From: an uncultured Bryobacteraceae bacterium | GTDB lineage: Bacteria > Acidobacteriota > Terriglobia > Bryobacterales > Bryobacteraceae | Assembly (NCBI GenBank): GCA_937920635.1 | Contig: CAKZUE010000043.1 | Span: 1 to 50,601 of the forward strand | Length of the DNA stretch: 50,601 nucleotides | Reading direction: 5' to 3' | Shown: positions 1 through 50,601 of the stretch, piece by piece | Numbering within the stretch: the first letter of the stretch is position 1 | Layout of the letters: each line of letters begins with the position of its first letter | Program-made: the position numbers and the translations under genes | Notes under the pieces: model-generated | The model's database searches: none | Seen by the model: the letters and a program-made list of their open reading frames with translations, nothing else | Told to the model about the DNA's origin: nothing

Positions 1-419
1 AATCTCCGGCAGCCCTGGATCGATTTGATTCACCCGAACACCGGCTCCACGCTGGCCTGCCGTTGCAGGTATTGCCGCAGCCCCTCCTCCGTGGCCAGCC
101 GCTGCCAGCAGCGGCTCCGGCAGTTCCTCCCCGCGCCGCCCCGTCCCGTCGCAGCTGTCTTCTTCCTCGTCCGCCCGCTCCAGCCCCCTGAGACCACTCT
201 CCGATGCTTGCCCGCGTTGGCCTCGATCTTCGTCCCATCGATGGCCACTTGCCCCACCTTCCCCCATCCCGCCTTCCAGCACAACGCCAGCACCTCCGCA
301 AACAGCTTCGCCGGCGCCTTCAGATGCTCCCGCCGGAACGCCGCGCCGGAATCTCTTTTTTGGCCTTTCGATGCTTTCCATCCTCTCCCCGTCGCCCCAA
401 AATCCGCCCCGCGCGCCAA
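1..419 (-). pseudogene. IS1182-type transposase remnant
   Basis: On the minus strand a frame of about 129 codons carries two hallmarks of IS1182/IS5-superfamily transposases: AIDGTKIEANA near the middle and QASVEPVFG at its end. In intact transposases of this family these motifs lie a couple of hundred residues apart; here only about 60 unrelated-looking residues separate them, so the catalytic core has been deleted. Directly after VEPVFG there is an in-frame TGA, and the same frame goes on with IKSIQGCRR toward the window edge, which matches the usual family continuation (VFGQIK...). The N-terminal part is also missing. This is therefore a non-functional fossil with an internal deletion and a premature stop. 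It may continue to the left of the window. No terminal inverted repeats could be identified. Confidence 0.72.
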
Positions 420-458
420 TCGATTTCCGGCAGACTCCCCGTCCTGCCCTCGAAGTCT

Positions 459-1493
459 TCAATACCCCTCCGGCACGATCCGGAAAACGCCCCTCCACCG
501 CCCGCCGGGGTCAATCCAGGGCATCTCGCCGTACCAGCCGGCATGCGTGGCGTTGAACGCATTGGTGATCGCCGTCATCGGCTCGAAGCAGATGAACCCC
601 CGCCCCGCCGGCGCATACACCACCGCCACCCCGTAGGCCGCGCCATACTCCACCGTGATGCTCTGCCTCTTGCCCTGCACACGGAACCGCGCCCAGCCGT
701 CCGCGTCCCGCTCCAGCTCATCCATGACGTCATCCAGAACCACGCCCTTCAGGCTCAGCTTCCTCGGATACGGCAGCGGCGCGGTCTCCCCCGTCGGGAT
801 CAGTTTCTCGTTCAGCACGTGCCTGCGGCGCGCCGCCAGCGTCACCGTCCACTCGTCGCGTGGCGCGTCACTGATCAGGAAATACGGGTGGAACCCCAGC
901 GACACCGGCATCGGCTCGCCACTGAGGTTCTCGATCACGGTTTCCACCTCCAGCCGCCCCTCGCTGAGCCGGTAGGTCATCTCCACCGTGTGCGCGAACG
1001 GGAACTGCGCCATCAGCTCCGGCCGCCTCCAGAACTCAAGCCGCGAGGTCACGAACGCCCCTCTCGCGTCCGTGCCGTGGCGCGCCACCTTCCAGAGATC
1101 CGAGTAGGTCACCAGCCCGTGGATCGGCGTGCGGTTCGGCCCGGGGCGTACATTGCCCAGCTCCTCGTTCAACAGGTACTTCCGTCCGCGGACCCAGTAG
1201 GCCATGCCGTCGATGCGGTTGGCCCACGGCCACAGGAACGGATTGCCGAGATGCGCCGGCCGGGCTCTGAACTCGGCCAGCGTCCGGTAGGGCGACCAGA
1301 ACACGGGCTGCCCGCGCACCGTCATCTCATACGAGTTGTTGCCGAGCCCCGGAACGACCTTCACCACGGTCGCAGTCGCTGCGTCCCGCAGCACGGCCAC
1401 CTCGAAGCCGTCCGCCGTCTCCATCCGGGCCTCATAACGCTGCGCCGCGCCGGTCATCGCCGCAAGGGTCAAAAGCAGAACTGCTCGCATCAC
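459..1493 (-). CDS. Secreted aldose 1-epimerase (mutarotase) family protein
   Basis: The 344-residue product starts with a short hydrophobic leader (MMRAVLLLTLAAMTGAAQ), consistent with Sec export. The body matches the galactose-mutarotase fold. An early NPFLWPWANRI segment resembles the substrate-binding arginine region, IHG and GFHPYF carry the expected catalytic histidines, and CFEPMT carries the likely catalytic glutamate. The family interconverts alpha and beta anomers of aldoses; an exported copy would act on sugars in the periplasm. The length is normal for the family. It lies just downstream of the metal-handling genes on the same strand (10 bases from the Cys-cluster gene), but no functional link is evident. 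The exact sugar substrate cannot be read from the sequence. Confidence 0.85.
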   Translation of the reverse strand: MMRAVLLLTLAAMTGAAQRYEARMETADGFEVAVLRDAATATVVKVVPGLGNNSYEMTVRGQPVFWSPYRTLAEFRARPAHLGNPFLWPWANRIDGMAYWVRGRKYLLNEELGNVRPGPNRTPIHGLVTYSDLWKVARHGTDARGAFVTSRLEFWRRPELMAQFPFAHTVEMTYRLSEGRLEVETVIENLSGEPMPVSLGFHPYFLISDAPRDEWTVTLAARRRHVLNEKLIPTGETAPLPYPRKLSLKGVVLDDVMDELERDADGWARFRVQGKRQSITVEYGAAYGVAVVYAPAGRGFICFEPMTAITNAFNATHAGWYGEMPWIDPGGRWRGVFRIVPEGY

Positions 1494-1503
1494 ACCCGGC
1501 AGT

Positions 1504-1929
1504 CTACTTCAGTTGCATCTCCCCCAGCGCCGGGTCGCGCAGATCCACCCGCATCTCCTCCTGGCAGCACTGGCACCGCCCCGGCGACCAGGCGCGGATC
1601 GAACAGACATCGCACCAGTAGGTCACCACCAGGCGTTTTCCGTTGCGCCACACGAAGAGCGCGCGCTCATGGATCGGGTCCACCACAAAGCGGGAAGGCG
1701 CGCGGAACCGCCCCACGGCTTCGAAGTCCTCGTCCTTCAGCCGCGCGTCACGCAACACCGCCGTGGAAGGCGCGTCGGCTTCCAGCTCCACCACGCGCCC
1801 TTCTCTCGTGAGGATCGCCGGAGGCTGCGCACCGTCCTGGCGCAGCCGCCCGCGCACGCTCTGCTTGTCTTCGGCCCGCAACAGAAAGGCCGCCGCCGGC
1901 AGCAGAATCCAGTGTCTGCGCGAGATCAT
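1504..1929 (-). CDS. Small secreted Cys-cluster protein coupled to the P-type ATPase
   Basis: The 141-residue product begins MISRRHWILLPAAAFLLRAEDK, a typical short signal peptide, which is why this start is preferred to one 32 codons upstream that would run deep into the ATPase gene. The ATG overlaps the ATPase stop codon as ATGA, implying translational coupling. The C-terminal third contains five cysteines in the pattern CxxC-x9-CxCC (WCDVC ... RCQCC), which looks like a metal-binding or zinc-ribbon-like site. The rest appears to be a small beta-rich domain with no family I recognise. By position it may be an extracytoplasmic metal-binding partner of the ATPase. This role is inference; no enzymatic motif is visible. 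Confidence 0.7.
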   Translation of the reverse strand: MISRRHWILLPAAAFLLRAEDKQSVRGRLRQDGAQPPAILTREGRVVELEADAPSTAVLRDARLKDEDFEAVGRFRAPSRFVVDPIHERALFVWRNGKRLVVTYWCDVCSIRAWSPGRCQCCQEEMRVDLRDPALGEMQLK

Positions 1930-3974
1930 GTCCGTTTGCTTGGATGAGCCGTGGCACGCAGGAGTCGCAAACCGTTGAGCGTAACGATCAGCGTGGCGCC
2001 CGTGTCCGCCGCCACGGCCATCCACAGCGTCGCTTTGCCCGTGGCCGCCGCGGCCAGAAAGACGAGCTTCAGCCCCAGCGCAATGGCGATATTTTGCCGG
2101 ATCACCCGCAGCGCCCGCCGCGCATGCGCCACCAGAAAGGCCACCTTCTCCAGCGCCGCGCCCGTGACAATCACGTCGGCGCTCTCCTGCGCCGCTTCCG
2201 AAGACGGCGACGCGACGCTGATGCCTACTGCCGCGCGCTTCAACGCTTCCGCGTCCGCCACGCAGTCGCCCAGCATCGCCGCCGCACCTGTTTCCCGCTG
2301 AAGCCGCTCGATCTCTTGCGCCTTTTCCTCAGCCGAAAGCTCCGCCTGAAACTCCGTGATTCCCGCCGCCTCAGTGGCCGCCTGCGCCGCCGGCGCCGGA
2401 TCGGAGGCCAGCAGAACCACCCGCTCCACGCCCAGCTCTCTCAGCGTCTCCACATGACGCCGCGCCGCCTCCAGCGGCGCGTCACACCACGCCTCCAGCA
2501 CGCCGCTCCCCTGCCGGCTCGCTACGGTGCAGCCCTCTGCGGCGAGCGAGCCGATCTTCTCCGCTAGAGGGCGCGTCACTCCGCCCGCCGCCGCCCACTT
2601 CGGCGTCAATGGAATCCCGCCGCCCTGTCCCGCGCGCCACTGCTGCCATCGCCTCAACTCCCTTTCGTGCTCTTCGCTGAGAGATTCGGCGCGCGCCAGC
2701 CGCGGCTCGCCCTGCGTCAGGATGCCCGCTCGGTCCATGGCCAGCGCCTTCAATCGCCCCGCCGCCTCCAGAAACGCGCCGCCCTTCACGAGCACCCCCT
2801 GCCGCGCCGCGCTCGCCAACGCCGCCATCACCGTCACCGGCGTCGAAATCACAAACGCGCACGGGCAGGCGATCAGCAGCACCACCATCCCGTGGTACAG
2901 CCACTCGCTCCAGCCGCCAGCCCCGACGAGCGGAGGGATCACCGCCACCGCCGCCGCCAGCAGCAGCACTGCCGGCGTGTAGCGACGCGCAAACCGCTCC
3001 ACCAGCCGCTCGCTCTCCGACTTCCGGCTGCCCGATTCCTCCATCATCCGCAGCATCCGTTGCAGCCGCGTGTCGCGCGCCGCGCGCCTCACCTCCACCA
3101 GCAGCATGCCGCTCTGGTTCAGCGTGCCGGCGAACACTTCATCGCCCGCCCGCTTCTCCACGGCCACGGACTCCCCCGTCAGCGGCGACTGATCCACCAA
3201 CGATTCCCCTTCAAGCACCACGCCGTCGCAGGGGACGCGTTCGCCCGCCTTGACCCGCACGCGAGCACCCGGCCTCAGCGTCTCCGCTTCCACCCGGTGC
3301 TCGTGATCCCCATGCACCAGCCACGCCTGCGCGGGCATCAGCTCCAGCAGCCGCGCCACGCTCCGCCTCGCCCTCTCCAGGCTCATCGCCTCCAGCCGCC
3401 CCGCCAGTCCGTACAGAAACGCCAGCGTCGCGCCCTCCGCCCATTCCCCGAGCACCGCCGCGCCCGCCAGCGACAGTGCAACCAGCAGGTTCATGTCCGC
3501 TCGCGCGGCACGCAACGCCGCCCACGCCTTCCGCCAGAACAGGCTTGCCCCGGCGACGACTGACGCGAGATAACACGCCAGCGCCGCCGTTGGCATCGCA
3601 TGATGCCGTGCCGCCCCCGTGTGTCCATGCGCCAGCAGGGTCTCCACTACTGACCCGCCATGCCAGAGCTGCACTGCCATCCCCCCTGCCAGCAAAGCTC
3701 CACTCAGCCAAAGCGCAGGCCGCTGCCAGCTCCCTGCGCGCCCGGTTGCCGGACGCGCCGCCCAATTCTCACAGCACATTCCCGTGCTTGCCACCGCCGT
3801 CCGGATCGCCTCTTCCGTGGTCAGCTCCGGCGAGTACTCCACCTCCATCAGACCCCGTGCCACGTCGAAACGCAGATTTCTCACCCCCCTCACACGGCTC
3901 ACCTGCGAGCGCAGCAGAGACACCTCCTCCCCACAATCCATGCCCTGCACGCGAAGCCGGGCCTGTTTGTACAT
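1926..3974 (-). CDS. P1B-type heavy-metal ATPase with degenerate catalytic motifs
   Basis: This 682-residue protein has the full layout of a heavy-metal P-type ATPase: an N-terminal HMA domain (residues 5-65, with GMDCGEE, so only one of the usual two Cys), the first membrane helices, an actuator domain with TGES (266-269), and the metal-site helix with CPC (370-372). The cytoplasmic ATP-hydrolysing part is unusual. The phosphorylation motif DKTGTLT reads DRAGILT (414-420). The SxHP motif reads TRP (467-469). TGD reads ASD (523-525), and GDGxND reads GDCVAD (569-574). The aspartates are all kept while neighbouring invariant residues are changed, and the nucleotide-binding domain is short. The reading frame is open throughout. 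A good Shine-Dalgarno (GAGGAGT) precedes the ATG. Either it is a weak or altered pump, or a non-pumping metal sensor/transporter. Membrane location is clear; the metal is not, although CPC pumps usually carry Cu, Zn or Cd. Confidence 0.88.
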   Translation of the reverse strand: MYKQARLRVQGMDCGEEVSLLRSQVSRVRGVRNLRFDVARGLMEVEYSPELTTEEAIRTAVASTGMCCENWAARPATGRAGSWQRPALWLSGALLAGGMAVQLWHGGSVVETLLAHGHTGAARHHAMPTAALACYLASVVAGASLFWRKAWAALRAARADMNLLVALSLAGAAVLGEWAEGATLAFLYGLAGRLEAMSLERARRSVARLLELMPAQAWLVHGDHEHRVEAETLRPGARVRVKAGERVPCDGVVLEGESLVDQSPLTGESVAVEKRAGDEVFAGTLNQSGMLLVEVRRAARDTRLQRMLRMMEESGSRKSESERLVERFARRYTPAVLLLAAAVAVIPPLVGAGGWSEWLYHGMVVLLIACPCAFVISTPVTVMAALASAARQGVLVKGGAFLEAAGRLKALAMDRAGILTQGEPRLARAESLSEEHERELRRWQQWRAGQGGGIPLTPKWAAAGGVTRPLAEKIGSLAAEGCTVASRQGSGVLEAWCDAPLEAARRHVETLRELGVERVVLLASDPAPAAQAATEAAGITEFQAELSAEEKAQEIERLQRETGAAAMLGDCVADAEALKRAAVGISVASPSSEAAQESADVIVTGAALEKVAFLVAHARRALRVIRQNIAIALGLKLVFLAAAATGKATLWMAVAADTGATLIVTLNGLRLLRATAHPSKRT

Positions 3975-3993
3975 GATAATTACTCCTCAATAA

Positions 3994-4005
3994 GATGCTA
4001 GCATC
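3994..4005. promoter_or_regulatory. 12-base perfect palindrome in divergent metal-gene promoter region
   Basis: The 64 bases between the ATPase start (3974) and the His-rich protein start (4039) contain the perfect palindrome GATGCTAGCATC. It sits about 20 bases upstream of the ATPase start codon and 33 bases upstream of the His-rich gene, where a repressor could control both genes. A metal-responsive regulator of the ArsR or MerR kind would be expected, but no regulator gene is present in the window and the palindrome is short, so the assignment is tentative. Confidence 0.35.
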
Positions 4006-4038
4006 GATCCCGCATTTGGTGTATCAGGGAAGTTAGCT

Positions 4039-4404
4039 ATGACTCAGCATCGGATCCACCCCAATCACGAGCATATCCACGGGGAAGGATGCGGTCACTC
4101 CGCAATCCGCCACGGGGATCACATCGACTACCTCCATGATGGCTGTCTTCACACCATGCACGGCGATCACGCCGACGAATGCCAGATCGAGATCAGCGAG
4201 CGCAATCCAACTGTCTGCACGCCGGAACACTTGTGCGGCGGCCATCCAGCCGGCCATGTGCATGGCCCCGGCTGCGGTCACGAAGCAATGCCCCATGGGG
4301 ATCACACCGATTACCTCGTGAACGGCCACCTGCATCATTCGCACGAAGGCCATTGCGACGACCATGGCCCTGTAGAGGTACTGTTTGTGGCAACCCGCAG
4401 TTGA
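4039..4404 (+). CDS. Histidine-rich tandem-repeat metal-binding protein
   Basis: The 121-residue protein contains 25 histidines. It has two imperfect copies of a roughly 33-residue unit at residues 15-47 and 76-109, each reading approximately G-x-GCGH-x4-HGDHxDYL-x2-GxLH-x2-H. Between them is a Cys-containing linker with C60 and C66. There is no signal peptide, so it is probably cytoplasmic. Proteins with this HGDHxDYLxxGHLH pattern occur in many bacteria next to zinc or cadmium ATPases. A role in buffering or delivering Zn or a similar metal is inferred from composition and from the divergently transcribed ATPase at 3974. It starts at an ATG with a weak GGGAAG upstream. Confidence 0.82.
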   Translation: MTQHRIHPNHEHIHGEGCGHSAIRHGDHIDYLHDGCLHTMHGDHADECQIEISERNPTVCTPEHLCGGHPAGHVHGPGCGHEAMPHGDHTDYLVNGHLHHSHEGHCDDHGPVEVLFVATRS

Positions 4405-4416
4405 CAGTCGCAGGAA

Positions 4417-4989
4417 ATGTCCAGCGACTGGCAGCCGCCGCGCACGCCGTTGTTTGGAATCTCGCTGATCCCGCCGGCAACCGCCCCGGCGATTGCCAAC
4501 GCCCCGGCTGCTGCCGCCGCCGGGCGGAGCGAGGCAGCGGTGGAAGACATCTCCTCCACGACGCCGGCGCAACATGAGTCCCGCGCGGAATCAGCCGGCT
4601 GGATCGTAGCAGCCGTTTCGGCTGCCGTGCCCGTGGCCATTGCCGCCGCCGCTGAAACGGACGCCAGCCTTTGGCCGGAGAAATGGCTGCACCCCTCTGA
4701 AAGGCGCACGCTCGCCCGTTGGCCGCCCTCCGTACGCCGCCAGGCGCTGGCGCTGCTGACCGCCGCGCGCCGGGCGCTGGTTGAGGCCCTGGCATTGCCC
4801 GAGCCCGCCGCAGCATCGGTCGATCTGTCGCCGCTGCTGGATGGCGTTCAATCCCTGCGGATCGGCGGCTGGACCTTGCAGCGCGTGCCCTCGCCTGCCG
4901 GCGTCCATGTCGTCGCCGCCGCGCCAGGATCAGGCTGGAGCTATTCTCTGCTTCCTTTTCCGTCAGGAGCCGTGCGGAGGCGCGACTGA
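4417..4989 (+). CDS. Unassigned protein, possibly a degenerate 4'-phosphopantetheinyl transferase
   Basis: The 190-residue frame has codon usage like its neighbours (strong G/C in third positions) and lies 12 bases after the His-rich gene, so it is probably real. The second half resembles the Sfp-type phosphopantetheinyl transferase layout: an SERRTLARWPPSVRRQA segment, then LTAARRALVEALAL where PPTases have a WTxKEAxxKALGxGL helix, then a GGWTLQRV...GVHVVAAA strand pair. However, the Lys/Glu of WxxKEA appear replaced by Arg (R118, R119), and the GxDxE metal site aligns with an alanine run ending at E80. If the homology is right, the active site has been lost. The N-terminal 60 residues are Ala/Pro-rich and look unstructured. 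The start codon is uncertain, as AGGAA directly abuts the ATG. A 31-codon frame at 4989-5084 overlaps its stop as TGATG but gives no recognisable product. Confidence 0.5.
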   Translation: MSSDWQPPRTPLFGISLIPPATAPAIANAPAAAAAGRSEAAVEDISSTTPAQHESRAESAGWIVAAVSAAVPVAIAAAAETDASLWPEKWLHPSERRTLARWPPSVRRQALALLTAARRALVEALALPEPAAASVDLSPLLDGVQSLRIGGWTLQRVPSPAGVHVVAAAPGSGWSYSLLPFPSGAVRRRD

Positions 4990-5146
4990 TGGCCCTGCTG
5001 GAAATCCCGTTGACTCATTCGCGGCATGCTGCTGCGCTCAGGCGGGCAGTCCTTACGGCCATGCCGGCGCGGCGCCGGGCATAGCCTCGACCCACGCCGC
5101 ATCCCCGCAGACGCAACGTCAGGACCGGAAATTGGAGGGCTCCTCC

Positions 5147-5434
5147 ATGTTCACCTACTTGAGCCTGCTCCGTTTCACCCAGCAGGGTGCCCAGACGATC
5201 GACTCGCTGCTGGAACGATTGCGGATCACCAAGGCAAAGTTGGCCGAGCCGGGAGGAGAGCTGGTTGGCATGTATCTGACGCAAGGCCAGTATGATCTCG
5301 CCGCCATCTCGCGTTGGCCCGACGAGCACAAGGCCATGGGTTTCAATCTGTGGCTGGCAAAGCAGGGCAATGTCCGCTCGGAGACGCTGCGCGCCGACGA
5401 CGAGCAGGAGATAGCCAGGATCCTCGGCCAATAA
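5147..5434 (+). CDS. GYD-domain protein
   Basis: This 95-residue protein matches the small GYD family throughout: MFTYLSLLRFT at the N-terminus, a helix rich in Lys/Arg, a GMYLTQGQYDLA strand corresponding to the family's GxYD signature, and GNVRSETLRADDEQE near the end. The fold is a ferredoxin-like dimeric alpha/beta barrel; the biochemical role of the family is unknown. The start is chosen at 5147 because a strong GGAGGG lies 7 bases upstream; an upstream extension in the same frame has no family similarity. It converges with tyrA, with only 10 bases between the stop codons. Confidence 0.85.
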   Translation: MFTYLSLLRFTQQGAQTIDSLLERLRITKAKLAEPGGELVGMYLTQGQYDLAAISRWPDEHKAMGFNLWLAKQGNVRSETLRADDEQEIARILGQ

Positions 5435-5444
5435 AAGCGGCAGC

Positions 5445-6278
5445 CTACCGCCTCTCGCGCAACCGCCGGGCGAACTCCGCGCCCCGCCGGAACTCTTCCT
5501 CCGGCAAGCCGCGCCCGACGTGTGATTTCAACCCCTGGAGCCGCTCCTCGAACAGTCCGATCGCCCGAACAATTTCGTCCCGGTTTGTTTCGACGATGTC
5601 CCGCCAGATCTCCCACCCGCTTAGCGACAGCCGCGTCATGTCCAGCAGGCCCGGCCCGGCGGCTTCTTCGACGCCCGGCCTGTCCGCCAGCGCGGCTGAA
5701 AGCGCCGTGGAAAGCATCTGCGGCAGGTGCGACGACAGCGCCACCGTGCGGTCGTGCTCCTCCGCGCTCATCACCCGCGGCTCCGCGCCGATGCGCTCGA
5801 TCCACGCGAGGAACTCGCGTGCGGCGGGCGTCTCCAGATCCTGAGTTCTCACGGGCGTCAGCAGGTACGGCCGCCCCCGGAACAGCTCCGCATCGGCCTC
5901 CTCCACGCCCCGCTTCTCCTTGCCCGCCATCGGATGCCCGCCGACAAAGAACGCGCCGCGCAGCCGCGTGCCAGCCTCGCAGATCCTGCGTTTGGTGCTG
6001 CCGGCGTCGGTCACCAGCGCGCCCGCGCGCGCCAGCCCGTCCAGCCGCGGGATCGTCTCCAGAATGGCGCGGATCGGCCCGGCCAGGTAAATCAGATCCG
6101 CGCGCGGCGCCGCGTCTTCCAGGCTTGCGCCTTCGTCGATCGCGCCCCGCCGCAGCGCCTTCTCGATCGTCTGCGGCGAACTGACTCCCACAATGCGGCC
6201 GCGGAATCCGGCGCTCTTCAGAGCCAGGCCGAACGAGCCGCCGATCAGCCCGACGCCGGCAATGACAACCGTTTCCAT
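5445..6278 (-). CDS. tyrA: Prephenate dehydrogenase
   Basis: The 277-residue enzyme oxidatively decarboxylates prephenate to 4-hydroxyphenylpyruvate in tyrosine synthesis. The N-terminal Rossmann motif GVGLIGGSFG (residues 8-17) binds the nicotinamide cofactor. DAGSTK and the GGHPMAGKEKRG segment carry the catalytic histidine typical of TyrA, and a helical dimerisation domain follows (SHLPQM, DMTRLSLSG). There is no fused chorismate mutase or ACT domain; the mutase is encoded separately two genes upstream. It is the last gene of the aromatic operon, 7 bases after the DAHP-synthase homologue. Confidence 0.92.
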   Translation of the reverse strand: METVVIAGVGLIGGSFGLALKSAGFRGRIVGVSSPQTIEKALRRGAIDEGASLEDAAPRADLIYLAGPIRAILETIPRLDGLARAGALVTDAGSTKRRICEAGTRLRGAFFVGGHPMAGKEKRGVEEADAELFRGRPYLLTPVRTQDLETPAAREFLAWIERIGAEPRVMSAEEHDRTVALSSHLPQMLSTALSAALADRPGVEEAAGPGLLDMTRLSLSGWEIWRDIVETNRDEIVRAIGLFEERLQGLKSHVGRGLPEEEFRRGAEFARRLRERR

Positions 6279-6285
6279 GAGGGGC

Positions 6286-7314
6286 TCAGAGGCTCCTTCC
6301 CATCGCCGCCGCCAGCGCCTTCAACTGCTTCACCAGCTCCAGGAACTGCGCCGGTTCAAGCGATTGCGCTCCCTCGGCCAGCACCTTCGAGGGATCCGGA
6401 TGCACGTCCAGCAGCAGTCCGTCGGCGCCCGCCGCCACGGCAGCCGCCGCCAGCGCGGGCGCCAGGTCGCGGCGGCCCGCGGCGCGGCAGGGATCGGCCA
6501 GCACCGGCAGGTGCGAGAGCTTGTGCAGCACCGGGACCGCCGTCACGTCCAGCGTGTTCTTCGTGTAGGACCCGTAGGTCCGCACGCCGCGCTCGCACAG
6601 CATCACGGCCTCGTTTCCACCCTCCAGAATCATGTCGGCCGAAACCAGCAGCTCCTGCACCGTCGCCGCCGCCCCGCGCTTGAGCAGAACCGGCTTGCCC
6701 GCCCGGCCCGCGGCGCGCAACAGCGGGTAGTTCTGCATGTTGCGCGAGCCGATCAGCAGCACGTCGGCGTGCTCTTCGACCACCGGCACATGGTTCGCCT
6801 CCGTCACTTCGCCCGCCAGGAACATCCCGAACGTCTCCGCCGCCCGCCGCATCAGCCGCAGCGCTTCGGCGTCCGGCGCCGTCAGGCTCAGCGGCGAAAG
6901 ATGCGCGCGCAGCCCGCCGGCGCGAAACAGCTTCGCTCCGCCGCGCGCCGCCAGTTCCGCGCAGCGGAACAACTGCTCCTCCCCTTCCACGCTGCCCGGT
7001 CCCGCCATCAGCGCCACGCGGCTCCCGCCGATCTCGGCTTCGCCCGCCCGCGCGCTCCGGAGCCGGATCACCGTCCGTTCCGCCTTCGCCGCGCGCCCGG
7101 CGCGCTGATACGGCGTCATCACGCGGTAGCACTCCATCACGCCCGGCATCACCTTGAATTCGTCCGGATCCACCAGCTCGGACGGTCCCACCGCGCCCAG
7201 CACCGTGTGCACCTCGCCCGTCGAACGGTGCACGTTGAAGTCCAGCCCGATGAGCTTCTCGATCACCGCCTCGATCTGCTCCTCGCGGGCGCCCTTCTCC
7301 ATGATGATGATCAT
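6286..7314 (-). CDS. aroF: Type I-beta DAHP synthase homologue lacking the canonical metal ligands
   Basis: The 342-residue protein has the architecture of type I-beta 3-deoxy-7-phosphoheptulonate synthase: an N-terminal ferredoxin-like regulatory domain (about 1-70) and a TIM barrel. IGSRNMQNYPLL, KPVLLKRG, LCERGVRT and SHLPVLADP are well kept. But the residues that bind the catalytic metal are all altered: AGPCSVE reads AGPGSVE (Cys to Gly107), DPSH reads DPCR (His to Arg277), EVHP reads DVHP (Glu to Asp303) and LSDG reads LAEG (Asp to Glu314). The substrate motif KPRTSP reads RAHLSP (136-141). The frame is intact and sits inside the operon, with its ATG overlapping the chorismate mutase stop. 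It may be catalytically dead and act as a regulatory or scaffold partner of AroQ, or catalyse a changed reaction. Confidence 0.82.
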   Translation of the reverse strand: MIIIMEKGAREEQIEAVIEKLIGLDFNVHRSTGEVHTVLGAVGPSELVDPDEFKVMPGVMECYRVMTPYQRAGRAAKAERTVIRLRSARAGEAEIGGSRVALMAGPGSVEGEEQLFRCAELAARGGAKLFRAGGLRAHLSPLSLTAPDAEALRLMRRAAETFGMFLAGEVTEANHVPVVEEHADVLLIGSRNMQNYPLLRAAGRAGKPVLLKRGAAATVQELLVSADMILEGGNEAVMLCERGVRTYGSYTKNTLDVTAVPVLHKLSHLPVLADPCRAAGRRDLAPALAAAAVAAGADGLLLDVHPDPSKVLAEGAQSLEPAQFLELVKQLKALAAAMGRSL

Positions 7315-7613
7315 CGTTCCTGCTCCTTGCGCAGCCGCTCCCGCTGGAGCAGGCGCATCTCGTCGATGACGCGCTCGAACAGCCGCCGCACGGCGCTCTC
7401 CGAGAGCGGTCCGCGGTTGTTCGACGTGACGTTTTGGAACACTTCCTCTTCCCGCTTCGGTTCGTACACCGGCAGCTCCGCCGCCTTCTTGACGTCGCCG
7501 ATCTGCGCCGCCACCAGCGCGCGCCGGTTCAGCAGATCGAGGATCTGCAAATCCAGCACGTCGATCTGCTTCCGCAGCTCGTCCAGCGCCGCCTGCGCCT
7601 CCTCCGCCGTCAT
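7311..7613 (-). CDS. aroQ: Chorismate mutase, AroQ type
   Basis: A 100-residue all-helical AroQ chorismate mutase that converts chorismate to prephenate. Visible active-site elements are the first-helix Arg in DELRKQID, the LLNRRALVAAQIG helix with its Arg, the following VKK lysine, the YEPKREEEV segment (family: DxxRE), and a Gln near the end in MRLLQRE. Unlike the next gene, nothing essential appears lost. The start at 7613 is chosen because it overlaps the trpA stop codon as ATGA; the longer upstream frame lies inside trpA. Its stop overlaps the DAHP-synthase start, so the two are probably translated together. Confidence 0.92.
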   Translation of the reverse strand: MTAEEAQAALDELRKQIDVLDLQILDLLNRRALVAAQIGDVKKAAELPVYEPKREEEVFQNVTSNNRGPLSESAVRRLFERVIDEMRLLQRERLRKEQER

Positions 7614-8407
7614 GCGGTTCCGTTCAGCTCCCTGCACAGCCTCTCCAGCCTTGTCTCCAGTTCCGCATCCGCGCTTTCGTGCACCACGCGCATCACCGCG
7701 CTGCCCACCACCGCGCCGTCCGCGTAGCGTCCGACCTCCTCGACATGCGCGCGTTTCGAGATGCCAAAGCCCACCGCCAGCGGCAGAGCCGTGCGCGCGC
7801 GCAGCCGCCGCGCCAGCTCCTCCACGCCTCCGCTCACCGATTCGCGCGTGCCGGTGACGCCCGTGCGCGACACCACATATACAAAGCCGCTCGAATACCG
7901 CGCCACCAGCTCCAGCCTCCGGTCCGTGCTCGTCGGCGCCGCCAGGAAGATCCGGTCCAGCCCGTGCCTCTGCATCGCCTCCACCGGCTCTTCCGCCTCC
8001 TCCACGCTCAGGTCGGTGATCAGCACGCCGTCCACGCCCGCCGCGCGCGCGTCGCGGCACAGGCGGTCGAAACCGTAGCGCATCAGCGGATTGATGTAGC
8101 TGAACAGCACGATCGCCATTTCGCTGCGGCGGCGGATCTCGGCGGCGCTCTCGAGCACCCGCTCCACCGTCGTGCCCGCCTTCAACGCGCGGTCTGAAGC
8201 CTCCTGGATCACGGGTCCGTCGGCGATCGGGTCCGAAAACGGCACGCCGAGCTCCAGGATGTCCGCCCCGCCGCGCTCCAGCGCCAGCGCCAGCGCCGGC
8301 GTCCGTTCCGGGCGGGGATCGCCCACGGTGAGATAGGTGATCAGCGCCGTCCGTCCGGCTGCGCGCGCCGCCGCGAACCGTTCCCTGATGCGTTCACTCG
8401 GCTCCAT
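7610..8407 (-). CDS. trpA: Tryptophan synthase alpha chain
   Basis: The 265-residue TIM-barrel protein cleaves indole-3-glycerol phosphate to indole and glyceraldehyde 3-phosphate and passes indole to TrpB. The catalytic pair is present in [14 protein letters not shown] (Glu52 and Asp63). SRTGVTG and the late AVGFGIS phosphate-binding segments are also present. Its start overlaps the end of trpB by 14 bases, consistent with coupled production of the alpha-beta complex. Confidence 0.96.
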
Positions 8408-9614
8408 TGTCTGCGTCCAGTTCTGGAAAATTCTCGCGGTAAATATCCGTGTCTTTATCGCCGCGGCCGGACAAATTGACCAGGAAAATCCGGCCTTTCG
8501 CCTCCGGCGCGCGGCGGATCGCTTCCGCCACCGCGTGGGCGCTCTCGAGCGCCGGAATGATGCCCTCCGCCCGCGACAGCCGCCGCGCGGCCTCCAGCGC
8601 CTGCCGGTCCGACGCCGCCACGTACTCGGCGCGCCCCTGATCGTGCAGCCACGCGTGCTCCGGGCCCACCAATGCGTAATCGAGTCCCGCCGAAACCGAG
8701 TGCGTCAGCAGCACCTGCCCGTCCCCGTTTTGCAGCAGGTAGCTGTAAGCCCCTTGCAGCACGCCCGGCGAGCCGCCGGCAAACCGCGCCGCGTGCTCGC
8801 CCGGCTCGATCTTCCTGCCGCCCGCTTCCACGCCGATCAATTGCACGCGCTCATCCGGGATAAATGCCGTGAAAATTCCGATCGCATTCGACCCTCCGCC
8901 CACGCAGGCGATCACCGCGTCGGGCAGCCTCCCCGCGCGTTCCAGAATCTGGCGCCGCGCCTCTTCGCCGGTCACGCGGTGAAATTCGCGCACCATCATC
9001 GGGTAGGGATGCGCGCCCAGCGCCGAGCCCAGCAGGTAATGCGTCGATTCGACGTTGGTCACCCAGTCCCGCATCGCTTCGCTCACAGCGTCCTTGAGCG
9101 TCCGGCTGCCCGTCTTCACGCCCACCACCTTCGCCCCCAGCAGCCGCATGCGGAACACGTTGAGCCGCTGCCGCCGCATGTCCTCTTCGCCCATGTAGAC
9201 GACGCACTCCATCCCGAACAGCGCGCAAACGCTCGCCGTCGCCACCCCGTGCTGACCCGCGCCCGTCTCGGCGATGATCCGCCGCTTGCCCATGCGCCGC
9301 GCCAGCAGGATCTGCCCCAGGCAGTTGTTGATCTTGTGCGCCCCCGTGTGCAGCAGGTCTTCGCGTTTCAGGAAAATCCGCGCGCCGCCCAGCTCTTCGC
9401 TCAGCCGCCGGGCTTCATAGAGCGGCGTCGGCCGCCCCGCGTACGTCTCGAGCAGCTCCTTCAGCTCGCGCTGAAACGCCTCGTCGCGTTGCGCCTCATA
9501 AAAGGCCCGCTCCAGCTCTTCGAGCGGCCCCATGAGCGTTTCGGGCACATAGCGCCCGCCGTATGGACCGAAGTGGCCCCGCTCGTCCGGCCCCTGCATG
9601 GTCTTTTCCGTCAT
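8394..9614 (-). CDS. trpB: Tryptophan synthase beta chain
   Basis: The 406-residue PLP enzyme condenses indole with serine to make tryptophan. The PLP lysine is K94 in HTGAHKINN. The catalytic glutamate lies in AETGAGQHG, and the phosphate loop is GGGSNAIG. The N-terminal [13 protein letters not shown] is typical of TrpB1, the TrpA-associated form. The start at 9614 (ATGACGGAAAAG) is used because it overlaps the trpF stop as ATGA and gives the standard length; a 111-codon longer frame runs antisense-like through trpF. Confidence 0.97.
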
Positions 9615-10201
9615 TCCGTCTCCCGCGCCGCGCGCACAAAAGCGCGCACCTTTTCCGGATCCTTGCGGCCCGGCGCGCTCTCCAGTCTCGAACACGCATC
9701 CACGCCCCACGGCCTCGCCGCGCGGATCGCTTCTCCTACATTGTCGGGCCCCAGCCCGCCCGCCAGCACGATCCGGCCCGGCAGCCCCGCCGCCAGAGAC
9801 CAGTCGAACGTGCGGCCCGTGCCTCCGCGCTGCGCGCCTGCCGGCGCGTCGAGCAAAAACGCTTCCGCCTCGAAATGTTCCATCGCCCGCCGCACGTCCG
9901 GGCCCGCCTCCAGCGCCTTCCACCACCGCAGCCGCGGCACGCCGCACCCGCCGTGCAGTTGCGCCACCTCCACGCCCGCCTCCGCGGCGATTTCCTCGAT
10001 CCGCTCCGCCGTCTCGTCCACGAACACCCCCACCGCCAGCACGTTGCCGGGAATCCTCTCGATGATCCGCGCCGCCCGTGCGGGCTCGATATAGCGCGGG
10101 CTGCGCGGCCAGAAGTTGAATCCCAGCGCGTCGGCGCCCGCGTCGCAGGCCGCCAGCGCGTCTTCCAGCGCCGTGATGCCGCAGATCTTGATGAGCGTCA
10201 C
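9611..10201 (-). CDS. trpF: Phosphoribosylanthranilate isomerase
   Basis: The 196-residue TIM barrel catalyses the Amadori rearrangement of phosphoribosylanthranilate. The general base Cys7 (IKICGIT) and general acid Asp118 (FLLDA) are present, as are QLHG, GGTG and the phosphate-binding LAGGL. The usual SSGVE motif reads CSRLE here, a minor divergence. Translation appears to start at GTG (10201), which overlaps the trpC stop as GTGA. Confidence 0.94.
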
Positions 10202-10986
10202 GAGCCGCGCAACTCCTCGATGGCCCGCTTCGGATCGCCGCTCTTCATCAGATGCTCGCCCACCAGGAACGCCTGATACCCGGCGGCCAGCAGCCTCTCC
10301 ACATCCGCCCGGCCATGGATGCCGCTTTCGGCCACGCGCACGGCATCCGCAGGAAGCCTTGCGGCGAGCCGCTCCGACGTCTCCAGGTTCACCTCGAACG
10401 TCCGCAGGTCGCGGTTGTTCACGCCGATCAGGTCCGCCCCCGCTTCCAGGGCTTTGTCGAGATCCGCGTCATCGTGCACTTCCACCAGCGCCGCCATGCC
10501 ATAGTGTTCCGCCACGCGCCGGAACTGTTCGATCTGCTTCGCCGTCAGGATGGCGGCGATCAGCAGCACCGCATCGGCGCCCGCCGCCGCCGCTTCCACC
10601 ACGTCGATCTCGTCGATGGTGAAGTCCTTGCGCAGCACCGGCAGCGGAGCCGTGGCGCGCGCCGTCTTCAGATCGCCCAGCGATCCCTGGAAAAAATCGC
10701 GGTCCGTGAGCACCGACAACGCCGCCGCCCCGCCCGCGAAATAGGCCCGCGCCTGCGCACCCGGGTTGAAGTCTTCGCTCAGCACGCCGCGGCTTGGACT
10801 CGCTTTCTTGATCTCGGCGATCACCGCCGGCTGCCGGCGCAGCAGGGCTGCGCGGAAGCCGCGCCGCTGGCTCTTCTGGAACGCGGCCGTCTGCTCAAGG
10901 CTGCGCCTCAGCTCCAGCTTTTCCGCGACTTCCGCCTTCTTTCTTTCGACAATGCGGGCAAGAATATCGGGCAGCGTCGATTCCAT
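10198..10986 (-). CDS. trpC: Indole-3-glycerol phosphate synthase
   Basis: The 262-residue enzyme closes the indole ring in tryptophan synthesis. [11 protein letters not shown] contains the catalytic/substrate lysine (K60), LRKDF the second lysine, and [10 protein letters not shown] and AESGI the C-terminal substrate elements. It is the first gene of the trp-aro block; trpE, trpG and trpD are not in the window. A 48-base gap separates it from the upstream Gfo/Idh gene on the same strand. I see no convincing trp leader peptide or attenuator in that gap. Confidence 0.96.
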
Positions 10987-11034
10987 CGGGGGAATCTTTC
11001 ACCTTACCAGATCCGTTCCGCCGCCCGCGTTTTC

Positions 11035-12294
11035 TCACAGCCTCCGCACGTCGAGTCCGGCGTCCCACTTCTCGCCGCTGGCGGCCACTTCGTCGTAGGT
11101 GAGCGTTCTCCCCGTGTACGCCGCCGTGCGGCCGAGAATCGCGCTCAGCGTGCTTTCGGCGCCCTGCGCGGCTTCGTTGAGGAAGCGCCCGCTCGTGATG
11201 CTTTCGATCCAGTGGCGCTCTTTCTCCGCGTCGGCGTCTTCAATGGCGCCCTTGAATGCCCCCGCCACGGCGGCGTCGGTCTCGGTCTTTTCCGGCTTGC
11301 CCACGCCCGGAGCGTTCCACGCGCGGCGTCCGGTGATCCGCACCGGCGCATCGTAGCGCAGCTCGGCGTTGCCCTCTTCGCCGAACAGGCGCACAGCCAC
11401 GTCCCACTCGCCCTCGATGAACTGCGTCGACGTGACAGTGATGTGGAGGTCGTTCGGGTAAGTGAACGTCACGTTGAAGTGGCTCGAGCAGTCGCCCTGA
11501 TCGCGCCGCCCGCGCCGCCCGCATGTGCCCTGCGCCGAGAGCGGGCGCGCCTCCAGCAGCCAGTTGTTCAGGTCCACCAGGTGGATGTTCTGCTCGACAA
11601 AGATATCGCCGCTGATCACCTTGTCATGGATCCAGTTGCGCAGCCGCCGCTCCTGCGGCGAGGCGTTGGGCCACTCGGGGCGCCGGATCGCGCCCGCGTA
11701 ATAATGCGCAAGGCCGCACACCAACGCGCCGAGATCGCCGCGCCGGATCCGCTCCCGGATCTGCACATACGGCGGCGCGTGCCGGAGCTGAAACCCGATG
11801 GCCAGGCTCAGCCGCCCCTGCGCCTTCCTGCCTGCTTCGATCACGTGCTGGCACCCCGCCACGTCCACCGCCACCGGCTTTTCGCAATAGACATGCTTGC
11901 CGGATGCCACGGCCTTCGCCAGATGCTCGGGATGAAAGTACGGCGGCGTGGCGATCAGCACCGCGTCCACTTCTTTCGAAGAGAGAACGCGGTCGAGCGA
12001 GTCGGGTCCGGCGAACAGTTGCCCGCGGTCGATCACGGGCTTGGAAGCTTTCGCCGCAGCCGTGTCCAGCCGGTCCTTGGCCTTCGCCAGTTGTCCCTCG
12101 AACAGGTCGCCCAAAGCCGTCACCGCCGCGCCCGTGTTCGTGATGAAAGAACCCGCCACGCCCGTGCCGCGCCCGCCGCAGCCGAACAGCGCCAGCCGCA
12201 CGGCCGAGTTGCGCTGCGTGCCGCGCACCAGCTCCGGCTTGACAATCGTGAATGCCGCTGCGCCCGCCGCGCCGAGAAATGCTCTTCTTTCCAT
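11035..12294 (-). CDS. Exported Gfo/Idh/MocA family oxidoreductase
   Basis: The 419-residue protein begins MERRAFLGAAGAAAF, a Tat-like leader with twin Arg, so it is probably exported folded with its cofactor. A Rossmann fold follows (LALFGCGGRGTG), then HVYCEKPVAVD containing the family's catalytic lysine, and a C-terminal alpha/beta substrate domain. The start at 12294 is supported by AAAGGA 9 bases upstream. Family members oxidise or epimerise sugars and cyclitols with NAD(P). It follows the 592-residue secreted protein gene by 25 bases, suggesting a shared carbohydrate-related role. The substrate is unknown. Confidence 0.88.
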   Translation of the reverse strand: MERRAFLGAAGAAAFTIVKPELVRGTQRNSAVRLALFGCGGRGTGVAGSFITNTGAAVTALGDLFEGQLAKAKDRLDTAAAKASKPVIDRGQLFAGPDSLDRVLSSKEVDAVLIATPPYFHPEHLAKAVASGKHVYCEKPVAVDVAGCQHVIEAGRKAQGRLSLAIGFQLRHAPPYVQIRERIRRGDLGALVCGLAHYYAGAIRRPEWPNASPQERRLRNWIHDKVISGDIFVEQNIHLVDLNNWLLEARPLSAQGTCGRRGRRDQGDCSSHFNVTFTYPNDLHITVTSTQFIEGEWDVAVRLFGEEGNAELRYDAPVRITGRRAWNAPGVGKPEKTETDAAVAGAFKGAIEDADAEKERHWIESITSGRFLNEAAQGAESTLSAILGRTAAYTGRTLTYDEVAASGEKWDAGLDVRRL

Positions 12295-12319
12295 GGATCG
12301 TTCCTTTCTTTCCAGTCCG

Positions 12320-14098
12320 CTACTTGGCACCCGCCATCTTCTCTTCCCTCACCGTGAGCGCACGGAAATCCAGCACGCGCCGCACGCCTCCATGCGTCAT
12401 TTCGAGCCGCGGCTCGCCCGCCCTGCCATGCAGGAACGGCCCGCCGAACGCCGGCCACCCCGCATAATCCAGAGGCTTGCCATCGATGCGTGGCGTCTGC
12501 CCGTATGTGAATTCGATGGTCTTCCCGCGCAGCGTGCGGAACTCGACGCGCGGCGCGGGCTCCAGCGCAAACTTCAGCGGCAGCGCCCGCACGGCTTTCC
12601 GGAACGAATCGAGCGTCGCATACTCGTCCATGCCGGCAGCCTGCACCACGGTCCCGTTCTTCAGATATGGGCTGAACAGCCGCCGCCCGCCGCCTTCGAT
12701 TGGCTTCCACACATACGGCGCCAGCGGGCGGTAAGCGATCCACGTCCTGCCGCCGCGGCAGAAAATCCAGCCCGAACTGTCCTCCTCCACCTGCTCGAGA
12801 TCTTTTGAGAAGAACCCGTTGATGTGCGGGAACCGCGTGCCCGGCGGGATGTCGTAGAGCGCGATCACCGCGTCTTCGCTCTGCGCGATCCGCTCGTACG
12901 GCGAGCCGCCCAGCAGCTTGTCCGGCGAATCATACGTCGTCTTGGAGCGCCACACCGCTTCCGTGCCAAAGTCCGGCGAGAAGGTGAAATACTCCTCCAG
13001 CTCCACCATCCCCGAATACGGATGCAGCGAGAACAGCGTGTTGTGCACGCCCTCGGGGTCGTCCACGCGCCACGTCACGTCCCAGGAGTGCTGCTGCACC
13101 GGTTGCAGCGCGCCGCCCTGATCGGAACCCACTGCATAGTCCTTCGTCATGTACGTGGTCTTGTACACCTGCCCGTGCAGCTCGTCCTGGAAGCGCCAGC
13201 GGTTGCGCGTGCGCTTCCTCTCGAGATGCGTGTACGGGCGGCTGCGGTCGGTCGCGATGCGGCGCAGAATCTCCGGCGGCTCGGGACCGTCCGCCAGCGC
13301 GTAGAAGATCGAATAGCCGCCGAACGGCGGCGTCTCCTTCACCTGCCCGAACAGCAGCCACGCGAAGTCCGCCGACACGCCCCGCCACTTCTCCACCACC
13401 TGCCGGTCGTCGGTGCGCGCGTGCGCGCCCACATAGATGCCGTCGAGATCCTCGGCGGCGAAGTCCGCCGTGATCCACTCGATCATCATCGACGCCTGCT
13501 TCTTCATCCGCGGCTCCTCCGCCCACGCCGCCAGATAGCTCAGCGGCAGCAGATACACGCCGATGTAGTGCGTGCAGTCGTACTCGCCCTGCCCCTTCGT
13601 GGTGGTCAGCTTCACCCAGCTCTCGATCCAGCGGCGGGCTTCCTCCATGTTCTCTTTCGAGCTCTTCCCGTTGAACCACCCCTCGCCGCCCATCTCCGGC
13701 CACATCTGCGCCATCAGGTACATCGACGTGTAGTACAGCAGCCAGTGGTTCTCCGTGTCGCCGCGGAACGGATAGTACGCCTTCCAGGACTTGCGGATCA
13801 GCGCCCGCGCCGGCTCGCTCAGCTGCCCGCGGTCGAGGTAGGCGATCGCCGTCATCGGGAACATCCAGAACATGTCGCCGCTGATGCCGCCCTCCAGAAG
13901 TTCGCGCAGCCGCCGCTCGGCAGCCGGAACGCCTTCGCGCAGCCAGAGCCGCGCCGCGATGCCCGCGTAGTGAAGCTTGGCGTCCTCCACCCGCGCCATC
14001 TTCTCGATCAATTGACGCCGGCGCTGCTGGTAGTCCTGCGCCGCCGCGCTCTGCCATGCCAGCGCCGCCGCCAGCGCCAGTGAGGCCAGCCGCTTCAT
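12320..14098 (-). CDS. Secreted protein of unknown function, probable alpha-toroid plus beta-sandwich
   Basis: The 592-residue product has a clear signal peptide (MKRLASLALAAALAWQSAAAQ). The first half is helical with many aromatic residues (CTHYIGVYLLPLSYLAAW, WITADF, DDRQVVEKWRG), as in alpha/alpha toroids of glycan-active enzymes. The second half is strand-rich (HSWDVTWRVDD, GMVELEEYFTFSP), as in heparinase-type beta sheets. I therefore suspect a polysaccharide lyase- or hydrolase-like protein, but no diagnostic catalytic set can be named. The start at 14098 overlaps the stop of the upstream BNR-type gene as ATGA; a longer frame upstream lies within that gene. Confidence 0.75.
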   Translation of the reverse strand: MKRLASLALAAALAWQSAAAQDYQQRRRQLIEKMARVEDAKLHYAGIAARLWLREGVPAAERRLRELLEGGISGDMFWMFPMTAIAYLDRGQLSEPARALIRKSWKAYYPFRGDTENHWLLYYTSMYLMAQMWPEMGGEGWFNGKSSKENMEEARRWIESWVKLTTTKGQGEYDCTHYIGVYLLPLSYLAAWAEEPRMKKQASMMIEWITADFAAEDLDGIYVGAHARTDDRQVVEKWRGVSADFAWLLFGQVKETPPFGGYSIFYALADGPEPPEILRRIATDRSRPYTHLERKRTRNRWRFQDELHGQVYKTTYMTKDYAVGSDQGGALQPVQQHSWDVTWRVDDPEGVHNTLFSLHPYSGMVELEEYFTFSPDFGTEAVWRSKTTYDSPDKLLGGSPYERIAQSEDAVIALYDIPPGTRFPHINGFFSKDLEQVEEDSSGWIFCRGGRTWIAYRPLAPYVWKPIEGGGRRLFSPYLKNGTVVQAAGMDEYATLDSFRKAVRALPLKFALEPAPRVEFRTLRGKTIEFTYGQTPRIDGKPLDYAGWPAFGGPFLHGRAGEPRLEMTHGGVRRVLDFRALTVREEKMAGAK

Positions 14099-15084
14099 CG
14101 CGCACCTCCCGCGGGCACAAACGCCATCTTCAGAATGATGCTGCCCGGGAGCCCGTCCGCGCGCCACGTCTTCCCCGCATCCTCGGACACGTACAGCGCC
14201 TCCTCGTGCACGCCCGCATACAGCCGCCCCGGCTTGTCCGGATCGAACGCCACGCTCCAGACGTCCGGACGTGGCAAGCCCTGGTTCCGCGCCTGCCAGG
14301 TGATGCCGCCGTCCTCGCTCACCAGCACCCCGGGACCCCAGCCGCACACGGCGATCCGCCGCGCGTCCGCCGGGTCGAAGGCGATGTCATAGAGGTTCCG
14401 CCCCGCCGCAGCATCCCGCGGCGTGGCCTCAAACGTCTGCCCGCCGTCCGTGCTGCGGAAGATGCCGCCCTTCTGCGTCACCGCCAGCCACAGCGAGGCG
14501 TCGTGCGGCGACTGCTCCACCCGCATCGCCTGGAAGCCCGCCGCCCCGGCGAGTTGCCATGTTCCACCCAGATTGTTTGAAACGTAAAAACCGTTTTCTG
14601 TTCCAATCACCACCCGGCCCTTCCGCAGCCGGTCCAGCCGCACGGCCTTCCCGTACCGCCTCGGCAGCCCCGCGGAGATCTCCCTCCACGTGGCGCCCCG
14701 GTCCTCGGAGACGCGGAAGCCGGTGGTGTGGCCGAAGGCCAGCACCCCGCCCGCCCCGGCGCTGATGTCCTGAAGTTCGGTCACCGTCTCGTCGGTGAGC
14801 ACGCGCCAGCGCCCCTGCGCGTCGATGCGGATCACTCCATCGCCCGCCGCCAGAAACAGCGTCTCCGGGCTGCCGTCGATCCATGCCACTGCGGTCAGCA
14901 GCGGATGCCGGTACCCCTCGTTCGCCCACGCGCCGTCCGCCCGCTTCACAAACAGCCCGCTCGGCAGCAGCGCCGCGCCCACCACCCAGCCTTTCGTCGT
15001 CACGCCAAGCGCGTGCAGGCGGTGCTCTGCGTGCGCGCACAGCGCCGCCACCGTGAACCACACAAGAACCCTCATGCGGTTCAC
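14095..15084 (-). CDS. Secreted BNR/YCF48-like beta-propeller protein
   Basis: The 329-residue protein has a signal peptide (MRVLVWFTVAALCAHA) and at least four blades with the Asp-box pattern S-x-D-x-G-x-T-W: SEDRGATW, STDGGQTF, SEDGGITW and SEDAGKTW. Such propellers occur in sialidase-like and photosystem-stability-factor-like proteins and generally serve as binding scaffolds. Either GTG at 15084 or ATG at 15075 could start translation; the ATG gives the cleaner leader. It is translationally coupled to the 592-residue secreted protein downstream and lies 18 bases after a subtilase gene. Confidence 0.8.
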   Translation of the reverse strand: MNRMRVLVWFTVAALCAHAEHRLHALGVTTKGWVVGAALLPSGLFVKRADGAWANEGYRHPLLTAVAWIDGSPETLFLAAGDGVIRIDAQGRWRVLTDETVTELQDISAGAGGVLAFGHTTGFRVSEDRGATWREISAGLPRRYGKAVRLDRLRKGRVVIGTENGFYVSNNLGGTWQLAGAAGFQAMRVEQSPHDASLWLAVTQKGGIFRSTDGGQTFEATPRDAAAGRNLYDIAFDPADARRIAVCGWGPGVLVSEDGGITWQARNQGLPRPDVWSVAFDPDKPGRLYAGVHEEALYVSEDAGKTWRADGLPGSIILKMAFVPAGGAR

Positions 15085-15102
15085 ACTATCAAATCGCGGG
15101 TG

Positions 15103-17535
15103 TCAGAAGCCGTTGATCGTGATCACGTACTCGGCGCCGCCCGCGCGGATGCGGAACCGGTTGGCGCCCGGCGAGAAACTCAGCCGCACGGTGACCCCGA
15201 ACAGCCCGGGCGAATACTCGTCATAGTCCGAGACGCTCAGGACTCGGCCGCCCTCCAGTTCCTCCACCGTCACGTCCGCGCCGCGCACCGGCACGCCGCT
15301 GGAATCCACCACCTTGAACAGCACCGCGTCGCGCAGCGTGGAGCCCCGCCGCGCCGATGTCGACTGATCATAAATCGTGAAACCCTGCGGCTCTCCCCGC
15401 GTCACCGCCATCCAGTAGGGAATGCGCAGCGTCTTTCCGCCCGCGGCGCCCTCGAGCACCACAAAGCCCTCCAGCGTCCCCGTCTCCTGCATGCTTTCCG
15501 GCCACGCCACGCGAATCTCCGCTTCCCCTCCGGGCGCCAGTTCCACCTGATCCACCGACACGGCAGGCGCCACCGGACCGCGCCGCGGCTCCACCCGCAC
15601 GAAATACGTCTCCGGCCCGTCGCTGATCTGCTTCACCGAAAACGTGACCGGCTCCACAGCTTCACCCGGCGCAGCCGCGCCAAAGTTCAGCACCGCCCCT
15701 GAAGAAACCAGATCCGTGCGCACCGCCTGCTCCACGTCCAGCAGCCCAGCGCCGCTCTTTTGCATCCACGCCGAGGCCTCGTCCGCAACCGCCGACGCCG
15801 TGTTCACCAGCGCCGACCGCACGCCCGTGGCGTCCAGTCCGGGACGCGCGGCCTTCACCACCGCCGCCGCCCCCGCTGCCAGCGGCGCCGAAAAACTGGT
15901 TCCGTCCACCAGCGTGTACCGGTCCCCGGACCACATCTCGCCAAAGGGATCCAGCGACTGCGTGGCCACCCACATATCCGTCCCCGTGGCGGTCAGTTCG
16001 GGCTTGACGGCCAGATCCACGCTTGGCCCGCGGGCGGAAAAGCCGGCCAGCCGCCCCGCCTTCTGCGGTACGCGGCCGTAGCTGAAGTCCATCGACGCCA
16101 GCAGCGTCTCGCCCCCGGCGAGCCATTCCCGCACCGCCTGCCCGCTTTCATACGAGATCATCATCGCCGGCAGGTCCGCTCCGCCCACCGCCATCGCAAT
16201 CGGGTCCGGCGATTCCTCGCGCGCCTGCACCAGAGCCCCGGCCGCGCCCGCCTTTTTCGCGTGGGTCAGCTTCACCTGGAAGGTGCACTCGCCCCGCAGG
16301 ATCAGCGCGATCCGGCCCGAAAGGCTCCCCTCCGGCAGCTCGCCGCACGCCAGTCCGCTTTCATCCAGCGTGGCCACATCGGCCAATTCGCCGGCGACTG
16401 CGCTTTCCGGCGCAGGTCCGTTGCCCGGCAGCGCCAGCACGGCGTCGTGGCCTTCGAAAGCCACGCTCGAGCCAAACGTCCGGCTGTTGGTGGACGCGCC
16501 CACGGTCAGCGCCGATGGCGCCGTCGCCGGAGAAGCGATGGTGTCCCAGTCCGGTCCGCTGTTGCCCGCCGAGACTACCACGATCACGCCCGCAGCGGCG
16601 GCGTTCTCCACCGCCTGCACCAGCGGGTCGTCCTCGATCCGCGAAGGCAGGTCCGAACCCAGGCTCAGATTCAGGATGTCCATGCCATCGGCAACGGCAT
16701 CGTCAATCGCCTTCAGCAGCGCCGCATCCGTGGTCGAACCGTTGAAGCCCGGCGTGCCGAAAACCTTGTAATTGCCGATCCACGCCCGCGGCGCCACGCC
16801 GCTCACCCAGCCCATCGGCCCCTCGTGCGGCACACCCGCCGCGATCATCGCCGCCGCAGTGCCGTGCCCCACACGGTCTTTGGCCGAGCGGTCCGGATCG
16901 AAGTTGCGCAGATAATTCACGTAGCTGCGCGCCACAATAATCTTGCCCGAAACGCCCGATTCATCCACCGTGCCGTCAGAGGGCGGAAAGCCCTCGGGCG
17001 GCTTCATGTCCTCAGCCTGAAATGCAGGGTGAGACGCATCGACGCCGCTGTCGATGATGGCGATCTTCACGCCCTCGCCCGCGCGGTTCTCCCCGCCGGC
17101 CAGTTCCCAAGCTTCACGGACTTTGTGCAGGGGCAGCGCGGCGTCCATGGTCATGCGGTACTCGCGAACGGCCCGCACCCGCTTCACGCCAGGCACCGAA
17201 GTCAGCTTGCCCGCCTGATCGTCGTCGATCTCCACGATCAACGCGTTCGCCGCCAGCCGGACGCTGCCCAGCACCCGGGCGCCGCGCTCCTCCGCGCGCA
17301 GCCGGCCCGTCTCCTGCTCCCTGCCGATGGCCGCGGCGTGCTTCGACCAGCCGCGCCCGGCTCTGTCGGCGCGCCCGGCGCGCGCCTGCCGCGTCTCGTC
17401 CACCGCGCGCCGCAGAGCGGGCGGTCCTTCCAGTTCGACAATGTAGAGGCCCGGCGCCGCCAGCGCCCCAGCCGTCACCGCCAGCAGAAGTGAGAAGAGG
17501 ATTGCCACTCTTGTGGAGAGTTTGCGCCAATGCAT
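15103..17535 (-). CDS. Secreted subtilisin-family (S8) serine protease with PA insertion
   Basis: The 810-residue protease has a signal peptide, an I9-like propeptide region, and the S8 triad Asp162 (AIIDSG), His224 (VGHGT) and Ser547 (GTSFSAP). A protease-associated domain is inserted between His and Ser (LRGECTFQVKLTHAKKAGAAG). A C-terminal Fn3-like and beta-sandwich tail ends in VITINGF. The ATG at 17535 is preferred over a TTG five codons upstream because GGAG lies 9 bases before it. The gene is divergent from the histidine kinase at 17693 (157-base shared promoter region). It is a paralogue of the subtilase at 20340, with the same domain order. Expected to act outside the cytoplasm. Confidence 0.93.
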   Translation of the reverse strand: MHWRKLSTRVAILFSLLLAVTAGALAAPGLYIVELEGPPALRRAVDETRQARAGRADRAGRGWSKHAAAIGREQETGRLRAEERGARVLGSVRLAANALIVEIDDDQAGKLTSVPGVKRVRAVREYRMTMDAALPLHKVREAWELAGGENRAGEGVKIAIIDSGVDASHPAFQAEDMKPPEGFPPSDGTVDESGVSGKIIVARSYVNYLRNFDPDRSAKDRVGHGTAAAMIAAGVPHEGPMGWVSGVAPRAWIGNYKVFGTPGFNGSTTDAALLKAIDDAVADGMDILNLSLGSDLPSRIEDDPLVQAVENAAAAGVIVVVSAGNSGPDWDTIASPATAPSALTVGASTNSRTFGSSVAFEGHDAVLALPGNGPAPESAVAGELADVATLDESGLACGELPEGSLSGRIALILRGECTFQVKLTHAKKAGAAGALVQAREESPDPIAMAVGGADLPAMMISYESGQAVREWLAGGETLLASMDFSYGRVPQKAGRLAGFSARGPSVDLAVKPELTATGTDMWVATQSLDPFGEMWSGDRYTLVDGTSFSAPLAAGAAAVVKAARPGLDATGVRSALVNTASAVADEASAWMQKSGAGLLDVEQAVRTDLVSSGAVLNFGAAAPGEAVEPVTFSVKQISDGPETYFVRVEPRRGPVAPAVSVDQVELAPGGEAEIRVAWPESMQETGTLEGFVVLEGAAGGKTLRIPYWMAVTRGEPQGFTIYDQSTSARRGSTLRDAVLFKVVDSSGVPVRGADVTVEELEGGRVLSVSDYDEYSPGLFGVTVRLSFSPGANRFRIRAGGAEYVITINGF

Positions 17536-17692
17536 GGACCGGATCTCCAATCGTCCGACAATAGCGCAGATTCTCCCGCCGCCGGCCCGGTTTCATTCGA
17601 GGCCGGGGATTTTGGGATTTAACACTTCTTCACAGCCGCGGTCATTGCTCGCGCCGGCTTGGTTGCGTCTACAGTTTCGGGTAGCTTAATCA

Positions 17693-19450
17693 GTGGTGAA
17701 GAGTGCGCCCGTTTGGCAACGGTTGTCCTGGACGCTGCCGGTCCTGCTGATCGTGCTCTGCGCGAGTCTCGGCGTGCTGCAATACCGCTGGATCGACGAA
17801 GCCTCCCGCGCCGAGCGCGACCGCCTGCGCGCTGGCCTTCAGGATTCGATCACCCGGCTGGCCATCGCCGTCAATGCCGACATCACCGCGGCGGTTTCGG
17901 CTTTCTTTCCCTCGGGCCGGCCGCCGGAGGACGCCCTTCACCCGGAGCAGCTCCGCGAGATGTATGCGCAATGGCGTGAGGCCACGCACCACGATGAGCT
18001 GTTCGCTGCCGTCGGCCTTGTGACGGTCAATGGAAGGAGCCTGGAGCTGTCATTGCTGGATCCTGCCAGCGGCGAAGTGCGCGCCTCCGGGTGGCCGCCC
18101 CACTGGAGTGGAATTCGTGCAAGAACCGAGTTCCGGCTGGCGCAATGGCTCGGCCTCCCTCCGGACCGTGATGGCAAAGAATTCCGCCCGGGACCGCCGC
18201 CGCCGGAAGAAGCGATGGTGTTCGAACTGGCGCGCTTTGGCCGGGGTTCCGCCGAACCGCGCCGCAACGCCGCCTGGCTCGTCTTCGAGCTGAATGAGCG
18301 GTATGTCCGCGAATCCCTCATTCCGGAACACCTGCGCCGCTACCTCGGCCAGTCGCTGCCGGACTATATGGTCGAAATCTCCAACCGCGCGGACCCGTCC
18401 CGGATCTTTTACCGCAGTGACCCGCAGGCGCTGGGCGGCAAGCCGGACGCTGAGACGGCGCTGCTGGAGATCCAGTACGACCGCCTGTTCCGCCGCATGA
18501 GCCCTCCCGGCTTGCGGGAACCGCCCCGGGCGCGCAACGCTGGCGCCGAGTTCGGGCGGCTCCAGCTTCGCGTCCGCCACCGCGCCGGCTCGCTCGACGC
18601 CGTGGTCGAGCGCACCCGGCTGCGCAACCTGGCCGTCACGTTCTCCATTCTGCTGTTGATGGGCGCGGCGCTGGCGGCCATTCTCATCTCCACGCGGCGC
18701 GCGCAGCGCCTGGCCAGCCTCCAGATGGACTTCGTCACCGGCGTCTCGCACGAACTGCGCACGCCGCTCACCGTGATCCGCACCGCCGCCTACAACCTGC
18801 GCGGCAAACTGGCCGCCAACCCGGCACTGGTCGAGAAGTACGGCGCCCTGATCCAGAAAGAAAGCGAGCGGCTCACCGAGATCGTCGAACAGGTTCTCGA
18901 GTTCGCCCGCTCGCGGTCGGCTTCTCACAGGCTCCAGACTGAGCCCGTGGCTGTCCATGAGGCCGCCGGGCAGGCTCTGGCCGCCTGCCAGCCGCTGATC
19001 GAGGCCTCCGGCGTGCAGGTGGAAACGGATATTCCGCCGGATCTGCCTCCGGTGCTGGCCGAGCCGCGCACGCTGGCCCACTGCCTGCAAAACCTGCTCT
19101 CGAACGCCGTCAAATACGGCGGCGAGGGAGGCTGGGCCGGGCTCTCGGCGGCGGTGGAGGGAGAGTTTGTCGAAATCTGCGTGGCTGACCGCGGGCCCGG
19201 CATCCCGCCGGATGAATTGCCTCACGTGTTCGAAGCTTTCTTCCGCGGGCGCCGCGCCATCGACGATCAGGTGCACGGCGCCGGGCTCGGCCTCGCGCTC
19301 GTCAAGAGCGCCGTCGAGGCCTTCGGCGGAGAAGTGGAAGCACGCAGCCGCCCGGGCCGCGGGGCGGCGTTCCTCCTCCGGCTCCGCGCAGCCGCCGCTC
19401 CAGCCGCCGAGCCCGCGCAGCCGGCTCCCGCCGGAGGGAAGCCCGCATGA
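17693..19450 (+). CDS. Sensor histidine kinase
   Basis: The 585-residue membrane kinase has an N-terminal transmembrane helix (about 13-30), a periplasmic sensor region of roughly 280 residues with no family I recognise, a second helix (about 305-325), a HisKA domain with phospho-acceptor His353 (VSHELRTPL), and a HATPase_c domain (NLLSNAVKYG, DRGPGIP, GAGLGLAL). It starts at GTG 17693. Its stop overlaps the response regulator start as ATGA. It sits between two subtilase genes, so it may sense peptides or cell-envelope state; that is inference from position only. Confidence 0.93.
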   Translation: MVKSAPVWQRLSWTLPVLLIVLCASLGVLQYRWIDEASRAERDRLRAGLQDSITRLAIAVNADITAAVSAFFPSGRPPEDALHPEQLREMYAQWREATHHDELFAAVGLVTVNGRSLELSLLDPASGEVRASGWPPHWSGIRARTEFRLAQWLGLPPDRDGKEFRPGPPPPEEAMVFELARFGRGSAEPRRNAAWLVFELNERYVRESLIPEHLRRYLGQSLPDYMVEISNRADPSRIFYRSDPQALGGKPDAETALLEIQYDRLFRRMSPPGLREPPRARNAGAEFGRLQLRVRHRAGSLDAVVERTRLRNLAVTFSILLLMGAALAAILISTRRAQRLASLQMDFVTGVSHELRTPLTVIRTAAYNLRGKLAANPALVEKYGALIQKESERLTEIVEQVLEFARSRSASHRLQTEPVAVHEAAGQALAACQPLIEASGVQVETDIPPDLPPVLAEPRTLAHCLQNLLSNAVKYGGEGGWAGLSAAVEGEFVEICVADRGPGIPPDELPHVFEAFFRGRRAIDDQVHGAGLGLALVKSAVEAFGGEVEARSRPGRGAAFLLRLRAAAAPAAEPAQPAPAGGKPA

Positions 19451-20133
19451 GCGCGCGCATCCTGATCGTGGAGGACGAGCCGGGTCTCGCCCTCACGCTG
19501 ACGGACCTGCTTGCCGCCGAAGGTCATGAGGTCGAGTCCGCCCGGGATGGCGTGAGCGGGTTGCGGAAAGCGATCGAGGGGCGGTTCGACCTGATCCTGC
19601 TCGACGTCATGCTGCCCGGCAAGAACGGTTTTGAGGTCTGCCGTGAACTGCGCCGGCAGGGGCGCGACACCGCCGTGCTGATGCTGACGGCTCGCGGGCA
19701 GGTGGCCGACCGCGTCGTCGGGCTCAAGCTCGGCGCCGACGACTACTTGGCCAAGCCTTTTGATCCAGCCGAGCTGACCGCCCGTATCGAGGCGCTGCTG
19801 CGCCGCACCGGCCGCAACATCTACGGACCTTTGTCGCGCTTCGAGTTCGGCGACGTTGTGGCGGATTTCGATCATTCCCACGTGACCAAGGCCGGCAAGC
19901 CGGTGCCGCTCGCAGGAAAGGAACTCCAGCTTCTGCGCTATCTCGTCGAGCACCGCGGTCAGACCATCCCGCGCGAGCAGTTGCTGGAAGCCGTCTGGGA
20001 GTATTCCGCCGGTGTGACGTCGCGCACCGTCGATGTCCACATCGCCTGGCTGCGCCAGAAACTCGAGGATACGCCACAATCGCCGCGCTGGATCCACACC
20101 GTGCGTGGCGTCGGCTACCGGTTTGTCCCTTAG
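19447..20133 (+). CDS. OmpR/PhoB-type response regulator
   Basis: The 228-residue regulator has a receiver domain with acidic residues at 10-11 (VEDE), phosphorylation site Asp53 (LLDVMLPG), conserved Thr (LTARG) and Lys (LAKPFD). A winged-helix DNA-binding domain covers about 130-228 (RTVDVHIAWLRQKLE, VRGVGYRF). It is the cognate partner of the kinase that overlaps it. The 206 bases downstream to the second subtilase hold no gene and could contain that gene's promoter and the regulator's binding site. Confidence 0.96.
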   Translation: MSARILIVEDEPGLALTLTDLLAAEGHEVESARDGVSGLRKAIEGRFDLILLDVMLPGKNGFEVCRELRRQGRDTAVLMLTARGQVADRVVGLKLGADDYLAKPFDPAELTARIEALLRRTGRNIYGPLSRFEFGDVVADFDHSHVTKAGKPVPLAGKELQLLRYLVEHRGQTIPREQLLEAVWEYSAGVTSRTVDVHIAWLRQKLEDTPQSPRWIHTVRGVGYRFVP

Positions 20134-20339
20134 AATCCGTCAGCCCGGGGTGTCCTGAAGGCTGGCTCTCGAAAATCTTCGCCACCCTCGGCTCTTTCTG
20201 ACTTCGGATTTCAGGCGAAACCGGGGATTCCCTCATCCCATCCTGTGGGGATATGCTGGAGGCGAGGTCTTCTGCCGATGGATTCGGGTGGAAGATGCCT
20301 GCTGGCAGAGAGCGGGGAAATTCCAGCCGGGATGGATGA

Positions 20340-22877
20340 ATGATGCCTCTTCGAAGATGCTTCCTCTGGGTTGTGGCGGTGCTGCTGCTGCCCGTCTTCG
20401 GGCAGGAGACCGTGCCGGGGCGCTTCATTGTGGAGTTCGCCGGCGCGCCGGCGATCCGCCATGCGCAGCCCGAGCGGCGCCGCGCCGAGATCCGCCAGCA
20501 GCAGCGGAACGTGGAAGGGTTGCTGCGGGCGCGGGGCGCTCGGGTGCGGGCGAGGCTCGACACGGTTTTGAATGCGGCGGTCGTCGAAGCCCCGGATGCG
20601 GCGCCGCTGCGCCGGCTGCCGGGCGTGCGCCGCGTGACGCCGGTCCGCGTCTATGAGCTGTTCCTCAACCGGGCTCTCGTCAACCACAGGGCGGCTGAAG
20701 CCTGGGATCTCAGCGGCGGAGTGGAGCAGGCGGGCAAAGGGGCGAAGATCGCCATCCTCGACACCGGCATTGATCCCCGGCATCCGGGCTTCCAGCCGCC
20801 GGAAGGCTGGGCGATGCCGGAGGGCTATCCGCCCGAGGGTCTCAGCGAGGAGAACCGCGCGCTCACCAACGCCAAGATCATCGTCGCGCGCAGCTATGAC
20901 GGGCAATCGGCGCGGGACACCGACGGCCATGGAACGGCTGTGGCCATGGTGGCGGCCGGCGTCCGCCACGAGAGCCCGCGGGGCGTGATCTCCGGCATGG
21001 CGCCCGCCGCGTGGCTCGGCGTCTACCGCGTCAGCAACCCCGGGGACGGGCTCATCTACAGCGATGTCGTGTTAAAAGCCCTCGATGACGCCGTCAAGGA
21101 CGGCATGGACGTCGTGAACATGAGCTTCGGCTCGGTCGGGGCTCTCCCCTCTGATGACGACCCGCTGGCGGAGGCGGTGGGCAATGCCATCGCCGCGGGC
21201 ATCGTGGTGGTGAACGCCGCGGGCAATACCTCGGGGCCGATGACCGTGGATGACACGGCGTCAGCGGAAAAGGTGATCGCGGCTGGTTCAAACGATCCGG
21301 CGCCCGAAACGCAAGTCATACCCTCGGTCGGATCGCCCGCGCCCGCGCAGGCCTCCAGCAACGTCGTCTCGCATGAGCCTGTGATGGCGCCTCTGGTCGA
21401 TGCGGCCTGGTTCGGCGACCGCTACGGGTGCAAGCCGTATGCCGAGGGGGCCCTCAATAACAAGATTCCCCTGATTGAGCGGGGCGTGTGCTTCTTTCAC
21501 GAGAAGCTCGCTTTTGCTGCCGCCGCGGGCGCTCCGGCGGCGATTGTGTTCAACACCGCCAATCCCTCCAGCGGCACGCCGGAAGATCTCGTCATCATGA
21601 ACGTGGATGACAACCCGACCATCCCTGGCATGTTCATCCGCAACAGCGACGGCACGCGTTTGCGGACCTACCTCACCCTCTGGGACGACCTCCAGGTGAC
21701 CCTCCGGTTTCCATCGCAGGACGCGCTTCCCGATCGCATTTCCTCGTTTTCCAGCCGCGGTCCGTCGGTCGATCTGCGCATCAAGCCGGACCTGCTGGCA
21801 ACGGGGTCACGCGTTTACACCGCCGCAGTGATCGACAACTCCTGGGCGTGCGACATCTGCGACCCTTCCGGCTATACGTCCATATCCGGGACCAGCTTCT
21901 CCGCGCCGCTGGTGGCGGGCGCGGCAGCGGTGCTGAAGGCCGCAAGGCCTGATCTGGGCGTTGATGCCTACCGTTCGCTCTTGATCAACGCCGCTCATCC
22001 TTTCCGCTTCTCCTCGGGTGACGAGGCGCCGGTGAACTCCGCCGGCGCGGGCCTTCTGGATGTGGCGCAGGCGATGAAGTCCATGGTCGCCGCCGATCCG
22101 GTCTCGATCAGCTTCGGCGCAGGCGGTGGCACGCTGGAATCCGAGCGCGCGCTGAAGCTGATGAATCTGTCCGGCAAGCCGCTCATGCTTGCCCTGGAGA
22201 TCGCCTCCGTCAACGAGTCCAGGCCGCAGGTGGAGCCGGCGGAGCTGACGATCGAGCCGCAGGAGTCCGCCACCGTGAAAGTGCGATTCGCTGCCTCGGA
22301 TCTGGCGCCCGGCGTCTATCAGGGATTCGTGGTGATCAAACCCACGGAAAAGAAGCCTGAGTCCGAGGGGAGCGAACAGGCAGGCGAGCCGGGCTCAGGC
22401 AAGCCTGCGGACGGCAGAACAGCGATCCAGACCGCGCCCGGAAAGAGCGCGGAAGCAACCACTGAGGGAGAAGGCGAGGGAGACGGCGACGGTGACGCCG
22501 GGCCGGATGCCCAGCTCGATCCTCAGCCAGCGGCGCTGCCGCCGCAGATCCGCGTGCCTTATTGGCACGGGGTTCGCGGAACAGGACCCGATTCGATGAT
22601 CGTCGTGCGGAAGAATCCCAGCAACCCCCGCCCCAACCGCGTGGTCACGGTATACATCAGAATCCATGACCTTGCAGGCTTGCCGATGACGGAGCCTGTC
22701 CCCCGCGTCTATCCAGTCTGGGGCGGCGGCAGCGTACGGTCCGTGGAACTGGCCGGCGGGATCTATCCGGGATGCTGGCGCGTCGAGGTGGTCACCGGTC
22801 CCATCTCCGGCGCCAATACCTACCAGGTGGAATTTGCCGGACGCGAGTTCACATTCCAGATCTCGACTTCCAACTGA
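20340..22877 (+). CDS. Secreted subtilisin-family (S8) serine protease with acidic linker
   Basis: The 845-residue protein has a signal peptide (RRCFLWVVAVLLLPVFGQ), a propeptide-like region, and triad Asp141 (AILDTG), His197 (DGHGT) and Ser519 (GTSFSAP), with oxyanion-hole Asn in AAGNTSGP. A PA domain lies between His and Ser (ERGVCFFHEKLAFAAAAGAPA). A low-complexity stretch rich in Glu, Gly and Asp at about residues 670-725 separates a Fn3-like region from the C-terminal sandwich. The paralogue at 15103 lacks this linker. It follows the two-component pair on the same strand and is a likely regulon member. Confidence 0.93.
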   Translation: MMPLRRCFLWVVAVLLLPVFGQETVPGRFIVEFAGAPAIRHAQPERRRAEIRQQQRNVEGLLRARGARVRARLDTVLNAAVVEAPDAAPLRRLPGVRRVTPVRVYELFLNRALVNHRAAEAWDLSGGVEQAGKGAKIAILDTGIDPRHPGFQPPEGWAMPEGYPPEGLSEENRALTNAKIIVARSYDGQSARDTDGHGTAVAMVAAGVRHESPRGVISGMAPAAWLGVYRVSNPGDGLIYSDVVLKALDDAVKDGMDVVNMSFGSVGALPSDDDPLAEAVGNAIAAGIVVVNAAGNTSGPMTVDDTASAEKVIAAGSNDPAPETQVIPSVGSPAPAQASSNVVSHEPVMAPLVDAAWFGDRYGCKPYAEGALNNKIPLIERGVCFFHEKLAFAAAAGAPAAIVFNTANPSSGTPEDLVIMNVDDNPTIPGMFIRNSDGTRLRTYLTLWDDLQVTLRFPSQDALPDRISSFSSRGPSVDLRIKPDLLATGSRVYTAAVIDNSWACDICDPSGYTSISGTSFSAPLVAGAAAVLKAARPDLGVDAYRSLLINAAHPFRFSSGDEAPVNSAGAGLLDVAQAMKSMVAADPVSISFGAGGGTLESERALKLMNLSGKPLMLALEIASVNESRPQVEPAELTIEPQESATVKVRFAASDLAPGVYQGFVVIKPTEKKPESEGSEQAGEPGSGKPADGRTAIQTAPGKSAEATTEGEGEGDGDGDAGPDAQLDPQPAALPPQIRVPYWHGVRGTGPDSMIVVRKNPSNPRPNRVVTVYIRIHDLAGLPMTEPVPRVYPVWGGGSVRSVELAGGIYPGCWRVEVVTGPISGANTYQVEFAGREFTFQISTSN

Positions 22878-22968
22878 GGCCCGCCCGGGACTGCGCTGCG
22901 GAGCTGCAGCGGCGGCGGGAGGAATCTCCGCGCCGCGCCGCTTCTGTTGTGCTACGCTTGGCTGAAGT

Positions 22969-23433
22969 ATGGCCAACCGCAGCGTCAACAAGGTCATCCT
23001 CATCGGGCATCTTGGCCGCGACGCCGAGACCCGCTACACGCCGTCCGGCGTGCCCGTGACCCGCTTCACCCTCGCTACCAACCGGCGCGTGAAGGATGCT
23101 TCCACCGGCGAGTGGAAGGACGAGACCGACTGGCACAACATCACCGTATGGCGTCAGGAGAACCTCGCGCAGTACCTCACCAAGGGCAAGCAGGTATACG
23201 TCGAAGGACGGCTCCAGACCCGCAGCTATGACGACCGCGAATCGGGCCAGAAACGCTACATCACCGAAGTCGTAGCCGAAGAAGTTTTCCTTCTCGGCTC
23301 GCGCGGCGACGCAGGCGGCGAAGCCTATGAGGGCGGTTCCCGCGCAACAGGCGCGCCCAAGCCGCGTCCGGAACCCGCCGCCGAAGAGCCGGATCTTTCC
23401 GGCCCCATCACGGACGACGACCTGCCCTTCTGA
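22969..23433 (+). CDS. ssb: Single-stranded DNA-binding protein
   Basis: The 154-residue protein has an OB-fold domain (MANRSVNKVILIGHLGRDAETRY, residues 1-110 overall) with the usual WHNITVW and YVEGRLQTR segments. A disordered Pro/Glu/Gly linker follows, then the acidic tip DDDLPF, which recruits replication and repair partners. The length is standard for a homotetrameric SSB. It appears monocistronic, with a hairpin starting 12 bases after the stop codon. Confidence 0.97.
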   Translation: MANRSVNKVILIGHLGRDAETRYTPSGVPVTRFTLATNRRVKDASTGEWKDETDWHNITVWRQENLAQYLTKGKQVYVEGRLQTRSYDDRESGQKRYITEVVAEEVFLLGSRGDAGGEAYEGGSRATGAPKPRPEPAAEEPDLSGPITDDDLPF

Positions 23434-23444
23434 TTCCACAAACA

Positions 23445-23476
23445 GAAAAGGGGACAGGAACACAATTCCCCTTTTC
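23445..23476. terminator. Hairpin downstream of ssb, possible terminator
   Basis: The arms GAAAAGGGGA (23445-23454) and TCCCCTTTTC (23467-23476) pair perfectly around a 12-base loop, 12 bases after the ssb stop codon. The lower stem is A/T-rich on both strands, so it could terminate transcription in either direction. There is no pure T run after it, however, and it overlaps the first GGGGACAG repeat, so it may belong to a dispersed repeat instead. Confidence 0.45.
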
Positions 23477-23535
23477 CCCGGCCCCCGGACAAAGCGGGGA
23501 CAGCGGCCAGAAAAAACGGAAAAAACGGGGGACAG
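23450..23535 (+). repeat. Three spaced GGGGACAG repeats
   Basis: The octamer GGGGACAG occurs at 23450-23457, 23496-23503 and 23528-23535, with flanking A-rich tracts and CCCC/GGGG complementary segments. Similar GGGGACAGG-type motifs are known to me as dispersed intergenic elements in several bacterial genomes, sometimes near REP-associated Y1 transposases. No such transposase is present here, so this would be a non-autonomous copy. Confidence 0.5.
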
Positions 23536-24078
23536 GCCCGCCTGGCACCACTTTTTCAGGGCCCCCATCGGGACTTCCCGCCCTCGCAGCCTGCGGACGC
23601 TTCGCCCGCATCACGGAACGCGAGCACCCCGCTGCTTTGGCGGTTCCATGGGCGGTTCTGTGCCGCGCGCAAACCCGGCGCCAGAACACTTCTCTGCCGC
23701 CAACCCGGGGCGCGCAGCGCAACTTGAGCCGCGACGGAAAGGCGTGGCCCCAGGGCTTGTCCCCGGCGAAACAACGGAGACTGCCCCTCCGGGCGCCCGT
23801 CTCTGTGTCCTTTTTGACCCTGCCCTCCCCGGAAGCCATCAGCGGGCTCCATTCAGCGCCTGATTCTCGTGGCAGCCTCCGCAATCCGGCACCCCAATCC
23901 TGGAGAAGCGGACTGGGCTGGTTCTTCATGGACGGTGAGCCGAAGAAGCTCTCGTGCGCTCTGTCACGGCTCTTTGACGCTTTGTTAATCCCTTAGATAC
24001 GTACAGCCCGTAGGCTGATCAGGCGAGGTTCCGCAGCCGCGGATCCGCTCGCGCACCACATCACACGGGAGGAATTCC

Positions 24079-27000
24079 TTGTTTCTGTTCAGGTTTTATG
24101 GTCTCGCTACAGCCCTGCTCCTGGCGCCAAGCCTCATGGCACAGAGCACGCTGGGTGCAATACTCGGCACGGTAACGGATCCCAGCGGCGCCGCCGTCGA
24201 GGGAGCGCAGGTCACCGTGCGCAACACGGCGGAGAATCTCGAACTCGCCACTCGCACCAACGCCAGCGGTGATTACGAGGTGCTCGATCTGAAACCCGGC
24301 GCGTACTCGGTAACCGTTGCTGCGCCGGGCTTCCGCCAGTTCCGCGCTACGGATCTCTTGCTCCAGGCAAGAGCGCGGCTTCGTGTGAACGCCAGGCTCG
24401 ATGTCGGCGAGCTGACCCAAACCGTCGAGGTCGTCTCCTCGGCGGGCGTCATCGCCACCGATACTCCAGCCATCGCTTCCTACCTGACCGCCAACAAGGT
24501 TCTCGATCTGCCCTCCAACGTGCGCGGCGCGGGCAGCACCAGCCCGTACGCACTGCTCCAGACTTTGCCCGGCGTGCAGGCGGACAACGGGCTCGGGCTC
24601 TCCGTGCAGGGCGGTCTGCCGGCGCAGAGCGAGTCCAGCGTCGACGGCATATCCATCACGCAGGTCACCGGCAACAGCCCGAACCGCAACCAGTTTCTCT
24701 CCGTCGAATCGATCAACGAGATCCGCGTGCAGGGCGTCGGCAACACGGCGGAGTTCGGCCAGCCCGGCGACATCACCGTGATCTCCAAGAGCGGATCGAA
24801 CGACTATCACGGCGCCCTCTTCTGGTACCACCAGAACAAAGCCTTCGACGCCCGCTCCTACGGGCAGAACGTTCTCCCCGCCAAGATCGGCAACACCTTC
24901 GGCGCCACCGCCGGCGGTCCGCTCTCCATCCCGCGCCTCTACAACGGCAAGGACCGCACGTTTTTCTACTTCACCTGGGAGTCGCTGCGGTTCCCCCGCC
25001 AGGGCACCATCCAGAACACCGTGCCCACCGCCTTCGTCAAGCAGGGCGACTTCAGCCGCGAAGGCGTCAATATCCGCGATCCCCTCACCGGTCAGCCCTT
25101 CCCTGGCAATCTCATCCCCGCGGCGCGGATCAACCCGGTGGCCAAGGCCATCCTGCCCTTCTATCCCGACCCGAATACCGGCCCCACGGACCGCCGAACC
25201 GCGGCCAACTTCCGCGAGAACCGCTCCACCTCGGTCGACTCCGACCAGTTCGAGCTGCGCGGCGATCAGAACCTCGGCTCCAGTCACCGCATCTTCGGCC
25301 GCTTTTTCTACAAAAAAATCCCCTCGCTCGCCCCGAACAATCTCACCCTGCCCTCCGACACGATCCAGGAAAAATACTGGCAATACACGGGCAGTTGGTC
25401 GTATACCATCACGCCCTCGATTCTCAACGAACTGCGCGCCGGCTTCGTCCGCTCCGATGCCTCCCGGATCTTCAATTTCGACGGCCGCGCCTTCACCAAC
25501 AGCCTCGGGCTGAAAGACATCCAGCGGGACATCTTCTTCAACGGCCTGCCCAACTTCAGCATCGACCTCTACACGGCCTTCAACAAGGGCAGGCCGGGCT
25601 ACGGCATCTCGGACAATTTCCAGATCATCGACAACCTCACTTGGGTCCGCGGCCGGCACACGTTGAAGTACGGCGGCGACATTCGCAACCTCCGGGCACG
25701 GTCCGATCTCAGCTTCACCACTGGAAACAACTACGGCGACTTCGCCTTCGGCCCCACCTTCACCGGCTACGGTTTCGCCGACTTCCTCCTCGGCGTGCCT
25801 TCCCAAAGCGCCATCGCCTTGCTCGGCAGCGACAACGACGGCCAAGCCTGGCACTACAAGTTCTACGTGCAGGACACCTGGCGCGCCACCAGCCGCCTGA
25901 CCATCGATCTCGGCCTGCGATACGAACTCCACCCCGGCTACAAAGACAACGGCCTCAACATCGCCAACTTCGACCGCTCCATCCCGCGCACCGGGCGCGT
26001 CATCATCATGTCCGACCCCAAGGCGCGCGAATACGTCGCTCCCGGCGCCGCGCTTTCCTTCAACGCCTGCCCGGCGGCGGCGATCAACGGCATCCCGTGC
26101 ACGCCCATCGTCACCGCTCAGGAAGCCGGCCTGCCGGAAGGGCTCCGCAAGACCTACAAGACGCAGTTCCTGCCGCGCCTCGGGCTCGCCTACCGCCTCA
26201 ACAACCGCACCACCCTGCGCGCCAGCGGCGGCTTCTACAACATGATCGTCCTCGGCTCGGTGTTCTACTCTCTGACGGGCACCGTCCAGAGCGACGTCCG
26301 CAACTTCAACAACGTTGGCGCCGACGGACGGCCCATCTTCACCCTGCCCGAGACCCGCACCCCGGGCAGCGGCGTCCGCGGCGGCTCCATCGGCACCTTC
26401 GAGTTCCGCACCGCCAACCAGATCGATTTCCACCCGCCGCAGATGTTGCAGTGGGCGCTGTCGATCGACCGGGAATTGAACACGAACACCGGCCTGCGCG
26501 CCTCTTACATCGGCAGCCGCTCCTATCACATGCCCTGGGCGCCAGACGTCAATCAGATGGTGCCTTCCGACCGCTTCTTCGCGCAGCGCAGCAACCTTGA
26601 ACGGCCCTTCCCCAACTTCGGGCTCATCTTCAGCCGCGACGCCGGCGCCAACGCGCTCTACAACTCGTTGCAGCTCGAGCTGAACCGCCGCCTCGCCTCC
26701 GGACTCGCCTTTACCACCGCCTATACGCTCGCCAAGAATCTCGCTGACAACGCCGGTCCCGCACCCTCGGGCTTCGCCGGCGAGACCGGCGGCGGCCGCG
26801 TCACCAACTCGCTCGACCGCCGCGCCGACCGCGGCGATGTGTACGCGACGCGCCGTCACCGCTCCGTCAACACCTTCGTCTATCAGCTGCCCTTCGGCCG
26901 CGGCCGCCGCTACCTGGCGCAAGCCTCCCGCCCCGTGGATCTGCTGCTCGGCGGCTGGCAGATCTCATCCATCCTCACTCTGCAATCGGGCCCCTTCCTG

Positions 27001-27483
27001 ACGCCTGTTTTCTCGGGCGGCGATCCCTCCGGCACCAACGCCCCCAGCCGGGGCGCCCAAAGGCCCGACCGTCTCGGCGCCGCCAATGGCAGCCTGGCCG
27101 ATCCCAACCGGGACCGGTGGGCCGACCGCGCCGCCTTCGCCTGCCCCGGCCGCGCGCCCGGCGCGCTCCAGTTTGATTGCCGTGTCGGCGCCGTCCCGGG
27201 CCGCGACCCCAACCCCATCGCCCGCTTCGGCAATTCCGGCGTCGGCATCCTCACGGGGCCGGGAACCTTCTCCTGGAACGCCGGCATGCACAAGCGCATC
27301 ATGCTCAGCGAGACCGTGAGCTTCCGTCTCGAAGGCAGCTTCACCAACCTGCCCAACTGGACCAACCTCGGCGATCCGAACCTCAACATCGCCGACAACA
27401 ATTTCGGCCGCATCACCGGCAGCCGCGGCGTCGATTTCGGCGGCGGCCGCACCGGGCAGGTCTCGCTGCGGCTCGAGTTCTGA
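24079..27483 (+). CDS. TonB-dependent receptor-like outer membrane protein with carboxypeptidase-regulatory domain
   Basis: The 1134-residue protein has a signal peptide (ATALLLAPSLMAQS), an N-terminal carboxypeptidase-D-regulatory-like beta-sandwich (about 25-110; ILGTVTDPSGAAVEGAQVTV), a plug region (about 115-250), and a long beta-barrel ending in a strand with terminal Phe (VSLRLEF). This Oar-like architecture is abundant in acidobacteria and is thought to import large or complex ligands such as oligosaccharides. Translation appears to start at TTG (24079), with a strong GGGAGGA 5 bases upstream. No exbB/exbD/tonB or sugar-processing partner is adjacent. The ligand is unknown. Confidence 0.9.
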   Translation: MFLFRFYGLATALLLAPSLMAQSTLGAILGTVTDPSGAAVEGAQVTVRNTAENLELATRTNASGDYEVLDLKPGAYSVTVAAPGFRQFRATDLLLQARARLRVNARLDVGELTQTVEVVSSAGVIATDTPAIASYLTANKVLDLPSNVRGAGSTSPYALLQTLPGVQADNGLGLSVQGGLPAQSESSVDGISITQVTGNSPNRNQFLSVESINEIRVQGVGNTAEFGQPGDITVISKSGSNDYHGALFWYHQNKAFDARSYGQNVLPAKIGNTFGATAGGPLSIPRLYNGKDRTFFYFTWESLRFPRQGTIQNTVPTAFVKQGDFSREGVNIRDPLTGQPFPGNLIPAARINPVAKAILPFYPDPNTGPTDRRTAANFRENRSTSVDSDQFELRGDQNLGSSHRIFGRFFYKKIPSLAPNNLTLPSDTIQEKYWQYTGSWSYTITPSILNELRAGFVRSDASRIFNFDGRAFTNSLGLKDIQRDIFFNGLPNFSIDLYTAFNKGRPGYGISDNFQIIDNLTWVRGRHTLKYGGDIRNLRARSDLSFTTGNNYGDFAFGPTFTGYGFADFLLGVPSQSAIALLGSDNDGQAWHYKFYVQDTWRATSRLTIDLGLRYELHPGYKDNGLNIANFDRSIPRTGRVIIMSDPKAREYVAPGAALSFNACPAAAINGIPCTPIVTAQEAGLPEGLRKTYKTQFLPRLGLAYRLNNRTTLRASGGFYNMIVLGSVFYSLTGTVQSDVRNFNNVGADGRPIFTLPETRTPGSGVRGGSIGTFEFRTANQIDFHPPQMLQWALSIDRELNTNTGLRASYIGSRSYHMPWAPDVNQMVPSDRFFAQRSNLERPFPNFGLIFSRDAGANALYNSLQLELNRRLASGLAFTTAYTLAKNLADNAGPAPSGFAGETGGGRVTNSLDRRADRGDVYATRRHRSVNTFVYQLPFGRGRRYLAQASRPVDLLLGGWQISSILTLQSGPFLTPVFSGGDPSGTNAPSRGAQRPDRLGAANGSLADPNRDRWADRAAFACPGRAPGALQFDCRVGAVPGRDPNPIARFGNSGVGILTGPGTFSWNAGMHKRIMLSETVSFRLEGSFTNLPNWTNLGDPNLNIADNNFGRITGSRGVDFGGGRTGQVSLRLEF

Positions 27484-27514
27484 GCCTTCCGCTACCCCTG
27501 CACTCCACGCGGAA

Positions 27515-27553
27515 AGGGCCGGCCCTGCGCGCAGCAGAGCCGGCCCTCTTTTT
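27515..27553 (+). terminator. Rho-independent terminator after the TonB-like receptor
   Basis: Perfect 9-base arms AGGGCCGGC (27515-27523) and GCCGGCCCT (27539-27547) enclose a 15-base loop and are followed by CTTTTTG. It lies 32 bases after the receptor stop and 21 bases before the end of the convergent fumarase gene, so it ends the plus-strand transcript. Confidence 0.88.
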
Positions 27554-27573
27554 GCCTCGGAATGCGCCAGCGA

Positions 27574-29088
27574 TCAGATCTTCGCCTCCGCCAGCTTCGC
27601 TCCCGTGGCTTCCTCCACTTCGGCGTGCAGCGAGTTGCCGTGCGCGTCCATGGTGACCACCGCCAGGAAGTCCTCCACCAGCAGGTGCCACATCGCTTCG
27701 GGGATGCCGAATTCCAGCAGGTGCACGCCAATCACCTTCTTCACGGTGCGGGCGTAAAACTGCGCCGCGCCTCCGATGGCGTGCAGATACACGGCGCCGC
27801 ACTCCTGCAAGCCTTCCAGCGTCTTCTTGCCCATGCCGCCCTTGCCCACCACGGCCTTCACTCCGTAGCGGCGCAGGATCTCGGCCTGGTAAGGCTCCTC
27901 GCGGATCGACGTTGTCGGTCCAGCCGCCTTCACCTGCCAGGTCTCGCCCGTCTTGAGCATCACCGGGCCGCAGTGGTACAGGACTGCGCCTTGCAGGCTC
28001 ACTGGCGGCTCGTTCTTCATCAGGTGCGAGTGCACGGCATCGCGCCCGGTGTACATCTCGCCACGCAGCAGCACCACGTCGCCCACCTTCAGCGCCCGCA
28101 TCTGTTCAGCGGTCAGCGGCGGCGTGAGCACGATTTCGCGCCCGGTGAGCGGGAAGCCGCTGTCCTTGGCCATCTTCTCCACCGGCCGCGACGGGTCGCG
28201 GTAGAGCCACTCGGTGATGGCGCCGCTGGCCGCATCCAGCCGCACGCCCAGCCGGCGGAACGCCCAGCAGTCGTAAGCCACGGAGACGAAGAACGACGCC
28301 GGCAGGCGGTTCGCCGCGCGGATCTTGCAGCCGATCAGCGCCACGCCTCCGCCCAGACCCATCGCGCCGATGCCCAGTTTGTTGGCTTCTTCCAGGATCT
28401 CCGCTTCCAGCTTCGCCAGCGCCGGATCGGGATTCGTGTCATCGAGCGGGCGCAGCAACTGCGTCTTCGCCAGATGGTAGCCGTGCGCGCGGTCCGAGCC
28501 GATGCAGACGCCCAGCGCGCCGGGCGCGCAGCCCTGTCCCTGCGCCTGCCACACCGCATGCAGCAGGCACTTCTTCACGCCTTCCAGATCCCGGTTGGCC
28601 CGGCCCAGCCGCGGCAGCTCGCAGGGCAGCGAGTATTGAATGTTCTTGTTCTCGCAGCCCCCTCCTTTCAGGATCAGCCGGATCTCGATGTCGTCCCGCT
28701 CGTGCTGTTCGAAGTGGATCACGGGCGTCTCCGGACCGAGATTGTCGCCCGAGTTCTTGCCCGTGATCGAGTCCACGCTGTTCGGGCGCAGCTTGCCGCG
28801 GCGCGTGGTTTCAGCCACGGCCTCGCGAATGGCCTGCGCAATCTGCATCTGGTTCGCGCCCACCGGCGTGTGCACGAAGAACGTGGGCATGCCCGTGTCC
28901 TGGCAGATCGGACCCTCGTCTTCTTGCGCCATGTCGGTGTTCAGCGCCATGATCGACAGCGCCTGATGCGACTGCGTGCCCGGCTGCTCGCGTTCCAGCG
29001 CGAGGCCCATGGCCGCGCGGACGTCCGGCGGCAGATTGACCGCTGTCTGCGTGATGAGCTCGATGAGACTGTCCTTGAGAAACTGCAT
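27574..29088 (-). CDS. fumA: Class I fumarate hydratase, fused alpha and beta parts
   Basis: The 504-residue iron-sulfur enzyme interconverts fumarate and malate in the TCA cycle. The alpha part carries PICQDTGMP (Cys62, an expected 4Fe-4S ligand) and further cysteines at GCAPG (187) and IGCKI as candidate ligands. The beta part (from about 330) has TGRDAVHSHL, GPTTSIREEPY and VVGKGGMG, typical of the C-terminal domain of FumA/TtdB. The start at 29088 is chosen for GGAGCGG upstream. A related tartrate dehydratase cannot be excluded from sequence, but the full-length fused form favours fumarase. Confidence 0.9.
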   Translation of the reverse strand: MQFLKDSLIELITQTAVNLPPDVRAAMGLALEREQPGTQSHQALSIMALNTDMAQEDEGPICQDTGMPTFFVHTPVGANQMQIAQAIREAVAETTRRGKLRPNSVDSITGKNSGDNLGPETPVIHFEQHERDDIEIRLILKGGGCENKNIQYSLPCELPRLGRANRDLEGVKKCLLHAVWQAQGQGCAPGALGVCIGSDRAHGYHLAKTQLLRPLDDTNPDPALAKLEAEILEEANKLGIGAMGLGGGVALIGCKIRAANRLPASFFVSVAYDCWAFRRLGVRLDAASGAITEWLYRDPSRPVEKMAKDSGFPLTGREIVLTPPLTAEQMRALKVGDVVLLRGEMYTGRDAVHSHLMKNEPPVSLQGAVLYHCGPVMLKTGETWQVKAAGPTTSIREEPYQAEILRRYGVKAVVGKGGMGKKTLEGLQECGAVYLHAIGGAAQFYARTVKKVIGVHLLEFGIPEAMWHLLVEDFLAVVTMDAHGNSLHAEVEEATGAKLAEAKI

Positions 29089-29155
29089 GAGTGCCGCTCC
29101 TTTCGACAATCCCATCGTAGCGCCCGCGCCGCGCGCGGTTTGTGGGGAGTGCGGT

Positions 29156-30145
29156 TCAGCGCAGCTTCAGCCGCGCCACCGCCGTCATGCCCGGCCGCAC
29201 CAGCGGCGAAGGGCTCGTGAAGGCGATGACGACCTGCTGCCTGTCCACCGACTTGACCTGCGCTTCCAGCGCCCCTTGCGGCAATTCCGCCAGCACGACG
29301 AGAGCGGCGTCCCCCGGGCCGAGCCGTTTTGCATAGGCTTCGGGCGCATCGGCGAGAAGCTCCAGATGCGTCCATTCCGAAGCGATCTCCACCAGCCCCT
29401 CGAAGCCTTCTTCCACCGTCTCGCCGGGGCTCTTGCGGATCTGCACGACGATGCCGTCCACGGGCGCCACGATGTTGCAGCTCGCGGCGCGGCTGCGCGC
29501 TTCATCGAGCTTCGCCTGGCTCTCGGCCAGCGCTTTCCGCACATTCTCGAGCCCCGCGGCGGCTTCCCTGACGCGGTCCTGCGCCGCCGCCAGCAGCGCC
29601 TCCACGCGGTCCCGCTCCTGCGCCGCCTGCCTGTAGTCTTCCTCCGCGCGCTGGAACACGAGCCGCGGCGTGGCCCCCTCGCGGATCAGCACCGACTGCC
29701 GCTGGTAGATCTTCTCCACGCGCGCCAGTTCCCCGCGCGCCCGCGACGCCTCGGCCGACAGCCGCGATTCTTCCAGCCGCAGCGCCGTCAGCTCCGCCTC
29801 CGCCGCCCGCAAGCGCGCCTCGGCCCGTTCCAGTTCGAGCCTCGCTTCCACTTCCTCCTCGCGGATCGCATCATTGGCGATGCGGCCGATCACCTGGCCT
29901 TCGGAGACTTCATCTCCAGGCGCCACGGCGAACTCTTCGAGCACGCCAGAGACCGGCGCGCTCACCGGCACCCTCTCCACCGCGCGGATCAGGCCTTCCA
30001 GCGTGATCTCCGTGCCGGGAGGCGGCCCGGTCTGCGTCTGCTGAACCGGAGGTGCGGGCGCGTGCCTGCGGTACCAGACCAGCGCGCCTGCGGCTGCCGA
30101 GCCGAGCACGACAATGCCGGCGATCAGGATCCACTTTCCGCGCAT
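29156..30145 (-). CDS. HlyD/RND-type membrane fusion (periplasmic adaptor) protein
   Basis: The 329-residue protein has an N-terminal membrane anchor (MRGKWILIAGIVVLGSAAAG), a split lipoyl/biotinyl-like domain (VSAPVSGVLEEF near 70 and IVAPVDGIVVQI near 225), and a long helical hairpin rich in Glu, Arg and Ala between them (about 100-215). This is the standard adaptor of tripartite efflux or ABC export systems. No transporter or outer-membrane channel gene is adjacent, so it is an orphan in this window. The start could be 7 codons upstream at 30166. Confidence 0.85.
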   Translation of the reverse strand: MRGKWILIAGIVVLGSAAAGALVWYRRHAPAPPVQQTQTGPPPGTEITLEGLIRAVERVPVSAPVSGVLEEFAVAPGDEVSEGQVIGRIANDAIREEEVEARLELERAEARLRAAEAELTALRLEESRLSAEASRARGELARVEKIYQRQSVLIREGATPRLVFQRAEEDYRQAAQERDRVEALLAAAQDRVREAAAGLENVRKALAESQAKLDEARSRAASCNIVAPVDGIVVQIRKSPGETVEEGFEGLVEIASEWTHLELLADAPEAYAKRLGPGDAALVVLAELPQGALEAQVKSVDRQQVVIAFTSPSPLVRPGMTAVARLKLR

Positions 30146-30316
30146 CCTGATTCGATCATAGGCCATCACCCCCGCCGCGGCAGCCATGGCTTTGCGCGGG
30201 AAAAAGCCGAGCCTGGAGGCGGCGGCAGCCGCCGGAAGAAGCGGCCCGGTGCTGCCCAGGCGGTGCTGGTGGGCCGCGCCCTCCCGTGTTTGACCCTCGG
30301 GATGTCCCCGCGATTC

Positions 30317-31717
30317 TTACCAGGCGGGGGCTTCGCGGCGGACTTCGGCGTCGATCTCGATCAGCCGCGCCGCCATCGCGCGGGCGCGTTCCGGTTCCAC
30401 GTCCCAAAGGTTCCGCTCCTCGCGCGGATCAACCGTGAGATTGTACATCTCGAACCTCTGGAGCGGCACGTCCCGCACACGGTTCAAATCCCCGGGCTGG
30501 AAACCGCCGCCCGGGCGGCGCACGGGCTCTCCGCTGCCGATGCCCAGGATCTTCCACCCGCCGTCGCGCAGGGCCGCGCGGGGCGGGTCGATGGCGTTGA
30601 AGTAGTGCCAGTGCAGCGGCAGCGAGCGCTGCCAGGCGGGCGAGCCGAATAGCGGCGCCAGGCTCTCTCCATCCAGCGGCTTCTGCGGCAGGCGCGCGCC
30701 GGTGATGGCGCACAGCGTGGGGAGGATGTCAACCAGGCTGGCTGGCGTCTGCACCATCTGGTGCGGCCGCACCCGCGCGGGCCAGCGCAGCAGAGCGGGA
30801 ACGCGGATGCCGCCCTCATAGAGCGACAGCTTCTGGCTGCGCAGCAGCCCGGCGCTGCCGTGCGAGCGCCACGATTGCGGATAGCGGTTGAGCCACTCCG
30901 GCCCATTGTCGCTGGTGAACAGGACCAGCGTGTTGTCACGCAGGCCGCGCTGATCGAGCGCCGCCAGCAGGCGGCCGAAGGCGCGGTCGATCTGCGTGAC
31001 GTTGGCGTAGTAGAGCGCCTCGCCGCGCTTTTTCGCCTGCGGATACAGATCCACGAGATCCGGGGCGGAGGCGACGGGTTCGTGCGGTTCGTGAAAGGCG
31101 AGATACAACAGAAAGGGGCGGCCCGCGGTCGCCGTCTCCAGCCAGCGCACGGCCTCGTCTACGATGAGATCCGCGGAGAAGCCTTTCAGCTCCCCCGCGG
31201 GGCGCCCGTTGCGATAGAAGTTGACCGGGTTCTCGTGGGACGGGGCGGCGTTGTTCTGGGTGGCGAACCAGTGGTCAAAGCCGTGGCGCGACGGCGAGCC
31301 GGGGCCCTCCACCGCCTCGATGCCATTGAGATGCCACTTGCCGGAGAGGCAGGTCGAGTAGCCCTGTTCGCGCAGCAGCGTCGCGAGGGTGGTTTCCGAA
31401 TCGCGCAGGTGCACGGGGCTGCCCGGGGAAATCCAGTCGTAGATGCCGCAGCGGTTGGGCGTGCGCCCGGTCAGCAACCCGGCGCGCGAAGGCGAGCAGA
31501 CCGGCGCGGCGGCGTAGAAGCTGGTGAAACGGATGCCGTCGCTGGCGAAGCGGTCGAGATTCGGGGTGCGGATCCACGGGTGCCCGGTGCAGCCGAGGTC
31601 GCCTGCGCCAAGGTCGTCGCAGAGGGCGATGACAATGTTGGGCGGCTGAGAACTCTGGGAGAAGGCGCGATGGGACGCGGCCAGTCCGGCCAGGCCGAGA
31701 AACGTGCGCCTGTGCAT
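30317..31717 (-). CDS. Exported sulfatase
   Basis: The 466-residue protein begins with a Tat-like leader (MHRRTFLGLAGLAASHRAFS). It carries the sulfatase signature CSPSR at Cys74, the cysteine that is converted to formylglycine, and metal-binding Asp34/Asp35 (ALCDDLGAGDLG). TSDNGPEW and the C-terminal region match the alkaline-phosphatase-like sulfatase fold. Likely substrates are sulfated glycans; the closest type would be an arylsulfatase A-like enzyme. The maturase is not in the window. An upstream extension of 37 codons in the same frame has no coding character. It is divergent from the PDZ gene. Confidence 0.92.
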   Translation of the reverse strand: MHRRTFLGLAGLAASHRAFSQSSQPPNIVIALCDDLGAGDLGCTGHPWIRTPNLDRFASDGIRFTSFYAAAPVCSPSRAGLLTGRTPNRCGIYDWISPGSPVHLRDSETTLATLLREQGYSTCLSGKWHLNGIEAVEGPGSPSRHGFDHWFATQNNAAPSHENPVNFYRNGRPAGELKGFSADLIVDEAVRWLETATAGRPFLLYLAFHEPHEPVASAPDLVDLYPQAKKRGEALYYANVTQIDRAFGRLLAALDQRGLRDNTLVLFTSDNGPEWLNRYPQSWRSHGSAGLLRSQKLSLYEGGIRVPALLRWPARVRPHQMVQTPASLVDILPTLCAITGARLPQKPLDGESLAPLFGSPAWQRSLPLHWHYFNAIDPPRAALRDGGWKILGIGSGEPVRRPGGGFQPGDLNRVRDVPLQRFEMYNLTVDPREERNLWDVEPERARAMAARLIEIDAEVRREAPAW

Positions 31718-31893
31718 CGCGAACAGCTTAACACTGGAACCGGTGACAGGCAAAGCAGAAGACAATTCCGCGCCCGGGAGGCAAGACGTTTCCACGGCTG
31801 GCTCGTCTGTCAGAACGGATGCGAACAAACGGAGCGGCAGCAGAACGGTTGCGCAGCGTTCACAGCCTGCCGCAGGAATCAGTGAGGTTTGCC

Positions 31894-32838
31894 ATGAAAG
31901 TCCCCGGAAATCGGGCTCAGCTTGCCGGCGCGGCGGCGCTCGCCGCGCTGATGATGATCACAGTCCCGGCCGCGGGACAGCCGGCGTCTGTCTGGAGCGA
32001 ACAGGAACAGGAACTGGCGATGCAGCCGCCCCCGCCGGCGCCGCCCGCGCCGCCGGACACGTGGATCTACCTCCAGAGCGGCGGCACGTATCTGGGTGTG
32101 GGGGTGAAAGAGATCACCGCCGAGCGGGCCAGAGCGCTGAAGCTCAGGGAAGAGTACGGCGTCGAAATCACCACGGTGGAGCCGGACAGCCCGGCGGACA
32201 AGGCGGGACTGAAGCCCGGCGACGTGGTGCTCGAATACAACGGCCAGCGCGTAGAAGGCACGCAGCAGTTCGTCCGGTTCGTGCGCGAGACGCCCGCGGG
32301 GCGCACGGTGCGGCTGACCGTGTTCCGCAACGGCGCCGCGCAGACCATCACCGCCACAGTAGCGGAGCGCAAAGGGCGCTCGTTCAACCTGCCGGGGCCG
32401 AACTTCGGCGAAGATCTCCGGATCCGCATCGACAAGGAGATGCAGTCGGCGATGCGCGATATCCCGAAGGTCACCATGAGCTGGCGCGCCGGGGTGCTCG
32501 GCATCGAAGGCGAGCCGCTGAAGGGCTCGCAATTGGGAGACTTCTTCGGCGTGAAAGAAGGCGTGCTGGTGCGCACCGTGATGCAGGGCTCCCCGGCTGA
32601 GAGGGCGGGACTGAAAGCGGGCGACGTGATCGTGAAGGTGGACGACCGCAAGGTGGAGGAGCCGCGTGACATCTCGGCCGCCCTCCGCGCCGTGCGCGAC
32701 GCCTCGAAGAAGACGATCCCCGTGGTGGTAATTCGGGAGCGGAAAGAGATGACCGTGCAGGTGACGCTCGATGAACCAGCTGCTCCTCCGCGCGCGCCCC
32801 GGGCACGGCGCGTCACCGCACCCGAAGGAAGGTTCTGA
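31894..32838 (+). CDS. Secreted double-PDZ protein
   Basis: The 314-residue protein has a signal peptide (LAGAAALAALMMITVPAAG), a proline-rich linker (PPPPAPPAPP), and two PDZ domains at about 70-150 and 205-295, each with the SPADKAGLKPGDVV or SPAERAGLKAGDVI core. No protease domain is present, so it is not a DegP-type enzyme but a binding or scaffold protein in the envelope. The start at 31894 is supported by GAGG 7 bases upstream. A strong terminator follows. Confidence 0.87.
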   Translation: MKVPGNRAQLAGAAALAALMMITVPAAGQPASVWSEQEQELAMQPPPPAPPAPPDTWIYLQSGGTYLGVGVKEITAERARALKLREEYGVEITTVEPDSPADKAGLKPGDVVLEYNGQRVEGTQQFVRFVRETPAGRTVRLTVFRNGAAQTITATVAERKGRSFNLPGPNFGEDLRIRIDKEMQSAMRDIPKVTMSWRAGVLGIEGEPLKGSQLGDFFGVKEGVLVRTVMQGSPAERAGLKAGDVIVKVDDRKVEEPRDISAALRAVRDASKKTIPVVVIRERKEMTVQVTLDEPAAPPRAPRARRVTAPEGRF

Positions 32839-32863
32839 AACTCCGTCTGTCTCTTGTGCCGAA

Positions 32864-32899
32864 CGGCCCGGCGCGCCTCCCTCGCCGGGCCGCTTTTTT
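32864..32899 (+). terminator. Rho-independent terminator after the PDZ gene
   Basis: Perfect 10-base arms CGGCCCGGCG (32864-32873) and CGCCGGGCCG (32883-32892) enclose a 9-base loop and are followed by C and six T (32894-32899). It lies 25 bases after the PDZ stop codon and before the convergent hemQ. Confidence 0.9.
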
Positions 32900-32951
32900 C
32901 TTGAGCACGGCCGCGGCGCGCAGCCCGGCGCGCGTGCAAGAACCGCCCGCT

Positions 32952-33788
32952 TCAGCCGATGGCGCCGCGGACGTCGCCGCGCATCAGCGTGTCCATCTTC
33001 TCGTTGGGCACGCGGATGCCGATGAAGAACTGGCCAAACAGCGCGTAAACGGCGCTCACCTCGTCAAAGCGCATCTCGTAGATCAGCCGCTTGAACTCCA
33101 GCGGATCGTCGCTGAACAGATCCACGCCCCACTCCCAATCGTCGAGGCCGATCGAGCCGGAGATGATCTGGCGCACCGAGCCCGCATACTTGCGGCCGAC
33201 AAGGCCGTGCTCGTGCATCATGCGCTGCCGCTCGGCGAACGGAACCTGATACCAGTTCTTCGCCTCGCCGCGGCGGCGGTCCATCGGATAAAAGCAGATG
33301 TAGCGGCTCTCGGGGATCTCCGGCCAGAGGCGCGAGGCCATCGCTTTGCGCTGCCTCTCGAGCGTCTCCTCGACGGCCGCATCCCACTCCGGCGTTCCCG
33401 GAGCAAGCCCGCGCGCGGCCAGTTCCTCATGGATCTTCCGCGTGGATTCGTACAGGCCCAGTTCGACGACGCTGAGAAACGAGTGGGTGATGTCGAGGTA
33501 GCGTCCGATCCGCGCCTGGCGGACGTTCTGCTCGGCTTCCAGCAGGCCGGTGAAGTCGCGGCGGAAGTGCAGCAACATCAGGTCGCCCTTGTGGCCGAGC
33601 ATGGCGTAGGCGGCGGACTGCTCGCCCCCTTCGGCGCCCTCCTTGATCTGGAGCCACTCGCGCGCCTCCTCCAGCGCCACATGGCGCGAGTGGGCGTCGA
33701 GCGCGCGCCACTCGTCCCAGCGGATGCGGAACATCTGGTGGAGCACCGCCGCGCCTTCCAGCGTCATGGGAACAACGGGATCGCTCAT
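32952..33788 (-). CDS. hemQ: Coproheme decarboxylase / chlorite dismutase-family protein
   Basis: The 278-residue protein belongs to the chlorite dismutase superfamily in its HemQ branch. YPMDRRRGEAKNWYQ contains the tyrosine region used in coproheme decarboxylation. HGLVGRKYAG contains the likely proximal heme histidine segment, and SGSIGLDDWEWGVDLF is the family signature. HemQ carries out the last step of coproporphyrin-dependent heme synthesis. True chlorite dismutases have a distal Arg in a different context, so HemQ is the better call. It follows a Gfo/Idh gene by 28 bases on the same strand. Confidence 0.9.
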   Translation of the reverse strand: MSDPVVPMTLEGAAVLHQMFRIRWDEWRALDAHSRHVALEEAREWLQIKEGAEGGEQSAAYAMLGHKGDLMLLHFRRDFTGLLEAEQNVRQARIGRYLDITHSFLSVVELGLYESTRKIHEELAARGLAPGTPEWDAAVEETLERQRKAMASRLWPEIPESRYICFYPMDRRRGEAKNWYQVPFAERQRMMHEHGLVGRKYAGSVRQIISGSIGLDDWEWGVDLFSDDPLEFKRLIYEMRFDEVSAVYALFGQFFIGIRVPNEKMDTLMRGDVRGAIG

Positions 33789-33816
33789 CTCGCCTCCTCG
33801 GAATCCGGAGTCAGGT

Positions 33817-35064
33817 TCAGCCCCACGGGTGCTTGTAGGGGGCGCGGTAGGCGCGTTTCAACATGCCGTGAGCGGCCGCATCGTTCGGAATGCGCTCGCC
33901 CTGCTCGTCCCACTCGATGGTCCGCCCGGCTCTGTAGGCGATCATTCCGAGCTGCACGGTGGCGGTGGAGCGGAAGGCGTCCTCGGGCGTGCAGGGAGCC
34001 GGCTTCGAAGCGCGGACGCATTCGAGGAACTGCCGCATATGCAGCCGGCTCAGGTCGGTTGCAGGCTTGATGTCGGCAACGCGCCGCTGCGCGTCTTTGC
34101 CTTTGGGCAGCACGATCCAGCGCTGATCGGTGACGAACACGGTTTCCTTTTCGCAGAACACGGTGACGCCGTTGGAAAACTCCGGGTCGCGCTCCACCGC
34201 GCCCCACAGGCGGTGGCGCCAGACCACCGGGCACTGCTCGAATTCAAAATGGGCGGTCAGCGTGTCCGGCGTGGTGATGCGGCCCTTGTAATGATAAATG
34301 CCGCCAGCGGCGGTGATCTTCTTCGGCATGCCGAGGCCCAGCAACACGCGCGTGGCGTCGATCAGATGAATGCCCCAGTCGACGAGATGGCCGTTGCCGG
34401 TGGTCTGCTCCAGCCGCCAGGCGCGGTGGCCGATGTTGGGTGAATACGGAAGCTTGGGCGCGGGACCGCACCAGAGGTCCCAGTCGAGCGTGGGCGGCGG
34501 AGCCTGTGGCGTGTTGTCCAGCGTCGCGGCCGTGTAGTGGATGTTGACGTCCACCTGCACGGGGCGGCCGGGCGCGCCGCTGCGGATGTAATCCGCCGCG
34601 GCGGCGAAGGCTTCGCTCTGGCGGCGCTGAAAGCCCACCTGCACGATGTTGCCCGCCTTTTTCCACGCATTCACCATGGCGCGGCCTTCGCGGATATCGT
34701 AGGCGAGAGGCTTTTCCGCGTAGATGGCCAGCTTGCGGCGGGTGGCGGCGATGAAGGGCAGCGCGTGCCAGTGCGGCGGCGTGGCCAGGATGACGGCGTC
34801 CAGTCCGCCCGCATCGAGCATCTCTTCGTAATGCTTGTACAGCCGCGGGCGGCGGCCCTCCTGCTTCTCCACCGCCGCCGCCATGTCGTCGAGCATCTTC
34901 GAATCCGCGTCGCACAGAGCGGCGCAGGAGACGCCGCCTTCCTGGTAGGCCGCGCGGAGGTTCACGCCGCCCCACCAGCCGCAGCCGATGATGCCCAGGC
35001 GCACGGTGCCTGGTTGGGCGAGAGAGGCAACGGCGCCAGCCGCAAGAAAACTCCTTCGGTTCAT
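33817..35064 (-). CDS. Exported Gfo/Idh/MocA family oxidoreductase
   Basis: The 415-residue protein has a Tat-like leader (MNRRSFLAAGAVASLA), a Rossmann motif (LGIIGCGWWGG), the catalytic-lysine motif AEKPLAYD, and the family C-terminal domain (HLVDWGIHLIDATR). The start at 35064 follows a strong AGGAGG 6 bases upstream; a longer frame in the same phase reaches toward the neighbouring gene without coding features. It probably oxidises a sugar or cyclitol outside the cytoplasm. It is likely co-transcribed with hemQ, which is functionally unrelated as far as known. Confidence 0.88.
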   Translation of the reverse strand: MNRRSFLAAGAVASLAQPGTVRLGIIGCGWWGGVNLRAAYQEGGVSCAALCDADSKMLDDMAAAVEKQEGRRPRLYKHYEEMLDAGGLDAVILATPPHWHALPFIAATRRKLAIYAEKPLAYDIREGRAMVNAWKKAGNIVQVGFQRRQSEAFAAAADYIRSGAPGRPVQVDVNIHYTAATLDNTPQAPPPTLDWDLWCGPAPKLPYSPNIGHRAWRLEQTTGNGHLVDWGIHLIDATRVLLGLGMPKKITAAGGIYHYKGRITTPDTLTAHFEFEQCPVVWRHRLWGAVERDPEFSNGVTVFCEKETVFVTDQRWIVLPKGKDAQRRVADIKPATDLSRLHMRQFLECVRASKPAPCTPEDAFRSTATVQLGMIAYRAGRTIEWDEQGERIPNDAAAHGMLKRAYRAPYKHPWG

Positions 35065-35165
35065 GCAGTCCTCCTGGCGCGGCAGAGTGTCACACTCATC
35101 GCGCGGGGTTTCTTCCCATGAGTTCAGCATCATTGTACCGCGCGGCCCGCAGCGGCTCGCCGTCC

Positions 35166-36554
35166 TCAGCAGCGCGCGCGCCATCGGCGTGCGGCGGACA
35201 GCGCCAGCAGCCCGAGCGCAGTCAGGGCGTATGTCGACGGCTCAGGAATCGGAGGCGGCTCCGGCACATCCGGCGGCGGCGAGCCGTCCGGCGGCGGGAT
35301 GAGGATCTCCGGCGGAGGATCCGACAAAGGCGTCTCCGGACCCGATGGCGGCGGTGGCAGCACCGGCGGCGGCAGCGGACCCGGGGGTGGCACATCAACG
35401 CCCGTGGGCGGCTGGGCGGGCGGAGTTCCCGGGTCCGACGGAGGCGCAGCCGGCGGCGGATTCACCGACGGACTCCCGGGAGCAGGCGGCGGCGTCCCCG
35501 GCGGCGACACCGGAGGGGTTCCCGGCGTGCCGGGAGGCGTCCCCGGCGGCGTTGCTGGCGGCGTATCCGGAGGTGGCGTCCCCGGCGGTCCGGGCGGGGT
35601 GGTGGGGGGCGTGCCCGGCGGCGTAGTGCCAGGTGGAGTGACCGGCGGCGGCGGAATTACCTGCGGAGGCGGAACCACAGGAGGAGGCGGAACCACCGGA
35701 GGGGGCGGAACCACCGGAGGGGGCGCCCCGGGTTCCCCGGGACTGCCGGGAGGCGGAGGCGGCGCCGCGCCGCCTGGACCCGAACTGGAAACAGGGGGCA
35801 GAAACCCCGGTCCGGCGATCGGAGGTGTCAGCCACGTGCCGCTGGCGCCGCGCGCCGGCATGTCCAGGGGCGCAAAGCCGGGCGGAGGCGTCACCGCCGC
35901 CAGGGGTGTCTCCTTTTCTGGAGACTCCACCGCCAGCCCCGGCGCCACGGGCACGGCGCGCTCCGGCTCCGGCTCGAGCTTCGGAGTGTTCAGGATCTCT
36001 TCGGGCGGTTCCTCCGGGCTGACGGCCATCTGCGGCGCCTCCTCCACCTTGTTGCCGCAGCGGGCGCGGATGGTGGTCTTGCCGTCCGTAATGACCTGCT
36101 CCCCGGCGAAGAGCCGCACCGGCTTCTGCGTGAAGAAAACCTCGTCCCTGATGCGGTAGGAGACGTAGGCGAGCCGCGCCTGGCGGAGCGTGACGGTTCT
36201 CGCCCGCCGGGCATCGAAGCCCGCATAATGGCGGGCCACGACCGGATCGCGCCGCGCCGCCTCCACCACTTCCTCAGGCGAGGCGACGCCGCCAGGGATC
36301 ACGGAATAGGGGTACACCACCCGCCCGGGCAGCCTGGTCTTCCGTTCCAGGAGACGATCCAGGTAACTCGGGAATGGACCCTCTTGGCCAGTGCTGCCGC
36401 TCTCTCCCGATTGCTGCGCCTGCCAAACCGCCACCATTCCCGCCGCACCGGTCAGGAAGAGGGCGGCCAGAAACAGGGGCGCCCAGCCGCCGGTGAGCTG
36501 TCGCCGCCGCACCACTTTGGACTGGTATTTATGAAGCCTGATTCGAATCGTCAA
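35166..36554 (-). CDS. Proline-rich PEP-CTERM surface protein with N-terminal membrane segment
   Basis: The 462-residue protein ends with a PEP-CTERM sorting signal: PEPSTYAL, a hydrophobic segment, and a basic RRWRARC tail, the substrate for an exosortase. At about 26-44 there is a transmembrane or uncleaved signal segment (APLFLAALFLTGAAGM). A folded region follows (about 60-170), then an acidic stretch, and residues about 245-435 are dominated by PPG, PPVVPPP and GTPPG repeats. The apparent start is TTG at 36554 without a Shine-Dalgarno, so the N-terminus is uncertain. No exosortase gene is in the window. The repeat DNA explains the Gly-rich frames seen on the opposite strand. Probably an extended cell-surface or matrix protein. 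Confidence 0.82.
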   Translation of the reverse strand: MTIRIRLHKYQSKVVRRRQLTGGWAPLFLAALFLTGAAGMVAVWQAQQSGESGSTGQEGPFPSYLDRLLERKTRLPGRVVYPYSVIPGGVASPEEVVEAARRDPVVARHYAGFDARRARTVTLRQARLAYVSYRIRDEVFFTQKPVRLFAGEQVITDGKTTIRARCGNKVEEAPQMAVSPEEPPEEILNTPKLEPEPERAVPVAPGLAVESPEKETPLAAVTPPPGFAPLDMPARGASGTWLTPPIAGPGFLPPVSSSGPGGAAPPPPPGSPGEPGAPPPVVPPPPVVPPPPVVPPPQVIPPPPVTPPGTTPPGTPPTTPPGPPGTPPPDTPPATPPGTPPGTPGTPPVSPPGTPPPAPGSPSVNPPPAAPPSDPGTPPAQPPTGVDVPPPGPLPPPVLPPPPSGPETPLSDPPPEILIPPPDGSPPPDVPEPPPIPEPSTYALTALGLLALSAARRWRARC

Positions 36555-36572
36555 TGCAAAAGCTCATGCGCG

Positions 36573-36626
36573 TCAGGTGCTCCGCTCTCTGCGGGACTCA
36601 CCTGAGGGCCTCTTCCAAAAGACCCT
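36573..36626 (-). promoter_or_regulatory. Two-hairpin structured leader upstream of the PEP-CTERM gene
   Basis: Reading the minus strand, two adjacent stem-loops lie between the CRTAC1 gene and the PEP-CTERM start. One (36605-36626) has AGGG/CCCT outer pairs and a partly mismatched inner stem. The other (36573-36605) has a perfect 7-base stem TCAGGTG/CACCTGA with an inner CCGC/GCGG stem. The second ends about 18 bases before the TTG start. This may control translation or act as a leader RNA. I could not match it to a c-di-GMP or other riboswitch consensus. Confidence 0.4.
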
Positions 36627-36719
36627 AATTTAAGGCTACATGGCTCATCTCCAACAACAAAGACGCACTGGTACCGTGACGAAATCTCTAGTACATTCGC
36701 TCCAGCAGTAAGGGGGGTA

Positions 36720-38390
36720 TCAGGCGCGATCCGGCTTAAGTCCTTTGCCTTCTTCAACGACGAAGCGGCCGCCGGCCTTCAGGTTCTTGTATTCTTCCGT
36801 CCGCCCGCTGGGCCAGAAGATGGTCACGCGTTGCAGGGCGTCGCGGCGCCCCAACCCGATGGTCACCGGCAGCTCGCACTGGGACAGGTAGCCGGTGGCG
36901 GATTTCACGATCCGCGTGCCCGCCAGCCCGGAAGCTTCGAACTTGACCACCGCGCCGATGGCGTCCCGGTTCGATTTCGTGCCGGTCAGGCGGAGGCGGA
37001 CGCCGCGGTGGCCGTTGTCGAGATCGTTCCTGTATAGATAGGCGGGCCCGTTGTTGGTGGTGATGAGCACGTCGAGATCGCCGTCGTTGTCGAAATCGCC
37101 GTAAGCCGCGCCGCGGGCGACCTTGGGCGCGGCAAAAGACTCGCCGGCGAGCCGGCTGACATCCCGGAAATTGCCCTTGCCGTCGTTCATGAACAGGTGC
37201 GGCGGCTGGGCATGCGTCACGTTCCGGCGGGCGCGGCTGATGGACTCGTCAATATGGCCGTTGACGATCAGCAGGTCGAGCATGCCGTCCAGATCGGGAT
37301 CGAAGAAAAAGCAGCCGAACCCGAGCGAGTGCCGCGTGGCTTGGCCGATGCCCGCTTGCGGGGCGCGGTCCACGAACTGGCCGTCGCGGTTGCTGCGGTA
37401 CAGCCCCATCATTTCGTTGTCGAAGTTGGTGACGATGATCGAGACGAGGCCGGAGTTGTCGACGTCGGCGGCGTCGACGCCCATGCCGGCGCGGGCGCGC
37501 CCGTCTTCGCTGAACGCCAGTCCGATGCGCACGGCCTGTTCCAGAAAGCGGCCGTTCCGCAGGTTGGTATACAGCTTGTTCGGCTGCGTGTCGTTGGCGA
37601 CGAAGACGTCGGGCCAGCCGTCGTTGTTGAAGTCGAGCAGCGTCACGCCCAGCGACTTCGACGTCGTGTCCAGCACGCCCGCCTTGGCCGTGACATCTTC
37701 AAACGTGCCGTCGCCCCGGTTGCGGAACAGCCAGCAGGTGACGCCCCGGTACGCCTCCGGCGTGCAATAGGCCTTGCTGTTTCCATCGAAGGAGCAGAAG
37801 ATGTCGCCTTCCTGCGTCCACCGCACATAGTTGGTGACGAACAGGTCGAGCAGCCCGTCGCGGTCGTAGTCGAACCACATCGCCGACGTCGAGAACCCTT
37901 CGTGCTCCCATAGGCCGCTCGAGCGCGTGACGTCGACAAACGTGCCCTTGCCCGTGTTATGGAACAGCCGGCTCTGGCCAAGGCAGGAGACGAAAATGTC
38001 CGGGTGGCCGTCGTTGTCATAATCGCCGATGGTGACGCCGAGCCCGTACATCTCGACGTCCAGCCCGGCGGCGCGGGTGACGTCGGTGAACGTGCCGTTG
38101 CGGTTGTTCCGGTACAGCTTCAGCGGCGTTCGCCGCCGCTTGTGCCCCGGCCAGTCCATGGAATTGATCAGCAGAATATCCTGCCAGCCGTCGCCGTCAT
38201 AATCGAAAAAAGCGCAGCCGGAACCCATGGTTTCCGGAAGATATTTCTTGCCGAATGCGCCGGAATTGTGGACGAAATCGATGCCCGCGGCGCGCGTGAC
38301 ATCGGTGAACCGGAAGCCGGGCCCCTGTTGCCCAAACGCCGGCGCCGCCAGCAGCCCCCCCAGCCCTGCAAGAAACTCCCGCCGCAGCAT
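36720..38390 (-). CDS. CRTAC1-family FG-GAP repeat protein with ASPIC/UnbV domain
   Basis: The 556-residue protein has a leader (MLRREFLAGLGGLLAAPAFG) and repeated VCBS/FG-GAP units containing calcium-binding DYDGDGWQD, DYDNDGHPD, DFNNDGWPD and DFDNDGDLD loops, which form a beta-propeller. The C-terminal region (GVRLRLTGTKSNRDAIGAVV ... WPSGRTEEY) is the ASPIC/UnbV domain. These are secreted binding proteins common in acidobacteria and planctomycetes. The gene starts 6 bases after the response regulator stop, so it is likely in the same operon as the two-component pair. Confidence 0.92.
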   Translation of the reverse strand: MLRREFLAGLGGLLAAPAFGQQGPGFRFTDVTRAAGIDFVHNSGAFGKKYLPETMGSGCAFFDYDGDGWQDILLINSMDWPGHKRRRTPLKLYRNNRNGTFTDVTRAAGLDVEMYGLGVTIGDYDNDGHPDIFVSCLGQSRLFHNTGKGTFVDVTRSSGLWEHEGFSTSAMWFDYDRDGLLDLFVTNYVRWTQEGDIFCSFDGNSKAYCTPEAYRGVTCWLFRNRGDGTFEDVTAKAGVLDTTSKSLGVTLLDFNNDGWPDVFVANDTQPNKLYTNLRNGRFLEQAVRIGLAFSEDGRARAGMGVDAADVDNSGLVSIIVTNFDNEMMGLYRSNRDGQFVDRAPQAGIGQATRHSLGFGCFFFDPDLDGMLDLLIVNGHIDESISRARRNVTHAQPPHLFMNDGKGNFRDVSRLAGESFAAPKVARGAAYGDFDNDGDLDVLITTNNGPAYLYRNDLDNGHRGVRLRLTGTKSNRDAIGAVVKFEASGLAGTRIVKSATGYLSQCELPVTIGLGRRDALQRVTIFWPSGRTEEYKNLKAGGRFVVEEGKGLKPDRA

Positions 38391-38396
38391 CTCCGC

Positions 38397-39047
38397 CTAC
38401 TTCTCCGGCCCCGGGCCTTCCGGCAGCGTCACCAGCCCTTTCTTGATGGCGTACACGACAAGGTCCGCCGTGCGGTGGATGCCGAGCGCCTGCATCAGGT
38501 TGGCGCGGTGCACGGCCACCGTGTTCACGCTCAGGCCGAGAATCGCCGCAATCTCCTTGTTCGAGCGGCCCTGCACGATGTGCTGGAGCACCTCGCGCTC
38601 GCGCTGCGTCAGCTTTTCAAAGTCGCTCGGCGTCTCCTGCTGGCTCGGCGGCGTCAGCCCCGGGGCGATCACCATCCGCCCCGCGGCGATCTCCTTGATC
38701 GCATACGGCAGATCCACCTCCAGCGCGTTCTTCAGCAGATACCCTTTCACCCCCGCGGCAAAGGCGTTGCGCACGTAGGTGTCTTCCGAGTACATCGACA
38801 GCATCAGAACGCCGGCGCCGGGCAGCTTCTTCAGAATCTGGCTGGCTGCCTGGATCCCATCCAGTTCCGGCATCGCCAGGTCCATCACCACCACGTCCGG
38901 CTTCAGCCGTTCGGCTTCCTCCACCGCCTGCAAGCCCGTCGCCGCTTCGCCCACCACCTCGATGTCGGGGTCGTCCTCCAGCATCCGCCGGAAACCTTTG
39001 CGCACCAGCGAATGGTCATCGGCCAACAGCACGCGGATCCTGCTCAT
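38397..39047 (-). CDS. NarL/LuxR-type response regulator
   Basis: The 216-residue regulator has a receiver domain with phospho-acceptor Asp56 (VVMDLAMPELDG), acidic residues at 10-11 (ADDH), and a C-terminal LuxR-type helix-turn-helix (LTQREREVLQHIVQGRSN, EIAAILGLSVNTVAVH). Its start overlaps the kinase stop as ATGA. It is probably the cognate regulator of that kinase. Confidence 0.95.
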   Translation of the reverse strand: MSRIRVLLADDHSLVRKGFRRMLEDDPDIEVVGEAATGLQAVEEAERLKPDVVVMDLAMPELDGIQAASQILKKLPGAGVLMLSMYSEDTYVRNAFAAGVKGYLLKNALEVDLPYAIKEIAAGRMVIAPGLTPPSQQETPSDFEKLTQREREVLQHIVQGRSNKEIAAILGLSVNTVAVHRANLMQALGIHRTADLVVYAIKKGLVTLPEGPGPEK

Positions 39048-40378
39048 CCCTTGCCTCCCTTCACGCCCAGCGGCGCCTCGACGTGAACGACGGTTCCGCC
39101 GCCGGCCCTGCGCCGGAACTCAATGCGGCCGCCCAGCAGTTCGGCCCGCTCGCGCATGCCGATCATGCCAAGCCCGCTCTCCTGCGGCTTCTCCGGCAGC
39201 CCGGTCCCGTGGTCTTCAATCTCCATCTCCATTTTCTCCGGCGCGTAGCTCACGCGCACCCATGCTTCCGTCACGTGCGCGTGCCGCACCACGTTGTTCA
39301 GCGATTCCTGGAGGATGCGGTACATGTGAATGGCCACCGCATCGCCGATCCACGGCGCTACGCCGCTCTTCTGGTAATGCACCTTCACCCCCGTCTGCTT
39401 CTCGAACTGCCCCAGGTACCATTCGATGCTGCGCTCCAGCCCGTAATCGTCGAGCACCGGCGGGTGCAGCATCTGCGACATGCCGCGCACGCGGTCCAGC
39501 GTCTGGTTGGCGATCTCGCGCACCTCGCGCAGGTCCTCGCGCCCGGGCGCCCCCTCCGGCAGCCGCCTCTCCACCCGCAGCAGCATCATGCCCACCGCGG
39601 TCAGCACCTGGCCGAACTCGTCGTGCAGCTCCCGCGCCAGCGTCCGGAACAGATCCTCCTGCACGCGGATCACCTGCCCGGCCAGCTCCTTCCGCTGCTC
39701 CGACAGGTGCGACACCTGCGCGAACATCCGCCGGTCGTGCCAGATCACCAGCGAGCCGGTGATCAGAATCGCGGCCAGCACCGCCGCCAGCAGGTAGTAC
39801 AGGTTGCGCTCCACCTTGGCATGGATCGCCTGGATCTCCTCCACCGCCGCCGCTTCGGCCTCGTTGTTCTGGATCAGCAGCCGCGAAATCAGCGTGGCCA
39901 GCGTGGCGCGCTCGGCCTCGATGCGCGTGCGGATCAGCGCCCGCGCCGCTTCCGGCTTGCCCTCCGAAGCAAGCAGCCAGAGTTCGTCCACCACCGTCCA
40001 GAACCGCGCAAACACGGTCTCCAGCAGCCGTTGCTGCGCCTCCGTCCGCGTGGCGGGCATCAAACGGGCCTCGAGCGCCAGCGCGTTTTCCAGATCCTCG
40101 CGCAGCCGCTGGAACTGCGGCCGGTAAGCCTCCATCGGGTACGGCTCCGCCCCCTCGGCCATGTCGCGCAGCGCGAGGCCGAGCTGCGCCACGTCGTCCT
40201 GGATGCGGATCAGTTGAAGCGAGTCGCGGCGGTTGCGGTCGACGATGTCCGAGCCGAGCCGCCGCAGCTCCTCCACCTGCCGCAGCGTGAACACCGAAAA
40301 CGACCCCACCGCGGCCAGCGTCACCAGCAGGCCGAGAAGCTGGATCAGCGTGGGCGTGCGCGGCGGCATCAACGTCAT
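39044..40378 (-). CDS. NarX/DesK-type sensor histidine kinase
   Basis: The 444-residue kinase has an N-terminal helix (about 12-30), an extracytoplasmic helical sensor region (about 35-190), a second helix (about 193-213), a HisKA_3 domain with His252 (ARELHDEFGQ), and a HATPase_c domain (ESLNNVVRHA, DHGTGLP, GLGMIGMRER). The start is placed at ATG 40378 (or the ATG three codons later); the same frame stays open for another 740 codons antisense to recG, which is not coding. It is divergent from recG by 75 bases. Confidence 0.92.
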   Translation of the reverse strand: MTLMPPRTPTLIQLLGLLVTLAAVGSFSVFTLRQVEELRRLGSDIVDRNRRDSLQLIRIQDDVAQLGLALRDMAEGAEPYPMEAYRPQFQRLREDLENALALEARLMPATRTEAQQRLLETVFARFWTVVDELWLLASEGKPEAARALIRTRIEAERATLATLISRLLIQNNEAEAAAVEEIQAIHAKVERNLYYLLAAVLAAILITGSLVIWHDRRMFAQVSHLSEQRKELAGQVIRVQEDLFRTLARELHDEFGQVLTAVGMMLLRVERRLPEGAPGREDLREVREIANQTLDRVRGMSQMLHPPVLDDYGLERSIEWYLGQFEKQTGVKVHYQKSGVAPWIGDAVAIHMYRILQESLNNVVRHAHVTEAWVRVSYAPEKMEMEIEDHGTGLPEKPQESGLGMIGMRERAELLGGRIEFRRRAGGGTVVHVEAPLGVKGGKG

Positions 40379-40453
40379 CTTAGCCGGGCCCGTCTCACGC
40401 GCGCCAACAGCGGAGCCCTCTTTCGTACACTGGGATTTCCACTCTCTCTCGCC

Positions 40454-42559
40454 GTGTCGTTCGATTCCTCCACGCCGGTCCAGTATGTGAAGGGCGTCGG
40501 CCCGAAGCGCGCCGAAGAGCTCAAGGCGAAGGGCATCGAAACCGCGGGCGACCTGCTCTACTACGCGCCATTCCGTTACGAAGACCGCTCCAACCTGAAG
40601 CCCGTCAACCAGCTCGCTCCCGGCGAGACCGCCACGGTGATCGCCACCGTGGTGCGCGTTCAGGCGCCGCGGTTCCGCCGCCGCGACCTCGGCATGATCG
40701 AGGCCGTGTTCACCGACGGCTCGCGCATGCCCCTCGCCGCCCGCTGGTTCCACGCCCAATACCTGGCCAGCGTCTTGCAGCCCGGCGTGCGCGTGGCGCT
40801 CTATGGCAAGGTCGAGTTCGACCCGTACCAGGGCGGGCTCATCATGCTCCATCCGGAGTTCGAGATCCTGCGCGGCGAAGAAGACGACGAGGAAGCCGGC
40901 CTGCACACGGGGCGCATCGTGCCCGTGTACGAAGCGGCGGGCAAGGTCTCCACGCGGGTCTTCCGCAATGTGCTCTTCCGGCTGACGGCGGCGCTCGGCG
41001 GCATGGAAGACCCGCTGCCGGAATCGGTGCGGCGGCGGATGCGGCTGCCGGCGTTGGCCGAGTCGCTCCGCGAACTGCACTTTCCGCCGCAGGAAACCGA
41101 CCTGCGCCTGCTGAACGCCTTCCGCACGCCCGCGCAGGTGCGGCTCATCTTCGAGGAGTTCTTCTGGCTCCAGGTGGGCCTGGCGCTGAAGCGCGATGAG
41201 GAGCGCAGCGCCGCCGGCATCTCCTTCCAGTTGACGGAGCGCGTGCGCGAGCAGATCAAGAAGATGCTGCCGTTCAAGCCCACCGCCGCGCAGAAGCGCG
41301 TGCTCGGCGAGATCGCCCGCGACATGGCCTCCACGGCGCCCATGAACCGCCTGCTCCAGGGCGACGTCGGCAGCGGCAAGACCATCGTCGCCGCCCAGGC
41401 GGCTGTGATCGCCGTCGAAAACGGCTACCAGACCGCGATCCTCGCCCCCACCGAAATCCTCGCCACCCAGCACTGGCTCAACTTCCGCAAGATCTTCGAG
41501 CCGCTCCGCTACAACATCGCGCTGCTGCTCGGCTCGCTCAGAAAGAAAGACAAAGAACTGAACAAGCGCGCCGTCTCCACCGGCTTCGCCCACATCGTCA
41601 TCGGCACCCACGCGCTGCTCGAAGAAGACGTCGCCTTCGCGCGCCTCGGACTCGTGATCATCGACGAACAGCACCGCTTCGGCGTGCTGCAACGGAAGGC
41701 GCTCCAGCAGAAGGGACTCACGCCCGACGTGCTGGTGATGACCGCTACCCCGATCCCGCGCACGCTCGCGCTCACCGTCTACGGCGATCTCGACCTGAGC
41801 GTCATCGACGAGCTCCCGCCGGGGCGCAAGCCCATCCAGACGATCCACAGGACAAAGCACGAAATCGAGCAGGTCTACAGCTTCCTGCTGCGCGAGATCC
41901 AGGCGGGGCGGCAGGCTTACATCGTCTACCCGGCGATCGAAGAGAACGAGGCCACGGCGCTCAAAGCCGCCGAGGCGGCCTACCGCGAACTCTCCCGCCA
42001 CGTCTTCCCGCAACTGCGCATCGGCCTGCTGCACGGCAGGCTCTCTGCCGAGGAGAAGGACCGCGTCATGGACGCCTTCAAGCGCGGCGAGCTCCAGGTG
42101 CTCGTCTCGACCACGGTGGTCGAGGTCGGCGTCGACGTGCCCAACGCCACCGTCATGGTGATCGAGAACGCCGAGCGCTTCGGCCTGGCGCAGTTGCATC
42201 AGTTGCGCGGGCGCGTGGGGCGCGGCGCGGCCCAGAGCTACTGCATCCTGGTCACAGACAGGCTCTCCGAAACGGCGCGCGAGCGCATCCGCACGCTGGT
42301 CGAATCCGCCGACGGCTTCCACATCTCCGAGATGGACCTGAAGCTGCGCGGACCGGGCGAGTTTCTCGGGACGCGGCAGAGCGGACTGCCCGTGTTCCGC
42401 ATCGGAAACCTGATCCGCGACCACGACATTCTGGAAGCGGCGCGTCGCGAGGCGCTCGACTTCGCCGCGCAGCCTCCCTCGCGCGAAGAGTACGAGCGGG
42501 CGATGCGCTACGTGCGCCAGCACTGGCAGCGGCGCTACGGCCTGGCGCTGGTCGGCTGA
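40454..42559 (+). CDS. recG: ATP-dependent DNA helicase RecG
   Basis: The 701-residue helicase has an N-terminal wedge/OB domain (VKGVGPKRAEELKAKGI), Walker A GDVGSGKT (about 303), DEQH box (about 404), motif III TATPIPRT, and the C-terminal helicase half (STTVVEVGVDVPNA, QLRGRVGRG) with the RecG-specific FHISEMDLKLRGPGEFLGTRQSG. It remodels stalled replication forks and branched DNA. A GTG at 40454 is taken as start because the frame upstream is non-coding (antisense to the kinase) and the resulting length is standard. Confidence 0.95.
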   Translation: MSFDSSTPVQYVKGVGPKRAEELKAKGIETAGDLLYYAPFRYEDRSNLKPVNQLAPGETATVIATVVRVQAPRFRRRDLGMIEAVFTDGSRMPLAARWFHAQYLASVLQPGVRVALYGKVEFDPYQGGLIMLHPEFEILRGEEDDEEAGLHTGRIVPVYEAAGKVSTRVFRNVLFRLTAALGGMEDPLPESVRRRMRLPALAESLRELHFPPQETDLRLLNAFRTPAQVRLIFEEFFWLQVGLALKRDEERSAAGISFQLTERVREQIKKMLPFKPTAAQKRVLGEIARDMASTAPMNRLLQGDVGSGKTIVAAQAAVIAVENGYQTAILAPTEILATQHWLNFRKIFEPLRYNIALLLGSLRKKDKELNKRAVSTGFAHIVIGTHALLEEDVAFARLGLVIIDEQHRFGVLQRKALQQKGLTPDVLVMTATPIPRTLALTVYGDLDLSVIDELPPGRKPIQTIHRTKHEIEQVYSFLLREIQAGRQAYIVYPAIEENEATALKAAEAAYRELSRHVFPQLRIGLLHGRLSAEEKDRVMDAFKRGELQVLVSTTVVEVGVDVPNATVMVIENAERFGLAQLHQLRGRVGRGAAQSYCILVTDRLSETARERIRTLVESADGFHISEMDLKLRGPGEFLGTRQSGLPVFRIGNLIRDHDILEAARREALDFAAQPPSREEYERAMRYVRQHWQRRYGLALVG

Positions 42560-42597
42560 GACATGCAGGAAAGCAGGAAAGGAATCTTCACACGCCA

Positions 42598-43134
42598 ATG
42601 AGAGTCATCGGCGGAGAGTTTCGCTCGCGGCGGCTGAAGGCGCCGCACGGCGACGCGGTGCGGCCCACGCCGGACCGGCTGCGGGAAGCGCTGTTCAACA
42701 TCCTGTCCCCGCGCATCGCCGGGGCGGTCTTTCTGGACGCCTACGCGGGCTCCGGCAGCGTCGGCATCGAAGCCCTCAGCCGCGGGGCGCGCCACGTCAT
42801 CTTTCTCGAAAAGAGCCGCCCGGCGCTGCGGGCGCTGGAAGAAAACATCCGCATGCTCGACATCGCTTCGCGCTGCGAAGTCCACCCGGGCAACGCCGCG
42901 CCGGTGATCACCAGGTTCGACGCCGATATCGTCTTCCTCGATCCTCCCTACCCGCGCGAACGCGAGTACGAGCTGTGCCTGGCCGCGCTCGGCGAGAACC
43001 CCCGCCCGCTCGTCATCGTGCAGCACGCGTCGAAATTTACGCGCCATCTGCGGGACTCGTACGGCAGGCTCACGCGCGTCCGCATCCTCAGCCAGGGTGA
43101 CAACTCGCTCAGCTTTTACGAACCGCGCCCCTGA
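42598..43134 (+). CDS. rsmD: 16S rRNA (guanine-N2)-methyltransferase RsmD
   Basis: The 178-residue methyltransferase starts MRVIGGEFRSRRL, as RsmD usually does. It has the SAM-binding loop DAYAGSGSVGIEALSRGA (about 47-64) and the catalytic DPPY (about 119-122) of N2-guanine methylases. It modifies G966 (E. coli numbering) of 16S rRNA. It lies 38 bases after recG; the recG-rsmD pairing is common. The long antisense frame over it is a shadow. Confidence 0.94.
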   Translation: MRVIGGEFRSRRLKAPHGDAVRPTPDRLREALFNILSPRIAGAVFLDAYAGSGSVGIEALSRGARHVIFLEKSRPALRALEENIRMLDIASRCEVHPGNAAPVITRFDADIVFLDPPYPREREYELCLAALGENPRPLVIVQHASKFTRHLRDSYGRLTRVRILSQGDNSLSFYEPRP

Positions 43135-43146
43135 GAGCGCCTCCCC

Positions 43147-44535
43147 ATGCTGCCCCCTGTGCTCGCCGGGTATCACGAAGCCACCAAACACACCCCTGAG
43201 CGGCTTCGCGCTTCGCGCCATTTTCTCGATTGGGCCAACATGCCCTCGCCTTTCCGCCACTACGAAGGCGCCCCGCTTGTCGATCTGCCCGCCGATCCGC
43301 CGCTCGCCCCCTTTCTGGCTGGCGCCGAGGCGCTCTCGGCGCTGTTCTATTACTCCTGCTCGATCAGCGCCACCAAGCAGGCGCCGTCCGGCTACCGTTA
43401 CGCTCTGCGCGTCAACCCGTCCTCGGGCAACCTCCACCCGACGGAGTTCCACTTCCAGTCGCGTGGTCTTTCTGGCTGGCAAGACGGCCTGTACCACTAC
43501 CGCCCGTCGTCGCACTCTGCGGAGCGCCGCGCGCGCGGAGACGTCCTGGGCGGTCTTTCTGAAGCGCCTCTGGCTGTGATCCTCACATCCATCTTTTGGC
43601 GCGAAGCCTGGAAGTACCGCGCCCGCGCCTACCGCTACGTGAACCTCGACCTCGGCCACGCCATGCTGGCCGTGCAGTACGCCGCCGGCGCCCTCGGCTG
43701 GCCCTCCCGCGTGCGCGGTGTGTTCGACGATGCGCGGCTGGCCGCCGCTCTCCGCCTGGCTGAGGACGAGCAGCCGATGCTTCTTGTCGAACTGTGGCCG
43801 CAGGCGGAAACAGGACCGCCGGAAAATGTTGTTTGGACGCCCGGCCGCCCCAACCGGTTGTCGCAGGAGGCCATCGAATATCCGCTCATCGCGCGAATGC
43901 ACGCCGCCACGCTCGCCTGCCCGGAGACCCTCGATCCGCCCCCGCCGCGCGTGGTCCGGTGGGTGCATGGCGATTACGCCGCGCTGGCGCGGCGGCGCCG
44001 CTCCGCCCTCGACTTCCTCCTCGAAGGCCGGCTGATGCCTCGCCAGGCGTTCGAGACGATCCTCGCGCTGCTGGAAGAGCCGCTCGCCGCCGATTGGGGC
44101 GGACCGTTCGTCACGGCGTTCCTTTTCATCCACAGCGTCGAAGGCCTCGCTCCCGGTCTCTACAGGCTGAAGCGGGGCGCGCTGCGCCGGATTCGCGAAG
44201 GCGATCAACGCGTCATCGCCGCCGCGCTGAGCCTCGGCCAGGACCTGGCGGGCAATTCCTGCTTCACCGCGGGCTTTGTGGCGGACTTCGGACGCGCGGC
44301 GGCGCGTTTCGGAGACCGCGCGTACCGCTTCCTGCATCACGAGGCGGGCGCGCTCGGCCACCGCCTGTATCTCGCCGCCGAGGCCTTCGGTTTCCGCGCC
44401 ACCGGCATCGGCGCGTTTTACGATGACCACGTCCATGCGTGGCTGGGACTCCATCCGCAGGGTCCGCTACAGGTGGTCTATCATTTCGCCGCCGGCGATC
44501 CCGTCTCCGATCCCCGGCTCGCGCCCGAGGTTTGA
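43147..44535 (+). CDS. SagB/ThcOx-type double nitroreductase-fold protein
   Basis: The 462-residue protein contains two nitroreductase-like halves. The first (about 60-220) has SGNLHPTEFHF and a WKYRARAYRYVNLDLGHAM segment, the SagB-family FMN-binding signature. The second (about 315-460) has a weaker set (NSCFTAGF, YRFLHHEAGALGHRLYL, RATGIGAFYDDHVH). SagB-type enzymes oxidise azolines to azoles in ribosomal peptides, but stand-alone copies of unknown function are frequent. No cyclodehydratase or small precursor peptide gene is visible nearby. It follows rsmD by 12 bases. Confidence 0.85.
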   Translation: MLPPVLAGYHEATKHTPERLRASRHFLDWANMPSPFRHYEGAPLVDLPADPPLAPFLAGAEALSALFYYSCSISATKQAPSGYRYALRVNPSSGNLHPTEFHFQSRGLSGWQDGLYHYRPSSHSAERRARGDVLGGLSEAPLAVILTSIFWREAWKYRARAYRYVNLDLGHAMLAVQYAAGALGWPSRVRGVFDDARLAAALRLAEDEQPMLLVELWPQAETGPPENVVWTPGRPNRLSQEAIEYPLIARMHAATLACPETLDPPPPRVVRWVHGDYAALARRRRSALDFLLEGRLMPRQAFETILALLEEPLAADWGGPFVTAFLFIHSVEGLAPGLYRLKRGALRRIREGDQRVIAAALSLGQDLAGNSCFTAGFVADFGRAAARFGDRAYRFLHHEAGALGHRLYLAAEAFGFRATGIGAFYDDHVHAWLGLHPQGPLQVVYHFAAGDPVSDPRLAPEV

Positions 44536-44547
44536 CAGAATACAGCT

Positions 44548-45612
44548 ATGTCAGTGCCGGCCGATTTTCCGCTGAGCCGCAGGGCCTTCCTCGCGGCGCC
44601 GGCAGCGGCGGCGCCCGAAGTGGTGCGGCTGCCCAGAAAGGTGCGCGTCGCCGTGTGGGGCCTCGACGGCCACGCCGGCGAATACACCAGACCGCTGGCC
44701 AGCTACCCCGATGTCGAGATCGTCGGCGTGCAGCACTCCGATGCCGCCGCCGCCGAGAAATACGCGAAAGGAAAGGCGCGCGTCTATTCCGATCCCCGCC
44801 GGATGCTGGATGAAACGAAACCCGACATCGTCGGCGTCTGCAACGACAACGGCCGCCGCGCCGAGGCCATTCTCGAGTGCCTCCGCCGCGGCCTTCACGT
44901 CGTCGCCGAGAAGCCTCTGGCGCTGACGTCGAACGATCTGGACCGCATCAAGAGGGAGCTGAAACGCTCCGGCGTCAGGCTCGGAATGCTGCTGCCGATG
45001 CGCTGGGAGCGGCCCTACCTCGCGCTGAAAAAGATCGTCGACTGCGGCGACATCGGCGAGGTGATCCAGATCTCGGCCCAGAAATCCTACGTTCTCGGCG
45101 AGCGCCCGAAGTGGATGCGCGACCGCGCCACTTACGGCAGCACGATCCTCTGGATCGGCATCCACATGATCGACCTGATGCGGTGGTCGAGCGGACGCGA
45201 GTTCCGCGCCGTAGCCGGTTTCCAGGGCATCGCCGGAGACCTCAGGCAGGGCGCGATGGAGACCACCACCGCCTCCTCTTTCCGTCTCGACAATGGCGGC
45301 ACAGCTTGCCTCCACATGGACTACTGCCGCCCCTCGACCGCCGGCTCGCACGGCGACGACCGCCTGCGCCTGGCCGGCACCCGCGGCGTCGCCGAATACA
45401 TGGCCGCCACGGGCGTGACCCTGCTCACGGCTTCCCGAAAACCGGAAAAGATCGTGGAGCTGCCGCCTGCCGGCTCGCTGTTCGCCGAATTCCTCGATCA
45501 CGTCTACCTTGGCAAGCCCACCACGCTCCCCCACAACGAAATCTTCCGCGTCTGCGAACTCACGCTCGCCGCTCACGAGGCCGCGCGCACCGGGAAAGTC
45601 ATCGCCGTATGA
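44548..45612 (+). CDS. Gfo/Idh/MocA family oxidoreductase
   Basis: The 354-residue protein begins with a short leader-like stretch containing SRRAFLAAPAAA (a Tat-like twin Arg), then a Rossmann fold (VAVWGLDGHAG), the VAEKPLALT lysine motif and the C-terminal domain (GSTILWIGIHMIDLMRW). Its stop overlaps the start of the GH88-like gene as ATGA, so both are made together and probably act on the same sugar, for example an unsaturated uronide or its product. Confidence 0.88.
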   Translation: MSVPADFPLSRRAFLAAPAAAAPEVVRLPRKVRVAVWGLDGHAGEYTRPLASYPDVEIVGVQHSDAAAAEKYAKGKARVYSDPRRMLDETKPDIVGVCNDNGRRAEAILECLRRGLHVVAEKPLALTSNDLDRIKRELKRSGVRLGMLLPMRWERPYLALKKIVDCGDIGEVIQISAQKSYVLGERPKWMRDRATYGSTILWIGIHMIDLMRWSSGREFRAVAGFQGIAGDLRQGAMETTTASSFRLDNGGTACLHMDYCRPSTAGSHGDDRLRLAGTRGVAEYMAATGVTLLTASRKPEKIVELPPAGSLFAEFLDHVYLGKPTTLPHNEIFRVCELTLAAHEAARTGKVIAV

Positions 45613-46973
45613 TCCTCCAGCCCTCGCTCTCCCTCGAATCCCCCTCCCTGCAACAAAAACTTCAGAAATTGTTTGAACTGGCCGCCGCCAAGGTCCGCCT
45701 GCTCGATCAGAGCTGGGACCCCTCGCGCGGCTCGCCCGTGTTCACCTCCGGTGGCCGCTACACCGCGCGCGGCTGGACCGAGTGGACGCAGGGCTTCCAG
45801 TTCGGCATGCCGCTGCTTGTCTTCGACGCCACGGGCGATGCGGCCATGCTCGAGCTCGGCCGCAGCCGCACGGTGGACCGCATGGCCCCGCACCTGACCC
45901 ACACGGGCGTGCACGACCACGGCTTCAACAACGTCTCCACCTACGGCAATCTCCTGCGGCTGATGAACGAGGGCCGCATCCCGGAAACGCTCTGGGAACG
46001 GCGTTTCTACGAGCTGGCGCTCAAGGTCAGCGGCGCCGTGCAGGCGGCCCGCTGGTCGCGCATCCACGGCGGGGGCGGCTTCATTTATTCCTTCAACGGC
46101 CCGCACTCGCTCTTTGTGGACACCATCCGCTCGCTGCGCGCGCTGGCCCTGGCCCACCGGCTGGGCCACGCGCTGATGGGCGAAAACGACGAGCGCGTCT
46201 CCCTGCTCGCGCGCCTCGTGGATCATGCGCGCTCCACCGCGCGCTACTCGGTTTACTACGGCGAAGGGCGCGACCACTATGACGTGCGCGGACGCGTGGC
46301 GCACGAGTCGGTGTTCAACACGAACGACGGCCGCTACCGCTGCCCGAACTCGCAGCAGGGCTATTCGCCATTCTCCACCTGGACGCGCGGCCTCGCCTGG
46401 GCCATGCTCGGTTTCGCCGAGCAGCTCGAGTTCCTCGAAACCCTCGCCGAAGACCAACTCGCGCCTCTCGGCGGCAAGGCGCAGATCCGCGCCGAATGGC
46501 TCAAGGCCGCGCAGGCCACCTGTGATTTCTACATCGAGAACACCGCCGCCGACGGCATCCCCTACTGGGACACCGGCGCCCCGCTGCTCGAAAAACTCGG
46601 CGGCTGGCGCAGCCGTCCCGCCGATCCGTTCAACCCTTGCGAACCCGTGGACAGCTCCGCCGCCGCCATCGCCGCGCAGGGCCTCATGCGGCTGGGCCGG
46701 TATCTTGGCGACGACCGTTACTTCCGCGCCGGCCTTGCCGTGCTCGATACATTGCTCGACGAACCCTATCTGTCCACGCAAGCCGCTCACGAGGGGCTGA
46801 TCCTGCACTCGGTCTATCACCGCCCCAACGGCTGGGACCGCATGCCGGACGCGGACCGCGTCCCGCGCGGCGAATCCTCGATGTGGGGCGACTATCACGC
46901 GCTCGAAGCCGCGCTGTACGCGCACCGGCTGGCATCAGGCCGGGACTACGTGTTCTTTTCCGCGGCCCGGTGA
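45609..46973 (+). CDS. GH88-like unsaturated glucuronyl hydrolase
   Basis: The 454-residue protein has an alpha/alpha-barrel pattern. HDHGFNNVSTYGNLLRL, GFIYSFNGPHSLFVDTIRSL (probable catalytic Asp in VDT), STWTRGLAWAMLGF, VDSSAAAIAAQGL (second Asp) and PRGESSMWGDYHALEA match the unsaturated glucuronyl hydrolase family, which uses water addition to open the 4,5-unsaturated uronic acid made by lyases. There is no signal peptide, so it is cytoplasmic. It is coupled to the Gfo/Idh gene and ends 28 bases inside the convergent hpnI gene. Confidence 0.85.
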   Translation: MILQPSLSLESPSLQQKLQKLFELAAAKVRLLDQSWDPSRGSPVFTSGGRYTARGWTEWTQGFQFGMPLLVFDATGDAAMLELGRSRTVDRMAPHLTHTGVHDHGFNNVSTYGNLLRLMNEGRIPETLWERRFYELALKVSGAVQAARWSRIHGGGGFIYSFNGPHSLFVDTIRSLRALALAHRLGHALMGENDERVSLLARLVDHARSTARYSVYYGEGRDHYDVRGRVAHESVFNTNDGRYRCPNSQQGYSPFSTWTRGLAWAMLGFAEQLEFLETLAEDQLAPLGGKAQIRAEWLKAAQATCDFYIENTAADGIPYWDTGAPLLEKLGGWRSRPADPFNPCEPVDSSAAAIAAQGLMRLGRYLGDDRYFRAGLAVLDTLLDEPYLSTQAAHEGLILHSVYHRPNGWDRMPDADRVPRGESSMWGDYHALEAALYAHRLASGRDYVFFSAAR

Positions 46974-48091
46974 TTCTCCACGATCCTGCCGTTCGCGCCC
47001 AGCCGGATCCGGCGCCCGCGCCACCACGCGGTGTTGCCGCACCACGCCGCCGCCCAGACCGCAGAGGCGAACAGATCCCACAGCGGAATCAAAGGTGCGG
47101 CCAGCAGCGCCGGCCAGTGGCCGAGCACCGCGAAGCCCGCAAACGCGCCCATCGCGCTCCGCGCCAGCCACAGCGCTGCGGCAGCCCCTACGTTGCCCGC
47201 GGCGAGGTTCGCCACCGCCCACACGCCCGCGTGCGTCGCCGGCATGCCCGCAAAACCGCCTGGGCGCGAATGCCGGATGGTGCGCGCCCAGCGGAGCTGA
47301 TGCCGCCAGACGCTGCGCCAGTCGGGATCGGCCAGATAGGTCACCACGGGAATGTCGGCGAATGCAGCGCGTTTGCCGAGCGACACAATGCGTGAGGCGA
47401 GCTGATAGTCGTCGGCAATGAAGTCGTCGAATGCGGCGAAGCCGCCAAGGGCGTCCAGGTCCGCGCGCCGGAAGCACAGCGTGGAACCGAAGCCGAATTC
47501 CCGCACGCCCACCCACGGCGCCACCAGCGCCGAAGGCATGAAATCCGTCGCGATGCCCAGCGCCTCGAAACACCCCGCCAGCGAGGAAGCGCGCGCCCGG
47601 TACAGGCAGGTCACCACGCCCACGCCCGGCTGGCTGAGGCTCGCCACCACCTTCTTCAGATAGTCCGGCCGAACCATGATGTCGGCGTCGTTCACCACCA
47701 GCACGCCGTGCCGCGCCTTCCGGCTCAGCCCGTCCAGCACGCCTGTCTTGGCGTTCATCGCCCCGGTCTCGATGATCTCGATCCGCGCCTGCGCCTGCGG
47801 ATGCTGCTTCAGCAGACGATCGAGCACCGGGATGGCTGGGTCATCGGCGCGCTGGAAGCCGATCAGCAGTTCGTATTCCGGGTAGTCCAGCCGCAAGTGC
47901 GACGCCACGGCCTCTTCCAGTTGCGGGTCGAGCCCGTAAACGGGCTTGAGGATGGAAACCGGAGGAAGCTCTGCGGGAGGCGGCGCGGGAGCAAACCGCG
48001 CTCGAAGGAAGAACGACACACTCGCGGCCAGCGCCGCCGACTGATACAGCAGTGCCACGGCCGCTGCCGCCAGCAGCAGCCACCCGATCAA
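46946..48091 (-). CDS. hpnI: HpnI-type glycosyltransferase of hopanoid modification
   Basis: The 381-residue glycosyltransferase (GT2/GT21, ceramide-glucosyltransferase-like) has an N-terminal helix (LIGWLLLAAAAVALLY), a catalytic domain with VSILKPVYGLDP, VVNDADIMV (DxD-type), DFIADDYQLA and the product-site QLRWARTIRHSR, and C-terminal membrane helices. HpnI adds an N-acetylglucosamine to bacteriohopanetetrol. Its likely start is TTG at 48091, which overlaps the upstream DMT gene stop (TTGA). The presence of hpnJ three genes upstream supports the HpnI call. HpnK (deacetylase) is not in the window. Confidence 0.82.
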   Translation of the reverse strand: MIGWLLLAAAAVALLYQSAALAASVSFFLRARFAPAPPPAELPPVSILKPVYGLDPQLEEAVASHLRLDYPEYELLIGFQRADDPAIPVLDRLLKQHPQAQARIEIIETGAMNAKTGVLDGLSRKARHGVLVVNDADIMVRPDYLKKVVASLSQPGVGVVTCLYRARASSLAGCFEALGIATDFMPSALVAPWVGVREFGFGSTLCFRRADLDALGGFAAFDDFIADDYQLASRIVSLGKRAAFADIPVVTYLADPDWRSVWRHQLRWARTIRHSRPGGFAGMPATHAGVWAVANLAAGNVGAAAALWLARSAMGAFAGFAVLGHWPALLAAPLIPLWDLFASAVWAAAWCGNTAWWRGRRIRLGANGRIVENHRAAEKNT

Positions 48092-48402
48092 TGCGCCAGC
48101 AGCGCGACGCCGGCGGCCGCCAGCACCGCGCCCCCCCATCGCTTCCAGCCCACGCGCTCTTTCAACACCAGCCGCGCCAGCAGCGTTTCCACCACCAGGC
48201 TGGCGGCTGTCGCGGGCACCGCAAAGGAGAGGTCCGCGATGCGCAGCAACTGCGTAAATGAGAAGAAGGAAGCCGCCAGAAACACGATCGACAGCGGCAC
48301 CTTCCAGCGCGCGCCGCCGCGGCGCATGCCGTGCGATTGCAGCAGGTCCGCGCAGGCTGTGCAGGCCACCACCGCGGCTACCAGCAGCCACTCGGCTGTC
48401 AT
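48088..48402 (-). CDS. Half-size DMT/SMR-like membrane protein, second of a pair
   Basis: The 104-residue protein has four predicted helices (about 2-21, 34-53, 60-78, 86-103) and the SMR/EamA-like motifs SFFSFTQLLRIADLSFAVP and LKERVGWKRWGGAVL. It overlaps the preceding 137-residue membrane protein by ATGA and hpnI by TTGA, so the three are translated in series. Paired four-helix proteins such as ArnE/ArnF form lipid-linked sugar flippases; a similar role for a hopanoid intermediate is inferred. Confidence 0.82.
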   Translation of the reverse strand: MTAEWLLVAAVVACTACADLLQSHGMRRGGARWKVPLSIVFLAASFFSFTQLLRIADLSFAVPATAASLVVETLLARLVLKERVGWKRWGGAVLAAAGVALLAH

Positions 48403-48812
48403 GCGGCCTCCCCGTCGCGCCGCTCCGAGGCGGGTTCCGTCCGGCCCGCGCCCGCGCCTTCAGCCGGTGTGATCGAGGTCAGCGCCGCTCCCCCCGTGAT
48501 CAGCGCCGCCCCGGCCCACCGCGCCAGGCTCACGTGCTCGCCCAGGAATGCCGCGCCCATGGCGGCGTTCAGAATGTAACCCACCGCCGTCAGCGGCAGC
48601 ACGAAAGACAGGTCCGCCATCTGGAGCAGCCGTAGCCGCAGCAGCATCCACGCGATGAGCAGCATGATCCCCGCCATGGCGGCCGGCTCCAGCAGCGCCA
48701 GCACCGGACCCGCGGCCGCCGCGGCCCGCTTCATCCCCACAGCGAGGGCGAAGTTGCCGGCGGCGTTCAGCAAAACGACGCCCGCCGTGTGCCACAGCGC
48801 CCTGGCGTTCAT
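48399..48812 (-). CDS. Half-size EamA-like membrane protein, first of a pair
   Basis: The 137-residue protein has four helices (VVLLNAAGNFALAVGM, MAGIMLLIAWMLL, ADLSFVLPLTAVGYIL, RWAGAALITGGAAL) and a polar C-terminal tail of about 25 residues. It is related to the 104-residue protein (shared ADLSF and a terminal helix preceded by xEH/KERV-like charges), consistent with an antiparallel or heterodimeric transporter. It starts 6 bases after the end of hpnJ. Confidence 0.82.
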   Translation of the reverse strand: MNARALWHTAGVVLLNAAGNFALAVGMKRAAAAAGPVLALLEPAAMAGIMLLIAWMLLRLRLLQMADLSFVLPLTAVGYILNAAMGAAFLGEHVSLARWAGAALITGGAALTSITPAEGAGAGRTEPASERRDGEAA

Positions 48813-48818
48813 CGCAGA

Positions 48819-50294
48819 TCAGTCTCCGCTGGCGGCCACCGTTTCCCCGGCGGGCGCCGTCTCCCCGCCCGCCTTGTGATCGGCCACGAACTGCTTGCGC
48901 TTGGCGCGCAGGCTCAGATACTCGCGCGCCTCCTTGAACAGCCGCTTCACGTCGCCATTGAGCACCGCTTTGGCCACCACGCGGAAGGCGGCCTTCGGGC
49001 GGTAATAATACTCGTCGTAGAAGCGCTGCACCCACTCGACCAGCTCGGCGCGGTCCAGCCCCGGGTACACGATGTTCGGCAACTGATGGCCGCTCTCGTC
49101 CGTCATCGAGACGCCGAGCTGAATCAGTCCGTTCTTCTGCGCGTAATCGTAAAACTCCGTGCCCGGGTACGGATGCGCAATCGACACCTGGATGGTTTCC
49201 GTGTCGAGTTCCTTGGCGAACTCGATCGTGCGGCGGATCGATTCCCGCGTCTCTCCGGGCAATCCGACGATGTAGTCGGCGTGCACCGTCAAGCCAAGCT
49301 TGTGCGCGTTCTTCGTGAAGCGCCGCGCCATCTCCACCGTGGCGCCTTTCTTGATGTTTTTCAGGATCTGCGGGTCGCCGGACTCGTAACCCACGATGAG
49401 CAGGCGCGCCCCGGCGTCCTTCATCGCCGCCAGCGTGTCATAGTCGGTCGTCACGCGCGACGTGCAGGACCACGTGACGCCCAGCGGCGCCAGCTTCCGG
49501 CACAGCTCGATCGTCCGCGCGCCCTTGTAGTTGAACGTGTCGTCGTCGAAAAAGATCTCCTTCAGCCCCGGGAAATTCTCCTTCGCCCACTTCACCTCGG
49601 CCACGACGTCGTCCACTGACCGTAACCGCCACCGGTGCCCTGAATGCGTCTGCGGCCACAGGCAGAACGTGCACATCGCCGGGCAGCCGCGGGACGTGTA
49701 CAGGCTGATGAACGGGTTCAGCAGGAACGGGACGTTGTAACGGCGGAAGTCCAGGTCGCGCTTGTAGACCTTGGTCACCCACGGCAGTTCGTCCAGGTTC
49801 TCTATGTAGGGCGCTTCGGGATTGTGGACGAAGCTTCCCCCCTTGCGGAAACTGGCGCCGGCAATCTCCTCGATCGGCGTGCCGTTGGCGTACGCGACGA
49901 TCTGATGATCGAACTCGCGGCGGATCACAAAGTCGATGGCCGTATGGGCCAGCGCTTTCTCGGGCTCCGTCGTCACCGGCGGACCCACGAAGCACACCTT
50001 CAGCTTCGGGTTCGAGTCCTTCATCATCGACGCCATGCGCACGTCGACGTCGAAACCGGGCGCGGAGGTGAACAGCACCAGCAGTTCGAACTCCTTCGCC
50101 ATCTCGACGGTCTTTTCAATGGAGATCCGGTGCGGCGGCGCATCCACCACCTTCGAGTCCGGCAGCATGCCCGCCGGATAGCAGAGCCACACCGGATACC
50201 AGTAGGACTCGATCTCACGGGTGGCCGGCCAGCGCGAGCTGGCCCCGCCGTCGAAACCCTCGAAAGAGGGCGGATTCAGAAAGAGCGTTCTCAT
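48819..50294 (-). CDS. hpnJ: Hopanoid-associated radical SAM protein HpnJ
   Basis: The 491-residue protein starts MRTLFLNPPSFEGFDGGASS, the N-terminus typical of HpnJ, and has a B12-binding-like N-terminal domain (about 1-150) followed by a radical SAM domain with the CxxxCxxC cluster at Cys204, Cys208 and Cys211 (RGCPAMCTFC). HpnJ converts the glucosamine group on bacteriohopanetetrol into the cyclitol ether. The disordered C-terminal Glu/Gly/Ala tail is short. It is the first gene of the hpnJ-DMT-DMT-hpnI operon; 70 bases separate it from the next gene upstream. Confidence 0.92.
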   Translation of the reverse strand: MRTLFLNPPSFEGFDGGASSRWPATREIESYWYPVWLCYPAGMLPDSKVVDAPPHRISIEKTVEMAKEFELLVLFTSAPGFDVDVRMASMMKDSNPKLKVCFVGPPVTTEPEKALAHTAIDFVIRREFDHQIVAYANGTPIEEIAGASFRKGGSFVHNPEAPYIENLDELPWVTKVYKRDLDFRRYNVPFLLNPFISLYTSRGCPAMCTFCLWPQTHSGHRWRLRSVDDVVAEVKWAKENFPGLKEIFFDDDTFNYKGARTIELCRKLAPLGVTWSCTSRVTTDYDTLAAMKDAGARLLIVGYESGDPQILKNIKKGATVEMARRFTKNAHKLGLTVHADYIVGLPGETRESIRRTIEFAKELDTETIQVSIAHPYPGTEFYDYAQKNGLIQLGVSMTDESGHQLPNIVYPGLDRAELVEWVQRFYDEYYYRPKAAFRVVAKAVLNGDVKRLFKEAREYLSLRAKRKQFVADHKAGGETAPAGETVAASGD

Positions 50295-50364
50295 GCCTTC
50301 GGCCTCAGCGCTGCACTATACGGCCAAAGTTCCATTCTACCAGTCTGATAGCGGTTCCTACCAG

Positions 50365-50601
50365 CTATTTCTGAATGCGCTGCGCCACCGGACGCCGCCC
50401 TTCGTCCAGGATCTCCAGCGCGTTCAGGAACGCATAATTGCGGCCGGGCACCAGTTGCAGCACCAGCTTGCCGTTGGGCGTAGGCTTCAATCCCCGGTAG
50501 GTCTTGCGCAGGGCGCGGAACGCGCCTCCCGCCTCGCGGTAGACGTCGAGTTCACGCTCGAGCAGGACGCCGTTGCAGAGAATGTCGAACACGCGGCTGC
50601 C
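50365..50601 (-). CDS. C-terminal end of a malectin-like carbohydrate-binding protein (partial)
   Basis: The frame is open to the window edge; its last 78 or so residues read GSRVFDILCNGVLLERELD, then AGGAF, GKLVLQLVP and FLNALEILDEG, the pattern of a malectin/di-glucose-binding domain. Such domains are fused to many acidobacterial glycoside hydrolases and cytochromes, so the rest of the protein cannot be named. The GTG-type internal start sometimes predicted here is not real because the domain begins upstream of it, outside the window. Confidence 0.75.
   Translation of the reverse strand, partial: GSRVFDILCNGVLLERELDVYREAGGAFRALRKTYRGLKPTPNGKLVLQLVPGRNYAFLNALEILDEGRRPVAQRIQK

Follow-up and report, generated by a model that had tools for sequence, protein, structure and literature searches.

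The type I-beta DAHP synthase of T. maritima (1RZM/3PG9) is controlled through its ferredoxin-like (FXD) domain: according to PMC5526877, Phe or Tyr binds to this domain and restricts access to the active site. The protein described here is encoded in a 50,601-nucleotide stretch of DNA from an uncultured Bryobacteraceae bacterium (contig CAKZUE010000043.1, positions 1 to 50,601), which we call the window. It has the same two domains end to end as the T. maritima enzyme, the FXD family PF18152 being common to both, but has lost its metal site together with part of its substrate site. Mycobacterium and Corynebacterium provide a second related arrangement, a complex between chorismate mutase and type II DAHP synthase (PMC4281200, PMC6435475). 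The pairing of a small AroQ with a DAHP-synthase fold recurs in the window, where the two may share feedback control. However, the fold here is of type I-beta, not the type II of an MtDS-MtCM-kind complex, and has no metal site. The AroQ-delta subclass is marked by a C-terminal Arg-Gly dyad (PMC4281200), and inspection by eye of the C-terminal part of the AroQ encoded in the window showed none. Because the metal and substrate site that define a DAHP synthase and these features of the AroQ-delta complex were not found, we class the window protein as a probable regulatory pseudoenzyme. The nearest relatives of the window AroQ are not of the AroQ-delta kind but are mutase domains that form fusions with type I-beta enzymes, the closest solved ones being those of B. 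subtilis (AroA(G)), Listeria, Geobacillus and Thermus. In such fusions the mutase domain regulates the synthase (PMC5526877). The fused synthase is active and is the regulated part, whereas the window protein has lost its site and carries an FXD domain of its own. A precedent for a dead enzyme relative that serves as a regulatory subunit is HisZ of the short-form ATP phosphoribosyltransferase; its role resembles the one proposed here, but its fold and pathway differ and its complex is proven.

The gene (dahp) lies in an operon with the order trpC-trpF-trpB-trpA-aroQ-dahp-tyrA (Table 1). Its reading frame has no internal stops, and the product belongs to the type I-beta family over the full barrel, scoring 350.7 bits against PRK08673 (cut-off 335) and 274.7 bits against TIGR01361 (cut-off 267.75). 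T. maritima 1RZM aligns with it along the entire length (E 1e-80). The dahp ATG and the aroQ stop overlap by 4 nt (7311-7314), bearing out the coupling to aroQ described in an earlier note on this DNA. The closest titled relatives are Bryobacteraceae or Bryobacterales records. One record (L054), 91% identical to the window protein, bears the title Arcobacter sp.; the other close relatives being Bryobacteraceae, its genome is probably mislabelled.

Table 1. Features of the dahp operon and of the altered pocket, in window coordinates
Feature	Position	Strand	Basis
Putative DAHP-synthase-like pseudoenzyme, 342 aa	6286..7314	(-)	PRK08673, TIGR01361, PF00793 + PF18152
N-terminal ferredoxin-like (FXD) regulatory domain, residues 1-66	7117..7314	(-)	PF18152, 66.2 bits
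Barrel domain, residues 96-335, eroded pocket	6310..7029	(-)	PF00793 match at residues 96-333
Codon 107, Gly for metal-binding Cys	6994..6996	(-)	Alignment to 1RZM (C102)
Codons 136-141, RAHLSP for KPRTSP (PEP/E4P loop)	6892..6909	(-)	Alignment to 1RZM
Codon 277, Arg for metal-binding His	6484..6486	(-)	Alignment to 1RZM (H272)
Codon 303, Asp for metal-binding Glu	6406..6408	(-)	Alignment to 1RZM (E298)
Codon 314, Glu for metal-binding Asp	6373..6375	(-)	Alignment to 1RZM (D309)
tyrA, prephenate dehydrogenase	5445..6278	(-)	Pfam/NCBIfam family match
aroQ, chorismate mutase	7311..7613	(-)	Pfam PF01817
trpA	7610..8407	(-)	Named by eye from sequence and place
trpB	8394..9614	(-)	Named by eye; start set at internal Met of ORF
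trpF	9611..10201	(-)	Named by eye from sequence and place
trpC	10198..10986	(-)	Named by eye from sequence and place

The barrels of 1RZM and the window protein align without gaps at a numbering offset of +5, which rules out an alignment shift. T. maritima C102, H272, E298 and D309, which we take to be the metal ligands, fall on G107, R277, D303 and E314. These four replacements, like the change of KPRTSP to RAHLSP, had been claimed in the earlier note and held when the window letters were re-read by script. According to PMC6362186, the corresponding Cys, His, Glu and Asp are the metal ligands in a type I-beta enzyme, and every DAHPS reported so far is a metalloenzyme. When 14 metal, PEP and E4P positions were mapped from the same source onto the window protein, eight held a non-canonical residue: the four metal positions (G/R/D/E for Cys/His/Glu/Asp) and positions 136, 138, 139 and 187, in the KPRT loop and elsewhere among the PEP/E4P residues. 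R131, G189, S190, R191, K212 and R242 are kept or acceptable, Ser at 190 being present in canonical enzymes too. The same 14 positions are near-invariant across 113 intact orthologues (position 139 is S or T), so the eight changes exceed chance. Loss of the catalytic residues, as expected of a regulatory pseudoenzyme, is thus found in the window protein, and loss of catalysis is well supported by the aligned sequences. A sequencing or assembly error is ruled out, the identical altered site being present in five genomes of the window's genus, two of them on single contigs.

Conservation outside the pocket is uneven. The earlier note had called both the rest of the barrel and the regulatory domain well conserved; this is right for the latter, which keeps 15 of the 17 FXD positions that are at least 95% conserved in intact orthologues, but not for the barrel, in which 36 of 112 such positions are changed. 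The linker keeps three of eight.

The reaction itself is probably catalysed by other proteins of the same cell. By family match the genome encodes two further DAHP synthases, one of type I-alpha (L001) and one of type II (L004), both on contigs other than the window's, as well as KdsA (L002). Read by eye, L001 and L004 have the usual active-site motifs of their types. Family match and motifs together make an active enzyme for the same reaction elsewhere in the genome probable. The earlier note had advised looking for a second DAHP synthase, the absence of which, combined with measurable activity of this protein, would have spoken against a dead enzyme; with two found, that objection falls away. 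A search of the window's genome returned no intact type I-beta paralogue, so a hetero-oligomer with such a paralogue is impossible there and cannot be the general reason for keeping the gene. Each of the other four genomes of the genus has two matches, the first of which was read. Type I-beta paralogues do occur in some other eroded genomes, and all 17 that were read are canonical CHED (the letters at the four metal positions, in order). The aroQ gene is the sole PF01817 match of the window's genome, and of 15 of the 17 altered genomes searched. Six of the seven polar active-site residues of the CM_2 fold named for B. subtilis in PMC5526877 are identical in a gap-free alignment and the Asp47 position holds Glu; AroQ is therefore probably the working chorismate mutase.

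Erosion of the metal site extends well beyond the window's genus. Among 200 genomes of the order, a first pass gave 130 orthologues whose loci were read: 112 were CHED, one was truncated (CH--, counted as intact) and 17 were altered. Wherever the retrieved sequence was long enough to show them, the neighbouring genes were the same, a few rearranged loci apart. The altered set comprises GRDE in the five genomes of the window's genus; GHDE (two), CHDE (one), SREE (one) and PHDD (three) in the seven genomes of the nearest genus; and SRDE, AQEE, SNED, SHED and CHEE in one genome each. Of the 70 genomes with no listed orthologue, 53 were followed through tyrA and 15 through trpA, which yielded four more strongly eroded orthologues (G156, G148, G066 and G125). 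Altogether, 21 of the 134 readable orthologues of the trpCFBA-aroQ-dahp-tyrA operon have an altered metal site, ranging from a single substitution to a half-deleted barrel, although three weak cases (G014 SHED, G121 CHEE, G026 CHDE) may still be active. At the far end, the G156 orthologue (L331 2100-2825) has 236 aa, with much of the barrel deleted, a recognisable FXD domain and its place between aroQ and tyrA retained. In 26 genomes tyrA follows aroQ with no gene between. Ten further pieces cut by contig ends or frameshifts stand outside the 134 (G078, G129, G146, G147, G150, G151, G171, G185, G191, G197); they are canonical at every readable metal position, G171 having Ser at 138. Thirteen genomes were left unassigned (G036, G082, G086, G095, G107, G139, G142, G157, G163, G164, G174, G180, G199), and the remaining 17 of the 200 belong to other families of the order, outside the census.

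On the best trpA+trpB tree, which excludes dahp itself (151 genomes, 125 scored with the gene), the eroded state required eight changes, gains or losses, by parsimony; genomes neither eroded nor gene-less were scored intact there, including G129, G146, G150, G171, G185 and G191, and also G082, whose gene was not seen. The tree of dahp itself gave five changes for the first 17 eroded genomes. The pocket decays differently lineage by lineage. Among the orthologues measured, the 4-nt aroQ-dahp overlap is common in eroded ones (14/17) and infrequent in intact ones (14/106; starts set by alignment, kinship ignored), which suggests a tighter coupling of the two genes in eroded lineages.

A similar alteration was seen outside the order. 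A Lachnospiraceae type I-beta DAHP synthase (L117 8001-9002) has GDQG at the metal positions and adjoins a probable prephenate dehydratase, judged by eye; a type I-alpha-like gene truncated at a contig end is present in its genome as well. In that genus 32 of 42 genomes had a match and 20 loci were read, of which the 19 besides L117 were all canonical. Among the loci read, GDQG is thus confined to one genome, and a second eroded lineage in Lachnospiraceae was rejected.

We consider it somewhat better than an even prospect that the window protein is a regulatory pseudoenzyme descended from a DAHP synthase of type I-beta, probably an aromatic-amino-acid sensor that acts on the AroQ chorismate mutase. 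Once other enzymes had taken over catalysis, the barrel would have been released from that task and would have stayed on to support the FXD domain, the binding site of Tyr or Phe in T. maritima. The target of the protein, a less certain step than the scaffold role, would be AroQ, encoded directly upstream; a dead DAHP synthase might thereby report the level of Tyr or Phe to chorismate mutase, the branch-point enzyme. The sensor domain is the likeliest reason for keeping a protein without its catalytic site, and a fairly supported one; action on AroQ is likely.

Retention of the sensor is indicated by the rates at which the two domains evolve. Within the window's genus, dN/dS was 0.145 for dahp, compared with 0.112 for trpA, 0.124 for aroQ and 0.220 for tyrA, and within dahp it was 0.036 for the FXD domain versus 0.157 for the barrel. 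Purifying selection, a further property expected of a regulatory pseudoenzyme, is therefore present in the genus, and a recent pseudogene is ruled out there. In the six intact groups measured the gene is more constrained still (0.022-0.110). Divergence of the FXD domain was below that of the barrel in 91 of 136 eroded pairs, including all 10 of the window's genus, versus 672 of 6216 pairs of intact orthologues (pairs being non-independent). On the fixed trp tree the FXD:barrel ratio was 0.31 on eroded branches versus 1.34 elsewhere, a value as low being reached by 1 of 20000 random branch sets. Expressed relative to trpA+trpB branch lengths, the barrel rate was 5.26 on eroded branches versus 0.87 elsewhere, about six times higher and matched by 0 of 20000 random sets, in tests that treat branches as exchangeable and may overstate branch lengths for the barrels with the strongest erosion. 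By group it was 3.17 in the genus, 2.77 in the neighbouring genus and 7.03 in the rest. The FXD rate was 0.90 in the genus, 1.13 in the neighbouring genus and 2.03 in the other eroded lineages. A slowing of the FXD domain was rejected, its rate on all eroded branches being 1.61 versus 1.17 elsewhere; the ratio is inverted because the barrel is faster. As judged from these rates, constraint on the sensor domain has stayed close to its former level in the two nearest genera and has relaxed in the other eroded lineages, whereas constraint on the barrel has been lifted in every group.

Site by site, we took the positions with a conservation of 95% or more among intact orthologues and asked how often eroded orthologues retain them: the share is 95% for the FXD domain (17 positions), 81% for the linker (8), 78% for the barrel (99) and 46% for the ligand site (13). 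H29 and S31 of the FXD domain, presumably Tyr-binding in the T. maritima enzyme, are present in all 17 eroded rows aligned and are readable in the four further eroded orthologues.

The same data bear on whether the gene is simply on its way out, selection having relaxed after redundancy and operon position alone having preserved it. Such a course would accommodate the 26 genomes with aroQ and tyrA directly adjacent (G047, among them, has a type II enzyme), the large deletion in G156, the sixfold acceleration of the barrel and the somewhat faster FXD domain outside the two nearest genera. It sits poorly with the low dN/dS, particularly of the FXD domain, with an FXD pace close to the old one in the genus and neighbouring genus, and with the presence of dahp in 5/5 and 7/7 of the genomes searched in these two genera. 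We regard it as unlikely.

Evidence for AroQ as the partner came from covariation with the presence of dahp. Positions were retained when more than 85% conserved with dahp and less than 40% conserved without it, dahp having been seen in all 133 genomes counted as having the gene. Three of 34 AroQ positions passed (Y50, R81 and D84), compared with 0/95 in TyrA, 0/81 in TrpB and 1/118 in TrpA, the other neighbours screened. The three residues are kept in 21 of 21 eroded genomes and in 128 of the 133 with dahp; among the 26 genomes without it, Y50 is found in seven, R81 in eight and D84 in four. Independent-pair tests gave a median p of 0.031 for D84, uncorrected for the 34 positions screened, and values short of significance for Y50 (p 0.25) and R81 (p 0.125). 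Since aroQ stands without dahp in 26 genomes, AroQ has no general need of it. Covariation thus points to AroQ as the partner, short of proof, and the window protein may work like the actinobacterial DAHP synthase-chorismate mutase partnerships or the fused AroQ-DAHPS enzymes (PMC4281200, PMC6435475 and PMC5526877).

A small clade stands apart in both proteins. The five genomes that have dahp but no AroQ D84 are the same five in which FXD S31 has become Val, and they form one clade on the dahp tree. In these loci (L189, L264, L183, L258 and L261) AroQ has none of Y50, R81 and D84, a pattern that would fit a joint uncoupling of the sensor and the mutase.

Another potential partner is the type II DAHP synthase, which is present in all 21 eroded genomes and in 41 of the 113 with an intact orthologue. 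For the first 17 eroded genomes the contrast is 17/17 versus 41/113 (Fisher 2.4e-7, kinship ignored); type I-alpha enzymes occur in 8/17 versus 8/113. Eight random dahp-bearing genomes would all be type II-positive with p = 0.0038 (from 64/125, a rough figure that ignores kinship). Independent-pair tests never ran in the opposite direction, although informative pairs were few and significance was not reached; type II as the sole cause of erosion was set aside on this ground. Because 41 intact genomes carry a type II enzyme too, it is at most permissive for erosion. Under a related alternative, the pseudoenzyme would partner a type II (or type I-alpha) DAHP synthase, its FXD domain lending Tyr/Phe feedback to an enzyme encoded elsewhere. 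The 21/21 co-occurrence fits, as does the fact that actinobacterial type II enzymes act in complex (PMC6435475). However, the partner known for type II in that source is chorismate mutase, the genes are on separate contigs in the window's genome, and the covarying residues lie in AroQ, in a screen that covered AroQ, TyrA, TrpB and TrpA. We hold this partnership to be quite unlikely.

A sensor acting on AroQ, if generalised, would mean that in Bryobacteraceae-like bacteria a feedback-controlled DAHP synthase has repeatedly been turned into a non-catalytic aromatic-amino-acid sensor that controls an adjacently encoded chorismate mutase, feedback having moved from the first step to the branch point, with the sensor retained and the enzyme left to decay. 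This broader proposition is tentative, and we put it at less than even.

The altered residues, whose conservation among relatives the earlier note had proposed to check, turned out to be fixed in the window's genus: no variation was seen at any of the 14 pocket positions, whereas 178 of 240 barrel positions are invariant. The pocket in this genus may still bind something, given this invariance and the persistence of R131, R191, K212 and R242, the four basic residues of the PEP site. A novel reaction that needs no metal, or a pocket that has come to hold a different ligand, would explain both, at least for this genus, and would also suit the PHDD trio, which agrees at 13 of 14 pocket positions (background 210/240). 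On the other hand, the GHDE pair agrees at just nine of 14 (background 167/240), and other eroded lineages alter or delete the same residues differently. We therefore give such a new function little weight. The earlier note had left the choice between a dead-enzyme regulatory subunit and a new aldol-type reaction. The former stands as far as sequence goes, with two other DAHP synthases in the genome, lineage-specific decay of the pocket and a barrel that has sped up in the genus while the FXD domain has not; the latter is disfavoured because most eroded lineages alter the pocket in their own way and one barrel is largely deleted, though less so for the window's genus with its fixed pocket. That the protein has kept DAHP synthase activity, either by working without a metal or by rebuilding the metal site, is highly improbable even though it passes the NCBIfam cut-offs and its acidic D303 and E314 might bind metal, for Cys and His are both gone, as are the E4P-binding R138 and T/S139, and all DAHPSs reported are metalloenzymes according to PMC6362186.

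A limited literature search found no report of a metal-less DAHP synthase of this kind. If the sensor acting on AroQ is real, these bacteria would show, at one and the same place in the operon, the natural stages by which an enzyme turns into a regulator: first intact, then with single substitutions, finally with half of its barrel deleted. The series would also frame a testable general question: after catalysis has become redundant, can an allosteric domain come to control a different enzyme encoded nearby? On the practical side, automatic annotation calls a probably dead protein a DAHP synthase, as family cut-offs are passed, and pathway reconstructions of these bacteria may therefore count one enzyme too many.

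Elsewhere in the window, a heavy-metal P-type ATPase-like protein (1926-3974, (-)) carries, by eye, the motifs DRAGI and GDCVAD, with TGE and CPC kept. We take these motifs to be the sites of the DKTGT phosphorylation motif and of GDGxND in P-type ATPases, respectively, and the protein is possibly a second degenerate enzyme in the window. Near its gene lies a small reading frame (4039-4404, (+)), very rich in His, Gly and Cys and made of two similar halves.
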